In this document: piece after piece, positions 1-64,000 of the stretch
Layout: every line of letters starts with the position of its first letter
Position numbering within the stretch: the stretch's first letter is position 1
Source: Sorghum bicolor
Lineage: Eukaryota > Streptophyta > Magnoliopsida > Poales > Poaceae
DNA: 64,000 nucleotides
Assembly: GCF_000003195.3 (NCBI RefSeq)
Contig: NC_012878.2
Location: 23,580,071-23,644,070 of the forward strand
Direction of reading: 5' to 3'
Notes under the pieces: model-generated
What the model saw: only the letters and a program-made list of their open reading frames with translations
Told to the model about the DNA's origin: nothing
Databases searched by the model: none
Translations under genes and position numbers: made by a program

Positions 1-940
1 CTGGGTGCTTATCTGTGGCCGCCCCTCGACGTCGAGAGGCCGAGCTCTCTGCTTGCTGAGCCGCCGCCACGTGGAGCAAACCCCGCACCTCATCTCGAAT
101 GCGTCGTGCCTGCGAGTTTGAGGGCTTAGGTGTGTTATATAGCAGCATGGTCACCGCCACGATGTTCTGACCAGCTCGAGGGAATTGGCTGATGAGCGGT
201 TCAGGCTCCTCTTCCCCATCGATCTGTCGGTACACGTCTTGAGCGCGTCCGCGCGCACCCACGCTGGGCTACGGTTGGTCTCACTCGAGAGCCTGCTGTA
301 GTTGGCTGAGGTACTCTCGGTCCTTGTCGAGCTTGGCTTTTGGCTCTCATAGCTGCACAAGTTGCGCGGCCTTGTCGTCCTGAGGTGATGGGTCTGCCTG
401 CCCGTTGTTCCCAGGTGTCCTAGGATCTCCCCCTGCCGTGGGAGCTCGTGCACCAGCGGCGGCGTCCTCAGTGTCGTCCGTTGTAGCCACGGCTCCGTCG
501 ATGTTTTAGCACTCGCTCGTAGGGTCATAGCTGTCGGACTCAGAGTCAGGGTCTGGCTCGGTGGTGTAGAAGCATCCGCGCCACTCCTCCACCAACTGTT
601 GCCTGAGCGTGGTGAGAGTGTATCATCCAAGTCCAAGGCATCGAGGCCTACATATCTGGGGAAAACCTGGACACTCAGCCACTTGCCGAGCTTGCTGCCG
701 CGTCTCCGTGTCGTGCGGGAGGACTACTGGTCGCTCCACGCACGTCCTGGCGAGCGACGTTGCGGCTTTGTCCAAGCCAAACGGGAGCATCCGCCTTGTG
801 GCGAATAGACCATGTGGTAATAGGGCAGATGGTGGCGACAGTGCGTGGGGTACGCTACCCCTTAATGCCGTCGTGCGGTCGCTCTGTCGCCTGGCCGTCG
901 TGACTGCGGCTTTGGTGCACAGAGCTATCGGCCCCTCCAT
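1..940 (-). pseudogene. 5' gag/leader remnant of outer Tat-type Gypsy element B
   Basis: This stretch reads on the minus strand and matches, by eye, the gag N-terminal region of element A at about 13490-14340. Shared wording includes the TGTGGCCGC(T/C)CCTCGACGTCGAGAGGCCGAG block near 13-50 and the minus-strand peptide with a PFGLDKAATSLAR-type segment near 760-800, which A has as LFGMDNAAASLAR. It is the 5' end of the gag of an older element that continues beyond the left edge of the window. Reading frames are interrupted and no catalytic domain lies inside the window. Assignment rests on similarity to element A. Confidence 0.75.
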
Positions 941-1232
941 TGTTGCCTATCCTACATGGGGCGATGATCGTGCAGCAACACTGGGGCGGTGGCGATGCTG
1001 ATCATGCCTTCTCTTGGGTGGGAAGCATGGTGGTGAGGCCGTCGTGGGGCCTTTGATCACGTGGGCATGACGCGTGCCCCCTGGTCCTCTGATTGAGAGC
1101 AGGATCATGTCGTACCCGAAACCGGTGGACATGAACTCTAGGCTCCCAAACCAGATCACCGTGGAGCGCGGGATCGGTGAGATGTGAGTGGCCATCCGAA
1201 AGAAGATGGGAAATCGATAGTAACACGCAGGG

Positions 1233-1250
1233 CCCCTACCTGGCGCACCA
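1233..1250 (-). promoter_or_regulatory. Primer binding site of element B
   Basis: Read on the minus strand, the LTR ends in CACCGACA and is followed by GTTGGTGCGCCAGGTAGGGG. Element A has the equivalent GTTGGCGCGCTAGGTAGGGG at the same place. The position directly downstream of the LTR identifies it as the tRNA primer site for minus-strand DNA synthesis. Bases 941-1232 are leader without recognisable coding content. Confidence 0.7.
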
Positions 1251-1462
1251 ACTGTCGGTGTTTTGACCTCGGGGGGGTAACACAAACGAGTGAATTTGTG
1301 TGCGCGTTCCCTTTTTCAGATGGTTATGCAAGAACGACACAAAGATTTATCCTGGTTCGGGCAAAGGAAGGCCCTACGTCCAGCGGGGGGGGGGGAGTGT
1401 GTATTATCTTGCACCTAAGTGCTTGTACAAGGGCGAATACAAGTAGATGTGGCTAATAATTC
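1251..1462 (-). repeat. 5' LTR of element B, outer piece (interrupted by A)
   Basis: It starts TGTCGGTGTTTTGACC in plus-strand reading, which is the LTR terminus (CACCGACA at the minus-strand 3' end). It follows the same order as the A LTR: the GGTTCGGGCAAA block, the CCCTACGTCCAGCGGGG block, then CACCTAAGTGCTTGTACA. It stops abruptly at 1462, where element A begins, and resumes at 15801 beyond A. Confidence 0.85.
1458..1462. repeat. Target-site duplication AATTC, left copy
   Basis: AATTC lies immediately outside the TGTCGG terminus at 1463 and is repeated immediately outside the other terminus at 15801-15805. A 5-bp direct repeat is the normal integration footprint of Gypsy elements, so A inserted as one unit into the LTR of B. 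Confidence 0.92.
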
Positions 1463-2525
1463 TGTCGGTGTTCTCCCCCCGAGGGGTCACACCAATGAGT
1501 AAAACTTGTATGCGTGCTCCCTTTTCCAGATGGTGATGCAAAAAGACACAAAGATTTATCTTGGTTCGGGCAAGAGAAGGCCCTACGTCCAGCGGGGGGA
1601 GACTTTGTATTATTCTGCACCTAAGTGCTTGTACAGGGGTGAATACAAGCATGGAATGGATGGAGATGGAGTGAGTTCACTCTACTACGAGTGTGTTGTA
1701 TGTTGGGTTGTGTTGTATTGCGTCGCCTATATCCGCTCCCGGGCCTCCCCTTTTATAGTTCCAAGGAGGGGCCTAGGGTACATGTATAGGCATTAGAGTA
1801 TCGGTCGATAGAGGTATGGCGCGCTGACCTACTCGAGGCCTCCGTACCAGCGTGGTTTCGAGCCATCTTGTCCTGGTAGCTTGATGATGATTACGCGTGC
1901 CCCGGTATCCCCCTATGCGCACCGTCCTAGGTTGGCTTATCTGTTGCATGCTTGTACGTCATGGTGACAGATACGTCAGAGTGGTTGCAGTGTTGTCATT
2001 CGACGCCCAACCCTTCCCCAGGAATGAAACGTGCCTACTCGAGGGTCGGATGCCGTGCAACGCCTTGCTAGCCAGAGCGCTGACCTTGGGCGTCTCGAGG
2101 GGGGTCTTGATTAGACGTTCTGACCCGCTTCCTGCAACCTGCCATGCTCTGGCTTATTTGGTGGGGAAGGCTGCAAAAAGAATGACGGGACGGGTGCCTG
2201 TTCCCTATCACGCTTCCCGTGACCTGCGGGTTAGGTGAGAACGCGGTAGGCGCATTAAATGCCCTGGTTCCCGTGCCCTCGTCAGGCAGTGGGCGGCGTC
2301 CTTGCGCTCGACACCTTCAATTTGCTCGAGCCCGTTTCTGTATTCGACGGTAGCCTGCGCTCGAGCTCTGGTCGATTCACAGGACGCCCTTTCCGTCTTC
2401 AAGGCTGCGGTCGTCGAGGACCGTACGTGTGACTAGGTAGAGCGTCGAGTTGGAGGCCTCGACTTGGGTACAGGTGTTCTTTTTATGCACATCATGTAAG
2501 GTACCCCTTACTGATATCCTCGACA
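1463..2525 (-). repeat. 3' LTR of element A
   Basis: 1063 bp. In minus-strand reading it runs from TGTCGAGGATATCAGTAAGG at 2525 to CACCGACA at 1463. A minus-strand TATA motif (reverse complement of CCTTTTATAGTT near 1747-1760) marks the LTR promoter. It pairs with 14764-15800. The middle differs by an indel: about 30 bp around 1990-2025 is missing from the other LTR. Confidence 0.92.
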
Positions 2526-2539
2526 GTAGCCCCCAAGTC
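2526..2539 (-). promoter_or_regulatory. Polypurine tract of element A
   Basis: The minus-strand sequence GACTTGGGGGCTAC abuts the LTR start TGTCGAGG. This is the plus-strand DNA primer position. Element C has GACTCGGGGGCTAC at the same place (19500-19513). Near-identical tracts occur again at 2621-2632 and at 8190-8201, the latter just past the end of pol. Confidence 0.85.
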
Positions 2540-3441
2540 TCCATTTGAGCGCTGGCGCTCGAGTGGAGGCTATACTTTTTGGTTGAGGTTTCGTGGGGGC
2601 GCGCGAGCGACCCCGCGGCGGTAGCCCCCGAGCCGTTGGAGGAGTTTTTGACTCCTTCGAGGGTTATATCGCCTAATTTGCAGAAACGCTGTCGACACCT
2701 ATGGTGGAAGGTTCTGATTGGCCCGTCTTGCACAGGGGTTTCAACGTACTCTCGATAGAGCGAGCGTCATCCACCCTAGATTGAGCACCTAATGGGTAGC
2801 CCAAGTGAGAGCCTGTGCCCCTTTCGAGGGGGTCAGCTATAGCCCGGAGGCATTCTCATAAAGCGGGGTCGACGTGGTCGGGGATGCTGGTCTCGTTCGA
2901 TAGAGTCCAGTGGCTCGATGCCTCCCTTCGGGGGGATTCCTCTCGACTGTCTCAACCCCACCTTGGACATCCCCAGCGAGTTCTCGAGGTGGGCCTCGAT
3001 TTTCGACCACTCGCCGGGCATCCCTGACTCTGGTACTCGAGATCGGCTGTCGAACCCTTTCGGCGGGTCAGCCTACGACCTCTCAAGACTTTCATGGGTA
3101 CGTACCTTGGCTTATAGGGGAAGGAAAAGGACCGCGGCGGTTCACCTTTTTGCCCGTTGGGCGCATCTTTTCAGACAGGGGCCGTTGCGACACTGTATCG
3201 GCGCATAATTCGTAGCGTCCCGTCTGTGAGGAGAAAAAAGAACGTTAGGTGGCCCATTTATGGGGGAGTTACCGTGTTTATCGGATCTGTCCGTTGGTGG
3301 GTTGCCGTCTATAAATATCCCGTGGCCTTGCTGCCGTTCTCCCTTCCGCCTTCTGCCTCCATTTTTGCCTCAGCTCCCTTGCCATCTCACGCACGCGCGC
3401 ACCCTCAAGTAGTAGCGAGTTTGCCTTTCTTTCACCCAAAA
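2540..3441 (+). promoter_or_regulatory. Upstream region of the antisense gene in element A
   Basis: About 900 bp of GC-rich non-coding sequence between the polypurine tract and the antisense gene's start codon. It contains the PPT-like repeat at 2621-2632, CTCGAG-rich text and the TATA box at 3310. A related stretch in inverted orientation lies at about 18600-19500 in fragment C. No conserved protein is visible here. Confidence 0.6.
3310..3317 (+). promoter_or_regulatory. TATA box of the antisense gene
   Basis: TATAAATA lies 125 bp upstream of the ATG at 3442, on the strand opposite to the retrotransposon genome. The inverted copy in C keeps a TATAAATG in the same place (reverse complement of 18713-18725), which supports a real promoter. 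Confidence 0.6.
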
Positions 3442-4374
3442 ATGCCTGTGAGACTCGTCGCCGCCGATGACTGGCGCCCGTTGTCGATGACGGAGCGCCG
3501 GGTGTTGGAGCTTGAGAGGGAGGGACTCCTACGCCCCCGCACGTCTTCGTCGCGGCCGGAGTGGATCGCGCCGGCGGCGGACCACCAGGAGCCCAATCCA
3601 CCCAAGTGCTACGTGGTTTCGTTTGCCAAGTTCCACTGCCACGGCTTGGGAGCTCCTCCGAGTCGCTTCATGCGGGCACTTTGCCATCACTACGGGGTGG
3701 AGCTCCAGCACTTCTCCCCAAACGCCATCACTGTCGCGGCAGTCTTTGCCGCGGTGTGTGAGGGCTATTTGGGGATGATGCCCCACTGGGATTTGTGGCT
3801 CCACCTGTACTGGGGCGAGCTTTTCAACGCTCCCGTCAGAACTGCTGGAGTGAAGAAACCCGTGCGGGCCGGGTGCCTCAATCTGGTGCTGAAGACCGGC
3901 AAAACGGAGAGGCCACGCGAGTACATCCTGGTGGGATTGTCATCGAACCACGCCGGATGGGACTCCCAGTGGTTCTACTTGCGGAACGATGATGGCCTCC
4001 TTCCTACCTACACCGGCCGCTTAATCTTGGAGCGCCCGGAGAACTGGACGTACGGCGTCATCCAAGTCCACCAATCGCGGCTCGACCCCATCCTCGACGC
4101 CTTGAAGAAATTACGCGAGGAAGGCCTAACCGCCGCTCTCGTCCTCTCGGCCATCCATCATCGGAGGGTTCTCCCGTTGATGTCTCGGCCGCTGAGGATG
4201 GACGAGATGGGTCCCGGCGTTTCGTCCCGGGACCTCGAGGCGTGCCGGATGTCCAACGAGGCTCCGGCGGATGATGAGGTCGCGGCTCCGGTCAGGGTGG
4301 CTGTCGCTGGCGACTTCCAGCCGGAGCATGTCAATGGCTTCCCTATGAGGCCTGACGTGGGATCAATCGATCTG
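3442..4374 (+). CDS. Antisense accessory protein, exon 1: 'putative gypsy type transposon' domain
   Basis: This exon gives 311 codons without a stop from ATG 3442 to the GT of a donor site (TCTG|GTAAGG at 4375). The start is chosen because the protein copied in C aligns from the same MPVRL. Its core, FMRALCHHYGVELQHF followed by SPNAITVAAVFAAVCEGYLG and HWDLWLHLYWGELF, resembles the plant domain Pfam calls Transposase_28 (putative gypsy type transposon). That domain has no known enzymatic activity. The exon runs against the retrotransposon's own genes and belongs to a multi-exon unit reaching 7820. Function is unknown; the longer upstream reading frame from 3157 crosses the TATA box and is unlikely to be used. 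Confidence 0.75.
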
Positions 4375-4451
4375 GTAAGGTCCTTTCTTGCATATGGCTT
4401 CGATTCTGGATTTCCTTCGATCCCTCTTTAAGCTTGTCTTCGCTCTCGCAG

Positions 4452-5141
4452 GGACCGATCGACGTTCGGTCCTCGAGGCCTCCAGTAAAGGAGGACGAGG
4501 TCGACCACGACAAGCGGTGCCAGTCCGCTGAAAAGCAGAAGTCCGCAAAGGACTCAGAAAAGAAGAAGGAAAAGAAGAAGAATCTCGATCGCCAAGCGTT
4601 AGAGGCGCGTCGAGCAAAGTCCAGGCAAAGGGGGGGGGGCTGAAGAAGAATCCCCCAATGAGGATGATAGCGGTGATGGTGACGACGATAGCGATGATTC
4701 GGAGGGAATGGCGTCCCGTCTCGACCGGATCCTCGATGGCCCACCTCCGACCGCCGTCGACGTCCCACGGACAGAAGTCCAAAGCGGGGCGCCAAGCGGG
4801 TCTCGTGAAAGTCAGCGGAGGGAGGCGTCCCCGCACCGCTGCCGCGCCGACACTCCTTCACAACCTGCACCAGGTCGGGATGTCTCCCGCCCCCAGCCTC
4901 CTCCCGCGTCTAAGGCGGGCCATCGGGTCAAGTCCTTGACGGCGGGGCCGCTGACTCGCGGCCGCGCTGCGGCTTCCAGCAAGGGGGGAACGGATCGCAG
5001 GAGTGCCAGTCCAGGCACCGGCCAAGCGGGAGATGTCAAGCCGAGGCCGGCGCCTGCTCGAGAGGTGCCTGGAGCCTTGACGCGGGGCAGCTCGAGGCCC
5101 ACCGGTTGAGGTACCGGCAGGCGGGTCTCTCTCCCTGTGGG
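4452..5141 (+). pseudogene. Antisense accessory gene, exon 2 (Lys-rich then acidic; frameshifted)
   Basis: The exon starts after an acceptor CTCTCGCAG at 4451, in phase with exon 1. It encodes a Lys/Glu-rich segment of the KDSEKKKEKKK type up to a nine-G run near 4632-4640. There the frame is lost and a TGA follows. The next frame continues with an acidic Asp/Ser stretch and a Pro/Ser/Arg-rich tail to about 5107. The G-run is probably a slippage frameshift. A donor GGGTAAGG near 5142 closes the exon. The region is low-complexity and I see no known domain. Confidence 0.55.
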
Positions 5142-5223
5142 GTAAGGTTTCAATGTCATGATTCCTCTCCTTGGATGTCTCTGCACTTTCCCAGCTTCTC
5201 TCATGCTTGTTCCTCTTTCTCAG

Positions 5224-6530
5224 GTTGAAGCGGACACTTGAGCAGGCTCAGCCCTCGATGGCTAAAAGGCTCAAGGTGGGAGCGGCCTCCAAGGATTCAG
5301 GTTAGCGGTTCATTCCTAACTTTGTGTTAGCTTTGTGTTGGTTATTATGGCGACTAATTTTTGCTATCGGTTGCTTGTAGGCTCCTCCAATCCTCAGCCG
5401 TCGACCAGTATCGAGGGCGCTCTGCCTCGCCCATTGGTGGTGGAGTCCACCCCGCCGTCGCCAAAGCGGGTTGAAGCGCCCATCTCCAAGAGCTGGAGGG
5501 AGCCCCCAAGCCTCCTCGATCGGGGGTCGAGGCAGATCCTATCACTATAAGTGACGGGTCTAGCGACGGGCCTCCGAGGGACGCCTGCCCTATGGACGAG
5601 GAGGTCAAGGCCTCTCCCATCGTGAGGCGGACACCTTGGCCCATCGGGCTCCACTCCATCGAGAAGTAGAGGAAGAAAGAGAAAAAAGAGCGGGAGCAGG
5701 AGACACGGCGACAGCCGCAAGAGGAGCAGCAGCCGTAGCAGAAAGAAGGAGAGGAGGGGCGGCCGCCAGCGGGTCCCCAGCTCGAGGAGCTGCTGGAGCA
5801 GGACCGTCAATGGGAGCTGCGGGAGCTCTAGGAGCAGCAGTAGAGGGGCCAGCAGTTAGAGGATCTGCTCGAGCCTCCCTCTCACAGTCCGCCCCAACCA
5901 GTGCCACCAGCGCCATAAGAGCCTAGAAACCGGGAGGAGGGTCTGCCAGTTTACGGTCCTCCGACCCCGGCGTGGCTCCGTCTAGGGGCGCCCGCCTCGA
6001 TCCTAGCAGAGTCGGGGCGGGCGGACGGCGTGGTGGCGCTCGCCTGTATGATGCGCACCCCCGTTGACCCTCAGTCCGAGATCAAGGGTACCATCTACGT
6101 CATGGATGGGATTGCTCCGGGGTTCCTTCGAGAGTGTCGGCCGTGGGAGGACCGCATTCTCGCTGAGGAGGACGAGGCTGGAACGTCAGGCGGCGGTGGA
6201 GGCAGCGAGACCGGGACCTGGAAGACGGTGGACGACGATGGGCGGTTCCCCTCCCTCGTCGACTTGTTCCTGCGCCACGGGGGGTCGCTCGAGACCGTCG
6301 AGGAGCTCATCTGAGGCGTCAAGGCGCGCGCCGACCAGGAGATGGAGAACTGGTGCCCCGACCGGATCCGCATCCGGGCTTCCACCGATCCGTCTGAACC
6401 TAGTATTTTCCTAGACGACCGGAAGGAGGCCGAAAAGTGGGAGCACGTTGAGGAGCTTCGCCTCTAGATGAAGCATACAGTGGGGCTCCTGTCCGACGTT
6501 GTTAACAACGGGCTCGGACCGACCTACTTT
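5224..6530 (+). pseudogene. Antisense accessory gene, exons 3-4 (middle part, broken)
   Basis: Exon 3 (5224-5300) lies between CTTTCTCAG and a GTTAGC donor. Exon 4 (5381-6530) starts after TTGCTTGTAG and ends at TTT|GTAAGT. Exon 4 encodes a Glu/Arg/Ala-rich stretch and, near 6030-6314, a segment with WEDRILAEEDEAGTSGGGG followed by an acidic patch. Several stops split it, for example TGA at 6312. The splice sites look canonical although the coding frame is worn. No family recognised. Confidence 0.45.
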
Positions 6531-6605
6531 GTAAGTGTTTTTCGGGCTTTAATCCTTATAGAACGTTTGGTTTTGTGTGCTAATTACCCAATGTCTGGCT
6601 CGTAG

Positions 6606-7820
6606 GACCTAAAATAGACCTCCCGCATTAAATCGAGCTTCATCCACGGCACGAGAGGCGGCTGGGAGCAACTCCCCATTCTCAAGGACAAACTCCTAGA
6701 GTCGCAGGAGAAGCTCCTCAAGGCCTATAAAGAGCTTTTGGCGCTTGAGGAGGAGAAGAAGGAGAGGGAGGCTGCTCTGGCTGAGGCTCGAGAGGCTTCG
6801 AAGAAAGCGGTGGAAGAGGCTGCGCTTCTGAGGGAGCGGACCATGGTGGTTGAGGAGGCCGCGTCCAAGGCCCGGGACGAGGCCCTGTCTTACAAGAGTG
6901 CCGCTGCTGACCTGGACAAGGAGAAGGGCCTCCTTAAGACTGAACTTGCATCCGCTCGAGAGACCTTTCAAATGATGAAGGTGGAGTGCGTGAATGGCGA
7001 GATCGCTCGGAGCGCCGCGGAGGAGGCCAAGAAGAAGGCCCTCAAAGATCTCGAGGCTGAGCAGATTCGATCTCGCGGCCTTTCTGACGATGTCGACCGT
7101 CTGAAGGGAGAGCTGCTAGAGAAAAATGGTGCCATCGCGCAGGCTGGCAAGGCGATCGAGGATCTGCGCATTGCCAACACCGAGCTGGTGCGCTCCAACA
7201 AAGAGATCGAGAGGGCCAACACTAACTTGGTTGGCGTGAATACGGCTCTGGATGAGAGCATTCGTGGTACGTTTCTACTATCGAGTCTTTTCTCTGAGGT
7301 GTGCTTGGTGTTATCTAATTTCTTCATGTTTGTCTTTGTAGAGCTTAAAGACGAGCTGCTCGCCGCCCAAGTCGAGGCTCGCTCTGCCAAGGCCCAGCTC
7401 GAGGGGGAGGTCGCTTTGAACCGTCGGCTGCGGACGGCGATAAGCGATCTCTCGACCTCTTGGGAGGTCGAGCCCATGGACGAGTCGAGGGAGGAGGCTC
7501 GAGACGACGCACTCGTCGATCAGCTGTGCTATCTAGGCGCAACACTGAGGGATCGAGTGCGGGACGCTCTTCATATCGGAGTGAAGCGGGCGATGGCGGT
7601 AGTCCGCTCAGGCTTTTTGTACGATATGGAGGTGGTGTCCCACGGCTTCGTCACCGACATCTCCAAGACTGACGCGGAGAACGAGGAGAGGCTCCACGCC
7701 TTGATTGACGATGCAGAGGTCACTGGGGAGAGGTTGGCTAAGTTTTTCGAGCCGGAAGTACTTCCCCCCGGGACTAGCCCGGGCGCGGGCGATGGTGGTG
7801 AGGACCGAGATGCGGAATGA
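6606..7820 (+). pseudogene. Antisense accessory gene, exons 5-6: long coiled coil
   Basis: Exon 5 starts after TGGCTCGTAG and soon meets a TAG (GAC CTA AAA TAG), then stays open from 6738. It encodes a long heptad-like Ala/Glu/Lys coiled coil (EEEKKEREAALAEAREASKKA). A 75-bp GT-AG intron (7267-7341, GTACGT...TTTGTAG) interrupts it; it is a multiple of three and has no stop, so reading through does not break the frame. The C-terminus is acidic and Gly-rich and ends with TGA at 7818-7820. By composition it could be a self-assembling structural part of the antisense protein, but this is inference. Confidence 0.6.
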
Positions 7821-8363
7821 GGTTTGTGAGCCTGCTCTAGGTGCCTAGGCCCCTTGTACAGTATTTTGTCGGTCTATCTTATGTAGTACTGTGTTTTTGA
7901 GTGGCTTATAAGATCTGTGAATGTTTGCCTATCTTTCCGCTCGAGATTCTTTTTCTGCCTGTATCTGTAGTTCCCATTTGGTCTTTTGTTAAGGCGACCT
8001 CGATTGCCTCGAGGGTGAGGAAGCGAGTAAAGGTACCGTAGCCCGGAGGCGTAGGAGTCCTTAGGCTCGTCGTCCCTCGGCCCTTAAGGGGCTCGAGGTG
8101 CCTCCACTACTCGACCGCGTGAGATTTTCTGATAGGAACAAGAGAATTTCCTGGTTTTTTCGATATTTTGGGGGGGGGTACCCCCCTGCTAGCCCCCGAG
8201 GGGGTATCGACTATGATGGGTCATAGTTGGTACTCCCTTCTAACGTTGAAATTTTGACCAATGAAAAAAAGTAAATTACTCGAGGGAAAGATCTTTTTCA
8301 TTCATGCGTTCATTCATAAGGTCTTGGTACAAAATGTGGATGGGAACATAAAGCTTTGAAATT
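7821..8363. other. Convergent gap between antisense gene and pol, with G/C hairpin and PPT-like tract
   Basis: This is the shared 3' flank of the plus-strand antisense gene and minus-strand pol. It is T-rich with possible 3'-end signals. At 8170-8187 a run of nine Gs, then TA, then six Cs can fold on itself. At 8190-8201 the minus strand reads CTCGGGGGCTA, matching the core of the real polypurine tract. No coding potential seen. Confidence 0.6.
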
Positions 8364-9443
8364 CTAGGGGTAGAATCGACGTAGCTGTTTGATGTTCCAC
8401 GCGTTGGTGAAGATCGCCCCTTTCTCGTCCGCTAGCTTGTATGTCCCCTGCTTCAGGACCTCAGCCACTACGTATGGGCCCTCCCAAGGTGGAGTCAGCT
8501 TGTGGCGTCCTTAATTGCTTTGGTCGTCCACATTCAGATCTCTCTTGTGCACGTGCTTGTCGTGGTAGCGTCGAAGCTTCTACTGGTATCTGGCGGAGTT
8601 GAGGAGGGCCATGTCTCGAGCTTCCTCGAGTTGGTCGACCGCATTCTCTTGAGTCTCTTTATTTGATTGCTCGTTGTATGCTTTGAGTCGAGGGGATCCA
8701 TACTCGAGGTCCGTTGGGAGCACAGCCTCAGAGCCATAAACCATGAAGAATGGGGTGTATTTTGCGGCCCTGCTTGGCGTCGTCCTTAAGCTCCATAGGA
8801 CCGAAGAAAGCTCCTCGACCCATTCCTTGCCAAATTTCTTCAAGCGGTTGTAGATCCTCGGTTTGAGCCCCTGCAAAATCATGCCGTTGGCACGCTCGAC
8901 CTGGCCATTAGTTCGATGGTGAGCTACTGCAGACCAGTTCAAACAGATGTGATGCCGATCGGAGAAGTCCAAGAACTTTTTGCCGGTGAACTGAGTGCCG
9001 TTGTCGGTGATGATGACATTGGGAATCCCAAACCGGTGGATGATGTCAGTGAAGAAAAGGACGGCCTGCTCGGAGCGGATGTTCATGATGGGTCGAGCCT
9101 CGATCCATTTGGAGAATTTGTCGATGGCTACCAACAAATGGGTGTACCCCCCTGCTGCCTTCTGTAGAGGTCCTACTAAGTCGAGCCCCCACACCGCAAA
9201 CGGCCACGTGATGGGGATCATCTGGAGAGCGTGGGCGGGCAGATGCATCTGCTTGGTGTAGAATTGGCACCCTTGGCATGAGCGCACGAGCTCGATGGCG
9301 TCAGCTACGGCCATTGGCCAGTAGAAACCGTGTCGGAAAGCATTCCCTACGAGGGTCCGTGGAGCAGCATGGTGGCCACAAGCCCCCGAGTGTAGATCCT
9401 CGAGGAGTTTTCGGCCTTCCTCTATGGTGATGCAACGCTGCAA
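8364..9443 (-). pseudogene. int: Element A integrase
   Basis: The minus-strand reading has the zinc-binding N-terminus with His residues in the HSGACGHH area and CQGCQ. The catalytic triad follows: D in GLDLVGP, D in ITDNGTQF and E in NGQVERAN. The open part is 8580-9443. The C-terminal segment (TPPWEGPYVV ... NAWNIKQLRRFYP) continues in other frames to TAG at 8364-8366, after a frameshift near 8580 and a TAA near 8513. It would insert the cDNA into chromosomes. The core residues are present but the broken C-terminus makes this copy a pseudogene. Confidence 0.88.
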
Positions 9444-9584
9444 GATCCATGTCGGGCTTCGTCGGTATAGCTCGTTGCCTTCGCCGTAGATTACATATGA
9501 TTTGGCCAGTCGAGCGATACGGTGGGCCTCGGATCGATCTATTGGCAGCTCGCATCGAATTAGGCAATCGAGGAATGGCGTGCG

Positions 9585-10141
9585 CTAGTCAAACGGTCGA
9601 CTGGGCCGCTGTTCCACCTCCATTACCTCGGCTACCATTAGTAGCGCTTCGACGGTGTCGGTTTGCTGGGCAGGAGTGGCTTCGACACCAGCCACTGAAC
9701 CCAAGTCGACGGATGGCTCGTGTAGATCTCTCGAGAACGCGTCAGGTGGGACCGTGCCTCGAGTCGACGCGATCTTAGCGAGTTCGTCGGCTGCCTCGTT
9801 GTAGCGTCGGGCGATGTGGATGAGCTCAAGGCTGTGGAACTTGCCTCGAGTCGACGGACCTCCTTGCAGTACGCCTCCATTTTTGGGTCGTGGCAGTTCG
9901 AGGCCTTCATCACTTGGTCGATGACGAGCTGGGAGTCGCCTCGAACGTCGAGGCGTCAGACTCCTAGCTCGATGGCGATCATCAGACCGTTGACAAGGGC
10001 TTCGTACTCCGCGACTTTGTTGGACGCGGCAAAATGAATCCTGATGACATACCTCATATGAACGCCCAGGGGTGAGATGAATAGCAGGCCCGCCCCAGCT
10101 CTCGTCTTCATGAGGGACCCGTCGAAATACATCGTCCACAA
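9585..10141 (-). pseudogene. Element A RNase H
   Basis: The N-terminal half is visible at 9956-10141 as MYFDGSLMKTRAGAG and then KVAEYEALVNGL, the D and E of the RNase H fold. A frameshift near 9956 moves the rest (RGDSQLVIDQV-like, HIARRYNEAADELAK) to neighbouring frames at 9585-9950. This is the second RNase H typical of Tat elements, placed between RT and integrase. Function in this copy is lost by frameshift. Confidence 0.75.
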
Positions 10142-11564
10142 CTCTGCCTGAACCTGAGCCGGGGGGAGCTGGGAGTCTGTCCTTCCACGACGAAATCCAC
10201 TAGGGCCTGTGACTTGATAGCTTTACGGGGCGCATAAGTGAGGGTCTCACTCATGAGCTCGACCGACCACTTAGCGATTCTTCCCGTGGCCTCCCGACTT
10301 TGGATGATCTCACCCAAGGGGGAGGACGAGACCACCGTGATACGGTGGCCGAGGAAGTAGTGCTGCAGCTTGCGTTGGGCGAGGATTACGGCGTAGATTA
10401 GCTTCTGGATCTGTGGGTATAGTGCCTTGGTCTCCGAGAGCACCTCGCTGACGAAATAGACTGGCCTCTGGACTGGCAGCGCATGCCCCTCCTCCTGCCT
10501 CTCGACCACTACCGCCGCACTGACGACTTGGGTCATCGAGGTGATGTACAGAAGCAGAAGTTCTGCGGGTTGGGGCGGGACTAGGACCGGGGCAGAGGTC
10601 AGTGTTTTCTTCAAGTTATCGAGGGCTTCCTTGACCTCGGGGGTCCAACAGAAACGCTCGACTTTCTTCAGGAGTCGATACAGCGGCAACGCCTTTTCTC
10701 CCAACCTCGAGATAAAACGACTCAGCGCCGCTAAGCATCCCGTGACTCTCTGCACGCCCTTGACGTCTCGGATTGGCCCCATTCTCGTGATGGCCAAGAC
10801 TTTCTCGGGGTTAGCCTCGATGCCGCGTTGGGAGACTATGTATCCCAGGAGCATGCCTCGAGGTACACCGAAGACGCATTTCTCGAGGTTGAGCTTGATC
10901 TTGTTGGCGCGTAAGCAACTGAAAGCGATCTCGAGGTCCTGAATCAGGTCTCCCTGTCGCTTTGACTTGACAACAATGTCGTTGACGTATGCCTCGACTG
11001 TCGACCCTATATGCTTGCCAAACACGTGGAGCATGCAGCGCTGATATGTGGCTCCCGCGTTTCGAAGCCCGAACGGCATGGTTACATAAAGTACATCCCA
11101 AAAGGCGTGATGAAAGATGTCGCGAGCTGATCGGACTCTTTCATTTTTATTTGATGGTAACCAGAATATGCATCAAGGAAAGAAAGGGTTTCACATCCCG
11201 TGGTAGAATCAACAATTTGATCGATACGTGGTAATGGAAAAGGAACTTTCGGACATGCTTTATTTAAACTCGTATAATCGACACACATCCTCATTTTCCT
11301 GTTCTTTTTCTTAACTAGTACAGGATTTTCTAACCAGTTGGGATGGTGAACCTCCTTGATGAATCCGACCGTCAAAAGCTTGTGGATCTCCTCGCCAATG
11401 ATCTTGCGCTTCTCCTCATCGAAGCGATGCAACCATTGCTTCACTTGCTTGGAACCGGCTCGAATTTCCAAGGAGTGCTTGGCGACATCCCTCGGTATGC
11501 CAGGCATGTCCGAGGGACTCCATGCAAACATATCGGCATTTGCACAGAGAAAGTCGACGAGCAC
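10108..11564 (-). pseudogene. Element A reverse transcriptase with YVND active site
   Basis: Two frames cover the domain. 11082-11564 has the fingers (MRMCVDYTSLNKACPK, PLPRIDQIVDST, SFLDAYSGYHQIKM). 10108-11079 has MPFGLRNAGATYQR, the active-site motif and the thumb/connection. A single-base shift near 11080 separates them. The catalytic YVDD motif reads YVND: the codon at 10981-10983 is AAC instead of the expected GAC, which should abolish catalysis. The change corresponds to C-to-T at plus-strand 10983, in a CpG. Confidence 0.88.
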
Positions 11565-11570
11565 GGCTTC

Positions 11571-12623
11571 CTATTTGAGGTCGAGGTCGGCGCTGATCGT
11601 CAGCACCTTGCCGTCGGAGTCGTTGGGGTCGAGCGGGATCTTCTTCGTCCCTTCTGCCGGCTCGAAACTGCCCGCGTGGCGCTTGGGCTCTAGAGCCTCA
11701 GCGGCCAGGGCCTCGAGTTTCGAGGCGAGCTCGGCGGAACTCTCGACAGCGTCCCCGTACTCCACGCATTCGACGTCGCATTCGTACGCGTGCTCGTAGG
11801 AGGAGCTGACGGTGATGACGCCCTTGGGCCCGGGCATCTTCAACTTCAAGTATGTGTAGTTGGGGATAGCCATAAATTTGGCGTAGCCCGGGCGCCTGAT
11901 GATGGCCTGGTACGTGCCTCGGAACCCCACCACCTCAAAGGTAAGGGTCTCCTTTCTGAGATTGGCCGCCGTGCCGAAACAGACCGGTAGGTCGATTCGA
12001 CGTACCGGCAGTGCCTTCTTTCCTAGCACGACGCCATGGAATCCGCCGACGCTTGGTTGGAGATGCGCCCTGCTGATGGCGAGAAGGTCGAGGGTCTCGA
12101 GGTAGATGATGTTCAGGCTGCTGCCGCCGTCCATCAGCACCTTTGAGAGTCTAGCATTGACGATGATGGGGTCGACGACGAGTGGGTAGATGCCAGGGGC
12201 GACTACCTTGTCGGGGTGGTCATCTCTATCGAAAGTGATGGGAGTGCTCGACCAGCTGAGGTACTGGGGTACCGCCATCCTTGCCGCGAAGACTTCACAG
12301 CGTTCCCTCTTGCGTTGCCTTGCGGTCAACTGCATCGAGGGTCCACCGTAGATCATGTAGCAGTCGTGGACGGCAGGGAAACCTTTGTCGTCTTTGTCGT
12401 CCCCTTTGTCGCTGTTCTTCTCTTTCTTTGGGTCATCACGGGTGTCCTTCTTGAACCCCAGGCTGTCGAAGTGCTTTTTCAACATACGGCAGTCCTCGAG
12501 CTTGTGGTTCGCCCCTCCTTGAGCACCTTGTCGAAGATGGCCCCCTCTGGACAGCCTCGAGGCCTTTTGCGTTCCATGGCAGCGACAAGATCGTCGTCGA
12601 TGTCTTCCCGCTCGAACAGCCAT
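11571..12623 (-). CDS. Element A gag C-terminus and aspartic protease
   Basis: A 350-codon open frame. Its N-terminal part holds the end of gag, with HKLEDCRMLKKHF. The retropepsin follows, with VLMDGGSSLNIIY as its active site; DGGSS is usual in Tat-type elements. A FEVVGFRGTYQAIIRRPGYAKF block follows, where the usual family wording is GRP. The protease would cut the polyprotein into gag, RT and integrase. It lies directly between gag and RT and is open throughout, unlike its neighbours. Confidence 0.82.
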   Translation of the reverse strand: MAVRAGRHRRRSCRCHGTQKASRLSRGGHLRQGAQGGANHKLEDCRMLKKHFDSLGFKKDTRDDPKKEKNSDKGDDKDDKGFPAVHDCYMIYGGPSMQLTARQRKRERCEVFAARMAVPQYLSWSSTPITFDRDDHPDKVVAPGIYPLVVDPIIVNARLSKVLMDGGSSLNIIYLETLDLLAISRAHLQPSVGGFHGVVLGKKALPVRRIDLPVCFGTAANLRKETLTFEVVGFRGTYQAIIRRPGYAKFMAIPNYTYLKLKMPGPKGVITVSSSYEHAYECDVECVEYGDAVESSAELASKLEALAAEALEPKRHAGSFEPAEGTKKIPLDPNDSDGKVLTISADLDLK

Positions 12624-12633
12624 GTTTTCTTCT

Positions 12634-13142
12634 TCATTTTGTTCTTCTTGATCCCTCGATTGGGGCCCTCATCATCATCGGCGGGTGGCTTGCCTTTCCT
12701 TCACAGCTAAAGAAGGCACCGACCGCTTCTTCCCCTGTAGCGTAGTTTGCCACTACATCCATCAGCTCGTCGACGGTCTGAGGGTGATTCCGGCCTAGTT
12801 CCCGCACCAAGTCTCGACTGGTGGTACCAGAGACAAAGGCCTGGATCACGTCGTGGTCGCGGATGTGTGGCAGCTCGGTGCGCTGCTTTGAGAAGCGTCG
12901 AGCGTACTCTCGGAGAGTTTCTCTCGACTTCTGCTTGCATTTGCTGAGGTCCCACGAGTTGCCGGGTCGTATGTAGGTTCCTTTGAAGTTACCCTCGAAC
13001 ACCCTGACCAAATCGACCCAATCGTAGATCTGGTTAGCCGGGAGCTCCTCGAGCCATCTGCGTGCGGTGTCGGAGAGGAAGAGCGGCAGCTGTCGGATGA
13101 TGGCTCGATCGTCCCCTCGAGTGCCTCCCAGCTGACAGGCTA
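12634..13142 (-). pseudogene. gag: Element A gag core (Retrotrans_gag)
   Basis: The minus-strand frame contains LFLSDTARRWLEELP, WVDLVRVFEGNFKGTYIRPG, LREYARRFSKQRTELP and the SRDLVRELGRNHPQTVDELMDV block, which is typical of Tat gag. It would build the particle core. It is open from about 13142 to 12634 but frame-shifted relative to both flanking pieces (13145-13669 and 11571-12623), so the copy cannot make a full-length gag. Confidence 0.8.
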
Positions 13143-13144
13143 GC

Positions 13145-14319
13145 CTAAAATCTGCCAGCCATAGCTCTGGCTTGGTCTCGCCATTGTACTTTGCAATGCT
13201 GGTCGGGGTCGGAACGGGCTGGGCAGCGGCGTGCTGCGGATTGCCCTGCTGAACACCCGTGGGCCCGGTGGCTCCGGGGCCATTCGGTCCTCATCGCGTC
13301 GTACCTCCCGCCGCGATGGGCGCTGTAACCGCGCTCTTCTGCGTCCCCGTACCGACGGCGACGATTCTCGTCGATGTCGTGTCGTGCGTCCTGTCGTCGT
13401 TGGTTGTCGACGGGGAGGACGAGCGTGGCCTTTTTCCCTTGAGGGGGCGGCTGCTGATGGAACGACACCTCCTTTTCATTGTGGGCTGGCTCATCATGCT
13501 TTTCTGTGGCCGCTCCTCGACGTCGAGAGGCCGAGCTTTCGGCCTGCTGAACTGCCGCTACTTGGAGCAGAGTCTGCACCTCGTCTCGAATGCGTCGCGC
13601 TTGGGAGTTTGATGGTTCGGGCATATTATGCAGCAGCATTGTCCGCAGACGGGCTCGATGTTCTGGCATGCTCGAGGGAAACGACTGACGGGCTGCTCAG
13701 GCTCTCCGTCTCCAACGATCTGCTGGCGTACCTCTCGAGCCCGTCTGCGGACACTTCCGCCATGCGGGTAAGGCAGGTCCTGCTCGAGGATTTGTTCAAG
13801 CAGAACAAGGCGCTCGCGATCCTCGTCAAGCTTTGCCTTGAGCTCTCGTAGCTACGCAATTTGTGCGGCTCTGTCTTCTTGTGGAGCGGGGTCGACTTGA
13901 CCGTCATTCCCAGGCGTCCTAGGGTCTTCCCTTGCTGCAGGGGCTCGACCGCCAACAACAGCATCCTGTGTCTCGTCGGTGGTTTCCACCGCCCCGTCGA
14001 TATGGAAGCGTTCCCTCGTAGGGTCGTAACTGTCGGTCTCAAAGTCGGAGTCCCGCTCGGCGACGTAGAAGCACCCGCGTCCTTCCTCCAGCAGCCGCTG
14101 CCTGAGGGAGGTAATCATGTACCGCCCAGGGCCTAGGTGGCGGAGGCCTTGTACCTGCGAGAAGTCTGGCAGCTCGGACGTCTGTCGCTGCACTCTAGGG
14201 TCGCGTGGGAGGACCATTGGTCTCTCCACGTACGTCTGGGCGTTTGGACATATCGCCCTGGCGAGCGACGCCGCGGCATTGTCCATACCGAACAGCAACG
14301 CTCTCCTTGGGGCGAACAT
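13145..14319 (-). pseudogene. gag: Element A gag N-terminal region
   Basis: At least two minus-strand frames carry it. 13852-14319 starts with MFAPRRALLFGMDNAAASLAR and ends acidic. 13145-13669 holds an Arg/Gln-rich charged stretch leading into gag. The frame changes near 13850-13670. The copy in element B (left window edge) has the same order. It is a low-complexity leader part of gag without enzymatic motifs. Confidence 0.6.
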
Positions 14320-14744
14320 CCCATGTGGAAGTAGCCTAGAGGGGGGGAGAGTGCGCGGGGCGTGTCACCTCCTGTCGTCGTGCGATCCTCATGGCTCTGA
14401 GCTGTCATACCCACGGTTTCGGCGCGCGGGGCTATCGGCTCCTGTGCCACCTCCTGCCTGGCACGAACTATCGGTCGTGACGAGGCAAAAGGGCGATGGC
14501 GGTCTTGTCCAAGCCGCTTCTTGGGCGGGGAGGCATGGTGGCGAGGACGTCTCGGGGCCCTCAACCGTGTTGGCGCAACGCGGGCTCCTTCCGGTCCTTT
14601 GATCGAGAGCAGGATCATGTCATAGCCGGAGCCAGTAGACATGAACTCGAGACTCCCAAACCAAATCACCATAGAGCACGGAATCAGCAAAGTGAGAGTG
14701 GCCATCTGGAAAGGAATGAGAAATCGGTGAAAAACACGCAGGAC

Positions 14745-14763
14745 CCCTACCTAGCGCGCCAAC
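14745..14763 (-). promoter_or_regulatory. Primer binding site of element A
   Basis: Minus-strand GTTGGCGCGCTAGGTAGGGG follows directly on the LTR end CACCGACA. The same site in B reads GTTGGTGCGCCAGG. Bases 14320-14744 between it and gag are leader. Confidence 0.75.
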
Positions 14764-15800
14764 TGTCGGTGTTTTCCCTCCGGGGGGTCACACCAACGAG
14801 TAAAACTTGTATGCGTGCTCCCTTTTCCAGATGGTGATGCAAAAAGACACAAAGATTTATCCTGGTTCGGGCAAGAGAAGGCCCTACGTCCAGCGGGGTG
14901 GTTGAGAGTTTGTATTATTCTGCACCTAAGTGCTTGTACAGGGGTGAATACAAGCGTGGTATGGATGGAGATGGAGTGAGTTCACTCTACTACGTGTGCG
15001 TTGTATGTTGGGTTGTGTTGTATTGCGTCGCCTATATCCACTCCCGGGCCTCCCCTTTTATAGTTCCAAGGAGGGGCCTAGGGTACATGTATAGGCGTTA
15101 GAGTAGGGGTCGATAGAGGTATGGCGCGCTAACCTACTCGAGGCCTCCGTACCGGCATGGTTTTGAGCCATCTTGTCCTGGTAGCTTGATGATGATTACG
15201 CGTGCCCCGGTATCCCGCTATGCGCGCCGTCCTGGGCTGGCTTATCGGTTGCATGCTTGTACGTCCTGGTGACAGATACGTCAGAGTGCTTGTACAGGAA
15301 GGAAACGTGCCTACTCGAGGGTTGGATTCCGTGCAACGCCTTGCTAGCCAGAGCGCTGACCTTGGGCGTCTCGAGGGGGTCTTGATTAGACGTTCCGACT
15401 CGCTTCCTACAACCAGCCATGCTCTGGCTTATTTGGTGGGGAAGGCTGCGAAAGAATGACGGGACGGGTGCCTGTTCCCTATCATGCTTCCCGTGACCTG
15501 CGGGTTAGGTGAGAACGCAGCAGGTGCATTAAATGCCCTGGTTCCCATGCCCGCGTCAGGCGGCGGGCGACGTCCTTGCGCTCGTTGCCTTCCGATTCGC
15601 TCGAGCCCGTTTCCATATTCGATGGTAGCCTGCGCTCGAGCTCTAGTCGATTCGCAGGATGCTCTTTCTGTCTTCGAGGCTGCGGTCATCGAGGACCGTA
15701 CGTGTGACTGGGTAGAGCGTCGAGTTGGAGGCCTCGACTTGCGTACGGGTGTTCTTGTTATGCACATCAGTTAAGGTACCCCTTACTGATATCCTCGACA
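14764..15800 (-). repeat. 5' LTR of element A
   Basis: 1037 bp, from TGTCGAGGATATC (minus strand, at 15800) to CACCGACA at 14764. The minus-strand TATA motif (reverse complement near 15050-15065) would start the genomic transcript toward gag. It pairs with 1463-2525 with scattered substitutions and a short deletion at about 15285-15310. Confidence 0.92.
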
Positions 15801-15805
15801 AATTC
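15801..15805. repeat. Target-site duplication AATTC, right copy
   Basis: Second copy of AATTC, directly outside the LTR end at 15800. It matches 1458-1462. Confidence 0.92.
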
Positions 15806-16558
15806 TATGTCCTAACCGGTTGTGGTGGAGTGTGAATCGTGTATGCTAGGTCTCTTGCTTGATATTGTCCTTAGTTTCCCCTTTTACACTTCCAAGGGGA
15901 GACCTAGGTTACAGGGTGTAGGTGTTTGAGTAGGCCTCGATAGGGGTATGGCGCTGACCTACTCGAGGCCTCCGTACCGATGTGGCCTCGAGCCATCTTG
16001 TTACAGGGTACTTTGGTGATGATAGCTCATGCATTCCCTGAATTCAACTCTTGTACATCGTCTGGTATTGGCTTGGGTGCGAGCACGCTTGTACATCGTG
16101 GCAATAGTCATGTCTGGAGTGGTTGAAGCGCTGACTTCCATCGCTCGATCCTTCTCTAGGAAGGAGCATGCCTGCTCGAGGGTCAGGCGACACAGGTGGC
16201 TTTGTTATGCAGGAGCACTGACCTCGAACGTCTTGAGGGGTGTCGTGATGAGATATTACGCCTGCTGCACTGTGCCGAGTTGTAATTTTCTCCAATTTTG
16301 AGGATAAAGCTAGGACAAGTGGAGATTTGATGCGTGCTTGCTCTCTTGTCATGCTTCTTGTGACTGTCGGGTTAGGTGGGAGCATGGCAGTCGCATTTAA
16401 TGCTCTGGCTCCCATACCTACGACAGGCGGCTGGGAGCGCTTTTGCGCTCGAGGCTTGTCGGTTCGCTCGACGCTCTTTCCGTAATCAATGCTTGCTGGC
16501 TATCGAGCCCTTGTTGATTTGCTCGACCTTGTTTCTATATTCGAGGCTATGGTCGACA
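15806..16558 (-). repeat. 5' LTR of element B, inner remainder
   Basis: It continues the LTR interrupted at 1462. Diagnostic blocks are CCCCTTTTACACTTCCAAGG, CCTACTCGAGGCCTCCGTACCG, GAGCCATCTTGT and the TCGAGG-rich end. It is clearly more diverged than the two A LTRs, as expected for the older host. It stops at GGTCGACA (16558), either a variant LTR terminus or a truncation about 100 bp short of the family end. Confidence 0.8.
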
Positions 16559-17440
16559 CCGTGACCTATAGTTCTTATAGTATAATGCTACCCTAGGGCT
16601 AGTAGTGTATTATATGAACTAGTGCTAAGTGTATGTTGTATTATTCTCACTTAGGACTTTAATCTAATTGCTTCATGTTAATTAATTGCCTAGAAATAGC
16701 TTTGTGTGAAGATGGGGGTTTATCATGCTCTTTTGAGTAGGCTCGGGATTCTTACCTGTCGATCCGTAGGGTCGGGGACCCGGGGGAGTCCGAGTAGGTT
16801 CTTTGCAAGTAAGCATGGTGCTTGGGTGTAAAGGCCGGGTAAATGCATTGTCCTAGTCCACGGTTGAGGGGATGGCGGCAGGTGGTGACAGCCCTGTCCG
16901 TCCTTGGCATTCCCCCACGTTCGGCTAGGGTGTAGGAGTCTAAATAGTGCAGAGGTTGCTGGCAGACCAGTACTCGCGTAACCTCCCAAACCATCTAAAC
17001 ACAAGACTAGATCTAAGTAATATAATTACATGATTAACTTGTTCTATGACATGATCTGTATCTAGGACTACACCTGCTCCAATAGGTTGTTTGTTTATTC
17101 TTTGATTCAATTCATTCTTTTAGTCTCTTTTTATTCCTTAGCCCATATGCCATGCCTACATTGTGATGGATCACTATTCTACATATAAATGTTTATCAGC
17201 TGCTATGACCCTTGATTCCATTATTGCTATCATAATTACTTTGATCTATGCTTATCTTAGAATCCTTAACATATTAAGCCTTCCTTAGAGCGAAACTATA
17301 AATACGACACTCGGTAAATCCCCGGGTTGAAATGCTACACGATAATTCCCGTCCACTTGCAGTACTTAAACTCCAAACTTAAGGAACTATCACCCCGGTA
17401 TATACTTAACACTGTTGCTAGACATGCGCCGAGCTAGTGA
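16559..17440 (+). other. Unassigned old Gypsy LTR-like debris
   Basis: AT-rich sequence without coding potential. Near 17280-17350 the text (AAACTATAAATACGACACTCGG, AAATCCCCGGGTTGAAATGCTAC) is the kind found near the 3' ends of Athila-type grass LTRs, upstream of the transcript leader. Compare GGTAAAAGCTATAACGGTATCC in LTR E near 26740. I take it as a diverged LTR fragment in plus orientation, but the boundaries are unclear. Confidence 0.4.
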
Positions 17441-17805
17441 CTTGTTAAGGAATACCAACATGGCAATCCTAGTGCCACTACCATGACTAAGAATTGGAAC
17501 CCTACCCTAACGGTAATAAGGCGCCGTTATCGGGAAGGTAGATCTAGCTTCCTATTCAAGGTGGTGATGCTACGGATCTACCAATATTACACTGCCAATG
17601 TCATTATTATGAGTAGAGCAGAACCCTATTCTAGGTAGCGACGCTAAGAAACGCTAACAAGCATTTCAGGCATCGTTGCTTAGGATAGATTTATACTCTA
17701 ATCTTGGTGATTGCATTAGTAAGTGTTATCACGACATTTCTGACATCGTTGCTGAGGACGAATTGAACCCTGTTCTTAGTGACGATGTTAAGAAATGCCA
17801 ACACC
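17441..17805 (+). repeat. Decayed tandem array of about 70-bp units derived from an LTR/primer-site junction
   Basis: Successive blocks at about 17459, 17516, 17590, 17658 and 17731 share an order: CATTTC(A/T)GGCATCGTTGCT(T/G)AGGA, a GAACCCT(A/G)TTCT step, then GACG(C/A)T(A/G)TTAAGAAATGC. The first part resembles the Athila-type junction GCATTTCTGGCGCCGTTGCC seen at F1 (56541-56516, minus) and E (26869-26895). Unit 17516 keeps GGCGCCGTTATCGGG. The array ends at the fragment C junction. Confidence 0.55.
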
Positions 17806-18593
17806 TGGGATGAAACACCAGGACCAATCTCGTCCATCCTCAACGGCCGAGACATCAACGGGAGGACCCTCCGATGATGGACGGCCGAGAGGACGAGAGC
17901 AGCCGTCAGGCCTTCCTCGCATAGCTTCTTCAAGGCGTCGAGGAGGGGGTCGAGCCGCGGCTGGTGGGCCTAGACGACGCCATACTTCGAGTGATCCGGA
18001 CGCTCCGAGATCAAACGCCCAATGTAGGCAGGGAGGAGGTCGTCGTCGTTCCGTAAGTAGAACCACTAGGAGTCCCATCCGGCGTGGTTTGACGTCAACC
18101 CCACGGGAATGTACTCCCACAGCTTCTCCGACTTGCCGGTCTTCATCACCAGGTTGAGGCACCCGGCCCACACCGGCTTCCACACTCCTGCGGTCCCGCT
18201 GGGGACGTTGAAGAGCTCGCCCCGGTACAGGTGAAGCCATAGGTCCCAATGCGGCATCATCCCCAGATAGCCTTCACACACTGCGGCAAAAACCGCCGCG
18301 GCGGTGATGGCGTTCGGCGAGAAGTGTTGGAGCTCCACGCCGTAGTGATGGCAAAGCGCCAGCATAAAGTGGCTTGGAGGGGATCCCAAGCCATGGCGAT
18401 GGAACTTGGCGAAAGAAACAACATATCCCTTGGGCGGCCTTGGCTCCCTTTGGTCCGCCGCCGGCGCGATCCACTCTGGCCGCGGTGACGAAGTGCGGGG
18501 GCGTAGGAGTCCCTCCCTCTCGAGCTCCAACAGCCGGCGCTCCGTCATCGACGACGGGCGCCAGTCATCGGTGGCGATGAGTCTCACAGGCAT
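17806..18593 (-). pseudogene. Antisense accessory gene copy in C (truncated exon 1)
   Basis: From ATG at 18593 (MPVRLIATDDWRP) it aligns with the protein at 3442-4374, including HHYGVELQHFSPNAIT and AAVCEGYLGMMPHWDLW. A TAG at 18063-18065, where the partner has CAG after HAGWDS, interrupts it. The frame then continues to 17811 and runs into the tandem array, losing the C-terminus. The retained similarity suggests the gene is a stable part of the family. Confidence 0.8.
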
Positions 18594-19499
18594 CTTCAGG
18601 TGGGAGAAGGGCGACTTCACTACTGCTCGAGGGTGCGCGCGTGCGAGATGGCAAGGAAGCTAAGGCAAGGACTAGGGCAGGAGGCGGAAGGAGCGACGAC
18701 AGGAAGACCACAGAACATTTATAGACGGCGACCCACCAACGGGCGGATCCGACGGATACGGTAACTCCTCCAATAAATGTGCCGCCTAACGGTCTTTATC
18801 TCTCTCTCTCTCAGACGGGACGCTACGAATTCTGCACCGGTATAGTGCCGCAACGGCTCCCGCCTAAAAAGGCGCGCCCAACGGGCAAAAAGGTGAACCG
18901 CCACGGCCTCTTCCTTCCTTTGTAAGCTAAGGTACGCACTCGTTGCAGCTAAAATCTCGAGAGGTCGCAGGCTGACCCATCGAATGGGTTCGACAGCCGA
19001 TCTCGAGTACCAGAGTCAGGGATGCCCAGCGAGTGGTCGAAAAATTGAGGCCCGCCTCGAGAACTCGCTGGGGATGTCCAAGGTAGGGTTGAGACGGTCG
19101 AAAAGAATCCCCCGAAGGGAGGCATCGAGCCACTGGACTCTATCGAATGAAGCCAGCTTCCCGACCACGTCAACCCCGCTTTATGAGAACGCCTCCAGGC
19201 TGCTGACCCCCTCGAACGGGGCACAGGTTCTCACTTGGATTACCCGCTAGGAGCTCAATCTGGGGTGGATGACGCTTGCTCCACCGGGAGTACGTCGAGA
19301 CCCCTGTGTGAAACGAACCAATCAGAACCTTCCGCAATGGATATCGAGAGCATTTCCGCAAATTAGGCAATATAATCCTCGAAGGAGTCACAAACTCCTC
19401 CAAGGGCTCGCGGGCTAACCCCGCGGGGTCGCTCGCGCACCCCCACGGAAACTCGATCACCAAAAAGAGCCTCCACTCAAGCACAAGCACTTGAATAGA
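18594..19499 (-). promoter_or_regulatory. Upstream region of the antisense gene copy in C
   Basis: A TATAAATG on the minus strand (near 18713-18725) lies about 125 bp upstream of the ATG at 18593, the same spacing as in A. The remainder up to the polypurine tract matches 2540-3300 of A in inverted orientation and has no coding content. A short CT microsatellite sits near 18798-18813. Confidence 0.6.
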
Positions 19500-19513
19500 G
19501 ACTCGGGGGCTAC
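19500..19513 (+). promoter_or_regulatory. Polypurine tract of C
   Basis: GACTCGGGGGCTAC abuts the LTR start TGTCGAGGATATC. It matches the tract of A at 2526-2539 in reverse orientation and fixes the plus orientation of C. Confidence 0.85.
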
Positions 19514-20575
19514 TGTCGAGGATATCAGTAAGGGGTACCCAAACTGATGTGCATATCAAGAGCATCCGTAGGCAAGTCGAGGCATCCAACTCGACGCCTG
19601 GTTGTGGGCACGGTCCTCGATGACCATAGTCTCGAACACGGAAAAAGCATCCTACGAATCGACCAGGGATCGAACACCGGCTACTGTCGAATACGGAAAC
19701 AGGCTCGTATGAATCGAGAGGCCTCGAGTGCAAGGACGCCGCCCGCCACCTAACGTGGGCACGGGGACCAGGGCATTTAATGCGCCTGCCACATTCTCAC
19801 CAAACCCGTCAGTCACGGGAAGCATGAAAGGGAACAGGCATTCGTCCCGTCGTTCTTTTTGCAGCCTTCCCCGCCAAATAAGCCAGAACGTGGCAGGGCG
19901 CAGGGAATGGGTCAGAATGTCTAATCAGGACCCCCTCGAGACGCCCAAGGTCAGCGCATTGGCCAGCAAGGCATTCTATGGCACCCGACCCTCGAGTAGG
20001 CATGTTTCCTTCCTGGAGAAGGGTCGGGCGATGAAAGACAGCACTACAACCACTCCGACGTAGCTGTTACAATGACGCACAAGCGTGCAATGGATAAACC
20101 GGTCCAGGACAGCGCACAGGAGTGGGATACAGGGGCACGCACAATCATCATCAGAGTACAAGACGGGACGGCTCGAGGCCACGCCAGTACGGAGGCCTCG
20201 AGCGGGTCAGCGCACCATACCTCTATCGACCCCTACTCTGTCGCCTATACATGTACCGTAGACCTCTCCTTGGAACTATAAAAGGGGAGGCCTGGGAAAT
20301 GAACACAGGACAAGACATACATAGTAGAGCAACCTTACTCCATCTTGGTTCATACCGCGCTTGTATTCACCACTGTACAAGCACTTAGGTAGGGCCTTCT
20401 CTTGTATTCATACAAGCACTTGTATTCTCCCTCTCCCACCCCGCTGGACATAGGGCCTTCTCTTGCCCGAACCAGGATAAATCTTTGTGTCCTTTCTTGC
20501 ATCACCATCCGGAAAAGGGAGCACACATACAAGTTTTACTCGTTGGTGTGACCCCCCAGGGGGAAAACACCGACA
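19514..20575 (+). repeat. 3' LTR of C
   Basis: 1062 bp, TGTCGAGGATATCAG to AACACCGACA. It contains the TATA motif GGAACTATAAAAGGGGAGG near 20271 and the conserved end block TTGGTGTGACC with a G/C run. It is the same family as the A and B LTRs in opposite orientation. Confidence 0.9.
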
Positions 20576-22060
20576 ATCTCCCTCAGCTTTATCACATCGG
20601 CGTAGCAAAGTGCAATCGGCAGTTGGCCGAAAGCCAGTTGACGAGCTAGTGCCGATGGATTGTAGAACTCATAAGTCAGATTAGAAGCTTTCCCACTGCC
20701 AAAGAAGTTCACCAGTATAGCTCTGGGAGTGATAATTGCCATCATCACCTCACGATCCTTGTTGAGAGCGTCATTGAAGGTGTGGAAAGTCAGAGGGAAT
20801 CTAGTGTTTGGATCTTCATAGGGCATCCATGCCCGCTGTTCTATGGTCAAACCCTCATACAGAGTTTGGAATAATCGGCTAACCTGGTCTGCGTTGCCAC
20901 CTATGCCAGGTAAAACTATGGCGGTTTTGCCAAAGTTCAGAGGGGAACGAGTTGCCGATTCTTCTTCACCCAGTTCATAATACTCGGCTATGTCCTTGGG
21001 GAAGCGCTGTGGGAAGAGGTCAAACTCAAGGCGCTTGTGCATGTGAAGACTAAGCCACATATTGATGAACCACCAGGGACCCCCTAAGTTGCCGATGGGT
21101 TGACCAAGCAGTAGTTTCTGGGCTACCTGGTGGAGGAGGTGATAGGCCGAGCCAAGCAAGTATCGGCCAAGAGGAAATCGACCGCCGTTGGCTAATCTTT
21201 CTGCTGCCGATAAGTAAACCGAAGTTGGTCCTGCCGATCGGCCAAAGAATACGAATTTATCAAGCCACATGTTCAGAAAAGGTAGTTTGTTCTTTTATAT
21301 TGACTGGGTCTGTTCTTTGGTACTTCTGGATGTACCCTGACCAACCGCCGATAGAGCGAGTTTCCACCTTAGCGCTGGGTTTGGTATCAAACAGGTGGGT
21401 GGTATCGGCAGTGAATATATCTAAGCCGGTGAGCATAAGCACATCGGCAAGTGTGGGAGAAGCAGGGCCATGGCCAAACACAAAAGCATTGAGTGTGTCT
21501 GACCAAAAGTATGAGGCAGCTATCAGTAGCGACTCATTTCTCTCCATATCGGCAAGAGACAATCTAATGCACTGATCTAATTTCCGTTCACCCCATTGGA
21601 CTTCATTTGAATTACTGACTCTCAGAAACCAATCCTTCTATCCCTTGGTAGGACTGGGCCAGGAACAGAAGGTGTCTTTCCATAGATCTAAAGAAAAGTT
21701 CTAGGCTCTGAAAGGGATTTTATTTGTCTCTGCGTTTATAAGATCGGTGGGATCTAAGTTCCCAAGTGGACCAAGGCATTAGAGATGGGGTTGGTCGGTA
21801 GGAATCACGATCTTATCGGCCAAATCCTAGAAATTTTTGGGAGCAAAAAGAAGAACAAAAAGAAAAAGGATTCGGTAAGACAGATTGTGGATGAACAGGG
21901 GTACAGTAAAAGTACAGGAAAAAGGGCAGTACGCTGACCTCAGGAACGACGAAGTTGATGGCCATCTCCTCGCAGGGGAGAACATCAAAAACTTGGGAGT
22001 TGTTGGAGGAAGTTCTTGTTGGAGTTCTTGGAGCTCTCGAACAGTGCCACCGCCAGGAAA
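20576..22060 (-). pseudogene. Plant mobile domain (PMD) protein, copy 1
   Basis: Minus-strand peptides SLADMERNESLLIAASYFWSD, FGHGPASPTLADVLMLTGLD and LGGPWWFINMWLSLH are characteristic of the plant mobile domain (aminotransferase-like, PF10536-type). That domain occurs both in host proteins of the MAIN/MAIL1 group and inside transposons. Frames 21260-21562 and 20536-21270 are joined by a one-base shift near 21278. An upstream exon (near 21940-22060, MAINFVVPE) is separated by an intron-like gap with GT at its 5' end. The tail past 20576 is replaced by the C LTR, so this copy is truncated. Confidence 0.75.
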
Positions 22061-22114
22061 GTAGAGTTGGGGCTGTAGAATGATGTGATGGAGAAGGAGT
22101 ACCCGAGAAGGAAG

Positions 22115-22122
22115 TATTTATA
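22115..22122 (-). promoter_or_regulatory. TATA box of the antisense PMD gene, copy 1
   Basis: The minus strand reads CTATAAATAC about 50 bp upstream of the exon-1 region. The same motif is kept at 25303-25310 before copy 2. Confidence 0.5.
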
Positions 22123-22506
22123 GGACAAAACGGGCAAGGGCAAATTTGACTTATCTCTTCGCCGTATCCGTGAAATTTGAGGATACTCAGGTGGATATGG
22201 TAACTGTTCACACGGTAATCAAGGGATTGCGCAGGTGCTTTGACAGGAGGCGGTCATGATCTGGAGATATTTCACTGTGCGGGATTTCTTGGTCGGTCCA
22301 TCGACAGTTCCCTCTAACGGTAATATTGCCGATGGGCGCATAAAGTGGAGGGATCCGGTTCGGAAGGTTGAGGAATTCGAGGAACCTGCAGCAGAATCGG
22401 GCCAAGGTTGTTCAGATTTAAACGGTCGGTTACCAAATTGGGAGAATTAATTGCGGAAAGGCATCATTACTGCAGAGAATTTTGGAGCATTAATGATTTC
22501 ATACTC

Positions 22507-22523
22507 CGAAATTGGGGGGCATG
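22507..22523 (+). promoter_or_regulatory. Polypurine tract of D1
   Basis: CCGAAATTGGGGGGCATG runs directly into the LTR start TGTTGACACC. It orients D1 as plus and makes the PMD gene antisense to the retroelement. Confidence 0.65.
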
Positions 22524-23238
22524 TGTTGACACCGTTTTTGGACATGTACCCAGAGACCAGTAGAGTATAGATCGGCAGGTGGAGCAACGGTAACTAACCT
22601 GCAGAAGAGTTGCCGATGAGGATAGTTGCCGATGAAGAAACGATTGAATATGATTAAATCCAGAGGTGGTGACGTGTTCTTGCCGATGATCAATATTGGT
22701 GTTTGCCAATGGCCATAACAAGAAGACTGCTGATGACTCTGAAGGGAAGCGTGGAGATTGCCGATTGATCTGTGGTGGTGTTCCGGTCGGTTACGAGGTG
22801 GTGGTTCTATGTTTTCCTTAGTTATTTAAAATCGTTTTGTATACGGATTCTGTTTATTTTGGAATTCGAGTCCTAGTCGTGTCTGATTGTAGCTCTTTGA
22901 GCAGGGTATAAATGTAGACCCTAGGGCCTTGTAATGATATATCTATCAATCAATCAAACACAAGTTTTTACTCATATTCCACCATCTACTTTTCGATGAC
23001 TTTGTCATATTTTCCTTTTTATTACGAGTTCTTAGGAGTTCATCGACTTAAGCTTGGCGTATTCTCGAGTTCCGCGTGAATACCTCTTGGCCGTGACATC
23101 CGGGCGCATCGCTATTGTCAGGACCAAAGTATTCGAGTTATCACCTGTGCTGGTAGTAAGGTCAAATCGGCTGGCACGCCTTAACGTTTGAATCGGGTAT
23201 TAGCCCTTTGTGTTTGCAGATCTACTTTTGCATCAACA
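22524..23238 (+). repeat. 3' LTR of D1
   Basis: 715 bp from TGTTGACACCGTTTTTGGACA to TTTTGCATCAACA. It contains a TATA motif in GGGTATAAATGTAGACCC near 22907. The solo LTR at 30575-31335 is the same family. GAATG follows directly at 23239-23243. Confidence 0.85.
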
Positions 23239-23471
23239 GAATGGAATCTGTATTAAGTTGAGGAATTCAAGAATTTACCTTGAAAGCTTGTGCCAAAGCA
23301 GTGTCAGCTAACGACAGGGATGTTTTCGTTCACTTGGTGGTGATTTTCTTGAAACGCACACCCTGGTGCATTAAAGCAGCCAAGCTTCGAGCGTTCTTGC
23401 CGATCAAAGAGATCGGGCCCGATGGAAGGAGTTCGATCGGCCTACCACTTCTGCTAACTAATGGGGACGTA

Positions 23472-25244
23472 TCATCGACCTGTGTAAAAGAAAGAAAGTG
23501 AGTTGCCGATAGAAAATGAGAGTGAAAGGACTGGAACATCGGTTAAAATGCTTATAGTATTATCGGGGATCCTGTATTTGGGGTCGATCATTCCACGATA
23601 TGTGAGGGCTGATTTGCAGAACAGATGCTCTTTCCACTCTTCCCACCACTGTTTGTATGCCTGAGTAATGAAGAGAGCTGGGATCCAAGCCGATAGGTCG
23701 ACATCTGTATCGGCATTTGGCGGAAGTTGAGCTATTCTGATCCATTCAAGATTGCTAGTGATGGTCTCCCTCGGCTTTACCACATCGGCGTAGCAAAGTG
23801 CAATCGGCAGTTGGCCAAAAGCCAGTTGGCGAGCTAGTGCCGATGGGTTATAAAACTCATAGGTCAGATTGGAAGCTTTCCCACTACCAAAGAAGTTCAC
23901 TGGTATGGCCCTTGGGGTGATAATTGCCATCATCACATCACGGTCCTTGTTGAGAGCATCATTGAAGGGATGGAAAGTCAGGGGAAATATGGTGTCTGGA
24001 TATTCATAAGGCATCCATGCCCACTGTTCTCTGGTCAGACCTTCATACAGAGTCTGAAAGAATCGGCTAACCTAATCTTCATTTCCACCAGTGCCAGGTA
24101 AGACTATGGCAGCTTCCCAAAGTTCAAGGGGGAGCGAGTTGCCGATTCTTCTTCGTCCAATTCATAATCCTCTGCTATGTCCCTAGGGAAGCATTGTGCA
24201 AAGAGGTCGAATTCAAGGCGTTGTGCATGTGAAGACTAAGCCACATGTTGATAAACCACCAAGGACCCCCTAAGTTGCCGATGGGTTGACCGAGCAGAAG
24301 TTTCTTGGTTACTTGATGGAGAAGGTGATAGGGAGAACCAAGCACGTATCGGCCAAGAGGAAATCGGCCTCCATCGGCTAATCTTTCTGCTACCGATAGG
24401 TAAACAGAAGTTGCTCCTGCCGATCGGCCACAGAATACAAACTTATCCAGCCACATATTCAGGAAGGTGGTCTGTTCTTTTGCGCTGACGGATCCTGTTT
24501 TTCGGTACTTCTGAATGTACCCAGACCAACCGCCAATAGCACGAGTTTCTACCTTAGAACTGGGTTTGGTGTCAAACAGATGGCTCTTATCGGCAGTGGA
24601 TATGTCTAAGCCGGTGAGCATGAGTACATCGGCAAGTGTAGGGGAAGCAGGGCCGTGGCCAAACACAAAAGCATTGAGCGTGTCTGACCAGAAGTACGAA
24701 GCAGCAATCAGCAGTGACTCATTCCTCTCCATATCGGCAAGAGACAATCTAATACACTGGTCTAGCTTCCGCTCGCCCCATTGGACCTCATTTGAATGAC
24801 TAACTCTTAGGAACCAATCCTTCCATCCCTTGGTAGGACTGGGCTAGGAACGGAAAGCATCTTTTCATAGATCTAGGGAAAAGTTTTTGGCTCTAAAGGG
24901 GATTCTATTTGTCTCTGCGTTTATCAGATCGGTGGGATCTGGGTTTCCTAGCGGGCCAAGACATTGGAGGTAAGGTTGATCGGTAGGAATAATGATCTTA
25001 TCGGCCAAATCCTAGAAGTTTTTGAGGATAAAAAGAAGAACAAAAAGAAAAAGGAATATTCAGTAAGAGGAATTGCGATGAACAGGAGTACAACAAGAGT
25101 GTAGGAGAAAGGGTGGTAAGCTAACCTCAGGAACAACGAAGTTGATGGCCATCTCCTCGCTGGGAAGAAGATCAAAGACTTGGGGGTTGGTGAAGAAAAG
25201 CTTTTGTTGAAGTTCTTGAGATCCTCGGGTAATGCCACCGCCAT
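23472..25244 (-). pseudogene. Plant mobile domain (PMD) protein, copy 2
   Basis: Exon 1 starts at ATG 25244 (MAVALPEDLKNF) and ends near 25128 before a GTTAGC donor. An acceptor CTTCTAG lies near 25010. The domain runs through 24747-24175 (SLADMERNESLLIAASYFWSD, LADVLMLTGLDIS, LGGPWWFINMWLSLH) and, after a frameshift at about 24170-24020, 24014-23472 (MPYEYPDTIFPLTFHPFNDALNKD). TAG codons occur between exon 1 and the domain. Activity is unknown for this domain. The TATA box, splice sites and two copies indicate an independent antisense gene. Confidence 0.75.
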
Positions 25245-25302
25245 GAAAGTAGATTTTGGGCTCTAGAATGATGAGGTGAAGAAGGAGTACCGGAGAAGGA
25301 AG

Positions 25303-25310
25303 TATTTATA
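25303..25310 (-). promoter_or_regulatory. TATA box of the antisense PMD gene, copy 2
   Basis: Minus-strand TATAAATA about 60 bp upstream of ATG 25244, conserved with 22115-22122. Confidence 0.5.
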
Positions 25311-25528
25311 GGACAAAGCGGGCAGGGGCAAATCTGACTTATCTCTTTGCCGCATCTGTGAAATCCGAGAGTACTCAGGTGGATATGGTAACTGTTCGCA
25401 CGGTAATCAAGGGATTGCGCAGGTGATTTGACAGCAAGCGGTCATGATTTTGAAGATATTTCACTGTACAAGATCTCCTGGTCGGTCCATCGACAGTTCC
25501 TTCTAACGGTAATATTGCCAATGGGCGC

Positions 25529-26868
25529 TGTTGACGGTCCTTAAGTACCAAATATAATCAGCAAATAAACAAAGAAAAGGATCCAAATACAACCAACATC
25601 TAAACTTAGAGTTTTATCTAACAGAATTCCACGAGTTTTGGTGTTTGTCTATTTCTGCAAGGGGTTATCAGGAAATATGGAGAGAAGGCCCACAGGTCGG
25701 GTTTACATAGAGATATTAACGTGCTGCGCAATTTTCTATCATCTAGAAGACTCCAGAAGCCACGGAAACAAAGCGGAAGCCGAGAGGGCTCAGGGACAGG
25801 GCGCCCGCCTAAGTCCTTAGGGCGCCCGCCCACCTATTTCGGCCAATCACGCTCAATCTCGCGGATTATGCTCCACCGACCTAAAGGATCAAGAATAACC
25901 GTTCAATCAATGTTAGTTTGATCCGACGGCCCAGGTTCACTTGAGGGGACTATATAACCAGACCCCCTGGCCCCTAGAGGAGGCACCCCTTGATCATTAT
26001 TCATTATTCATAGACAGAGCAAAAGCTAGGGTTTAGAGATGAGAGCTCTCCTCTCTTCTTTAAACTAGAGTAGATCTAGATAGTAGCGAGATGGAGAGCG
26101 AAGGAGGATTAGAGGAGAGGCTGGCCTGTCGGTTCTTCCTCCGGTTGTACTTCATCATGATCAAGCTATAATCAAGCTTGCTCATGGGATGACTCTGGTA
26201 ATCTACTTCTAATTCATTATGCAATTACTAATCATGTATGTTCTGGTTCACAACTCTTTTGAGTACTTCTAATCTATAGGACCCTATAGGTTAGAGTTGT
26301 AGTATAGGTGTAAGCGTGGTGCTTAGACCTAGATTACTTGTGGATATCCCCTGTCTAGCTGGATCGTGTGGTAGGCCGCGTAGGTGACAGTTACGTTGGT
26401 CCTCTGTAGTCCACCTCTCGTTAGCAGGACGGGTAGGGTTTATCGGCCTATGGATAAGCATCCTTTGTGGTGTACCCTTATCACGTGGTTCGTCCCAGAC
26501 ATAGACATACCCCTTTGAAGTAGAGAAACCATAGTTATCCTCTCTATTCTGCTACCATCGCCCATATACTAGAAATGCTCTACTCTCTATTCCCATATTA
26601 TTACCCATTGTTATCTTACCTTTAATATTGTTCTTATTCAATTCTACTATCTTTCCTATTTATACCTATCTATCTATCTTGGTTAAGTTAGAGCGTAGTT
26701 GGTTCTCCCGTTTCCCTGTGGATACGATAAAACCTTTAACCGGGTAAAAGCTATAACGGTATCCGTGCGCTTGCGGATTATCTGTGTGCATATAAATACC
26801 ATAGTACACTCTAGTGCCATGCTGGGGATGACAACCTAGTATTCAAGTGGTGTTAGCAAGTGTCAACA
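25529..26868 (+). repeat. 5' LTR of Athila-type element E
   Basis: 1340 bp from TGTTGACGGTCCTTAAGTACC to AGTGTCAACA. A TATA box (CTATATAACC, 25950-25959) is followed by a leader with CTAGAGGAGGCACCCC. The F LTRs at 50168 and 56542 start with the same TGTTGACGGTCCTTAAGTACC on the minus strand, so E and F are one family. It contains GGGCGCCCGCC repeats near 25799-25834 that F also has. Confidence 0.88.
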
Positions 26869-26876
26869 AGCATTTT

Positions 26877-26894
26877 TGGCGCCGTTGCCGGGGA
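26877..26894 (+). promoter_or_regulatory. Primer binding site of E
   Basis: TGGCGCCGTTGCCGGGGA lies 8 bp after the LTR end. This is the usual primer site of Athila-type elements, complementary to a tRNA-Asp type 3' end. F1 has the same site with one change at the same spacing. Bases 26895-27026 are leader with an (AT)n run near 26939. Confidence 0.8.
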
Positions 26895-27026
26895 AACAGT
26901 TGCTGAGTTGACTACGAACTAGCTTAATCATTTTCTAAATATATATATATATATACTTTTCCTTTTATCTTTTGCCTTATCTCTGCTATTCTTTCTTCTT
27001 ATCTATTCCTTGATCTCTGGTCTATC

Positions 27027-28502
27027 ATGAATTCAAACATGTCTATCTATGAATTTCATAGACCTAAGGGCACACATCTCGAACCACCAAAATCTTCAAA
27101 GCCTAACATAGCATCTAGTTTTGAGATAGACCCCGAATACATAGAATTTGTTCAAAAACAACCTTTCTAAGGAGAAAGTGAGGAAAACCCATACACCCAC
27201 CTAAGAGAGTTTTATCGAGTCTGTGACCTCCTTCGCATAGAAGGCATGTCCGATGAGACCCTTAAATGGAAGCTCTTTCCGTTCTCTTTAACAGGAAAAG
27301 CTAGACATTGGCACAAACTCAAAGTAAGGAGTGTTCATGGAGATTGGAAGGAGTTATATAGTAGTTTTCTTTCTAAATATTTTCCAATCTCCAAAGTGGT
27401 GGAACTTCGGCGTGAGATTATTTCTTTTAGACAACTAGAAGAAGAATCTTTTGGCAAATCATGGGACCGCTTCATTAACCTTACTCTCACTGGCCCAAAG
27501 CATTCTATTCCACATGAAGTTCTTCTAATTCACTTTTTTGAGGGCCTTAGTATGGAAAATAAGCAAACCCTTCATGCGGCCTCTGGAGGATCTTTCCACC
27601 ACCTATCCGCTAGTGATGCTTGGAATTTGATTGATTTAATGAGCGGAAAGTCTCCTAGCTTTTATATCCTTGAGAAAGAGAAAGAACCAGTGCCAAGACA
27701 AGAAGAAGAAGTTTCGATAGCCATATCACAACCACTTCAATCCCAAACTTTAGCTATCGATCCTAAACCATCAATTCCCCAAAATTCTCCAAGGGAGGAA
27801 GGAATTCCAACCTTAAATCTTTCAAATGTTGATGGTTCAGACTTCTGGTTCCATAAGAAACCTTCAAGCAGGGATAATTCAAATCCTTGCAATAATGGTT
27901 CTTTTAGAGAATGTCCTGGTTCCTGTTATGAAGAAGTTGAGGATGACATATCAAGTGAAGGAGAGCTAAACCATATAGAAAATTCTATCTGCTCAACTTC
28001 CATGTTCACAAATTCTAAATCCATCCTTGACCTTAGAGATCCCTCTTATCCCTCTTCTTTTCAGTCTCATGATGATCCTAGCAATTCACCAAGACGACCA
28101 AACCATAGGAGTCATGAAGACCATAAGGATGGCATGTCAAGTAATGCCATAGAAGGAGAGCTAAGCCATAGAGAAGATTCTATCAGCTCCCCAGTCTTGA
28201 TCACAAGTTCTAAATGGCTAGAATGCGTAGAATGGATGGATAAGGAAGAAGCTTTAATGGATTATGACTTTGGCTCAATTTCAAATAGTGAGTTATTGAC
28301 TCCCTTTGAAGATGAGATTCATCCAACTACAGAAGAGGACATAGGTAAGACCAATCCAGGAGAAACTCCGAACATTCAGATTGGAGACGAAGATAACATT
28401 AATGAGCATGGAATTTATTTCATAGCCACTTCGTTCGCTCCATGCTCATATGCAACATCTTCCCAATCTATTGGTCTCTCCAACATCACCACATTTGAGA
28501 TC
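27027..28502 (+). pseudogene. gag: Athila-type gag of element E, 3' truncated
   Basis: ATG 27027 opens the frame, and a TAA at 27168-27170 interrupts it. The same frame then stays open from ATG 27246. The core shows WKLFPFSLTGKARHWHKL, FLSKYFPISKVVELRREI and LLIHFFEGLSMENKQTLH, as in the Athila gag fold. The C-terminal half is Ser/Glu-rich and ends in CSYATSSQSIGLSNITTFEIS. At about 28500 the sequence changes to Copia without a stop, so the end of gag and all of pol are missing. The F gag-like ORF has the same C-terminal wording. Confidence 0.82.
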
Positions 28503-30291
28503 TCCAAAGAAGGACTTGGCTCTCAAAGCTTCTCACAAGGGCAAAGCCAAGAAGATTGAAGTTGAGTCATCAACTTCAAGTGATGATGATGCATCTATTG
28601 CCCTTTTGGTGAGAAGAACCACAAAGATGTTGAAGAAGCTCAACAAGAATGGAGTCAACTTTGACTCCAAGAAGAAGAAGTTCTTCACAAGTAGCAAGAG
28701 GAAACCCATCTCCGAGATGGATTGCTACAATTGTGGTGAGCTTGGTCATCTTGCTCATCAATGTCCAAAGCCCAAGAAGGACAAGTACAAGAAGAAGAAC
28801 AAAGAGCAAGATGACTCAAGTGATGATGAGAAGAATGACAAGAAGCAATACAAGAAGAAAGGTGGAAAGATGAAGGAGCACTACAAGAAGAAAAATGGCA
28901 AGGCCTACATTGTTGGTGATTGGCTCACCGACATTGAGAGCTCAAGTGGTGACTCCTCCGGCAATGAAAGTGATGATGAGAAGGTTGCCGCCATTGCCAT
29001 CGATGCTCCATCACCATCATCTTCACCACCATCTACATCCTCTACACACCTATGCCTCATGGCTAAGAGTGACCGGAAGGTACAAAGTGAGGATGAGAGT
29101 AGTGAAAGTGATAGTGAATATGAATCACCTTCTTATGATGAACTTGTAAAATTGCTTAACAAGTACACAAAAGTCATAAGAAAGACTAGAAGTGAAAATG
29201 AAAAGCTTGAACTTGAAAATGACACACTTCTAGCAAAGCTTAAGTCTAGTGATGAGCTTAGAGACCAAAATGAGATCATGACCACTAAGCTCAAGGAGCT
29301 CAAACTCTCTCTAAAAGAGCTCAAAGAAAAATATGATAAACTTGAGAGTGTTCATGATGAGCTTATCACTAGATATAGAGCAATGAAAGAAGAGCTAACA
29401 ACTCTAAAAGCAAACTATGACAACCTTGAAATTGCCTATGAACTTGCAAGTGAAACACATGTTGCTACTAACAATGTTGCTAAGCTTGATGTAGCCACAT
29501 CTTGTGATGACTTACTTGTGGAGAGCACAAGCAAATGTGTTGATTGCAAGGGCAAGAAAGTGGTAGTGGCCGAGAGTTATGAGGACACTATCAAGCTCAA
29601 GGATGAAATAGTCATGCTCAAGAAAGAGTTGCAAAAACAAGACAAGCACAAGACCATTGTAATTGAGTCACTTGATCAAGACAAGAAGCTTGCATATGAG
29701 AACAAGTTGCTCAAAGAAGAAAATCAATATCTCAAGCTTGGTTTGATGTATGACAAGCAAGAAGAAGATGAGACATTCATCTTGGATGAGTTAACTAGCA
29801 ACAATGACCCAATCATCAAGAAGCTAACTCAAGAGAACAACAAGCTCAAGAAAGAGAAGGAACATCTAACCATGGGGTTAGCCAAGTTCACCAAAGAGAA
29901 GGACCTTCAAAGTGAGCTTTTCATGAACACCGTCATGAAGATGGACAAGAGTGGGATTGTCTACAAGGCTCATCAAACAAAGCTCATCAAGTCACTAGCC
30001 ACTCATGATCAACCAAGCAAGCCAAAGCCAAAGAGATGTTTTGAGTGTGGTCAAGAAGGACATTTTGCTCATGAGTGTAAGGCACCACTACCACCACCCT
30101 TGCCCAAGCATGCAAGACCATTTGCCTTCAATGCTCATTACATTGTAAGGAAAGACAAGTGTGGCAAGGTCAAGATTAGCTTCATGGGGCCGCCCAACAA
30201 GCAAAGGCCAAAGAAGATTTGGGTGCCAAAGCAACTAGTAGAGAAGGTCAAGGGCCCTAAGCAAATGTGGGTCCCTAAATCTCAAGCTTGA
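28503..30291 (+). CDS. gag: Sirevirus gag, N-terminally truncated, two zinc knuckles
   Basis: The frame is open from the E junction to TGA at 30289-30291. It encodes KMLKKLNKNGVNFDSKKKKFF, then a CCHC knuckle CYNCGELGHLAHQC (28722-28763), a Ser/Asp/Lys-rich stretch and a long Leu/Lys/Glu coiled coil (about 29130-29960). A second CCHC knuckle CFECGQEGHFAHEC (30038-30079) and a basic tail (KKIWVPKQLVEKVKG) follow. Gag packages the RNA. A long coiled-coil gag is typical of Sireviruses. The N-terminal capsid part is missing. Confidence 0.85.
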
Positions 30292-30305
30292 TCTCTTGTG
30301 TGTAG

Positions 30306-30574
30306 GTGAACTACAAGACCGGTGGATCACATTGGGTAATTGATAGTGGTTGCACTCAACATATGACCGGAGATCCCCAGATGTTCACCTCTCTTGATGA
30401 AGATGTTGACAACCAAGAGAAGATCACATTTGGTGACAATTCAAAAGGGAAAGTCAAGGGACTAGGAAAGGTTGCTATATCAAATGACAACTCCATCACA
30501 AATGTGCTCTATGTGAAATCTTTGAGTTTCAATTTGCTCTCGGTTGGACAATTATGTGACCTTGGATTTGAATG
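30306..30574 (+). pseudogene. Sirevirus protease, interrupted by a solo LTR
   Basis: It encodes WVIDSGCTQHMTGD, the Copia retropepsin active site (DSG), followed by ITFGDNSKGKVKGLGK and LLSVGQLCDLGFEC. It is in a different frame from gag (the gag stop lies 15 bp upstream). The reading stops because the D-family LTR inserted at 30575 within the linker after the protease. The coding frame resumes at 31336. Confidence 0.85.
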
Positions 30575-31335
30575 TGTTGACACCATTTTTGGGCACGTGT
30601 CTAGGATGGCATGATAGGGTGGCAGTACGATGCGGGTTGCTGATGAGGATGGTTGCCGGTGAGGGAGAGGTTGAATATGACTAAGTCCACAGGCAGTAAT
30701 ATGGTGCCGATGGCTGGATAAAAAGGTCTGCCGATGACTATGGCAAGGGGATTGCCGATGATGCGAAGGAGGAGTCCGGAAGCTGCCAGTTGTCATGTGG
30801 AGGAGTTTCGGTTTGTCACGAAGGATAGTTCTATTATTTCCTTAGTTATTTGCATCGTTTTGTATACGGATTCCGTGTAATTTGGAATTCGAATTCTAAT
30901 CGTGTCTGGTTGTAGCTCTTTGAGCAGGGTATAAATATAAACCCTAGGACCTTGTAATAATCAATCAAGAAATCAATCAAACACACGTTTTTACTCATAT
31001 TCCAGCATCTACTTTTCGACGACTTCGTCATACTTTTTTCTTTTTATTACGAGTTCTTAGGAATTCGTCGACTTAAGCTCGGCGTGTTCTCGAGTTCCGC
31101 GTGAGTACCTCTTAGCCGTGACATCCGGGCGCATCGCTGTTGTCAGGACTAAAGTATTCGAGTTATCACCTTTGCCGATAGCAAGGTCAAATCGGCTGGC
31201 ACGCCTTAACGTTTGAATCGGGTATTAGCCCTTTGTGTTTGCAGATCAGTTTTGCATCAACACATCTTTTGGCACGCCTTAACGTTTGAATCGGGTATTA
31301 GCCCTTTGTGTTTGCAGATCAGTTTTGCATCAACA
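30575..31335 (+). repeat. Solo LTR of the D family inside the Sirevirus pol
   Basis: It starts TGTTGACACCATTTTTGGGCACG and ends GCATCAACA, the same family as 22524-23238. GAATG stands on both sides (30570-30574 and 31336-31340), a perfect target duplication. A TATA motif (GGGTATAAATATAAACCC) lies near 30928. The last 65 bp (31198-31262) are repeated as 31271-31335, so the LTR has a doubled 3' end. The internal region was lost by LTR-LTR recombination. Confidence 0.92.
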
Positions 31336-32400
31336 GAATGCCTACTCAAGAAGAAGGAAGTAATTGTGACCAAGGAAGATGACAATGAAGTGATATTCAA
31401 AGGCTTCCGGCACAACAACTTATATGTGGTTGACTTATCATCCAATGAAGTTAATGTCAAGACTTGCTTATTCACCAAGACTTCACTTGGGTGGTTGTGG
31501 CATAGAAGGTTAGCACATGTTGGAATGGGCACACTCAAGAAGTTGATGAAGAAAGAATTGATTAGAGGCTTGAAGGATGTGACATTTGAGAAGGACAAGC
31601 TTTGTAGTGCATGTCAAGCGGGCAAACAAGTTGCAAACACTCATCCAACCAAAGCCTATCTCTCTACTTCAAGAGTGCTTGAGCTACTTCATATGGACTT
31701 GTTTGGACCAACAACATATGCTAGTCTTGGAGGCAACAAATATTGCTTGGTCATAGTCGATGATTTCTCCCGGTACACTTGGACATTCTTCTTGTAAGAC
31801 AAGGCCGAAGTTGCATCAATATTCAAGAAGTTTGCAAAGAATGCCCAAAATCAATTTGATGTGAAAATCAAGAAAATTAGAAGTGACAATGGCAAAGAAT
31901 TTGACAACACCAACATTGAAGAGTATTGTGATGAAGTGGGAATCAAGCATGAATTCTCCTGAACATACACACCACAACAAAATGGGGTTGTAGAAAGAAA
32001 GAACCGGACATTGATCACCTTGGCAAGAACAATGCTAGATGAGTACAACACTTCGGAGAAGATGTGGGCCGAGGCAATCAACACCGCATGCTTTGCTTCA
32101 AACTGGCTCTTTCCTCACAAGTTCCTAGAGAAGACACCATATGAGTTGCTCAATGGGAAGAAGCCCGATGTCTCATTCTTTAGAGTGTTTGGGTGCAAGT
32201 GCTACATCTACAAGAAGCGCCAACACTTTGGAAAGCTCCAAAGAAGATGTGACATTGGCTACTTGGTTGGCTATTCATCAAAGTCCAAAGCATATAGGGT
32301 TTTTAACCATGCCACAAACATGGTTGAAGAAACATTTGATGTTGAATTTGATGAAACTAATGGCTCCCAAGGAGCAAGTGATAATCTTGATGATGTAGGT
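31336..32400 (+). pseudogene. int: Sirevirus integrase
   Basis: One frame continues after the solo LTR. It contains the zinc-binding HRRLAHVGMGTL ... LCSACQAGKQ, the first catalytic Asp in LLHMDLFGPT, the second in IRSDNGKEF and the Glu in QQNGVVERKNRTL. TAA at 31795-31797 (likely from CAA) and TGA at 31960-31962 interrupt it; it is open again from 32011. The C-terminal part has the Copia FGCKCYIYKKR wording. All three catalytic residues are preserved. Confidence 0.85.
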
Positions 32401-34299
32401 GGTGAACCATTGAGGGATGCCATGAAGAACATGCCGGTGGGAGACATCAAGCCTAAAGAAGATGATGATGATGTACAAGTCATTGAGCCACCATCCACCT
32501 CACAAAGTCCACAAGATGAAGACAAGGATGTGAGAGATGCCCATGAGGACACTCAAGTCACTCATGAGCAAGCGGTGGCACAAGCACAAGATATTGATGC
32601 TCCTCAACCAACCCCTCAAGTGGCACCAAGAAGAACATCACATCTCCTCCAAGATCACTCTCAAGATCTCATCATCGGGAGTCCATCACGTGGTGTAACT
32701 ACTCGTTCTAGACATGCTTTATTTATTGAACATCACGCTTTTGTGTCTCTTGAAGATGAACCAAAGACTATAGAGGAAGCTCTTCGTGATGTGGATTGGA
32801 TCATGGCCATGCAAGAGGAGTTGAACAACTTCACTCGCAACCAAGTATGGACACTTGAAGAGCGACCCAAAGATGCAAGAGTGATTGGAACAAAATGGGT
32901 CTTCCGGAACAAGAAGGATGATCAAGGAAAAGTGGTGCGCAACAAGGCAAGACTTTTGGCAAAAGGCTTTTCACAAGTGGAAGGTCTTGACTTCGGTGAA
33001 ACCTTTGCACCGGTGGCAAGACTCGAAGCAATCCGTATCCTACTTGCATATGCATCTAGCCATGATATCAAGTTATTTCAAATGGATGTGAAAAGTGCCT
33101 TTTTAAATGGTTATATTAATGAGCTTGTCTATGTTGAGCAACCCCCCGGTTTTGAAGACCCTAGGTACCCCAAGCATGTGTACCGGTTGTCCAAGGCACA
33201 CTATGGTCTCAAGTAAGCTCCTAGAGCTTGGTATGAGAGGCTTAGGGACTTCCTCATTGAGAAGGGCTTGAAGATTGGGAAAGCTGACACTACACTCTTC
33301 ACCAAGAAAATGAATGGGGAAATCTTCATTTGCCAAGTTTATGTTGATGATATTATTTTTGGCTCTACTAATGAAGATTTTTGCAAGGAATTTGGTGATT
33401 TGATGTCCAAGGAGTTTGAGATGTCCATGATTGGCGAGCTATCCTTCTTTCTAGGATTTCAAGTCAAGCAAATGAAGGAAGGGGTCTTCATCTCTCAAGA
33501 GAAGTACACTCAAGATCTTCTCAAGAGGTTCAAGATGATGGATTGCAAGCCAATCAAGACTCCCATGGCATCAAATGGGCATCTCGACTTGGATGAGGGA
33601 GGTAATCCTATTGACAAGACTCTCTATCGCTCCATGATAGGAAGTCTACTCTACCTCACCGCATCTAGGCCCGATATAATGTTTAGTGTGTGTATGTGTG
33701 CAAGATATCAAGCAATGCCTATGGAATCAGACTTGATTGCGGTCAAGAGAATTCTTAGGTATCTAAAATACACACCTTGCCTAGGATTGTGGTATCCCAA
33801 AGGTGCAAGATTCCAACTTGTAGGCTATTCCGATTCGGATTATGCCGGGTGCCGGATTGATAGAAAAAGCACATCCGGAGGGTGCCACTTCCTAGGTAGA
33901 TCACTTGTCTCTTGGATGTCAAAGAAACAAAATAGTGTTGCCTTGTCAACGGCCAAGGCGGAATACATTGCCGCCGGTGCTTGTTGTGCACAAATACTCT
34001 ACATGAAACAAACTTTGCTAGACTATGAAGTAGTACTAGACAAAGTACCTTTGTTGTGTGACAACGAAAGTGCCGTAAAACTTGCAAACAACCCGGTTCA
34101 ACACACCCGCACAAAACATATTGACATCCGCCACCACTTCCTTAGGGACCACGTTGCTAAAGGTGACATATCTCTAGAGAATGTGGGAACGGAAAATCAA
34201 TTGGCGGATATCTTCACAAAACCCCTAGATGAAGCTAGGTTTTGTATGTTGAGAAATGAACTTAATGTGCTTGACATGTCCAACTTCACTAAAAGATAA
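32401..34299 (+). pseudogene. Sirevirus reverse transcriptase and RNase H
   Basis: After an acidic linker (to about 32700) RT begins with EEALRDVDWIMAMQEEL. It contains KWVFRNKKDDQGKVVRNKARLLAKGF and QMDVKSAFLNG, a TAA at 33214-33216 (HYGLK-stop, from CAA) and an intact YVDDIIFGS site near 33340. RNase H follows with GYSDSDYAGCRIDRKSTSGG, TAKAEYIAA and LCDNESAVKLA, ending in TAA at 34297-34299. A single stop divides it; otherwise it is well kept. Confidence 0.88.
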
Positions 34300-34798
34300 A
34301 AGTTGTGTGTTGAAACTTGTAAATAACTTTTGCCTTGCATATCATGCATACAAAAACTAAAATCCAACTTGCATATAGGGCTTGTCTAACATGGTTAAGA
34401 TAACCCCCTTGTGTGTGAAAAAGCTTAACCTTGGATCAAACTTGACAAGCATTAGTTTACTTTCAAGTAGTGCATTACAACTCATATCATATGCATGCTT
34501 GTTAGTTGACCGTTTCTTTTCGGTTAGTCGTTGAGCATCCGCTGTGTTCATCCATAGATAGGGGGAGCATTCAAAGCTCATTGTGATTCAAACCCCTAGC
34601 TTTATGGCCATATGATGCTCCTTGGTGTTTTTCTCGAACTATTTTCATAAAAATCTACTAAGCCTATGGCTAAATATTTGTGAAAATTTGAGGGTTTGAG
34701 AGAAGTCACTCATACCAGTTCCATTTGGTGTTTATTTTGTGTGCTTTTGTAGATGGAACTTGGTTGGGTCAAAGTCGGACGTGGTGCTTAGTTCAAAA
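34300..34798 (+). other. Non-coding spacer after Sirevirus pol
   Basis: AT-rich spacer between RNase H and the repeat array. No coding sequence or sites recognised. Confidence 0.5.
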
Positions 34799-35075
34799 AG
34801 TGCTCAGAGGAGCACCGGACGATGCACCGGACGCTGCCTCTGAGCGTCCAGTGCTGTGAGTGTTCCAGACTGCACTCACCGGACGCTGGAACAGTATCCC
34901 TGTAGCGTCCGGTGCGGTGCGTCCGGTGCTCACCTGGCATGACTTGAAGCACCGGACGCTAAAGCCAGCGTCCGGTGCCCATCGTCTGGTGCAATGCCGT
35001 TTTGCAGACCTCTCTGCGCATGAGTCCGGTGGTCACCAGACGCGTCCGGTGCCACATTAAGAGCGTCCGGTGACC
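34799..35075 (+). repeat. Inverted/direct array of CACCGGACGCT / AGCGTCCGGTG units before the env-position gene
   Basis: At least ten half-sites of CACCGGAC or GTCCGGTG occur in both directions, several forming pairs such as GCACCGGACGCT ... AGCGTCCGGTGC. The array ends GAGCGTCCGGTGACCCCG. The 3' LTR of the same element carries the same kind of array at 39134-39495 with an equivalent end (GTGCGTCCGATGACCCCG). Palindromic CACCGGAC motifs are a known mark of Sirevirus LTRs; their presence here outside the LTR suggests a second promoter. Confidence 0.75.
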
Positions 35076-35646
35076 CCGCGGCAGGCGGATAAAGCCCACG
35101 CCCTGGGGCTTCGCACGGCCGTTTTCTCTTTCTTTCTTCAATCTCGCCCGAGCCGCACCCTTCTCCTCCATGCCCTAGCGCCGCCGCCCAGTCCATTCGT
35201 CGATTCCCGGCGCCCTTTGGAGTTCTCCTCACGCCAGATTTGCCCCCGATCTTCTCCTCTCTCTTGTCTTCGCGTGGTTCTCCAAATCCCGCAGAGATTC
35301 AAGGGTGTGGGTGAGTTCTCTGAACTATGCCCCCAAGGTGCTTGAGTATTTGTGTCAATGGCCTTCGATTTAGGTTTTGATTCCAATCTCGATGGTCTTC
35401 TCGTTGCAGCAGCTTGAGGAGAAGATTCGTGGTCTCCGGAGGTTTCCGATCGCGATTTTGAATCCGGAACGCGTCTCGTCTGTGGATCGTAAGCGTTCGC
35501 GCCCTTATCTTATCTATTCTTGCGATCTATAGGATTGTCTCATCTCTAGTCGATATGTTTTCTTATATATATCCTTTCTTGTCGATTCCCTGCAGCGTGT
35601 TAATCTCCATTGTCAGTCGGTTGTTTGTCGGATGTTTGTTTTCGAA
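35076..35646 (+). promoter_or_regulatory. Probable 5' UTR with two introns of the env-position gene
   Basis: A C/T-rich leader (TTTTCTCTTTCTTTCTTC at about 35122) is followed by donor GGGTGAGTT (35311) and acceptor TTGCAG (35409). A second donor ATCGTAAGCG (35489) and acceptor CCCTGCAG (35595) follow. The ATG of the gene is at 35647. The splice sites are by-eye predictions, but their order gives a coherent spliced leader. Confidence 0.4.
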
Positions 35647-38217
35647 ATGGCTCGTACCAAGAACGTTAGTGGTCCAACAGCTGGCTCAAGAGGTTCCCCA
35701 GGAGGTGATGGTGGAGGTGATCCTCCCCGACGTCTGTCAGCGGCAGAGAAAGGGAAAGGCAAGAAGCTGGCCACCAAGAAGCGGAAGGCCAGTGACAGAG
35801 ATGCAGAGGTAGCAGAGGCAGTTGCAGCAGCGGCTGAGGCAGCCGAGAGGGGTGGTCGCTCAGGTGCTCTGAGGATAGGTGATGATCTTACACCGCGTCA
35901 GAGGCATGCAGTACTTGAGGCAGAGGCATTCCATGGATCCCCTCCAGGCACCGTGACGATTGGAGGACAGAGGGTTAGGCTTGTGGTCAGGGATTCAGCT
36001 CAGGAGGATCTAGACACTGAGACAGAGACCCAGGCAGAGGGTCCAGCACAGGAGCAGGAGCAGCCCCTCCGGAGGTCGACTCGCGCTCGTACTCAGGCCC
36101 CTTCTCGGACTGGTACGCAGGGTCAGTCCACCTCCACCGCTCGTGCTACACCAGCTAGAGGCACTCCAGCTTCTCGACCGAGGCCAGTCAGGATCCACAG
36201 GGATCTCTCCCTTGTGTCAGCCAGAGAGATCCAGCAGCTGAGGTTCGTTCCATTTCCCACCTGGTTTCCAGCTGCCAGGGATCCCAGAGCCGGTGCCAGG
36301 TTCTACACAGTCGTCCAGGAGGACATCTACGAGGCACTGGTTCGCTCTCAGGCTCAGTTCAGGGAGCACAGAGTGATAGACCTAGAGATACTGGGGAACG
36401 TGGTAGGAGCAGACATTCGTCAGTATTTCACCTACCTCCACGGACTTCCAGAGTTACTAGCACTCCCCGACACTTACTGTGAGCAGTGGGTCAGAGATTT
36501 CTACGCGTCAGTGTGGGTTTCTCCAGATCATAGTTATATCCACTACGCACTGGCGGGGACAGACTACAGAGTGACAGCTCAGAGGGCTAGATAGGTGCTT
36601 GGACTGCGAGCCTCTCCCACCAGGATTCATCAGCTATGCTACGGGAATGTGGATCCCCCTCGTCGTCCTCATGGTGGTGAGATCCCACCGGTTGACTTCG
36701 TGGCTCCCTGTTTCCGTGCACCTTTTGGGGAGGGCTCCAGCAGGACAGTGGGAGATTTGACACGCCCAGCTAGGATCCTCGACTTTGTGTTGAGGAATAC
36801 TCTTCTACCCAGGACAGGCTACAGAGACGGCTTCACTCGTATCCAGCAGTGGCTCGTCGCTCACCTTATCTGCCAAACGCAGTTTGATTTGTGGGATCTG
36901 ATCGTCTCAGAGATAGAGGACACCATCTCAGAGAGCTTCAGGGGACGGCGTCAGTTGCCGTATGCACATTGGATCACTCTGCTTATACTTCATGCTAGGG
37001 CACTGCCCCTGCCAGCTCACTTGCAGAGGGAGTTGACAGAGTCCGACACCGTCTTCCCCCACTACGACCCCTGCCAGATGTTGAGAGCGCATCATGACAT
37101 TCGCGGTGCACCTCCTCCTCGTGCTCCACGTGGACCGGTGCCCCCACCTTCTCCTAGGGGCACCCGCAGTACAGCAGCAGTTGCAGAGACAGAGGAGCAG
37201 TAGGACATAGCTATTGGCGCGTTTGCAGATGCAGAGGCAGAGGGCGAGTTTGACTTCGCCTCAGACAGCTCAGATGATGACTATCAGCCGCCAGTTATAG
37301 ATCTCCCTCCCAGAGCACACGACCACGAGGCAGGCGGTTCTTCGAGTTCTTCAGACCCCGCCCTGCTTGCTATCTTAGAGGGGATGAGGGCAGATCAGCG
37401 CCGTGCAGCTGAGGAGCAGGCGAGGCGAGACAGGGATCAGGCTGCCATCAATGCAGCCATGCAGGCCAGGCAGGATGAGCTCCAGCGTCAGCTTCTCACC
37501 TTTCAGGAGCAGCAGCTTGCTTTCCAGGCCCAGCAGACAGCGATGATGGCCGCTCTCATGGCTGCCTCAGGGATTCAGCTACCACAGATTCAGCTCCCAG
37601 GCACGTCGTCCGTCAGGCCACCTACTCTAGCGCCTCAGACTTAGAGCCCGTCACAGCAGCAGCTCCAGCTACCAGCTCAGAGTCAGCCGTTTTCGACGCC
37701 TCAGCACCAGGTCTCTCAGGGTGCTATCTCTTCAGGCTTTGAGCAGGTACCTCAGTTCACTCCTCTCCGCTCAGGCTTCACCCCTCAGTCAGCTTCAGCG
37801 TCATAGCTTGTGTGGGACTCACAGACAGATCCGCACCTCAGCTTCACCTACAGTGCTCTGACTGGTGACCCTACGCCTCCTCCTCTGCAGGCTCCTGTAG
37901 TCTTTACAGCGCCAGCTACCACTACAGAGCTTCTGTCGTCGTCCGTAGCGTCGTCCGAGCAGCTTGCACCATCTACTATAGTACCAGAGACGATAGCTAC
38001 AGCGACCGAGTCCGTGCCAGCTTCGTCAGCCGGACTCGAGCAGCCAGCACAGCCTGTGACAGCTCCAGAGCAGACCCGGACTGCTTCACCAGCTCCTGCA
38101 GCTTCAGAGGGTCACTCCACCTCCTCTGCCTCGACGGCCGACAGTTCCGATGATGCAGCTCGCTTCGAGGCCGTGCCGAGGGACTCCACTGCTCCGCCTC
38201 CTCCACCGGCTTCTTAG
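35647..38217 (+). pseudogene. Sirevirus env-position ORF (N-terminal ARTK; four TAG codons)
   Basis: One frame of 857 codons, open apart from TAG at 36592, 37201, 37642 and 37804, each one base from CAG. The N-terminus is MARTKNVSG, then a basic segment KKLATKKRKAS (residues 39-49) and an Ala/Glu helix. The central part (about 36180-37090) is globular, with FYTVVQEDIYEALVRS and QWLVAHLICQTQFDLWDLI. A Gln-rich coiled coil (37384-37600) and a Ser/Thr/Ala/Pro-rich tail follow. I see no signal peptide or membrane helix, so 'env-like' describes position only. Function unknown. Confidence 0.7.
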
Positions 38218-38674
38218 GTTTTTGGCGCTTGATGCCAAAGGGGAGAGAGAGTGCGTATGAGAGAGTTAGGAGTTAGGGGGAGCTAGAGAGGGTGTTTAGG
38301 AGTGTTTAGTAGTTTTATTCCTTTTGAGATACTTGTTATGTGTGCTACTTTATCATGCATCATGTTTACCTTCATGCACTGCATTTGTGTGAGATACACT
38401 TTGGTTGTGAGACATGAGTTGTGCTTAATGTGATATCTTAATGTCATGTGTTTTGGCTCATATTACCTTTGCTTCCGCGTTGTACTCCGATGTTCTTATG
38501 AGCCTTATGTTTTTATCCTGTCGTATACCACTCACTTTTTTGGATGCAGGGTTTTGGACTTGGTTGATATAAGCATGACTAATCCCTTTGTTCTTATTAC
38601 AACATGCTTTTTTGAAACCAAGTCACTTTAAAAACCTCAACTCTTGTCATACTCGAGGTTGTCATCAATCACCA
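38218..38674 (+). other. 3' flank of env-position ORF
   Basis: Non-coding, T-rich sequence between the ORF end and the polypurine tract. No known site identified. Confidence 0.5.
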
Positions 38675-38687
38675 AAAAGGGGGAGAT
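38675..38687 (+). promoter_or_regulatory. Polypurine tract of G
   Basis: AAAAAGGGGGAGAT directly precedes the LTR start TGCAAGAGC. The AAAGGGGGAGAT form is the usual Sirevirus tract. Confidence 0.8.
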
Positions 38688-40234
38688 TGCAAGAGCATCT
38701 AGGCCCCTAGTGATTTCGGTGATTAATGACATTGTTGATTACTATGACTAACGTGTGTTTTGCAAAGGCAAAGTCATAGGTAAGGTCATGGTAAATAGGT
38801 ACTCGATGGACAGGGACGTACATGCCCACTTAATAGTGGAAATCGTTTCGGTTTTTGAAGGATGGATGGACATCGTCAAGACTAGACTAGGTCTAAGTGC
38901 CATATGGTGAAGAAGGGCACTTAGAGTAGCTTAGGACTTTGTTTTCCTTTGACCGTACTATTAAGAGGGGCTTTGATCTAGTAGCTTGACTTAGGCAAGG
39001 CTTTAGGTTTAGGTGTGGTGCACACTTGGTAAACCTAGCACTAGGCAGCTTAGAGATAGTCCTTAGATCGAGAGGAACAAACTTCGTTTTGGAGCGATCG
39101 CGTTTCGACGTAGTTTGGGTGCCCAAAGGGGCACCGGATGCTGCACCGAACGCTCTGTGAGTGCGTCCGGTGAGGTCCTTAGCCGTTGAAACAGTGCCGT
39201 GCCTAGGGTTAGGCACCGGACGCTAGCACCAGACGCACCGAGTAGCGTCCGATCCCTTACCCAGAGAGCTTGCGAGCTTTCCCTGAGCACCGGACGCTAG
39301 CACCGGACGCACCGGGTAGCGTCCGGTCCCATGCGCAGGGAACATGTAAAGGTTCACCGAGCACCGGACGGTGCACCGAACGCTGGGATTTAGCGTCCGG
39401 TGACCTGTCAGAGAGAAGTGCAGGTAGCCGTTGTGTAGCACCGGACGCTCGGTGCAGTGCGTCCGGTGCAACATAATGTGCGTCCGATGACCCCGTTTTT
39501 AGTGGAAAACGGTTGGCTGACCTTTGGACTTTGTGGATAGTATTTATACTCCTCCACCTCATCCATGAGAGTCCTCTTGCCCATTTGAACATCAGAGAAA
39601 CTTGTTGTGGAGCAAGAGAGTTGCAAGAGCCTAGAGAGGATTGAAATTTGAGTGATTTCTTGAGAGAATCCTTCTCTAGTGAGTTCCAAGAGTCAAGTGT
39701 GCATCCACCACTCTCTAGAGCCTTGTTTGGGTCAAGTGAGAGTTCTTTGCTTGTTACTCTTCGTGATCGCCATCACCTAGACGGTTCGGTGGTGATTGGA
39801 GGCACGAAGACCACCCGGAGTTCTTGTGGGTGGCTCGTGTCAAGCTTGTGAGCGGTTTTGGGCGATTCAGCGCGACGGAGTGTCGAAGAATCAGCCCGTA
39901 GAGAGCACTTGGTCCTTGCGCGGACCAAGGGGGAGCAAGACCCTTGCGCGGGTGCTCCAACGAGGACTAGTGGAGAGTGGCGACTCTCTGATACCTCGGC
40001 AAAACATCGCCGAGCACTTTCTTCCACTACTCCTTTACTTTCTAGCATTTACTTTGTGTTTTTACATTCTTAGAATTGCCATGCTAGAATAGGATTGGAA
40101 CTAGGTCGCAAAACTTTTATCCGGTAGCTCTCTAAGTCACACTAGGCACAAGGGGTTGAATTGGAGCTTATCGGTTGCTTAATTTTTTAGAGAAGCCCAA
40201 TTCACCCCCCCTCTTGGGCATCTTGATCCTTTCA
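38688..40234 (+). repeat. 3' LTR of G
   Basis: 1547 bp from TGCAAGAGCATCTAGGCCCC to TCTTGATCCTTTCA. It includes the CACCGGAC/GTCCGGTG array (39134-39495), a TATTTATA motif at 39541-39548, and near the end the conserved GAATTGGGCTT-type text (in AAGCCCAATTCACCCCCC). No partner LTR remains. GCAGT follows outside. Confidence 0.82.
39134..39495 (+). repeat. CACCGGACGC / GCGTCCGGTG array in the G LTR
   Basis: Many half-sites in both orientations, for example GCACCGGACGCTAGCACCGGACGCACCGGGTAGCGTCCGG near 39286-39330, upstream of the TATTTATA. The layout fits a transcription-factor binding array of the LTR promoter. Compare the internal array at 34799-35075. Confidence 0.75.
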
Positions 40235-42453
40235 GCAGTGGTTTATGATTTTTAATAAATAATTGGATCATGCAATTAATATGGAAATTTTTGTGGGTGT
40301 TTCTTATGTTAGTAAGTTAATTATAAAAATATGAAATCTGCTGTTTGACACTTATACCACAGTAGAGTATTTATACTTGCTTTCATGAATTAATCTTGTG
40401 ATTTTTGTAGCCCAACATAAATGTCCAAATATTATGAGAAATTTATGGTAGACTTTATGGTTGACTAGTGATCTGCTATAATTTTTGTGGAATTTATGGA
40501 TAAACAGAAATATATGCTATTTTGTAGGCCTAAAAGTGGATAAATAAATTATGAATTTGTTATACATAGATTAAATAAAGTAAAATGATGTTTGGTGTAT
40601 CTTTGATGCATCATGTGAGTATGCTGGTTAACCATGAATACAATTTGTAGAAGAGAATGCAATAGATGCTTAATTCAATTGCATGTTCTTGGATGATGTT
40701 GACTACCTTGTAGAAATGACCACCTATATCATCTATGCACCATGTCATAGTCATCCGTTACCCACTTGCATAAGCATTGCACCCCGGGCATCTCGCACTC
40801 CACTCATACGCACACATGCATCATACAGGCTCGCAGGAGAACGAGGTGTACCCCGAGGAGCAGGAAGAGACCCAGGAGCAGCAACGTCTGGGAGGACCGG
40901 AGCCCGGAGAAGAGCTACAGGAGTGCCCGGACCACAAGCCGAGCATGTTTGAGAAAGGCAAGCCCCGGAGCATTCTAAGTCTCCCTATTCTCGCTAACAT
41001 AAATGATATATTATGCTTGTTTTACTATGTTGCATTTAAGTGATAGGAATTGCTTGATACCGTTGATGCATATGTACTCCTTGATATCACTAGTTGTTTA
41101 CCTACCTTGTCCTATGTAGATAGGCTATGCTTAGCTTTCTTAGTCCGGTAGAAGTCGGGTGATTTCCTGTCACCAGCGAGATATAGGTGGATACCTGCTT
41201 GATTAGCGGTGATTGCTTTGGGAAAGGATAACCAAGTGGGGAAAGGAATTTGAGACCGGGCAGGGTCTTGTGGTGGGTTGATCATAGTGCCCCTGCCTGT
41301 GTCGATTAAGGACCGATCGTTGACGGCCCTCTTGTCATGTTGAACGCATGCCCCACACTTAGCTGGAAGGATAAGTCGTTCCGACCGCGAAGCCTGAACA
41401 CTATCTGGGCTGGGAGTCGAGCCGCCATGCGCTGTATTGGTGATGGTTGAGGAGAACGACGAGGGCGCGGCGCGCAACCTTGGTATACCTTGGATACCTC
41501 GGTCGCCGGAACGGTCCTCGGGTACTGGCGGTGCCTGCCGAACCCGTGAATTGGTCCTGGATAGTGTATCACGGTGATCTGTAGCTCACTTGATCAGTGG
41601 GTGTGGTGTGTGTGGGGAATAACTCGCCAGCTGGTTAGAAATCGATTCGAATCACCATCGCTCCTGGATAGTGAGCACTTGACATGAGCTTCGTCCTCAT
41701 AGTAAGGACTATGGAACACTTAGGTTATGATGATAAGTGAGTTATGAATGCTATGACGAGGTACCCTCATATTACTACAATTGTTTACAATAGTACAGAT
41801 GCAAACCTAGAAAATAGGTAATGATAATATCAAACTTGAGCTAATTAAAAGAGGAAAGGTTTTCTTTAGGCTATGTTTAGTGGAACAGTGCTTTTATGCA
41901 AAAAGGCCTCAGCTACCCCACCATATAGCCTTCATGATCCTTGAAGAGTCTTTATTTTGGTTTATGACGGGTAAGTCTAGCAGAGTACCTTCTCGTAGTC
42001 AGGGTTCTACTCCCATGTTGTTTTGCAGATGGTCAAATGTACTATGGTTATTGCATTCTTTGCTTGTACCCAGGCATGGGCGATGACTAGACCAAGGGCG
42101 ATGGTCACTCTACCTCCTCTTTTGCTTTTGTGGGAATGACCGAACTATGGCACTGTATCCGACTAAGTATGTGTGTGTTACTTTCGAACTATGAAGCTTC
42201 CACTACTTGAGAACTTGGTTTGTAATAATTTTTAAAGAACTCCGATGTATTTTATAAATGTTGTGAACAGGATGTAAGTGTGAATGGTGACCGCTAAACT
42301 TATTACGATCTTGGCTATATGTACGATATGTGGTTTGAAATCCTTCGAGATTTCACGGACTACCGGGATTATATGGGCTTAAGCTCAATGGTTCGACTGT
42401 GCAAATGGTCACTATTAGGCTTAATCTCTTATAATTTGGGCGGTTCTATTACA
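40235..42453 (+). repeat. 5' LTR of H, 3' part only
   Basis: The right end is the TTCTATTACA terminus just before the primer site. About 2.2 kb is visible, non-coding, with no overlap with the visible part of the 3' LTR (which shows the first 1.06 kb). The full LTR is therefore more than 3 kb, as in RIRE3-type elements. The left edge is cut by G. Short frames inside are not supported as genes. Confidence 0.65.
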
Positions 42454-42455
42454 GC

Positions 42456-42467
42456 TGGCATCGGAGC
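42456..42467 (+). promoter_or_regulatory. Initiator-Met primer binding site of H (two changes)
   Basis: TGGCATCGGAGC against the canonical TGGTATCAGAGC, two transitions. It is 2 bp after the LTR end. Leader without recognised genes follows to 43277. Confidence 0.75.
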
Positions 42468-43277
42468 AAGGTTTAGCGAATTACTGTTCATAAGTACGCT
42501 CTAAACTAAACTTAAACCGGTTTAATGAGATATTATTATTAATTAATGATAATCAAGGTGTCAAACTAAGTTTTTGGAAACTATCTAGTGTGCCATGGTC
42601 ATATCCTTTATGCCCAGTTAAGGACTCTAAGGTGGCTAGTTAAGTGCTAACCTGGGGGTTAATGCATCATATTTCTATTTCGTCACTCATATGGCGTGCA
42701 ATAGTATGAGTACCATTCATTTGAGTGGTAATGTATGGATCAATTCTTCCTCTACGCCTCGATAAGTGGGAGCTATGAGAGCATGATCGGATACACTGCC
42801 GATCTAGGGAAATGTTGTTAGGTGCTGTGTCATGCACACATGTTTGGTGTGCCTGGAAACAGTACCGCATGTTGGGGAATTCCGTCCTGAGAGGCGATGC
42901 CGTCACTAGGGCGATGATGGGGGTAGTAACACGTCATATGCATGGACAGGGTGTCTATGTGTGTGGGGTGTATAGCTTTAAATTCTTGTTCTGCATGTTC
43001 ATACTGTGGTTGGGCTGAAATGAGTTTCCTGCAGGTACACCAACCACGTTCCCGCCTAGCACGCTAGTTGCGTTACGAGAGAACGTTGTGTGCCACTGCA
43101 TATACCAATTAGTGTTAACTTTTGTTTCTAAGTTTGTGAGATCATAAGTTCATTCATGCATCATGTTCATTTCATATCATTGGTTACTTCCCTCCCTTAA
43201 AGTAAATATGTCTCAATTTTAATTAAGTTAATAAAAGGTACTCCTCAATCTTACCCAAGGAATTCCATTTGCAGCAG

Positions 43278-44321
43278 ATGGCACGCACTAAGCTCACCGC
43301 TCACAAGTCCACTGGTGGGCCGGCCCCTCGCCATCAGTTGGCAGCCAGGAGCTCGCGTCATAAGCGCAAGTTCCTGGAGGAGTCTGGGATGCCCACCTTG
43401 CTATGGAGGGTGCTCAGTTCGATGGGGTATCCCGAAGGAAGGGAACCTCGCTACTATTGTAACAAGGAGCAGCTTGGTGACGGGACCCTGGTGGGGATCG
43501 AGGCAGTGGTCCCTACAAGCGGAGGTGACCCCGTTTGGGGCGGCTGGGTGTACGAGTCTTGAGGTACCACGCCTTTTCACGGTGCCAGCAGAGCAGCTTT
43601 TGCAGTTCTGAGGGACCTCATGGAGAGGTTTCCACAGGAGTTGGCCCACGCCTTCGATGGGGTGTTTCCCCGGGGTGACCCCTACACTTTGGTGTGGGAT
43701 CAGTCCGAGGTGAATGCTCTAGAGAGGAGTGCGGATGAGGACTAGCATAGTGACAGCGCAGCTATGAGTGCTATGTACGCCTTGATGAAGACCTATGGGG
43801 GCCTAGAGTGTTGTTTGGGGCGCTTGTCCGGCTCTCCTCTCACAGTCCAGGATGAGAAGCGCCAGCTGCAGCGTGAGTTCGACACTGAGGTTTAGAGGTT
43901 GCAGGCAAAGTTGGCCCGCATGATCCGAGAGAAGGATCAGGCGGTCCAGAAGAACAGTGTGCTGAGTCAGGACCTGCTTGCAGTGAGAGAGCAGAGGGAC
44001 AGGGTGACTACTGCTCATAGGAACTGCGAGTGCATGCTAGTTCATGTGCTTGGTCAGAGGAATGAAGCCTGGCACGAGGAGGACACCCTGAGGGCCCGAC
44101 AGTTAGAGCTTGAGCAGCAGCTAGCCAATGCTGAGGAGTACAATGAGAACCTGCATGAGGAGATCCATCAGCTGCATAACCAGCTCCACCCTCACCACCT
44201 ACCTGGAGCAGCTGAGTTAGACTCTGAGGATGAGATGGATGAGGATCCAGAGATAGAGGCAGCTGCTAGTGGAGATGAGGACGAGGAGGGCTCCGGCATG
44301 GACAGTGACCATAGCGAGTAG
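43278..44321 (+). pseudogene. ORF0 of H: histone H3-tail-like N-terminus, coiled coil, acidic tail
   Basis: A single frame of 347 codons with three stops: TGA 43560, TAG 43743 and TAG 43893. The ATG at 43278 is chosen because it starts the H3-like reading. Residues 2-22 match the H3 tail at 17 of 21 positions (ARTKLTAHKSTGG, then PAPRHQLA). K4, K9, S10, T11 and R17 are kept; K14 and K18 are changed. A compact region follows (about residues 25-150, YYCNKEQLGDGTLVGIEAVV, WVYES), then a Glu/Gln coiled coil (from about 43860) and a strongly acidic C-terminus (DSEDEMDEDPEIEA). There is no histone fold. Extra ORFs upstream of gag are known in RIRE3/RIRE8; the function of this one is unknown. Confidence 0.8.
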
Positions 44322-44646
44322 ATGCTAGGGCTCTAGAGATAGTCCTTCTTCTTTTGTTGTTGTTGTTGCATGGCATGTCTTGTAATCTGTGGATCTGGGC
44401 TGTGTGAAACTTTATGTAATGACGCTAAAAGTCCAGTGTGTGTACACTGGCAATCTTGGATGTATGTGAACCCTGTTGCTCGAATGTTAAGTAATCTGTT
44501 AGTGATTTTGTGTGTGGATGATTAATTGTTGTGCCTCTGTTTATTGTTCGAATTTATTTTCCTCAGTAAATTCAGTACGGCGTAATTCTACATATGTCTA
44601 CCATTGATGGCAACTCCTAATGATTGCTTATCGTTGACGCATGCAG

Positions 44647-45740
44647 ATGGTGCAAACACGTGGCGGGGGTAACAGCAACCCCGGTCTTGGAGCAGGTACT
44701 TCCGGAGGTGGGGCTCAACGATATGAGGAAAGAGCACCATCACCGCCACCACCACCGCCTCCTCCGTACACTGCGAACGTGTTTTTCGCGCAGTTCCTAG
44801 GAAGCCAACGCAACATGGAGCAGATGCAGCGCAACATGGAAGAAGCCCTGCGCAATATCGCTGACAATACTCATCATGGGGATAACCAGGGCGGCCGTGA
44901 AGCCAATCAATACAGCTCTTTCAAGGACTTCATGGATACCAAGCCACCAGTCTTCAAGGAGGCCCTGGAACCGCTCGAGGCAGATGAGTGGATTAACACC
45001 ATGGAGCAAAAGTTCCATTTTCTTCGGATGACTGAAGAACTTAAGGCTGAGTATGCGGCACATTAGTTGTAGGGACCTACTGGGATTTGGTGGTCCCATC
45101 ATCGTACCACCTACCTAGAGGGAACCCCAATCACCTGGAACCGCTTCACCACCACTTTTTGAGGAAATTATATTCCTCCGGTTTTGGTGGAAATGAAGGT
45201 TGGGGAGTTCATGAGGCTGTCCTAGGGAACAAAGTCGGTGAAGGAATACCTACACGCTTTCAATAGTCTTGCTCGCTACGCCCCTGAGTTTCTGAACACG
45301 GAGGCCAAGAAAATCGCTAGTTTCTAGCGAGGCCTGAGCCCGAAGATGCTGAAGACCATGGGTACAGGAGCCCGAGCTACCTTCAATGCTTACATCAGTG
45401 ACTGTCTGACCTAGGAAAACAATAACAACAACTACAGCGCATCCAAGTCTCGTAAGAGGGCCTTTGAAGCCGGGTCATCTCAATCCAGGGCACCAATGGC
45501 AGGGCGATAGCAGTATCGTCCTCCTGCCCCAGGTGCTAGGTTCCGACCGCCGCAGAGAAGGAACACCGGGCACCCAACGCAGCAGAAGCCGTACAAGGTG
45601 GCAATAGCTCCTGCCAAGCCAAAAGCAGTTCAAGCTGCGGCAACTGCCGCCAACAACCTGACCAAGGGGCCATGCTACAACTGCCACAAGATGGGGCACT
45701 TTGCTAAGGAATGTCCCTACCCCAAGAGGCAGCAGACGAC
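44647..45740 (+). pseudogene. gag: Chromovirus gag of H
   Basis: ATG 44647 (MVQTRGGG) is chosen over the ATG two codons upstream as the usual start wording. The frame carries PPVFKEALEPLEADEWINTMEQKF, a worn core (TWNRF, VGEFMRL, VKEYLHAFNSLARYAPEF) and the CCHC knuckle CYNCHKMGHFAKEC (45674-45715). Seven in-frame stops (45064, 45070, 45160, 45223, 45325, 45412, 45508) interrupt it, each one base from CAG or CGA except where uncertain. No frameshift is needed to read it through. Confidence 0.82.
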
Positions 45741-46300
45741 CTACCCAGCTCGAGTGCACCATACCTCGATAGAGGAAATCCCAGAAGGAGAACCGGTAAC
45801 AGCTGGTATGTTTCCTGTCAACCAACATCTTGCAGTTGTTTTGTTTGATTCTGGATCATCACATTCATTCACGAGCCAAGCATTTGCACAAAAGCATGAC
45901 CAAACAGTTACAGATCTGGGTTATGGGTATCGCATCGGGCAGATGTGTTGACAAATAGAGTGGTCCGAGGGGCAACCCTGGATATAAATGACCGCGTGTT
46001 TCGAGTAAATTTGGTAGTCATGCCTGGATTAGTTTTGGATGTTATCATGGGCATGAACTGGATGAAAGAATGGGATGCTGTCATAGATACTGGGAAGAGG
46101 GTGTTATCTCTCAGAGAACCCCAGGGCAGTGGATCTTTTCAAGTACCTCTGCCCCGTCGCTTTGACTTCGCTAGCATCTCTTGTGCTACGCACGTGGTCC
46201 CACTACCACAGATCCCAGTAGTCTGTGAGTTCCCTGATGTTTTTCTTGAGGAATTACCGGGACTCCCCCAGATAGGGAAGTAGAGTTCGCAATAGAGTTG
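45741..46300 (+). pseudogene. Aspartic protease of H
   Basis: It contains the active site VVLFDSGSSHSFTS (DSG) at about 45835-45880, then a frameshift near 45940 into the frame of 45945-46283. That frame has LVVMPGLVLDVIMGMNWMKEWDAVID, the second half of the fold. [15 protein letters not shown] starts the RT linker. Confidence 0.82.
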
Positions 46301-47627
46301 ATACCAAGTACCACACCGATATCTAGAAGGCCATACCGGATGCCGCCTAATGAGCTCGCTGAGTTGAAAAATCAACTAAAGGAGCTATGGATAAAGGGTT
46401 CATCCGGCCATGTTTGTCAGAATGGGGTTGTTCGGCGTTGTTTGTGAAAAGAAGGATCAATCGCTGCGCATGTGCGTGGACTATCGTCCACTCAATGTGG
46501 TGACAATCAAGAATAAGTATCCATTGCCAAGGATTGATATCTTGTTTGATCAGTTGTCCAAGGCAAAAGTGTTTTCCAAGATAGACTTGAGGTCCGGGTA
46601 TCACCAAATCAAGATCCGTCCGCAAGATATCCTGAAGACTGTTTTTTCCACCAGATATGGATTGTACGAGTATCTTGTCATGTCCTTCGGGTTGACAAAT
46701 GCTCCTGCAAACTTCATGTATCTGATGAATTCGGTCTTTATGCCAGAATTAGACAAGTTTGCTGTGGTGTTCATCGATGACATTCTGGTTTATTTAGAGA
46801 ATGAGCAAGATCACGCTGAGCATCTAAAAGTTGTGCTAACACAACTACGAGAGCATCAGTTGTATGCAAAGTTCAGCAAGTGCGAGTTCTGGCTGAAGAA
46901 AGTTCCTTTCCTAGGGCACACTCTGTCTGAAGAAGGGATTGCAGTGGATCCGTCAAAAGTACATGAAGTCATGGACTGGAAGGCACCAACTTCTGTCTCG
47001 GAAGTTCGGAGTTTTGTTGGTCTGGCCTGCTATTATCGTCGTTTCATACCCGACTTCTCCAAGACTGCTAAGCCGATGACCAGTTTGGTACAAAAGGATC
47101 ATAAGTTTGTCTGGACGAAAGGGTGTGAGCTAGCCTTCCGCACCTTGCGAAAGTTGCTAACCACCGCTCCCGTTCTAGCGCAACCCAATATCGAGAAGCC
47201 TTTTGATGTGTTTTGCGACGCATCGAAAAGTGGATTAGGATGTGTGCTAATGCAAGACGGCAGAGTAATAGCTTACGCTTCACGACAGTTGAGAACGCAC
47301 GAAGTCAACTACCCAACTCACGACCTCGAGTTAGCAGCAGTGGTGCACGCTTTGAAGAGCTGGAGGCACTATTTGTTAGGAAATAAATGTCATATCTACA
47401 CCGATCATAAAAGTCTGAAGTACATCTTCACTCAGTCCGAGCTGAATATGAGGCAACGAAGATGGTTGGAGCTGATCAAGGATTATGATCTGGAGGTGCA
47501 CTATCATCCAGGCAAGGTTAATGTAGTAGCAGACGCACTGAGTCGCAAACCGCACTATCAAATGGTTCAACCGTTGTTTGAGGATGGTTTCAATCTCATG
47601 CATCCTGAAGTCTTATGTCACATATAG
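46301..47627 (+). pseudogene. Reverse transcriptase and RNase H of H
   Basis: Frameshifts near 46284 and 46405 separate the finger start ([13 protein letters not shown]) from an open 406-codon frame at 46410-47627. That frame contains [44 protein letters not shown], the active site VFIDDILVY (intact), the thumb, and RNase H ([42 protein letters not shown]). It ends with an in-frame TAG at 47625-47627. Confidence 0.88.
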
Positions 47628-49087
47628 CTTAGTTGTTCACTTGAGAGTCATCGAAGGTCAGAAAACAGAAAAGGGAATTTTCCACATCAAAGAGAAGATC
47701 AAAAACGACCCAAGGACTCAATTCAGAGTTGATGAAAAAGGGGTATTGTGGTTTCAACACCGGCTAGTAGTTCTGAAGAATCGAGAATTAAAGAATCGCA
47801 TCATGGTTGAAGCACATCTCTCCAAGCTTTCTATTCATCCTGGCAGGAGTAAGATGTATCAAGACATAAGATCTCACTTTTGGTGGACTAAAATGAAGAA
47901 AGAGATAGCAGGATATGTGGCCCGTTGTGACACGTGTTGTAGTCAAGGCTATACATATGAAACCTGCAGGTCTGTTACAACCGTTGTTAGTTCCAGACTA
48001 GAAATGGGAAGAGGTCAGCATGGACTTTATCACAGGCTTACCGACAACACGAAAGGGAAATGACTCGATTTGGGTAATCATAGATCGATTGACCAAGTCG
48101 GCTCATTTCATTCTAGTTAAGAACACATACAGGCCTCTCGAGTATGCTGATATATATATGGCTGAGATCGTCAAGTTACATGGCATTCCCAAGACCATCA
48201 TATCAGATAGAGGACCACAGTTCACCGCTCACTTTTTGGAGCGAATGCATAAGAGTTTGGGGACTAGTCTGATAAGGAGCACCGCATATCATCCCCAAAC
48301 CTCAGGTCAAACGGAAAGACTCAATCAAGTGCTCGAAGATATGTTGAGGGCATGCGTGTTATCATCCAAGGGATCATGGGAATCCTGGTTACCGTTGGCT
48401 GAATTCTCATACAATAATAGCTATCAAGAGAGTATCAAGATGGCTCCGTTTGAAGTTGTGTATGGTCGAAGATGTAGGACCCCGTTAAACTGGGTCGAAC
48501 CTGGTGAAAGGAGATACTATTGTATAGACTTCGTGAACGAAGCCGAGAAGAAAGTACAAATTATACAACAACACATGAGAGCAGCGCAATCACGACAGAA
48601 GAGTTATGCAGACAAGCGGAGAAGACCACTTGAGTTTAAAGTGGGTGACTATGTTTACCTCAAGGTTACGCCAATGAAGAAAGTTCAGCGTTTCCGAGTT
48701 CGAAGCAAGCTTGCGCCCAGATACGTGGGACCGTATCAGATACTAGAAAGAAAAGGGCCTGTGGCCTACAAGATTCAATTACCTGAAGAGTTGAGTTCGA
48801 TCTTCCCAGTCTTCCATGTGTCATAGCTACGGAAATGTTTGAAAGTACCCGAGCAGAGGGTTGAACCCCGAGGAATCAAAATAAAAGCAGACTTGGAGTA
48901 TAAGGAGCAGCCAGTGGGTATCGTAGATACCAAGGAGCGGGTAACCTAAAACAGAGTTGTCAAAACATACAAGGTGGTGTGGAGTCATCATGATGATAGA
49001 GATGCCACCTGGGAAACCGAGGATTATCTAAAAACAGTTTACCCAAAATTTCATAAGAAATGGTTAGTAACCCAAATCTCGGGATGA
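47628..49087 (+). pseudogene. int: Integrase with C-terminal chromodomain of H
   Basis: Zinc-binding part: HLSKLSIHPGRSKMY and ARCDTCCSQ. A deletion/frameshift at about 47960-48020 is followed by MDFITGLPTT (first Asp), IISDRGPQF (second Asp) and SGQTERLNQ (Glu) in 48020-48826. The GPFK-like module is LAPRYVGPYQILERKGPVAY. TAG at 48824-48826 and TAA at about 48946 interrupt the C-terminus. It encodes a chromodomain: KTYKVVWSHHDDRDATWETEDYL, then YPKF (about 48955-49055). Chromodomains of this group are thought to steer integration to heterochromatin. Ends with TGA at 49085-49087. Confidence 0.85.
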
Positions 49088-49093
49088 GATTTC

Positions 49094-49110
49094 CCTAAGG
49101 GGGGAAGGGC
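49094..49110 (+). promoter_or_regulatory. Polypurine tract of H
   Basis: CTAAGGGGGGAAGGGC directly before the LTR start TGTAACACCC at 49111. Confidence 0.8.
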
Positions 49111-50167
49111 TGTAACACCCTAGGTGTTAAGCATGCACTTAGTCTCCTAAACTCATCTATAAGCATCTCATCAAGCCTAGCATTGCATGAACATGTCTTT
49201 CACTCAAAGTATGATTTTATGTGCCTTATTTATGTGAATTAAATATGGTAAAAATATCATGCTTGCTTCTAAATTCTTGAATTGTCCAAATTAAGTTGAA
49301 ATGAGTGTTAGAATATTTAAGAGTAATTTTGTGATATTTTTGGAGCCATAGAAATTGGGAAATTGATTTTATACTAAAATTCCCAAAATAGATTTATTTA
49401 AAAACCTATAACTAGTTTTGGGTTGTATTCCAAAATCTATTTGGAATTTGTGAATTCAACTTAAAGCAAAGTTGTAGGGTTTTTGTTTTGGAACAACTTT
49501 TATTTTGGGAGAAAAAGGTGAAAATGATTTTTAAATAGTCCAAATGAATTTAGAAACAATTTGAGAAAAGAAATTCAAAAATAAGAAAAAGGAAAAGGGG
49601 GGCGCTAGCAGGCCGCGGCCTCACTTCTGGCCCGCTGGCCGAAGCCGGCCCAGCCCGCCCGCGCTCACCCCCCCTTCCCCGCGCTCGCGCCCGCGCCGTG
49701 TCCGCGCACGGACAGCCGTGCCGCGCCGCCGTGGCGAGCCGGCAGAGCTCGGCCGCTGCTTGGCGAGCATGCGGCAGCCTGGACGCGCCCTGGTCGGTCA
49801 CCAGGAGCACCCGGCCACGCCCGCCTCCGTCCTCGCTGCCATTTGCGCCCGCCAGCCCATCCTCTCTCGCCCTCTCGCTCTCGCTCCGCACGCACAGAGC
49901 GCCGCCGTCGCCATTGGAGCCCGAGCTCCGCCTCAACCGTTCTCCCCCAGCGCGTGCACCATTCTCCGATTCGTTCTCCCCCGAGCTCCGCCCTCGCTCC
50001 GCCGTTGCGGGACACGGTTCCGAGCGTTTGGTGAGGCACGGTGAGCCCCGCTCGCCCTCGTTTCTTCTCCGGCGAGAGCACCACTGCCGCGCGCGTAGTC
50101 TGCATGCATCCGTGCCTTCCGGTGCCGCTTAGTTAGCGCGTCGTGCTCGCCTTGGCACCGTGACGCT
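49111..50167 (+). repeat. 3' LTR of H, 5' part, with a GC/CpG-rich block
   Basis: It starts TGTAACACCCTAGGTGTTAAGC, as in RIRE3/Retrosat-type LTRs. The first 480 bp are AT-rich. From about 49598 to 50165 the composition switches sharply to GC-rich with many CpG, including an inverted CGGCC-rich start. It ends at the F1 insertion (ACGCT left flank). Short frames in the GC-rich block on both strands reflect composition and are not supported as genes. Confidence 0.7.
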
Positions 50168-51399
50168 TGTTGATATTTGGTAACGCAATTAGAAAATGAT
50201 CCGCAAGCGCACGGATATCGGTGAAAATTTCACCCGGGAGGTTATCCAGAGTTATCGTATTTATATTTTTACCACTGGGAGAAAGTGTGCATCTGACTAA
50301 CCAAATCTATTGCTACTACCCCTTTAGGCTACAAAGAATGTTTCTCGATGTGAGTGATGTATAGAGAAGACTGCAACCGTAGTCTCGTTCTAACCTTGGT
50401 AAGGATGATCTACTGTTCTATTAGGGAGGCTCACGGAATCTAGACAACACAAAGGATGTTCGACCCGCACCTATAAACCTACTCGTCCTGCTAACGAGAT
50501 GTGATCTACAAAGGTAACTCGGAAATGTCACGTTCCTCGCTACTACCACGGTCCAGCTAGTCAGGGGATATCTATGAGTACCCTAGCCTAAACACCACGT
50601 TTACGCTAACAAGTGATTACTCTAATACTCAACCGGAAGAGGATTAAAGTAAACTCATAAACCAAAGAACAATAAAACAAGAACTTACTAGTATTAGAAG
50701 TCGAATTACTGAAGAATCTTAGAAGCAAGCCTCGGGTTAGGAGACTTGATCCCGTAGGTACAACTCAGAGTAGACACCGACAGGCCGGCCTTCCTCCGAT
50801 CCATACCTCCACTCTATCTCTCTCAATCTAGTAGAAACTAGAAGATCTATTTCTACTTTACATTGGTTGCTAAGCCTAAAAAGAAATATTATTTAGAGAA
50901 GAGGTTTTCCTTCGAGGGCACCCCTCAATCTCTATGATAATTTCTTGTCTCCTCCAGGGGCCAGAGGGGGTCTCCTTATAGTCCTCCCCTTCTATGCGTT
51001 TTTGGGTCGATAGGCGAGGTGGTACTATGTTATTCTGGATCCAATAGGTCGGTGGAACGTCGTGTGCGAAGAGAGTCCGGAACGGAGTCCAGAGGTGGGC
51101 GGGCGCCCAGGTCCTCAGGGCGGGCGCCCTGGGCCTGGCCCCTTTCGGGCTCTGCTTCCTTCCCGTGGCTTCTGGAGTCTTCTAGATGGTAGAAAATTGC
51201 GGGGTGGGTTGATATCTCTATGTAACCCCGACATGTGGGCCTTTCTTCATTATTTCCTGATAACCCCTTGCAGAAATAGACAAACACCAAAACTCGTAGA
51301 ATTCTGTCAGATAAAACCCTAAGTCTGGGTGTTGGTTGCATTTGGATCCTTTTCTTTATTTATTTGATGATTATATTTGGTACTTAAGGACCGTCAACA
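50168..51399 (-). repeat. 3' LTR of F1
   Basis: 1232 bp, TGTTGACGGTCC (minus, at 51399) to AAATATCAACA at 50168. GGGCGGGCGCCC motifs lie near 51096-51133. Its TATA region reads CCTTATAGTCC on the plus strand, two bases shorter than in the other LTR (CCTTATATAGTCC), so this copy has a weaker TATA. Confidence 0.88.
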
Positions 51400-53270
51400 A
51401 CTCCCCCAAGCTTACCTCTTGCTCGTCCCTGAGCAAGGATGGACTCAAGAGTTTCTGCAGTGGTTTTATTTCTTAGAAGTACACACGCATTTAAGCAAGA
51501 TCTCATCTCTGAGTTAGAATAAACTGTTAAGACTTAAAACTTACTCATTTTACCTTTCACCATGGGGCTTGTAACGTCACTTGTGTCTTGAGCAGTTAAA
51601 AGATAGAACGGTCAAGTCAAGCACCATGTATCTTGTTCTTTGATCAACTATAGCTCTGGAGTTTTTGCAGATTTTCAAATAAAACTCAGAGATTCCTTGT
51701 ATAATTCTCTCAAGTCTCTCTTTTGTGGTATTTCTGGATCCTTACCAAGGCAGTAATGGGATATGCCTTCTCTCACAGTATGTGGTATTTTTGGTATGAG
51801 GCATAGTGATATTGCCTTCTCTCTCACCCTACTCTAGTAAGGTTTTGATATCTGGAGCTCATAGGTGGGAGACAGCTAATACATACTTACAAGACATTTA
51901 TTGCATAGTCAAACCATGGATACAGAGAAACAAGTCAATAAGTCAAATCAAGATGTGCATGTGTGGCGAGTGAATGGTGTATGGTGATGATGGAGATAAC
52001 AATGGTGAAAGTCTAATTCTACTTTTGCTCTTTTAAGGGGATACATACCTTTCTTGCACTTAGAAGCTTTTTGGGGAGAATAGATGCTCTATATTTTCTT
52101 TTTCTTACCTCTCAGGTGGGTATCTTGTACACTTTTTCTTTTCTTCGAGGTTCCAGGCACTTGCCCCTTTTTATTTCCGCGTATATTTTTTTTTCTCTCT
52201 TTTTTTTAGAGCACTCATCTCCTGAAATAATGTAGCAAGTGGTAGTAACCAAAATAACTGGAGCATTTATTTCACAAGGGGAAACAGAAATATTTTTGGT
52301 TATTCTCTCCCGGATTAGGAGTAGAATACTTTTGGGTGGTTTTGGAGATGGAAATGAGTGGATATATGTGGATGGTACTTCCGGAGTAGAAGTAGCATGT
52401 AAGAGTGAACGTGCAAGTGAATCTTGATTTAACCACATGACAAGCTCCTAAGGGTCTACACAGCTTGACCACACTCAATGCTCATAAGCAGTAAATAGTA
52501 AATGTGTGGCTCAAGGTCTAGCAAGCATGTATATATGCTGTGGTAGGAATTTAAACTCTCATCATACAGGAACTCATCATGCAACATTTTAAAGATTTTC
52601 AAAGATAAAATTCTCCAGAATTCTAGCATCTCTAGGAACAGATAAACAGCAGCTCAACCTTCCCATATCGTATCCGTTAACAACTTAGACTTCAGATCAA
52701 GTTTTCATCCCACAAATTTAGGTCTAGAGCAAGCCTTAAATTATAACACTTATATCTAAACTTGAGAGAGAACTTCAAATTTGCAAATTAGGCAGAGTAA
52801 CTATTCATCATATCCATGCTTAAGTTTTATTAGATACCGATTAGCATAGCCACTTTATTTATTTATTAAACACACTAAGCAAAATATATATAAGCATAAA
52901 ATATTTATTTGGTTTTTTATAGTTATGTGTATTTATATTCTAAAATAATATAAGTATGAAGATAGATAGAAATACTTATCGAGGTAAATGGGGGTGCTCT
53001 CCCCCAAGCTGAATTTTGACGTAATTTCTCTTGATGTAGCTAGCAGGTGGCAGAGGTGTATTTGAAAGTCAGCAGCATTCTGACAGCAATTAGAATGTCC
53101 TCCGTCTGCTAGTCTTCTTGATTCTTAAATTCTGTGGAGCTCAAATAGACAACAAAGCTTGTGGAACTCTTGGCAAGGCGTTCGGTGTTTTTAAGTCCTC
53201 CGAATGGGACTCCTTGTGTTTTCAGTCATCCTGGGATTAGCTAGGTGGCGTAGTCGGTGATTCCGGTGGC
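51400..53270 (-). other. Non-coding 3' part of F1 internal region
   Basis: AT-rich sequence where Athila-type pol would be expected. It starts after the polypurine tract (minus GCTTGGGGGAGT next to the LTR). It has long T- and A-runs and no RT or integrase motif in any frame I can see. The same stretch is repeated at 57776-59640 in F2. Confidence 0.7.
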
Positions 53271-53419
53271 GCCTCCTCTTTGTGTATAACTATGTTCTCT
53301 TTCCACACCTGACTCGGTGCTACGGTCTCCTCAGGACAGTTCTGTTCAAGTTGTATGTCTTCAGTCCTTATCACTTTTCCTTCGTAGTCTACCCGTCCGT
53401 CCTTGATGATTTGCCTCCT

Positions 53420-53814
53420 CTAGTTGCGGTTGCGTTGTCTTCTTCTTGTCCTGACCTGCTTAGAATCTTCAACTATATAGTTAGGGTCAGTAAAATAACG
53501 GCGTACCTTCTCTGAGGGGAAGTGCATATGGACTTCTCCGGTTCCAATGTAGATAATTGCTTTAACGGTACTGAGGAACGGTCTTCCAAGGATGGTGGAT
53601 GGATCATATTCGTCTTCTCCCATATCAATGACCTGAAAATTGTCTGAAGCTGAATGTATCTTGGTTGTAGGGGCATGGTTCCGTGCAGGAGGTGATAAGT
53701 GACTGCGGCCATTATGTTGTCGTCAGATCCGGTGTCGTAGAGTGTCTTCTGAAAAGAGTATTCGTTGATTGTGCACTTGATGCTTGAAACACCAGGGTCG
53801 TTCTTCTTGATCAA
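53420..53814 (-). pseudogene. Protease-like region 2 of F1 (DTGS motif; frameshifted)
   Basis: The minus strand encodes CTINEYSFQKTLYDTGSDDNIM, a retropepsin active site (DTGS), then shifts frame near 53640 to YDPSTILGRPFLSTVKAIIY, the GRP half of the fold, followed by a basic Arg-rich tail. The F2 copy has the same shift, so it predates their duplication or is tolerated. Confidence 0.7.
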
Positions 53815-53926
53815 GAAAGGTCACTTGAGTCGACGATCTTGACCTCCTTGAGCTGCAGTGACCATCTCAGCTGACTCGGTCCACATTTGCTTGTTCTTCT
53901 TCCTCCTGTTGGTCCTCTTCCTTGGT

Positions 53927-54260
53927 TCATGTTAGGATTGCTCTGAAGTTTGTGTAGTCTTGTTCTTGAAGGAAAGTCTCCTTCTTCCCCTTGATGTAGA
54001 AACGGATCTTGGCAGCATTAGCGTAGATGACAGCTCTGGTGTTTAGGAATGGCCTCCCTAAGATGATGGGTGCTCTCTCATCATTTCCGGTCTCTACCAC
54101 TACGAAGTCTGCTGGGGCATACAAGGTACCAACTCGGACACAAAGGTTCTTCAATATTCCTTTTGGAAAAGTTATCGCCTGATCTCCATTGTGTTTGTGC
54201 TTGTAGATCCCGGTTCTTCACATGATGGAATCTGGGAGTTGTAAAACGCCTTCACGTTTC
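53927..54260 (-). pseudogene. Protease-like region 1 of F1 (GRP half only)
   Basis: From 54260 the minus strand reads GDQAITFPKGILKNLCVRVG, then FVVVETGNDERAPIILGRPF and AVIYANAAKIRF. This is the second half of an Athila-type retropepsin. The DTG half upstream is not recognisable and a TGA lies near 54219. With the region at 53420-53814 it makes two protease-like units in tandem. Confidence 0.65.
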
Positions 54261-55495
54261 TCAAAATGTGTCCTGCTCATAGAGACAAGGCAGAGATCAA
54301 GTGCATGGGCCCTGTTGGTGGAAAACACCAACAGAACCAAAAGTGTATTTGTTCTTCTCTAACCTTAAGCATAGTGAGCAAGACAAAGTTGATGGATCAT
54401 GAGTGTAGCATTTAAAACATTTGTTAGATCAGATGGCTCAACCTAATGGAAAGATAATCTATCTATATTTATGTTTTGTTTATATCTTCCAAAGATTGAA
54501 TGTGCAATACTTTAGCTTATATGATTAGGAGTGTGGGATCACAAAGGTAGTACCAAGAACAAAGATTAAAGGACTAAACATGTTGAATTAATTGGGTTGA
54601 TTAATTTGGAGCCACAAATCATACATGTTTGTCTCTTTATTTTATGTGAACGCTAGAACCAAGGAGAAGTTTATAAAAGTGATAGTCAAGTACCTTAAAA
54701 TGTTACCTTACCTGAGGAGTGACGGTACAGTATCACCTTGTGGAAGCTTTCCTTTCTTAGCGGTTGTGCATCGTGTTTGTGGCACCCTCCATAGATCATA
54801 TCTTTATGATGAATGAGCTATGTCCTTCTTGTGCAAATTGTTAAACTTCATGTGTCTCCTTTATCTCCAATGAGTTTGTATCTCAGGACTTCCCAGGTTG
54901 ATATTGAAAGTTTTCCTGCAGGGGTTAGTCCAACAAAATATACCAATATCTACTCAAGCAGTTTTTAGTTCAGTAACCAAACTAGACTCCATGTCTAATC
55001 AGATTAAGGAAGGCTATTTAACCTAAGCACCACGCTTAATTTAAATGCCATTGGAAGTGTGTCTAGTACTTCCAAACTAACACTTACTAGGATAAACAAA
55101 GGTAGCATGATGGCTTTTATAGAGATCTACTCAAGTGGAGATGAAGTAGTGTGATTAGTATTTAACAAATTGAGTATGTCTCAAAGGTAAGGACAACCAA
55201 CATAGCAACATGGCAAAGGATGTTTTATGTAAAGTACTCCCCCAAGCTTGAATTTTGCAAAATTCAAGATTGGATGAATTTAATTTAATGTTGCATGATG
55301 ATTGGTTGGGCATACCTTGCGCTTGTCATTCATCCGATCTTCTTGCTCCAATCCTAGAAAGGTTAGTGGCAAGAATACCCGAAGGAATATTTCTACAATT
55401 ATCTTTATATGCTCAATACACAAGGCAATGTTGCAAATAATTAGAAGTGCTTGTTTTAGGACACTAAGCTTGTCCTTGGGAAACCATCAATTAAC
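54261..55495 (-). other. Spacer between gag-like and protease-like parts of F1
   Basis: Non-coding, AT-rich, without RT motifs. The short frames inside are not conserved proteins that I recognise. The region is also present at 60637-61871 in F2. Confidence 0.55.
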
Positions 55496-56422
55496 TCAAC
55501 GAGATCTGCAATATTTATTATAGACATATGCATCGACAACCGCTCTTTTAAAGTTTTTATAAATAGAAAAGAAGAGAGGGTTGGAGATCTCAAATGTGAT
55601 AAGGATGGAGAGACTAATTGATTGGAGAGATGTTTTATATGAGCAAGGACTGGGTAAGGTATTTATGAAATAACTTCCATGCTCACTGTTGTTTCTCTCA
55701 TTCTCAAACTCCAAGGATGATTCTTCATGAATGCTAAAAATTCCTCTAGGATTGTCTCTCAAGTTTGTTTTATCTATCCATTCAATGGTGATAGCACATG
55801 GATTTTTAATGCCCTCTAGCCATTGATGTTGCTCTTCTCGATCCTCCTTCTTATGCATGGGATGTCTAGATAGATTTATAGGATTATCGGGAGGTTCAAG
55901 AGAAAGAGCATAGTAGAAATTGTTAAGCTCAAGGATGGGTTGGATAGCCGAATCATGGGATTGGAATGTTTGGAAATCGGCTATTGAAACTTCCTTTCCT
56001 TGTCTGGGAGATGATTCCTTCTCTATCTCTAAGATTTTTCTATGAAGACTAGTGCAAGAAGGATGTCCACAAATGAAGACATACCTTCCTTTACTAATAG
56101 ATAAAGAAAGAAGGACTCCACCAAAGGTTATATGATTAAGACCAATGTGAAAATATCGAGAAAAAACATGGTCTTGTAGGGCTAGGTCTAAACCAGAATT
56201 TATAGAAAGATTAACAGATTCCCTAGGTGTAGCTAAAAGGGCATTATCTTCTTGATTAAAAGATAGGACCTCGGCTATAGAAAAGGGTTGGTTTTGACCT
56301 ATTGCAATCAACTCCGGACACAGATCATAATTAGGGGCAGGACGTGTTGACTCCCATGGTCTATGGCTGATCTCCGAAGGTGCAAAGAATTCAATAATAG
56401 GTATGGAATTTGAGTTATCCAT
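55496..56422 (-). CDS. Gag-like ORF of F1 lacking the gag core
   Basis: 309 codons, ATG 56422 (MDNSNSIPII) to TAA at 55496. The N-terminal 50 residues and C-terminal third resemble E gag: PELIAIGQNQPFS against PEYIEFVQKQPF, LEIEKESSPRQGKEVSIA against LEKEKEPVPRQEEEVSIA, and CSYKTSLQSIS near the end. The central capsid-like segment of E (about 150 residues, WKLFPFSLTGKARHW to DLMSGK) is missing, with an unrelated stretch of about 80 residues in its place. A longer reading from 56602 enters the LTR and is not used. Intact here. Confidence 0.7.
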   Translation of the reverse strand: MDNSNSIPIIEFFAPSEISHRPWESTRPAPNYDLCPELIAIGQNQPFSIAEVLSFNQEDNALLATPRESVNLSINSGLDLALQDHVFSRYFHIGLNHITFGGVLLSLSISKGRYVFICGHPSCTSLHRKILEIEKESSPRQGKEVSIADFQTFQSHDSAIQPILELNNFYYALSLEPPDNPINLSRHPMHKKEDREEQHQWLEGIKNPCAITIEWIDKTNLRDNPRGIFSIHEESSLEFENERNNSEHGSYFINTLPSPCSYKTSLQSISLSILITFEISNPLFFSIYKNFKRAVVDAYVYNKYCRSR

Positions 56423-56515
56423 AAAGATAAAAATAAAAAGATAAAAGAATAAAAGTATAAAAGTATAATACAAGATAATAGCAAGACTCAAAGTTATCTC
56501 AGCAAACCGTCTTTC

Positions 56516-56533
56516 TCCCAGGCAACGGCGCCA
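56516..56533 (-). promoter_or_regulatory. Primer binding site of F1
   Basis: The minus strand reads TGGCGCCGTTGCCTGGGA, 8 bp after the LTR end, one base different from E at 26877-26894. Confidence 0.78.
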
Positions 56534-56541
56534 GAAATGCT

Positions 56542-57775
56542 TGTTGATATTTGGTAACGCAATTATAAAATGATCCGCAAGCGCACGGATATCGGTGAGC
56601 ATTTCACCCGGGAGGTTATCCAGAGTTATCGTATTTATATTTTTACCACTGGGAGAAAGGGTGCATCTGACTAACCAAATCTATTGCTACTACCCCTTTA
56701 GGCTACAAAGAATGTTTCTCGATGTGAGTGATGTATAGAGAAGACTGCAACCGTAGTCTCATTCTAACCTTGGTAAGGATGATCTACTGTTCTATTGGGG
56801 AGGCTCACGGAATCTAGACAACACAAAGGATGTTCGACCCGCACCTATAAACCTACCCGTCCTGCTAACGAGATGTGATCTACAAAGGTAACTCGGAAAT
56901 GTCACGTTCCTCGCTACTACCACGGTCCAGCTAGTCAGGGGATATCTATGAGTACCCTAGCCTAAACACCACGTTTACGCTAACAAGTGATTACTCTAAT
57001 ACTCAACCGGAAGAGGATTAAAGTAAACTCATAAACCAAAGAACAATAAAACAAGAACTTACTAGTATTAGAAGTCGAATTACTGAAGAATCTTAGAAGC
57101 AAGCCTCGGGTTAGGAGACTTGATCCCGTAGGTACAACTCGGAGTAGACACCGACAGGCCGGCCTTCCTCCGATCCATACCTCCACTCTATCTCTCTCAA
57201 TCTAGTAGAAACTAGAAGATTTATTTCTACTTTACATTGGTTGCTAAGCCTAAAAAGAAATATTATTTAGAGAAGAGGTTTTCCTTCGAGGGCACCCCTC
57301 AATCTCTATGATAATTTCTTGTCTCCTCCAGGGGCCAGAGGGGGTCTCCTTATATAGTCCTCCCCTTCTATGCATTTTTGGGTCGATAGGCGAGGTGGTA
57401 CTATGTTATTCTGGATCCAATAGGTCGGTGGAACGTCGTGTGCGAAGAGAGTCCGGAACGGAGTCCAGAGGTGGGCGGGCGCCCAGGTCCTCAGGGCGGG
57501 CGCCCTGGGCCTGGCCCCTTTCGGGCTCTGCTTCCTTCCCGTGGCTTCTGGAGTCTTCTAGATGGTAGAAAATTGCACGGTGGGTTGATATCTCTATGTA
57601 ATCCCGACATGTGGGCCTTTCTTCCTTATTTCCTGATAACCCCCTGCAGAAATAGACAAACACCAAAACTCGTAGAATTCTGTCAGATAAAACCCTAGGT
57701 CTAGGTGTTGGTTGCATTTGGATCCTTTTCTTTATTTATTTGATGATTATATTTGGTACTTAAGGACCGTCAACA
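56542..57775 (-). repeat. 5' LTR of F1, also serving as 3' LTR of F2
   Basis: 1234 bp, nearly identical to 50168-51399. On the left it is followed by the F1 primer site; on the right by the polypurine tract (minus GCTTGGGGGAGT) of F2. One LTR is thus shared by two units. Confidence 0.88.
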
Positions 57776-59613
57776 ACTCCCCCAAGCTTACCTCTTGCTC
57801 GTCCCTGAGCAAGGATGGACTCAAGAGTTTCTGCAGTGGTTTTATTTCTTAGAAGTACACACGCATTTAAGCAAGATCTCATCTCTGAGTTAGAATAAAC
57901 TGTTAAGACTTAAAACTTACTCATTTTACCTTTCACCATGGGGCTTGTAACGTCACTTGTGTCTTGAGTAGTTAAAAGATAGAACGGTCAAGTCAAGCAC
58001 CATGTATCTTGTTCTTTGATCAACTATAGCTCTGGAGTTTTTGCAGATTTTCAAATAAAACTCAGAGATTCCTTGTATAATTCTCTCTAGTCTCTCTTTT
58101 GTGGTATTTCTGGATCCTTACCAAGGCAGTAATGGGATATGCCTTCTCTCACAGTATGTGGTATTTTTGGTATGAGGCATAGTGATATTGCCTTCTCTCT
58201 CACCCTACTCTAGTAAGGTTTTGATATCTGGAGCTCATAGGTGGGAGACAGCTAATACATACTTACAAGACATTTATTGCATAGTCAAACCATGGATCCA
58301 GAGAAACAAGTCAATAAGTCAAATCAAGATGTGCATGTGTGGCGAGTGAATGGTGTATGGCGATGATGGAGATAACAATGGTGAAAGACTAATTCTACTT
58401 TTGCTCTTTTAAGGGGATACATACCTTTCTTGCACTTAGAAGCTTTTTGGGGAGAATGAGATGCTCTATATTTTCTTTTTCTTACCTCTCAGGTGGGTAT
58501 CTTGTACACTTTTTCTTTTCTTCAAGGTTCCAGGCACTTGCCCCTTTTTATTTCCTCGTATATTTTTTTTCTCTCTTTTTTTTAGAGCACTCATCTCCTG
58601 AAATAATGTAGCAAGTGGTAGTAACCAAAATAACTCGAGCATTTATTTCACAAGGGGAAACAGAAATATTTTTGGTTATTCTCTCCCGGATTAGGAGTAG
58701 AATACTTTTGGGTGGTTTTGGAGATGGAAATGAGTGGATATATGTGGATGGTACTTCCGGAGTAGAAGTAGCATGTAAGAGTGAACGTGCAAGTGAATCT
58801 TGATTTAACCACATGACAAGCTCCTAAGGGTCTACACAGCTTGACCACACTCAATGCTCATAAGCAGTAAATAGTAAATGTGTGGCTCAAGGTCTAGCAA
58901 GCATGTATATATGGCTGTGGTAGGAATTTAAACTCTCATCATACAGGAACTCATCATGCAACATTTTAAAGATTTTCAAAGATAAAATTCTCCAGAATTC
59001 TGGCATCTCTAGGAACAGATAAACAGCAGCTCAACCTTCCCATATCGTATCCGTTAACAACTTAGACTTCAGATCAAGTTTTCATCCCACAAATTTAGGT
59101 CTAGAGCAAGCCTTAAATTATAACAGTTATATCTAAACTTGAGAGAGAACTTCAAATTTGCAAATTAGGCAGAGTAACTATTCATCATATCCATGCTTAA
59201 GTTTTATTAGATACCGATTAGCATAGCCACTTTATTTATTTATTAAACACACTAAGCAAAATATATATAAGCATAAAATCTTTATTTGGTTTTTTATAGT
59301 TATGTGTATTTATATTCTAAAATAATATAAGTATGAAGATAGATAGAAATACTTATCGAGGTAAATGGGGGTGCTCTCCTCCAAGCTAAATTTTGACGTA
59401 ATTTCTCTTGATGTAGCTAGCAAGTGGCAGAGGTGTATTTGAAAGTCAGCAGCATTCTGACAGCAATTAGAATGTCCTCCGTCTACTAGTCTTCTTGATT
59501 CTTAAATTCTGTGGAGCTCAAATAGACAACAAAGCTTGTGGAACTCTTGGCAAGGCGTTCGGTGTTTTTAAGTCCTCCGAATGGGACTCCTTGTGTTTTC
59601 AGTCGTCCTGGGA

Positions 59614-60263
59614 TTAGCTAGGTGGCGTAGTCGGTGATTCCGGTGGCGCCTCCTCTTTGTGTATAACTATGTTCTCTTTCCACACCTGACTCGGTGCTAC
59701 GGTCTCCTCAGGACAGTTCTGTTCAAGTTGTATGTGTTCAGTCCTTATCACTTTTCCTTCGTAGTCTACCCGTCCGTCCTTGATGATTTGCCTCCTCTGG
59801 TTGCGGTTGCGTTGTCTTCTTCTTGTCCTGACCTGCTTAGAATCTTCAACTATATAGTTAGGGTTAGTAAAATAATGGCGTACCTTCTCTGAGGGGAAGT
59901 GCATATGGACTTCTCCGGTTCCAATGTAGATAATTGCTTTAACGGTGCTGAGGAACGGTCTTCCAAGGATGGTGGATGGATCATATTCGTCTTCTCCCAT
60001 ATCAATGACCTGAAAATTGTCTGAAGCTGAATGTATCTTGGTTGTAGGGGCATGGTTCCGTGCAGGAGCTGATAAGTGACTGCGGCCATTATGTTGTCGT
60101 CAGATCCGGTGTCGTAGAGTGTCTTCTGAAAAGTGTATTCGTTGATTGTGCACTTGATGCTTGAAACACCAGGGTCGTTCTTCTTGATCAAGAAAGGTGA
60201 CTTGAGTCGACGATCTTGACCTCCTTGAGCTGCAGTGACCATCTCAGCTGACTCGGTCCACAT
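59614..60263 (-). pseudogene. Protease-like region 2 of F2
   Basis: Same frames as in F1: NEYTFQKTLYDTGSDDNIM in 59850-60263, and YDPSTILGRPFLSTVKAII with an Arg/Gln-rich extension in 59614-60000 (128 codons, ending PTTPPS). The extension is open here but interrupted in F1. The frameshift is shared. Confidence 0.7.
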
Positions 60264-60303
60264 TTGCTTGTTCTTCTTCCTCCTGTTGGTCCTCTTCCTT
60301 GGT

Positions 60304-60636
60304 TCATGTCAGGATTGCTCTGAAGTTTGTGTAGTCTTGTTCTTGAAGGAAAGTCTCCTTCTTCCCCTTGATGTAGAAACGGATCTTGGCAGCATTAGCG
60401 TAGATGACAGCTCTGGTGTTTAGGAATGGCCTCCCTAAGATGATGGGTGCTCTCTCATCATTTCCGGTCTCTACCACTACGAAGTCTGCTGGGGCATACA
60501 AGGTACCAACTCGGACACAAAGGTTCTTCAATATTCCTTTTGGAAAAGTTATCGCCTGATCTCCATTGTGTTTGTGCTTGTAGATCCCGGTTCTTCACAT
60601 GATGGAATCTGGGAGTTGTAAAACGCCTTCACGTTT
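60304..60636 (-). pseudogene. Protease-like region 1 of F2
   Basis: Identical in wording to 53927-54260 of F1 (FVVVETGNDERAPIILGRPF), with the same missing DTG half. Confidence 0.65.
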
Positions 60637-61872
60637 CTCAAAATGTGTCCTGCTCATAGAGACAAGGCAGAGATCAAGTGCATGGGCCCTGTTGGTGGAA
60701 AACACCAACAGAACCAAAAGTGTATTTGTTCTTCTTTAACCTTAAGCATAGTGAGCACGACAAAGTTGATGGATCATGAGTGTAGCATTTAAAACATTTG
60801 TTAGATCAGATGGCTCAACCTAATGGAAAGATAATCTATCTATATTTATGTTTTGTTTATATCTTCCAAAGATTGAATGTGCAATACTTTAGCTTATATG
60901 ATTAGGAGTGTGGGATCACAAAGGTAGTACTAAGAACAAAGATTAAAGGACTAAACATGTTGAATTAATTGGGTTGATTAATTTGGAGCCACAAATCATA
61001 CATGTTTGTCTCTTTATTTTATGTGAACGCTAGAACCAAGGAGAAGTTTATAAAAGTGATAGTCAAGTACCTTAAAATGTTACCTTACTTGAGGAGTGAC
61101 GGTACAGTATCACCTTGTGGAAGCTTTCCTTTCTTAGCGGTTGTGCATCGTGTTTGTGGCACCCTCCATAGATCATCTCTTTATGATGAATGAGCTATGT
61201 CCTTCTTGTGCAAATTGTTAAACTTCATGTGTCTCCTTTATCTCCAATGAGTTTGTATCTCAGGACTTCCCAGGTTGATATTGAAAGTTTTCCTGCAGGG
61301 GTTAGTCCAACAAAATATACCAATATCTACTCAAGCAGTTTTTAGTTCAGTAACCAAACTAGACTCCATGTCTAATCAGATTAAGGAAGGCTATTTAACC
61401 TAAGCACCACGCTTAATTTAAATGCCATTGGAAGTGTGTCCAGTACTTCCAAACTAACACTTACTAGGATAAACAAAGGTAGCATGATGGCTTTTATAGA
61501 GATCTACTCAAGTGGAGATGAAGTAGTGTGATTAGTATTTAACAAATTGAGCATGTCTCAATGGTAAGGACAACCAACATAGCAACATGGCAAAGGATGT
61601 TTTATGTAAAGTACTCCCCCAAGCTTGAATTTTGCAAAATTCAAGATTGGATGAATTTAATTTAATGTTGCATGATGATTGGTTGGGCATACCTTGCGCT
61701 TTTCATTCATCCGATCTTCTTGCTCCAATCCTAGAAAGGTTAGTGGCAAGAATACCCGAAGGAATATTTCTACAATTATATTTATATGCTCAATACACAA
61801 GGCAATGTTGCAAATAATTAGAAGTGCTTGTTTTAGGACACTAAGCTTGTCCTTGGGAAACCATCAATTAAC

Positions 61873-62796
61873 TCAACGAGATCTGCAATATTTATTATAG
61901 ACATATGCATCGACAACCGCTCTTTTAAAGTTTTTATAAATAGAAAAGAAGAGAGGGTTGGAGATCTCAAATGTGATAAGGATGGAGAGACTAATTGATT
62001 GGAGAGATGTTTTATATGAGCAAGGACTGGGTAAGGTATTTATGAAATAACTTCCATGCTCACTGTTGTTTCTCTCATTCTCAAACTCCAAGGATGATTC
62101 TTCATGAATGCTAAAAATTCCTCTAGGATTGTCTCTCAAGTTTGTTTTATCTATCCATTCAATGGTGATAGCACATGGATTTTTAATGCCCTCTAGCCAT
62201 TGATGTTGCTCTTCTCGATCCTCCTTCTTATGCATAGGATGTCTAGATAGATTTATAGGATTATCGGGAGGTTCAAGAGAAAGAGCATAGTAGAAATTGT
62301 TAAGCTCAAGGATGGGTTGGATAGCCGAATCATGGGATTGGAATGTTTGGAAATCGGCTATTGAAACTTCCTTTCCTTGTCTGGGAGATGATTCCTTCTC
62401 TATCTCTAAGATTTTTCTATGAAGACTAGTGCAAGAAGGATGTCCACAAATGAAGACATACCTTCCTTTACTAATAGATAAAGAAAGAAGGACTCTACCA
62501 ACGGTTATATGATTAAGACCAATGTGAAAATATCGAGAAAAAACATGGTCTTGTAGGGCTAGGTCTAAACCAGAATTTATAGAAAGATTAACAGATTCCC
62601 TAGGTGTAGCTAAAAGTGCATTATCTTCTTGATTAAAAGATAGGACCTCGGCTATAGAAAAGGGTTGGTTTTGACCTATTGCAATCAACTCCGGACACAG
62701 ATCATAATTAGGGGCAGGACGTGTTGACTCCCATGGTCTATGGCTGATCTCCGAAGGTGCAAAGAATTCAATAATAGGTATGGAATTTGAGTTATA
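61873..62796 (-). pseudogene. Gag-like ORF of F2 without its start codon
   Basis: The reading matches F1's 55496-56422 with few changes, but the first codon lies beyond the breakpoint at 62796. A fused reading begins at 62820 (MVWRSNIKY) in element I sequence and is in frame by chance. It is therefore a truncated or chimeric ORF. Confidence 0.7.
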
Positions 62797-62959
62797 CTTA
62801 ATGTTACTCCTCCACACCACTTCAAAAATTCTAAGAAGGCCTACAGACAGGGGTAAGTTAGGACTAAAGCACTTGGACTCAAAATAGGCAAGTTTATATC
62901 ATTAAATCCAAACGATTTTGAAGTTTTCAAAGGATACAACAGTCATCTTAGCAACGAAT
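62797..62959 (-). other. Leader of element I
   Basis: Short non-coding stretch between the F2 breakpoint and the primer site of I, in minus orientation. The rest of the I internal region is absent from the window. Confidence 0.55.
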
Positions 62960-62971
62960 GCTCTGATACCA
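62960..62971 (-). promoter_or_regulatory. Initiator-Met primer binding site of element I
   Basis: The minus strand reads TGGTATCAGAGC, the exact initiator-tRNA complement, 2 bp after the LTR end CTGCCACA. Confidence 0.85.
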
Positions 62972-62973
62972 GC

Positions 62974-64000
62974 TGTGGCAGAACCCCCTAAGTGTTTGGG
63001 CCCACCGGCACCTGTCATTGTCCCAAAGACCTCTGACGGTGATGCCGGGGATCCTTCCACTTTAGAAGTCCGATGAGCATCTCAGGACGCTCATTCCACC
63101 GCTACCTGGGGCGTATCAAATAGGCTCGTCCTAACCACCAGCGATGGTAAATTAATGAAAATTTCTTCTCCTCACCCTTACATGATAGCAAGTGGCCACC
63201 TTAACACCAGGATCATTCGTTGCGAAGACATTGCAGTATCACAGACGACAGAAGACCAAAATAATATTTCAGAGTAAAACAGTGAAAGTATTACATAACT
63301 TATTTTACAAAAGGAGTTCTTCCAAATAGCAGAGTGTTATTACAAACTAGGTCCAGCGGAGCAACTTAAACTTTAATACACAGACTACAAATTTACAGAC
63401 CCTACCCATGGGTCACGCTCACTCTTCTTCGTCGTCAAACTCGACGACGGTCACACAACAGGGTCCGAAACAAGTCGGCTCCTGAGCTTCACCTGCAACA
63501 GGGGTTATGAAACCCTGAGTACGGGAGTACTCAACAAGACTTACCCGGTAGAAAAAGGGAAGAAATTAGGAATGCACGCTTAGGGTAGACAAGGAGTGGC
63601 TGAGCAAGGAGCCAAAGTGTTTTGCCAAAAAGCTTACTAATATTGCATCCTTACTTTCATGTTTTACCCGCGAATTCCTCTCCTGAAGAGGCTGAGGAGT
63701 TCGAAGACAGTCTATCTAGTTGCCTCCCACAGACAAGTCTGTGAGTTCCTAGTCCTAGATTAAGGTATTATACATCCAACGGCCATAGCTTCATGTCACT
63801 CTGAGTCCGGGAATTGGGATCCGAACCTCATGAGACATTTCCCCTTTCTTGTTTTATCACTTAGTTGCATAATTAACTACGATGAGGGTCGAAGGAATTG
63901 AGTCTCCCAATCGGGGAGCAACGACGATTCGAATCGCTTAGCAATCCAGCTGGAGTTCCTAACCACCTGACATATGTAGAACTAAATCTTGCATATGTCA
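62974..64000 (-). repeat. 5' LTR of element I (continues beyond window)
   Basis: In minus reading the LTR ends GGGTTCTGCCACA at 62974. Features include AGTACTCCCGTACTCAGGG and the AGTCGAGTTTGACGACGAAG stretch near 63430-63450, of the sort seen in long grass Gypsy LTRs. There is no coding content. The 5' end of the LTR is outside the window. Confidence 0.7.

Follow-up and report, generated by a model that had tools for sequence, protein, structure and literature searches.

A conserved histone H3-like tail at the start of ORF0 in a Tekay/RIRE3-RIRE8-type retrotransposon lineage of Sorghum bicolor

Introduction

Chemical marks on histone H3 help to silence transposable elements. Why, then, would a protein of such an element begin like H3 itself? 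The question is raised by a 64,000-nucleotide stretch of Sorghum bicolor DNA, analysed as a whole and called the window here, in which an additional open reading frame (ORF0) of a Ty3/gypsy-type element was noticed by a first-pass annotation to start with a near-copy of the H3 tail.

ORF0 has been described in Retrosat2, RIRE3 and RIRE8, was not found outside grasses, and was modelled as hydrolase-like, with no settled function, according to the available text of PMC3485330. The available text of PMC11728184 describes 5′ additional ORFs (aORFs) of Tekay elements as predicted nuclear, with a weakly DRBM-like fold in maize and sorghum; a sorghum Sb7 5′ aORF is among those described, and a sunflower 5′ aORF is reported to be without sequence similarity. 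In the part of PMC12085086 that treats mimicry by transposable elements in plants, histones appear as silencing marks and as PRC2 targets.

Results

ORF0 of the window and its host element

ORF0 occupies positions 43278..44321 of the plus strand. The copy is dead: it carries three premature in-frame stops (43560, 43743 and 43893) ahead of the final stop at 44319; sister copies are open over 345-347 codons. After the Met encoded at 43278, 17 of 21 residues equal H3 residues 1-21, and the stretch reads ARTKLTAHKSTGGPAPRHQLA. The H3-tail-like block, Met plus 23 residues, covers 43278..43349 (+). As a control, 2,262 ATG contexts of the window, taken from either strand, were scored; one had 17 matches and the next best had 7. 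The near-copy of the H3 tail noted earlier was thus borne out, and chance resemblance was rejected.

A phmmer search of all PDB chain sequences with the 94-residue open piece gave 130 matches at E<=10 (best E 4.9e-5). All 60 of these that were listed were H3 or H3-type chains, including Cse4 and H3/CENP-A chimeras. Two of the alignments covered residues 1-24 and 2-27, and the H3 matches stopped by about ORF0 residue 29. At E<=10, Pfam returned no match for this piece or for the first 120 residues of a second ORF0 subfamily described below, so that no histone fold follows the tail in either. A real histone gene, whether H3 or an H3 variant, was rejected on this ground, in agreement with the first-pass annotation.

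That annotation had also placed a coiled coil and an acidic end downstream of the tail, and both features are present, the former as a coil-like region. A middle domain of the FLEEFGMPTLLWR type lies at 43371..43646 (+) and is missing from the short ORF0 classes considered below. The coil-like region at 43848..44183 (+), which the short classes share, gave weak coiled-coil Pfam matches below the cut-off. The acidic C-terminal tail lies at 44184..44318 (+); in the sister copy L010, the last 40 residues include 17 D/E and zero K/R. The N-terminal end is basic: five ORF0s have 8-11 K/R among their first 35 residues. Directly abutting the ATG is the acceptor-like catttgcagcag (43266..43277, +), a candidate splice site by its sequence; AG immediately precedes the ATG in the second subfamily too. 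The gag-type ATG at 44641-44660 also stands directly after CAG (gcagATGGTG), as the ORF0 ATG does, and both could be acceptor-like.

ORF0 is an extra ORF upstream of gag-pol, preceding the ORF that starts at 44641. The broken start of a gag-type ORF1 (44641..45066, +) was assigned by position only and had no Pfam match. It is followed on the plus strand by pol pieces with Pfam matches to reverse transcriptase and RNase H (46410..47627) and to integrase (48020..48826), which is the gypsy order. A stop-interrupted putative remnant of an integrase C-terminal chromodomain follows at 48890..49051 (+; Pfam Chromo, E 5.1e-4, 20.3 bits, below the 25.1 cut-off). From this anatomy and the available text of PMC11728184, the element was placed as Tekay/RIRE3-RIRE8-type. 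Paired long LTRs of ~3 kb are expected of such elements; a blastn self-comparison of the window (pairs >=150 bases) found no LTR pair around this one, and the copy may be truncated.

Other repeats were seen in the window. Just downstream of the element, 50165-56418 and 56539-62795 are head-to-tail copies of ~6.25 kb, 99% identical and separated by 120 bases; a minus-strand ORF of 368 codons (55496-56602) crosses their junction and had no Pfam match at E<=0.01. Direct repeat pairs of 73-95% identity (6-2525/13497-15800, 20577-22339/23765-25528 and 22759-23238/30784-31262) are likely parts of other elements.

The tail in the main ORF0 family

A search of the S. bicolor genome with the window piece gave at least 150 matches among 2,206 candidates. 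Nearly all of those listed were on contigs C1-C10, and many matches of this main family lay in open frames of 345-364 codons. One copy, at G000:C7:41976678-41976959, lies inside an open frame of 1,345 codons, whose length exceeds that of ORF0 by far. The family was sampled at 60 loci, 30 from the window-piece search and 30 from a search whose matches fell in the coil region. One of the main-family searches used a tail-containing query; in the 30 coil-region loci, the match began only at about residue 26 of the query. A readable tail was found in 58 of the 60 loci, the window copy included, and in neither L066 nor L073. The tail as a private feature of the window copy was therefore rejected, being present in further copies of this family and of the second subfamily.

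All 58 copies have K9, S10, T11, G13, A15, P16 and L20, and 57 have T3, A7, G12, R17 and A21. A1 and R2 were found in 56, R8 in 52 and Q19 in 23. Lysines 14, 18 and 23 occur in none, and residue 23 is R in every copy. K4 occurs in a single copy, that of the window. The first-pass annotation had counted K4 among the retained residues; AAG is found there only in the window copy, codon 4 being AGG (Arg) in 56 of the 58 and TGG (Trp) in one, and K4 was dropped as a supporting point. The window's subfamily has Arg at residue 4 and Leu at residue 5. The reported replacement of R8 by His (CAC) holds for the window copy and fails as a family trait, since Arg codons stand there in 52 copies, CAC in 5 and TGC in 1; His8 is decay of the window copy. 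Both K4 and H8 of the window are thus changes of that copy.

Among the 24 copies with at least 340 open codons, all 16 H3-equal positions were invariant, and variation was confined to positions 4, 14, 18 and 19. A Fisher test on the variable positions (p 0.004) is partly circular, as varying positions are likelier to be scored non-H3, and was given no weight. Over the whole ORF0, pN/pS was 0.15 (19 distinct open copies); main-family ORF0 is under purifying selection. The tail alone had a pN/pS of 0.53, from few sites, versus 0.12 and 0.14 elsewhere in ORF0, and this was counted against a mimic reading.

A second long subfamily found without the tail

The database protein P0023 starts at MPTLLWR, downstream of the tail. 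Used as query, it found five S. bicolor copies that are 92-99% identical to it and, at about 40% identity, the main family. Because the coil-region loci and this second subfamily were matched without the tail, they are the less biased tests of its presence. The starts of four second-subfamily copies were fetched. All four begin MARTKQTARKSTGG and read MARTKQTARKSTGGRAPRG; three continue with QLAPR and the other with PLAPR. The H3 match is 19/21 in three copies and 18/21 in the fourth, and the first 13 residues are exact. Against PDB sequences, the first 120 residues gave 131 matches (best E 2.8e-6); the 60 listed were all H3 or H3-type chains, again with Cse4 and H3/CENP-A chimeras.

The bodies of the two subfamilies are 39% identical. 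In a comparison of a second-subfamily copy with L010, 18/23 tail residues were identical versus 123/315 in the rest (Fisher p 3e-4), with different codons at 11 of the 18 residues common to both tails. The tail had pS 0.58, pN 0.19 and a dN/dS of about 0.19; the rest of ORF0 had pS 0.65, pN 0.43 and a dN/dS of about 0.44. Synonymous sites are near saturation in both parts, and dS exceeds 1 between the subfamilies. Of 293 stretches of 23 codons taken from the body, one was as conserved as the tail. The middle domain (51/93 identical) is more conserved between subfamilies than the non-tail part as a whole, and the higher identity of the tail over this domain alone was not significant (p 0.057). 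The H3-like tail is a family trait, not a one-copy feature, and it stays recognisable while the rest of ORF0 diverges to 39% identity.

Short ORF0 classes and 103 tails

Database protein searches with ORF0 queries returned 44 proteins in one case and 944 in another, of which the best 120 were listed. Two short classes emerged, whose complete-looking members have about 170-210 residues and consist of tail, coil and acidic end, without the middle domain. The parts common to long and short ORF0s are the tail, the coil-like region and the acidic end. Class A tails read like MARTKRTARKSAGGRAPRHRLAPREP and class B tails like MARTKKTPRKSTGPKGVPRHQLAPR, and the tail of the long protein P0011 reads MARRRLTAHKSTGGRVPRHQLAER. 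In most class A tails T11 is Ala, and class B has one inserted residue as well as Pro7; these points were counted against a mimic reading. Relatives of class B are abundant in S. bicolor (at least 150 matches, 2,396 candidates), and nearly all start at query residue 1 in this search, which used a tail-containing query. The single class B copy read from S. bicolor starts MARQKQTPRKRTGPKGVPRHQLAPR, with Arg in place of Ser10.

The tail was visible in 40 of 147 database proteins; the others are truncated or have their start called further downstream. A protein search scoring residues 1-45 alone gave 6 candidates and one match, P0003, which starts inside the tail, and no new tails; this outcome would be expected if the start of many records is called too far downstream. 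A pattern scan of viral contigs with the ORF0 alignment gave 17 pattern matches, of which zero were confirmed.

In all, 103 tails were compiled: 58 from the main family, 4 from the second subfamily, 28 from class A and P0011, and 13 from class B. Of these, 41 were recognised by resemblance (the 40 database rows and the one S. bicolor class B copy), and conservation in classes A and B is inflated because their rows were picked in this way. L20 is found in all 103, K9 and P16 in 102, S10 in 101, K4 in 45, K14 in 13 (class B only), and K18 and K23 in none. Position 4 sets the window's subfamily, which has Arg, apart from the second subfamily and the two short classes, which have Lys. The match thus reaches well past one copy: over the four ORF0 kinds, K9, S10 and most of the block are kept, and K4 in some kinds. 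Over the tails compiled here, the resemblance therefore withstood the refuting condition named by the first-pass annotation, namely confinement to one copy or loss of the ARTK and K-S-T-G-G positions. Two other early statements needed qualification. The loss of K18 applies throughout and that of K14 outside class B; K9 and S10 are retained almost everywhere, T11 being the exception in most of class A.

Origin of the tail

In S. bicolor, the H3.3-type genes L039, L040 and L041 have intact starts; in all three, the first coding exon runs from Met to K23 and the next exon starts AARKSAPTTGG. L042, an H3.3-type gene with a broken start, has the same exon boundary. The last residue of the ORF0 block is likewise residue 23; every long-class and class B tail has R there, as do 22 of the 27 class A tails. 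Beyond it the classes continue with SSRHK, TTFRE, EPRPE, NDGAS or VSRRH, which match neither H3 (AARKS) nor one another consistently. Because the block ends where H3.3-type exon 1 ends, its sequence suggests that it probably arose by capture of that exon. In L041, tgcag immediately precedes the ATG, and AG likewise does so in both long ORF0 subfamilies. Convergent evolution of an H3-like tail, the other conceivable source, would explain why the DNA likeness to H3 genes adds nothing past the common residues: base identity of the long subfamilies to the intact-start H3 genes (L031-L041) is 43-50/69, with no capture signal beyond those residues. A functional limit at residue 23 would, moreover, give the same end point as a captured exon. 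Convergence is nevertheless improbable: the second subfamily equals H3 at thirteen residues in a row, the register begins with the residue that follows Met, and the block stops at the exon boundary.

Three further H3-like genes or remnants (L043, L044 and L045) start ARTKCTARKS, ARTKCWARRS and ARTKSTARNS; they have diverged from H3, and their H3 match ends after L20.

Discussion

A possible decoy for H3K9 writers and readers

On H3, the core T-x-R-K9-S-x-G is methylated by SUVH-type enzymes and bound by H3K9 readers. ORF0 offers an H3-like peptide with a modifiable lysine in this context, K9 being kept in all but one of the 103 tails. Judged by sequence, ORF0 probably serves as a functional H3-tail mimic of some kind. 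Given this likeness in the ORF0 of an abundant family, the element may show a false histone tail to the silencing machinery.

If Met is removed as in H3, mature ORF0 would start Ala-Arg-Thr. The coiled coil would dimerise the protein and show paired tails in the absence of a nucleosome, two tails per dimer resembling a nucleosome's display. Host H3K9 enzymes of the SUVH type might then methylate or bind the core, and readers that recognise H3K9 or the N-terminus of H3 might bind the ORF0 tail as well. Abundant ORF0 could in this way act as a soluble decoy and weaken silencing of the element. The loss of K18 and K23 would take away acetylation sites, and K4R in the main subfamily would take away the K4 mark; with Arg at residue 4 and Leu at residue 5 there, readers requiring K4 would miss this tail.

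A decoy for H3K9 writers and readers is favoured because the constant core is the SUVH and reader site of H3, because the tails are carried on a coiled coil, and because acetylation sites have been lost. The best explanation overall, which we put at about an even chance, is that ORF0 of the Tekay/RIRE3-RIRE8-type lineage may be a histone-tail mimic working as a soluble decoy that weakens silencing. That ORF0 is specifically a decoy against silencing seems a reasonable but not quite even prospect. Put in full, and more tentatively, a captured H3.3-type exon may have long been used as a dimeric, nucleosome-free tail, with K9 kept and K18 and K23 lost, that occupies the host H3K9 machinery.

Other readings of the conserved tail

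The constancy of K9 in 102 of the 103 tails would equally suit a tether, in which chromodomain or Agenet-type readers, or the integrase chromodomain of the element itself, bind the K9-methylated tail, and the tail thereby guides the pre-integration complex to H3K9me chromatin. A putative remnant of such an integrase chromodomain is present in this element, and chromodomains can direct integration to H3K9me chromatin according to the available text of the review PMC12477314. However, plant group II chromodomains are described in the available text of PMC12786077 as lacking the aromatic cage, and free ORF0 would compete with chromatin for one and the same reader; we regard targeting of this kind as unlikely. 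The basic stretch of the tail could also serve nuclear import alone, or act as an importin or histone-chaperone binding site. The 8-11 K/R near the N-terminus suit such a handle, as does the nuclear localisation predicted for the grass 5′ aORF proteins analysed in PMC11728184 (available text). A basic signal, however, needs no constant T6, S10, G13, P16 and L20, and the changing residues include K4, K14 and K18, although the replacement is often R or H, with charge kept. A role limited to import or chaperone binding is accordingly quite improbable.

A further reading places the activity in the middle domain, as an RNA-silencing suppressor with a DRBM-like fold, and makes the H3-like tail an accessory. 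Speaking for it is the Foldseek likeness to a DRBM protein that is reported for aORF proteins of sorghum (Sb7) and maize (Tekay), with TM 0.35-0.37 (available text of PMC11728184), as does the better conservation of this domain (51/93) than of the non-tail remainder between subfamilies. The middle domain does not match a DRBM sequence profile, however: Pfam at E<=10 was empty for four middle-domain pieces, and a domain profile run against PDB sequences at E<=10 found only ribosomal protein S17 (E 0.52). The short classes, moreover, have the tail without this domain, and we consider the suppressor reading very doubtful. That the tail is an inert relic, an H3 exon that supplied the start codon context and was kept only because the lineage is young, was already disfavoured. 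It would account for the same score in many copies and for the tail pN/pS of 0.53 within the main family, but the tail holds 18/23 residues between subfamilies at dS >1, and ORF0 has a pN/pS of 0.15 within the family; this reading is scarcely credible.

Novelty and comparison with known systems

The word "histone" occurs 0 times in the main texts of PMC3485330 and PMC11728184 and in the available text of PMC7264820, and "histone", "ORF0" and "mimic" occur 0 times in that of PMC13317346. The 5′ ORF and its weakly DRBM-like fold are already published. The H3 resemblance appears to be unreported, as the first-pass annotation had supposed; no report of it was found in the literature searched.

A conserved H3 tail hands ORF0 a directly testable function. 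If the mimic reading is true, a transposable element responds to silencing that works through histones by carrying a histone copy of its own. The family also amounts to a natural experiment on the importance of single H3-tail residues to writers and readers, with K9 kept, K18 and K23 always replaced, and K4 replaced in one subfamily.

Histone mimics reportedly include the influenza NS1 tail, the automethylation site of G9a and the SNAG domain bound by LSD1. Like these, ORF0 carries a methylatable lysine in a short H3-like peptide that is not part of a histone. It differs from them in having ~20 residues in the true N-terminal register, in belonging to a retrotransposon, in being apparently exon-derived, and in being kept across subfamilies. 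The 5′ aORFs of RIRE3, RIRE8, Retrosat2 and Tekay resemble it in lying upstream of gag-pol, in their long C-terminal helix and disordered parts, and in their occurrence in grasses; the main texts describing them, in contrast, make no mention of histones (PMC3485330, PMC11728184). The VANC proteins of VANDAL elements are likewise encoded by a transposable element and directed against epigenetic silencing, but are described as sequence-specific in the available texts of PMC10398659 and PMC5735166, whereas the proposed target of ORF0 is the histone-tail machinery. The AlkB-type demethylase domain of orchid Ty3/gypsy elements is, like the ORF0 tail, an extra regulatory domain in a plant gypsy element; as presented in the available texts of PMC9289625 and PMC12786077, it is an enzyme domain, whereas that of ORF0 is a histone tail.
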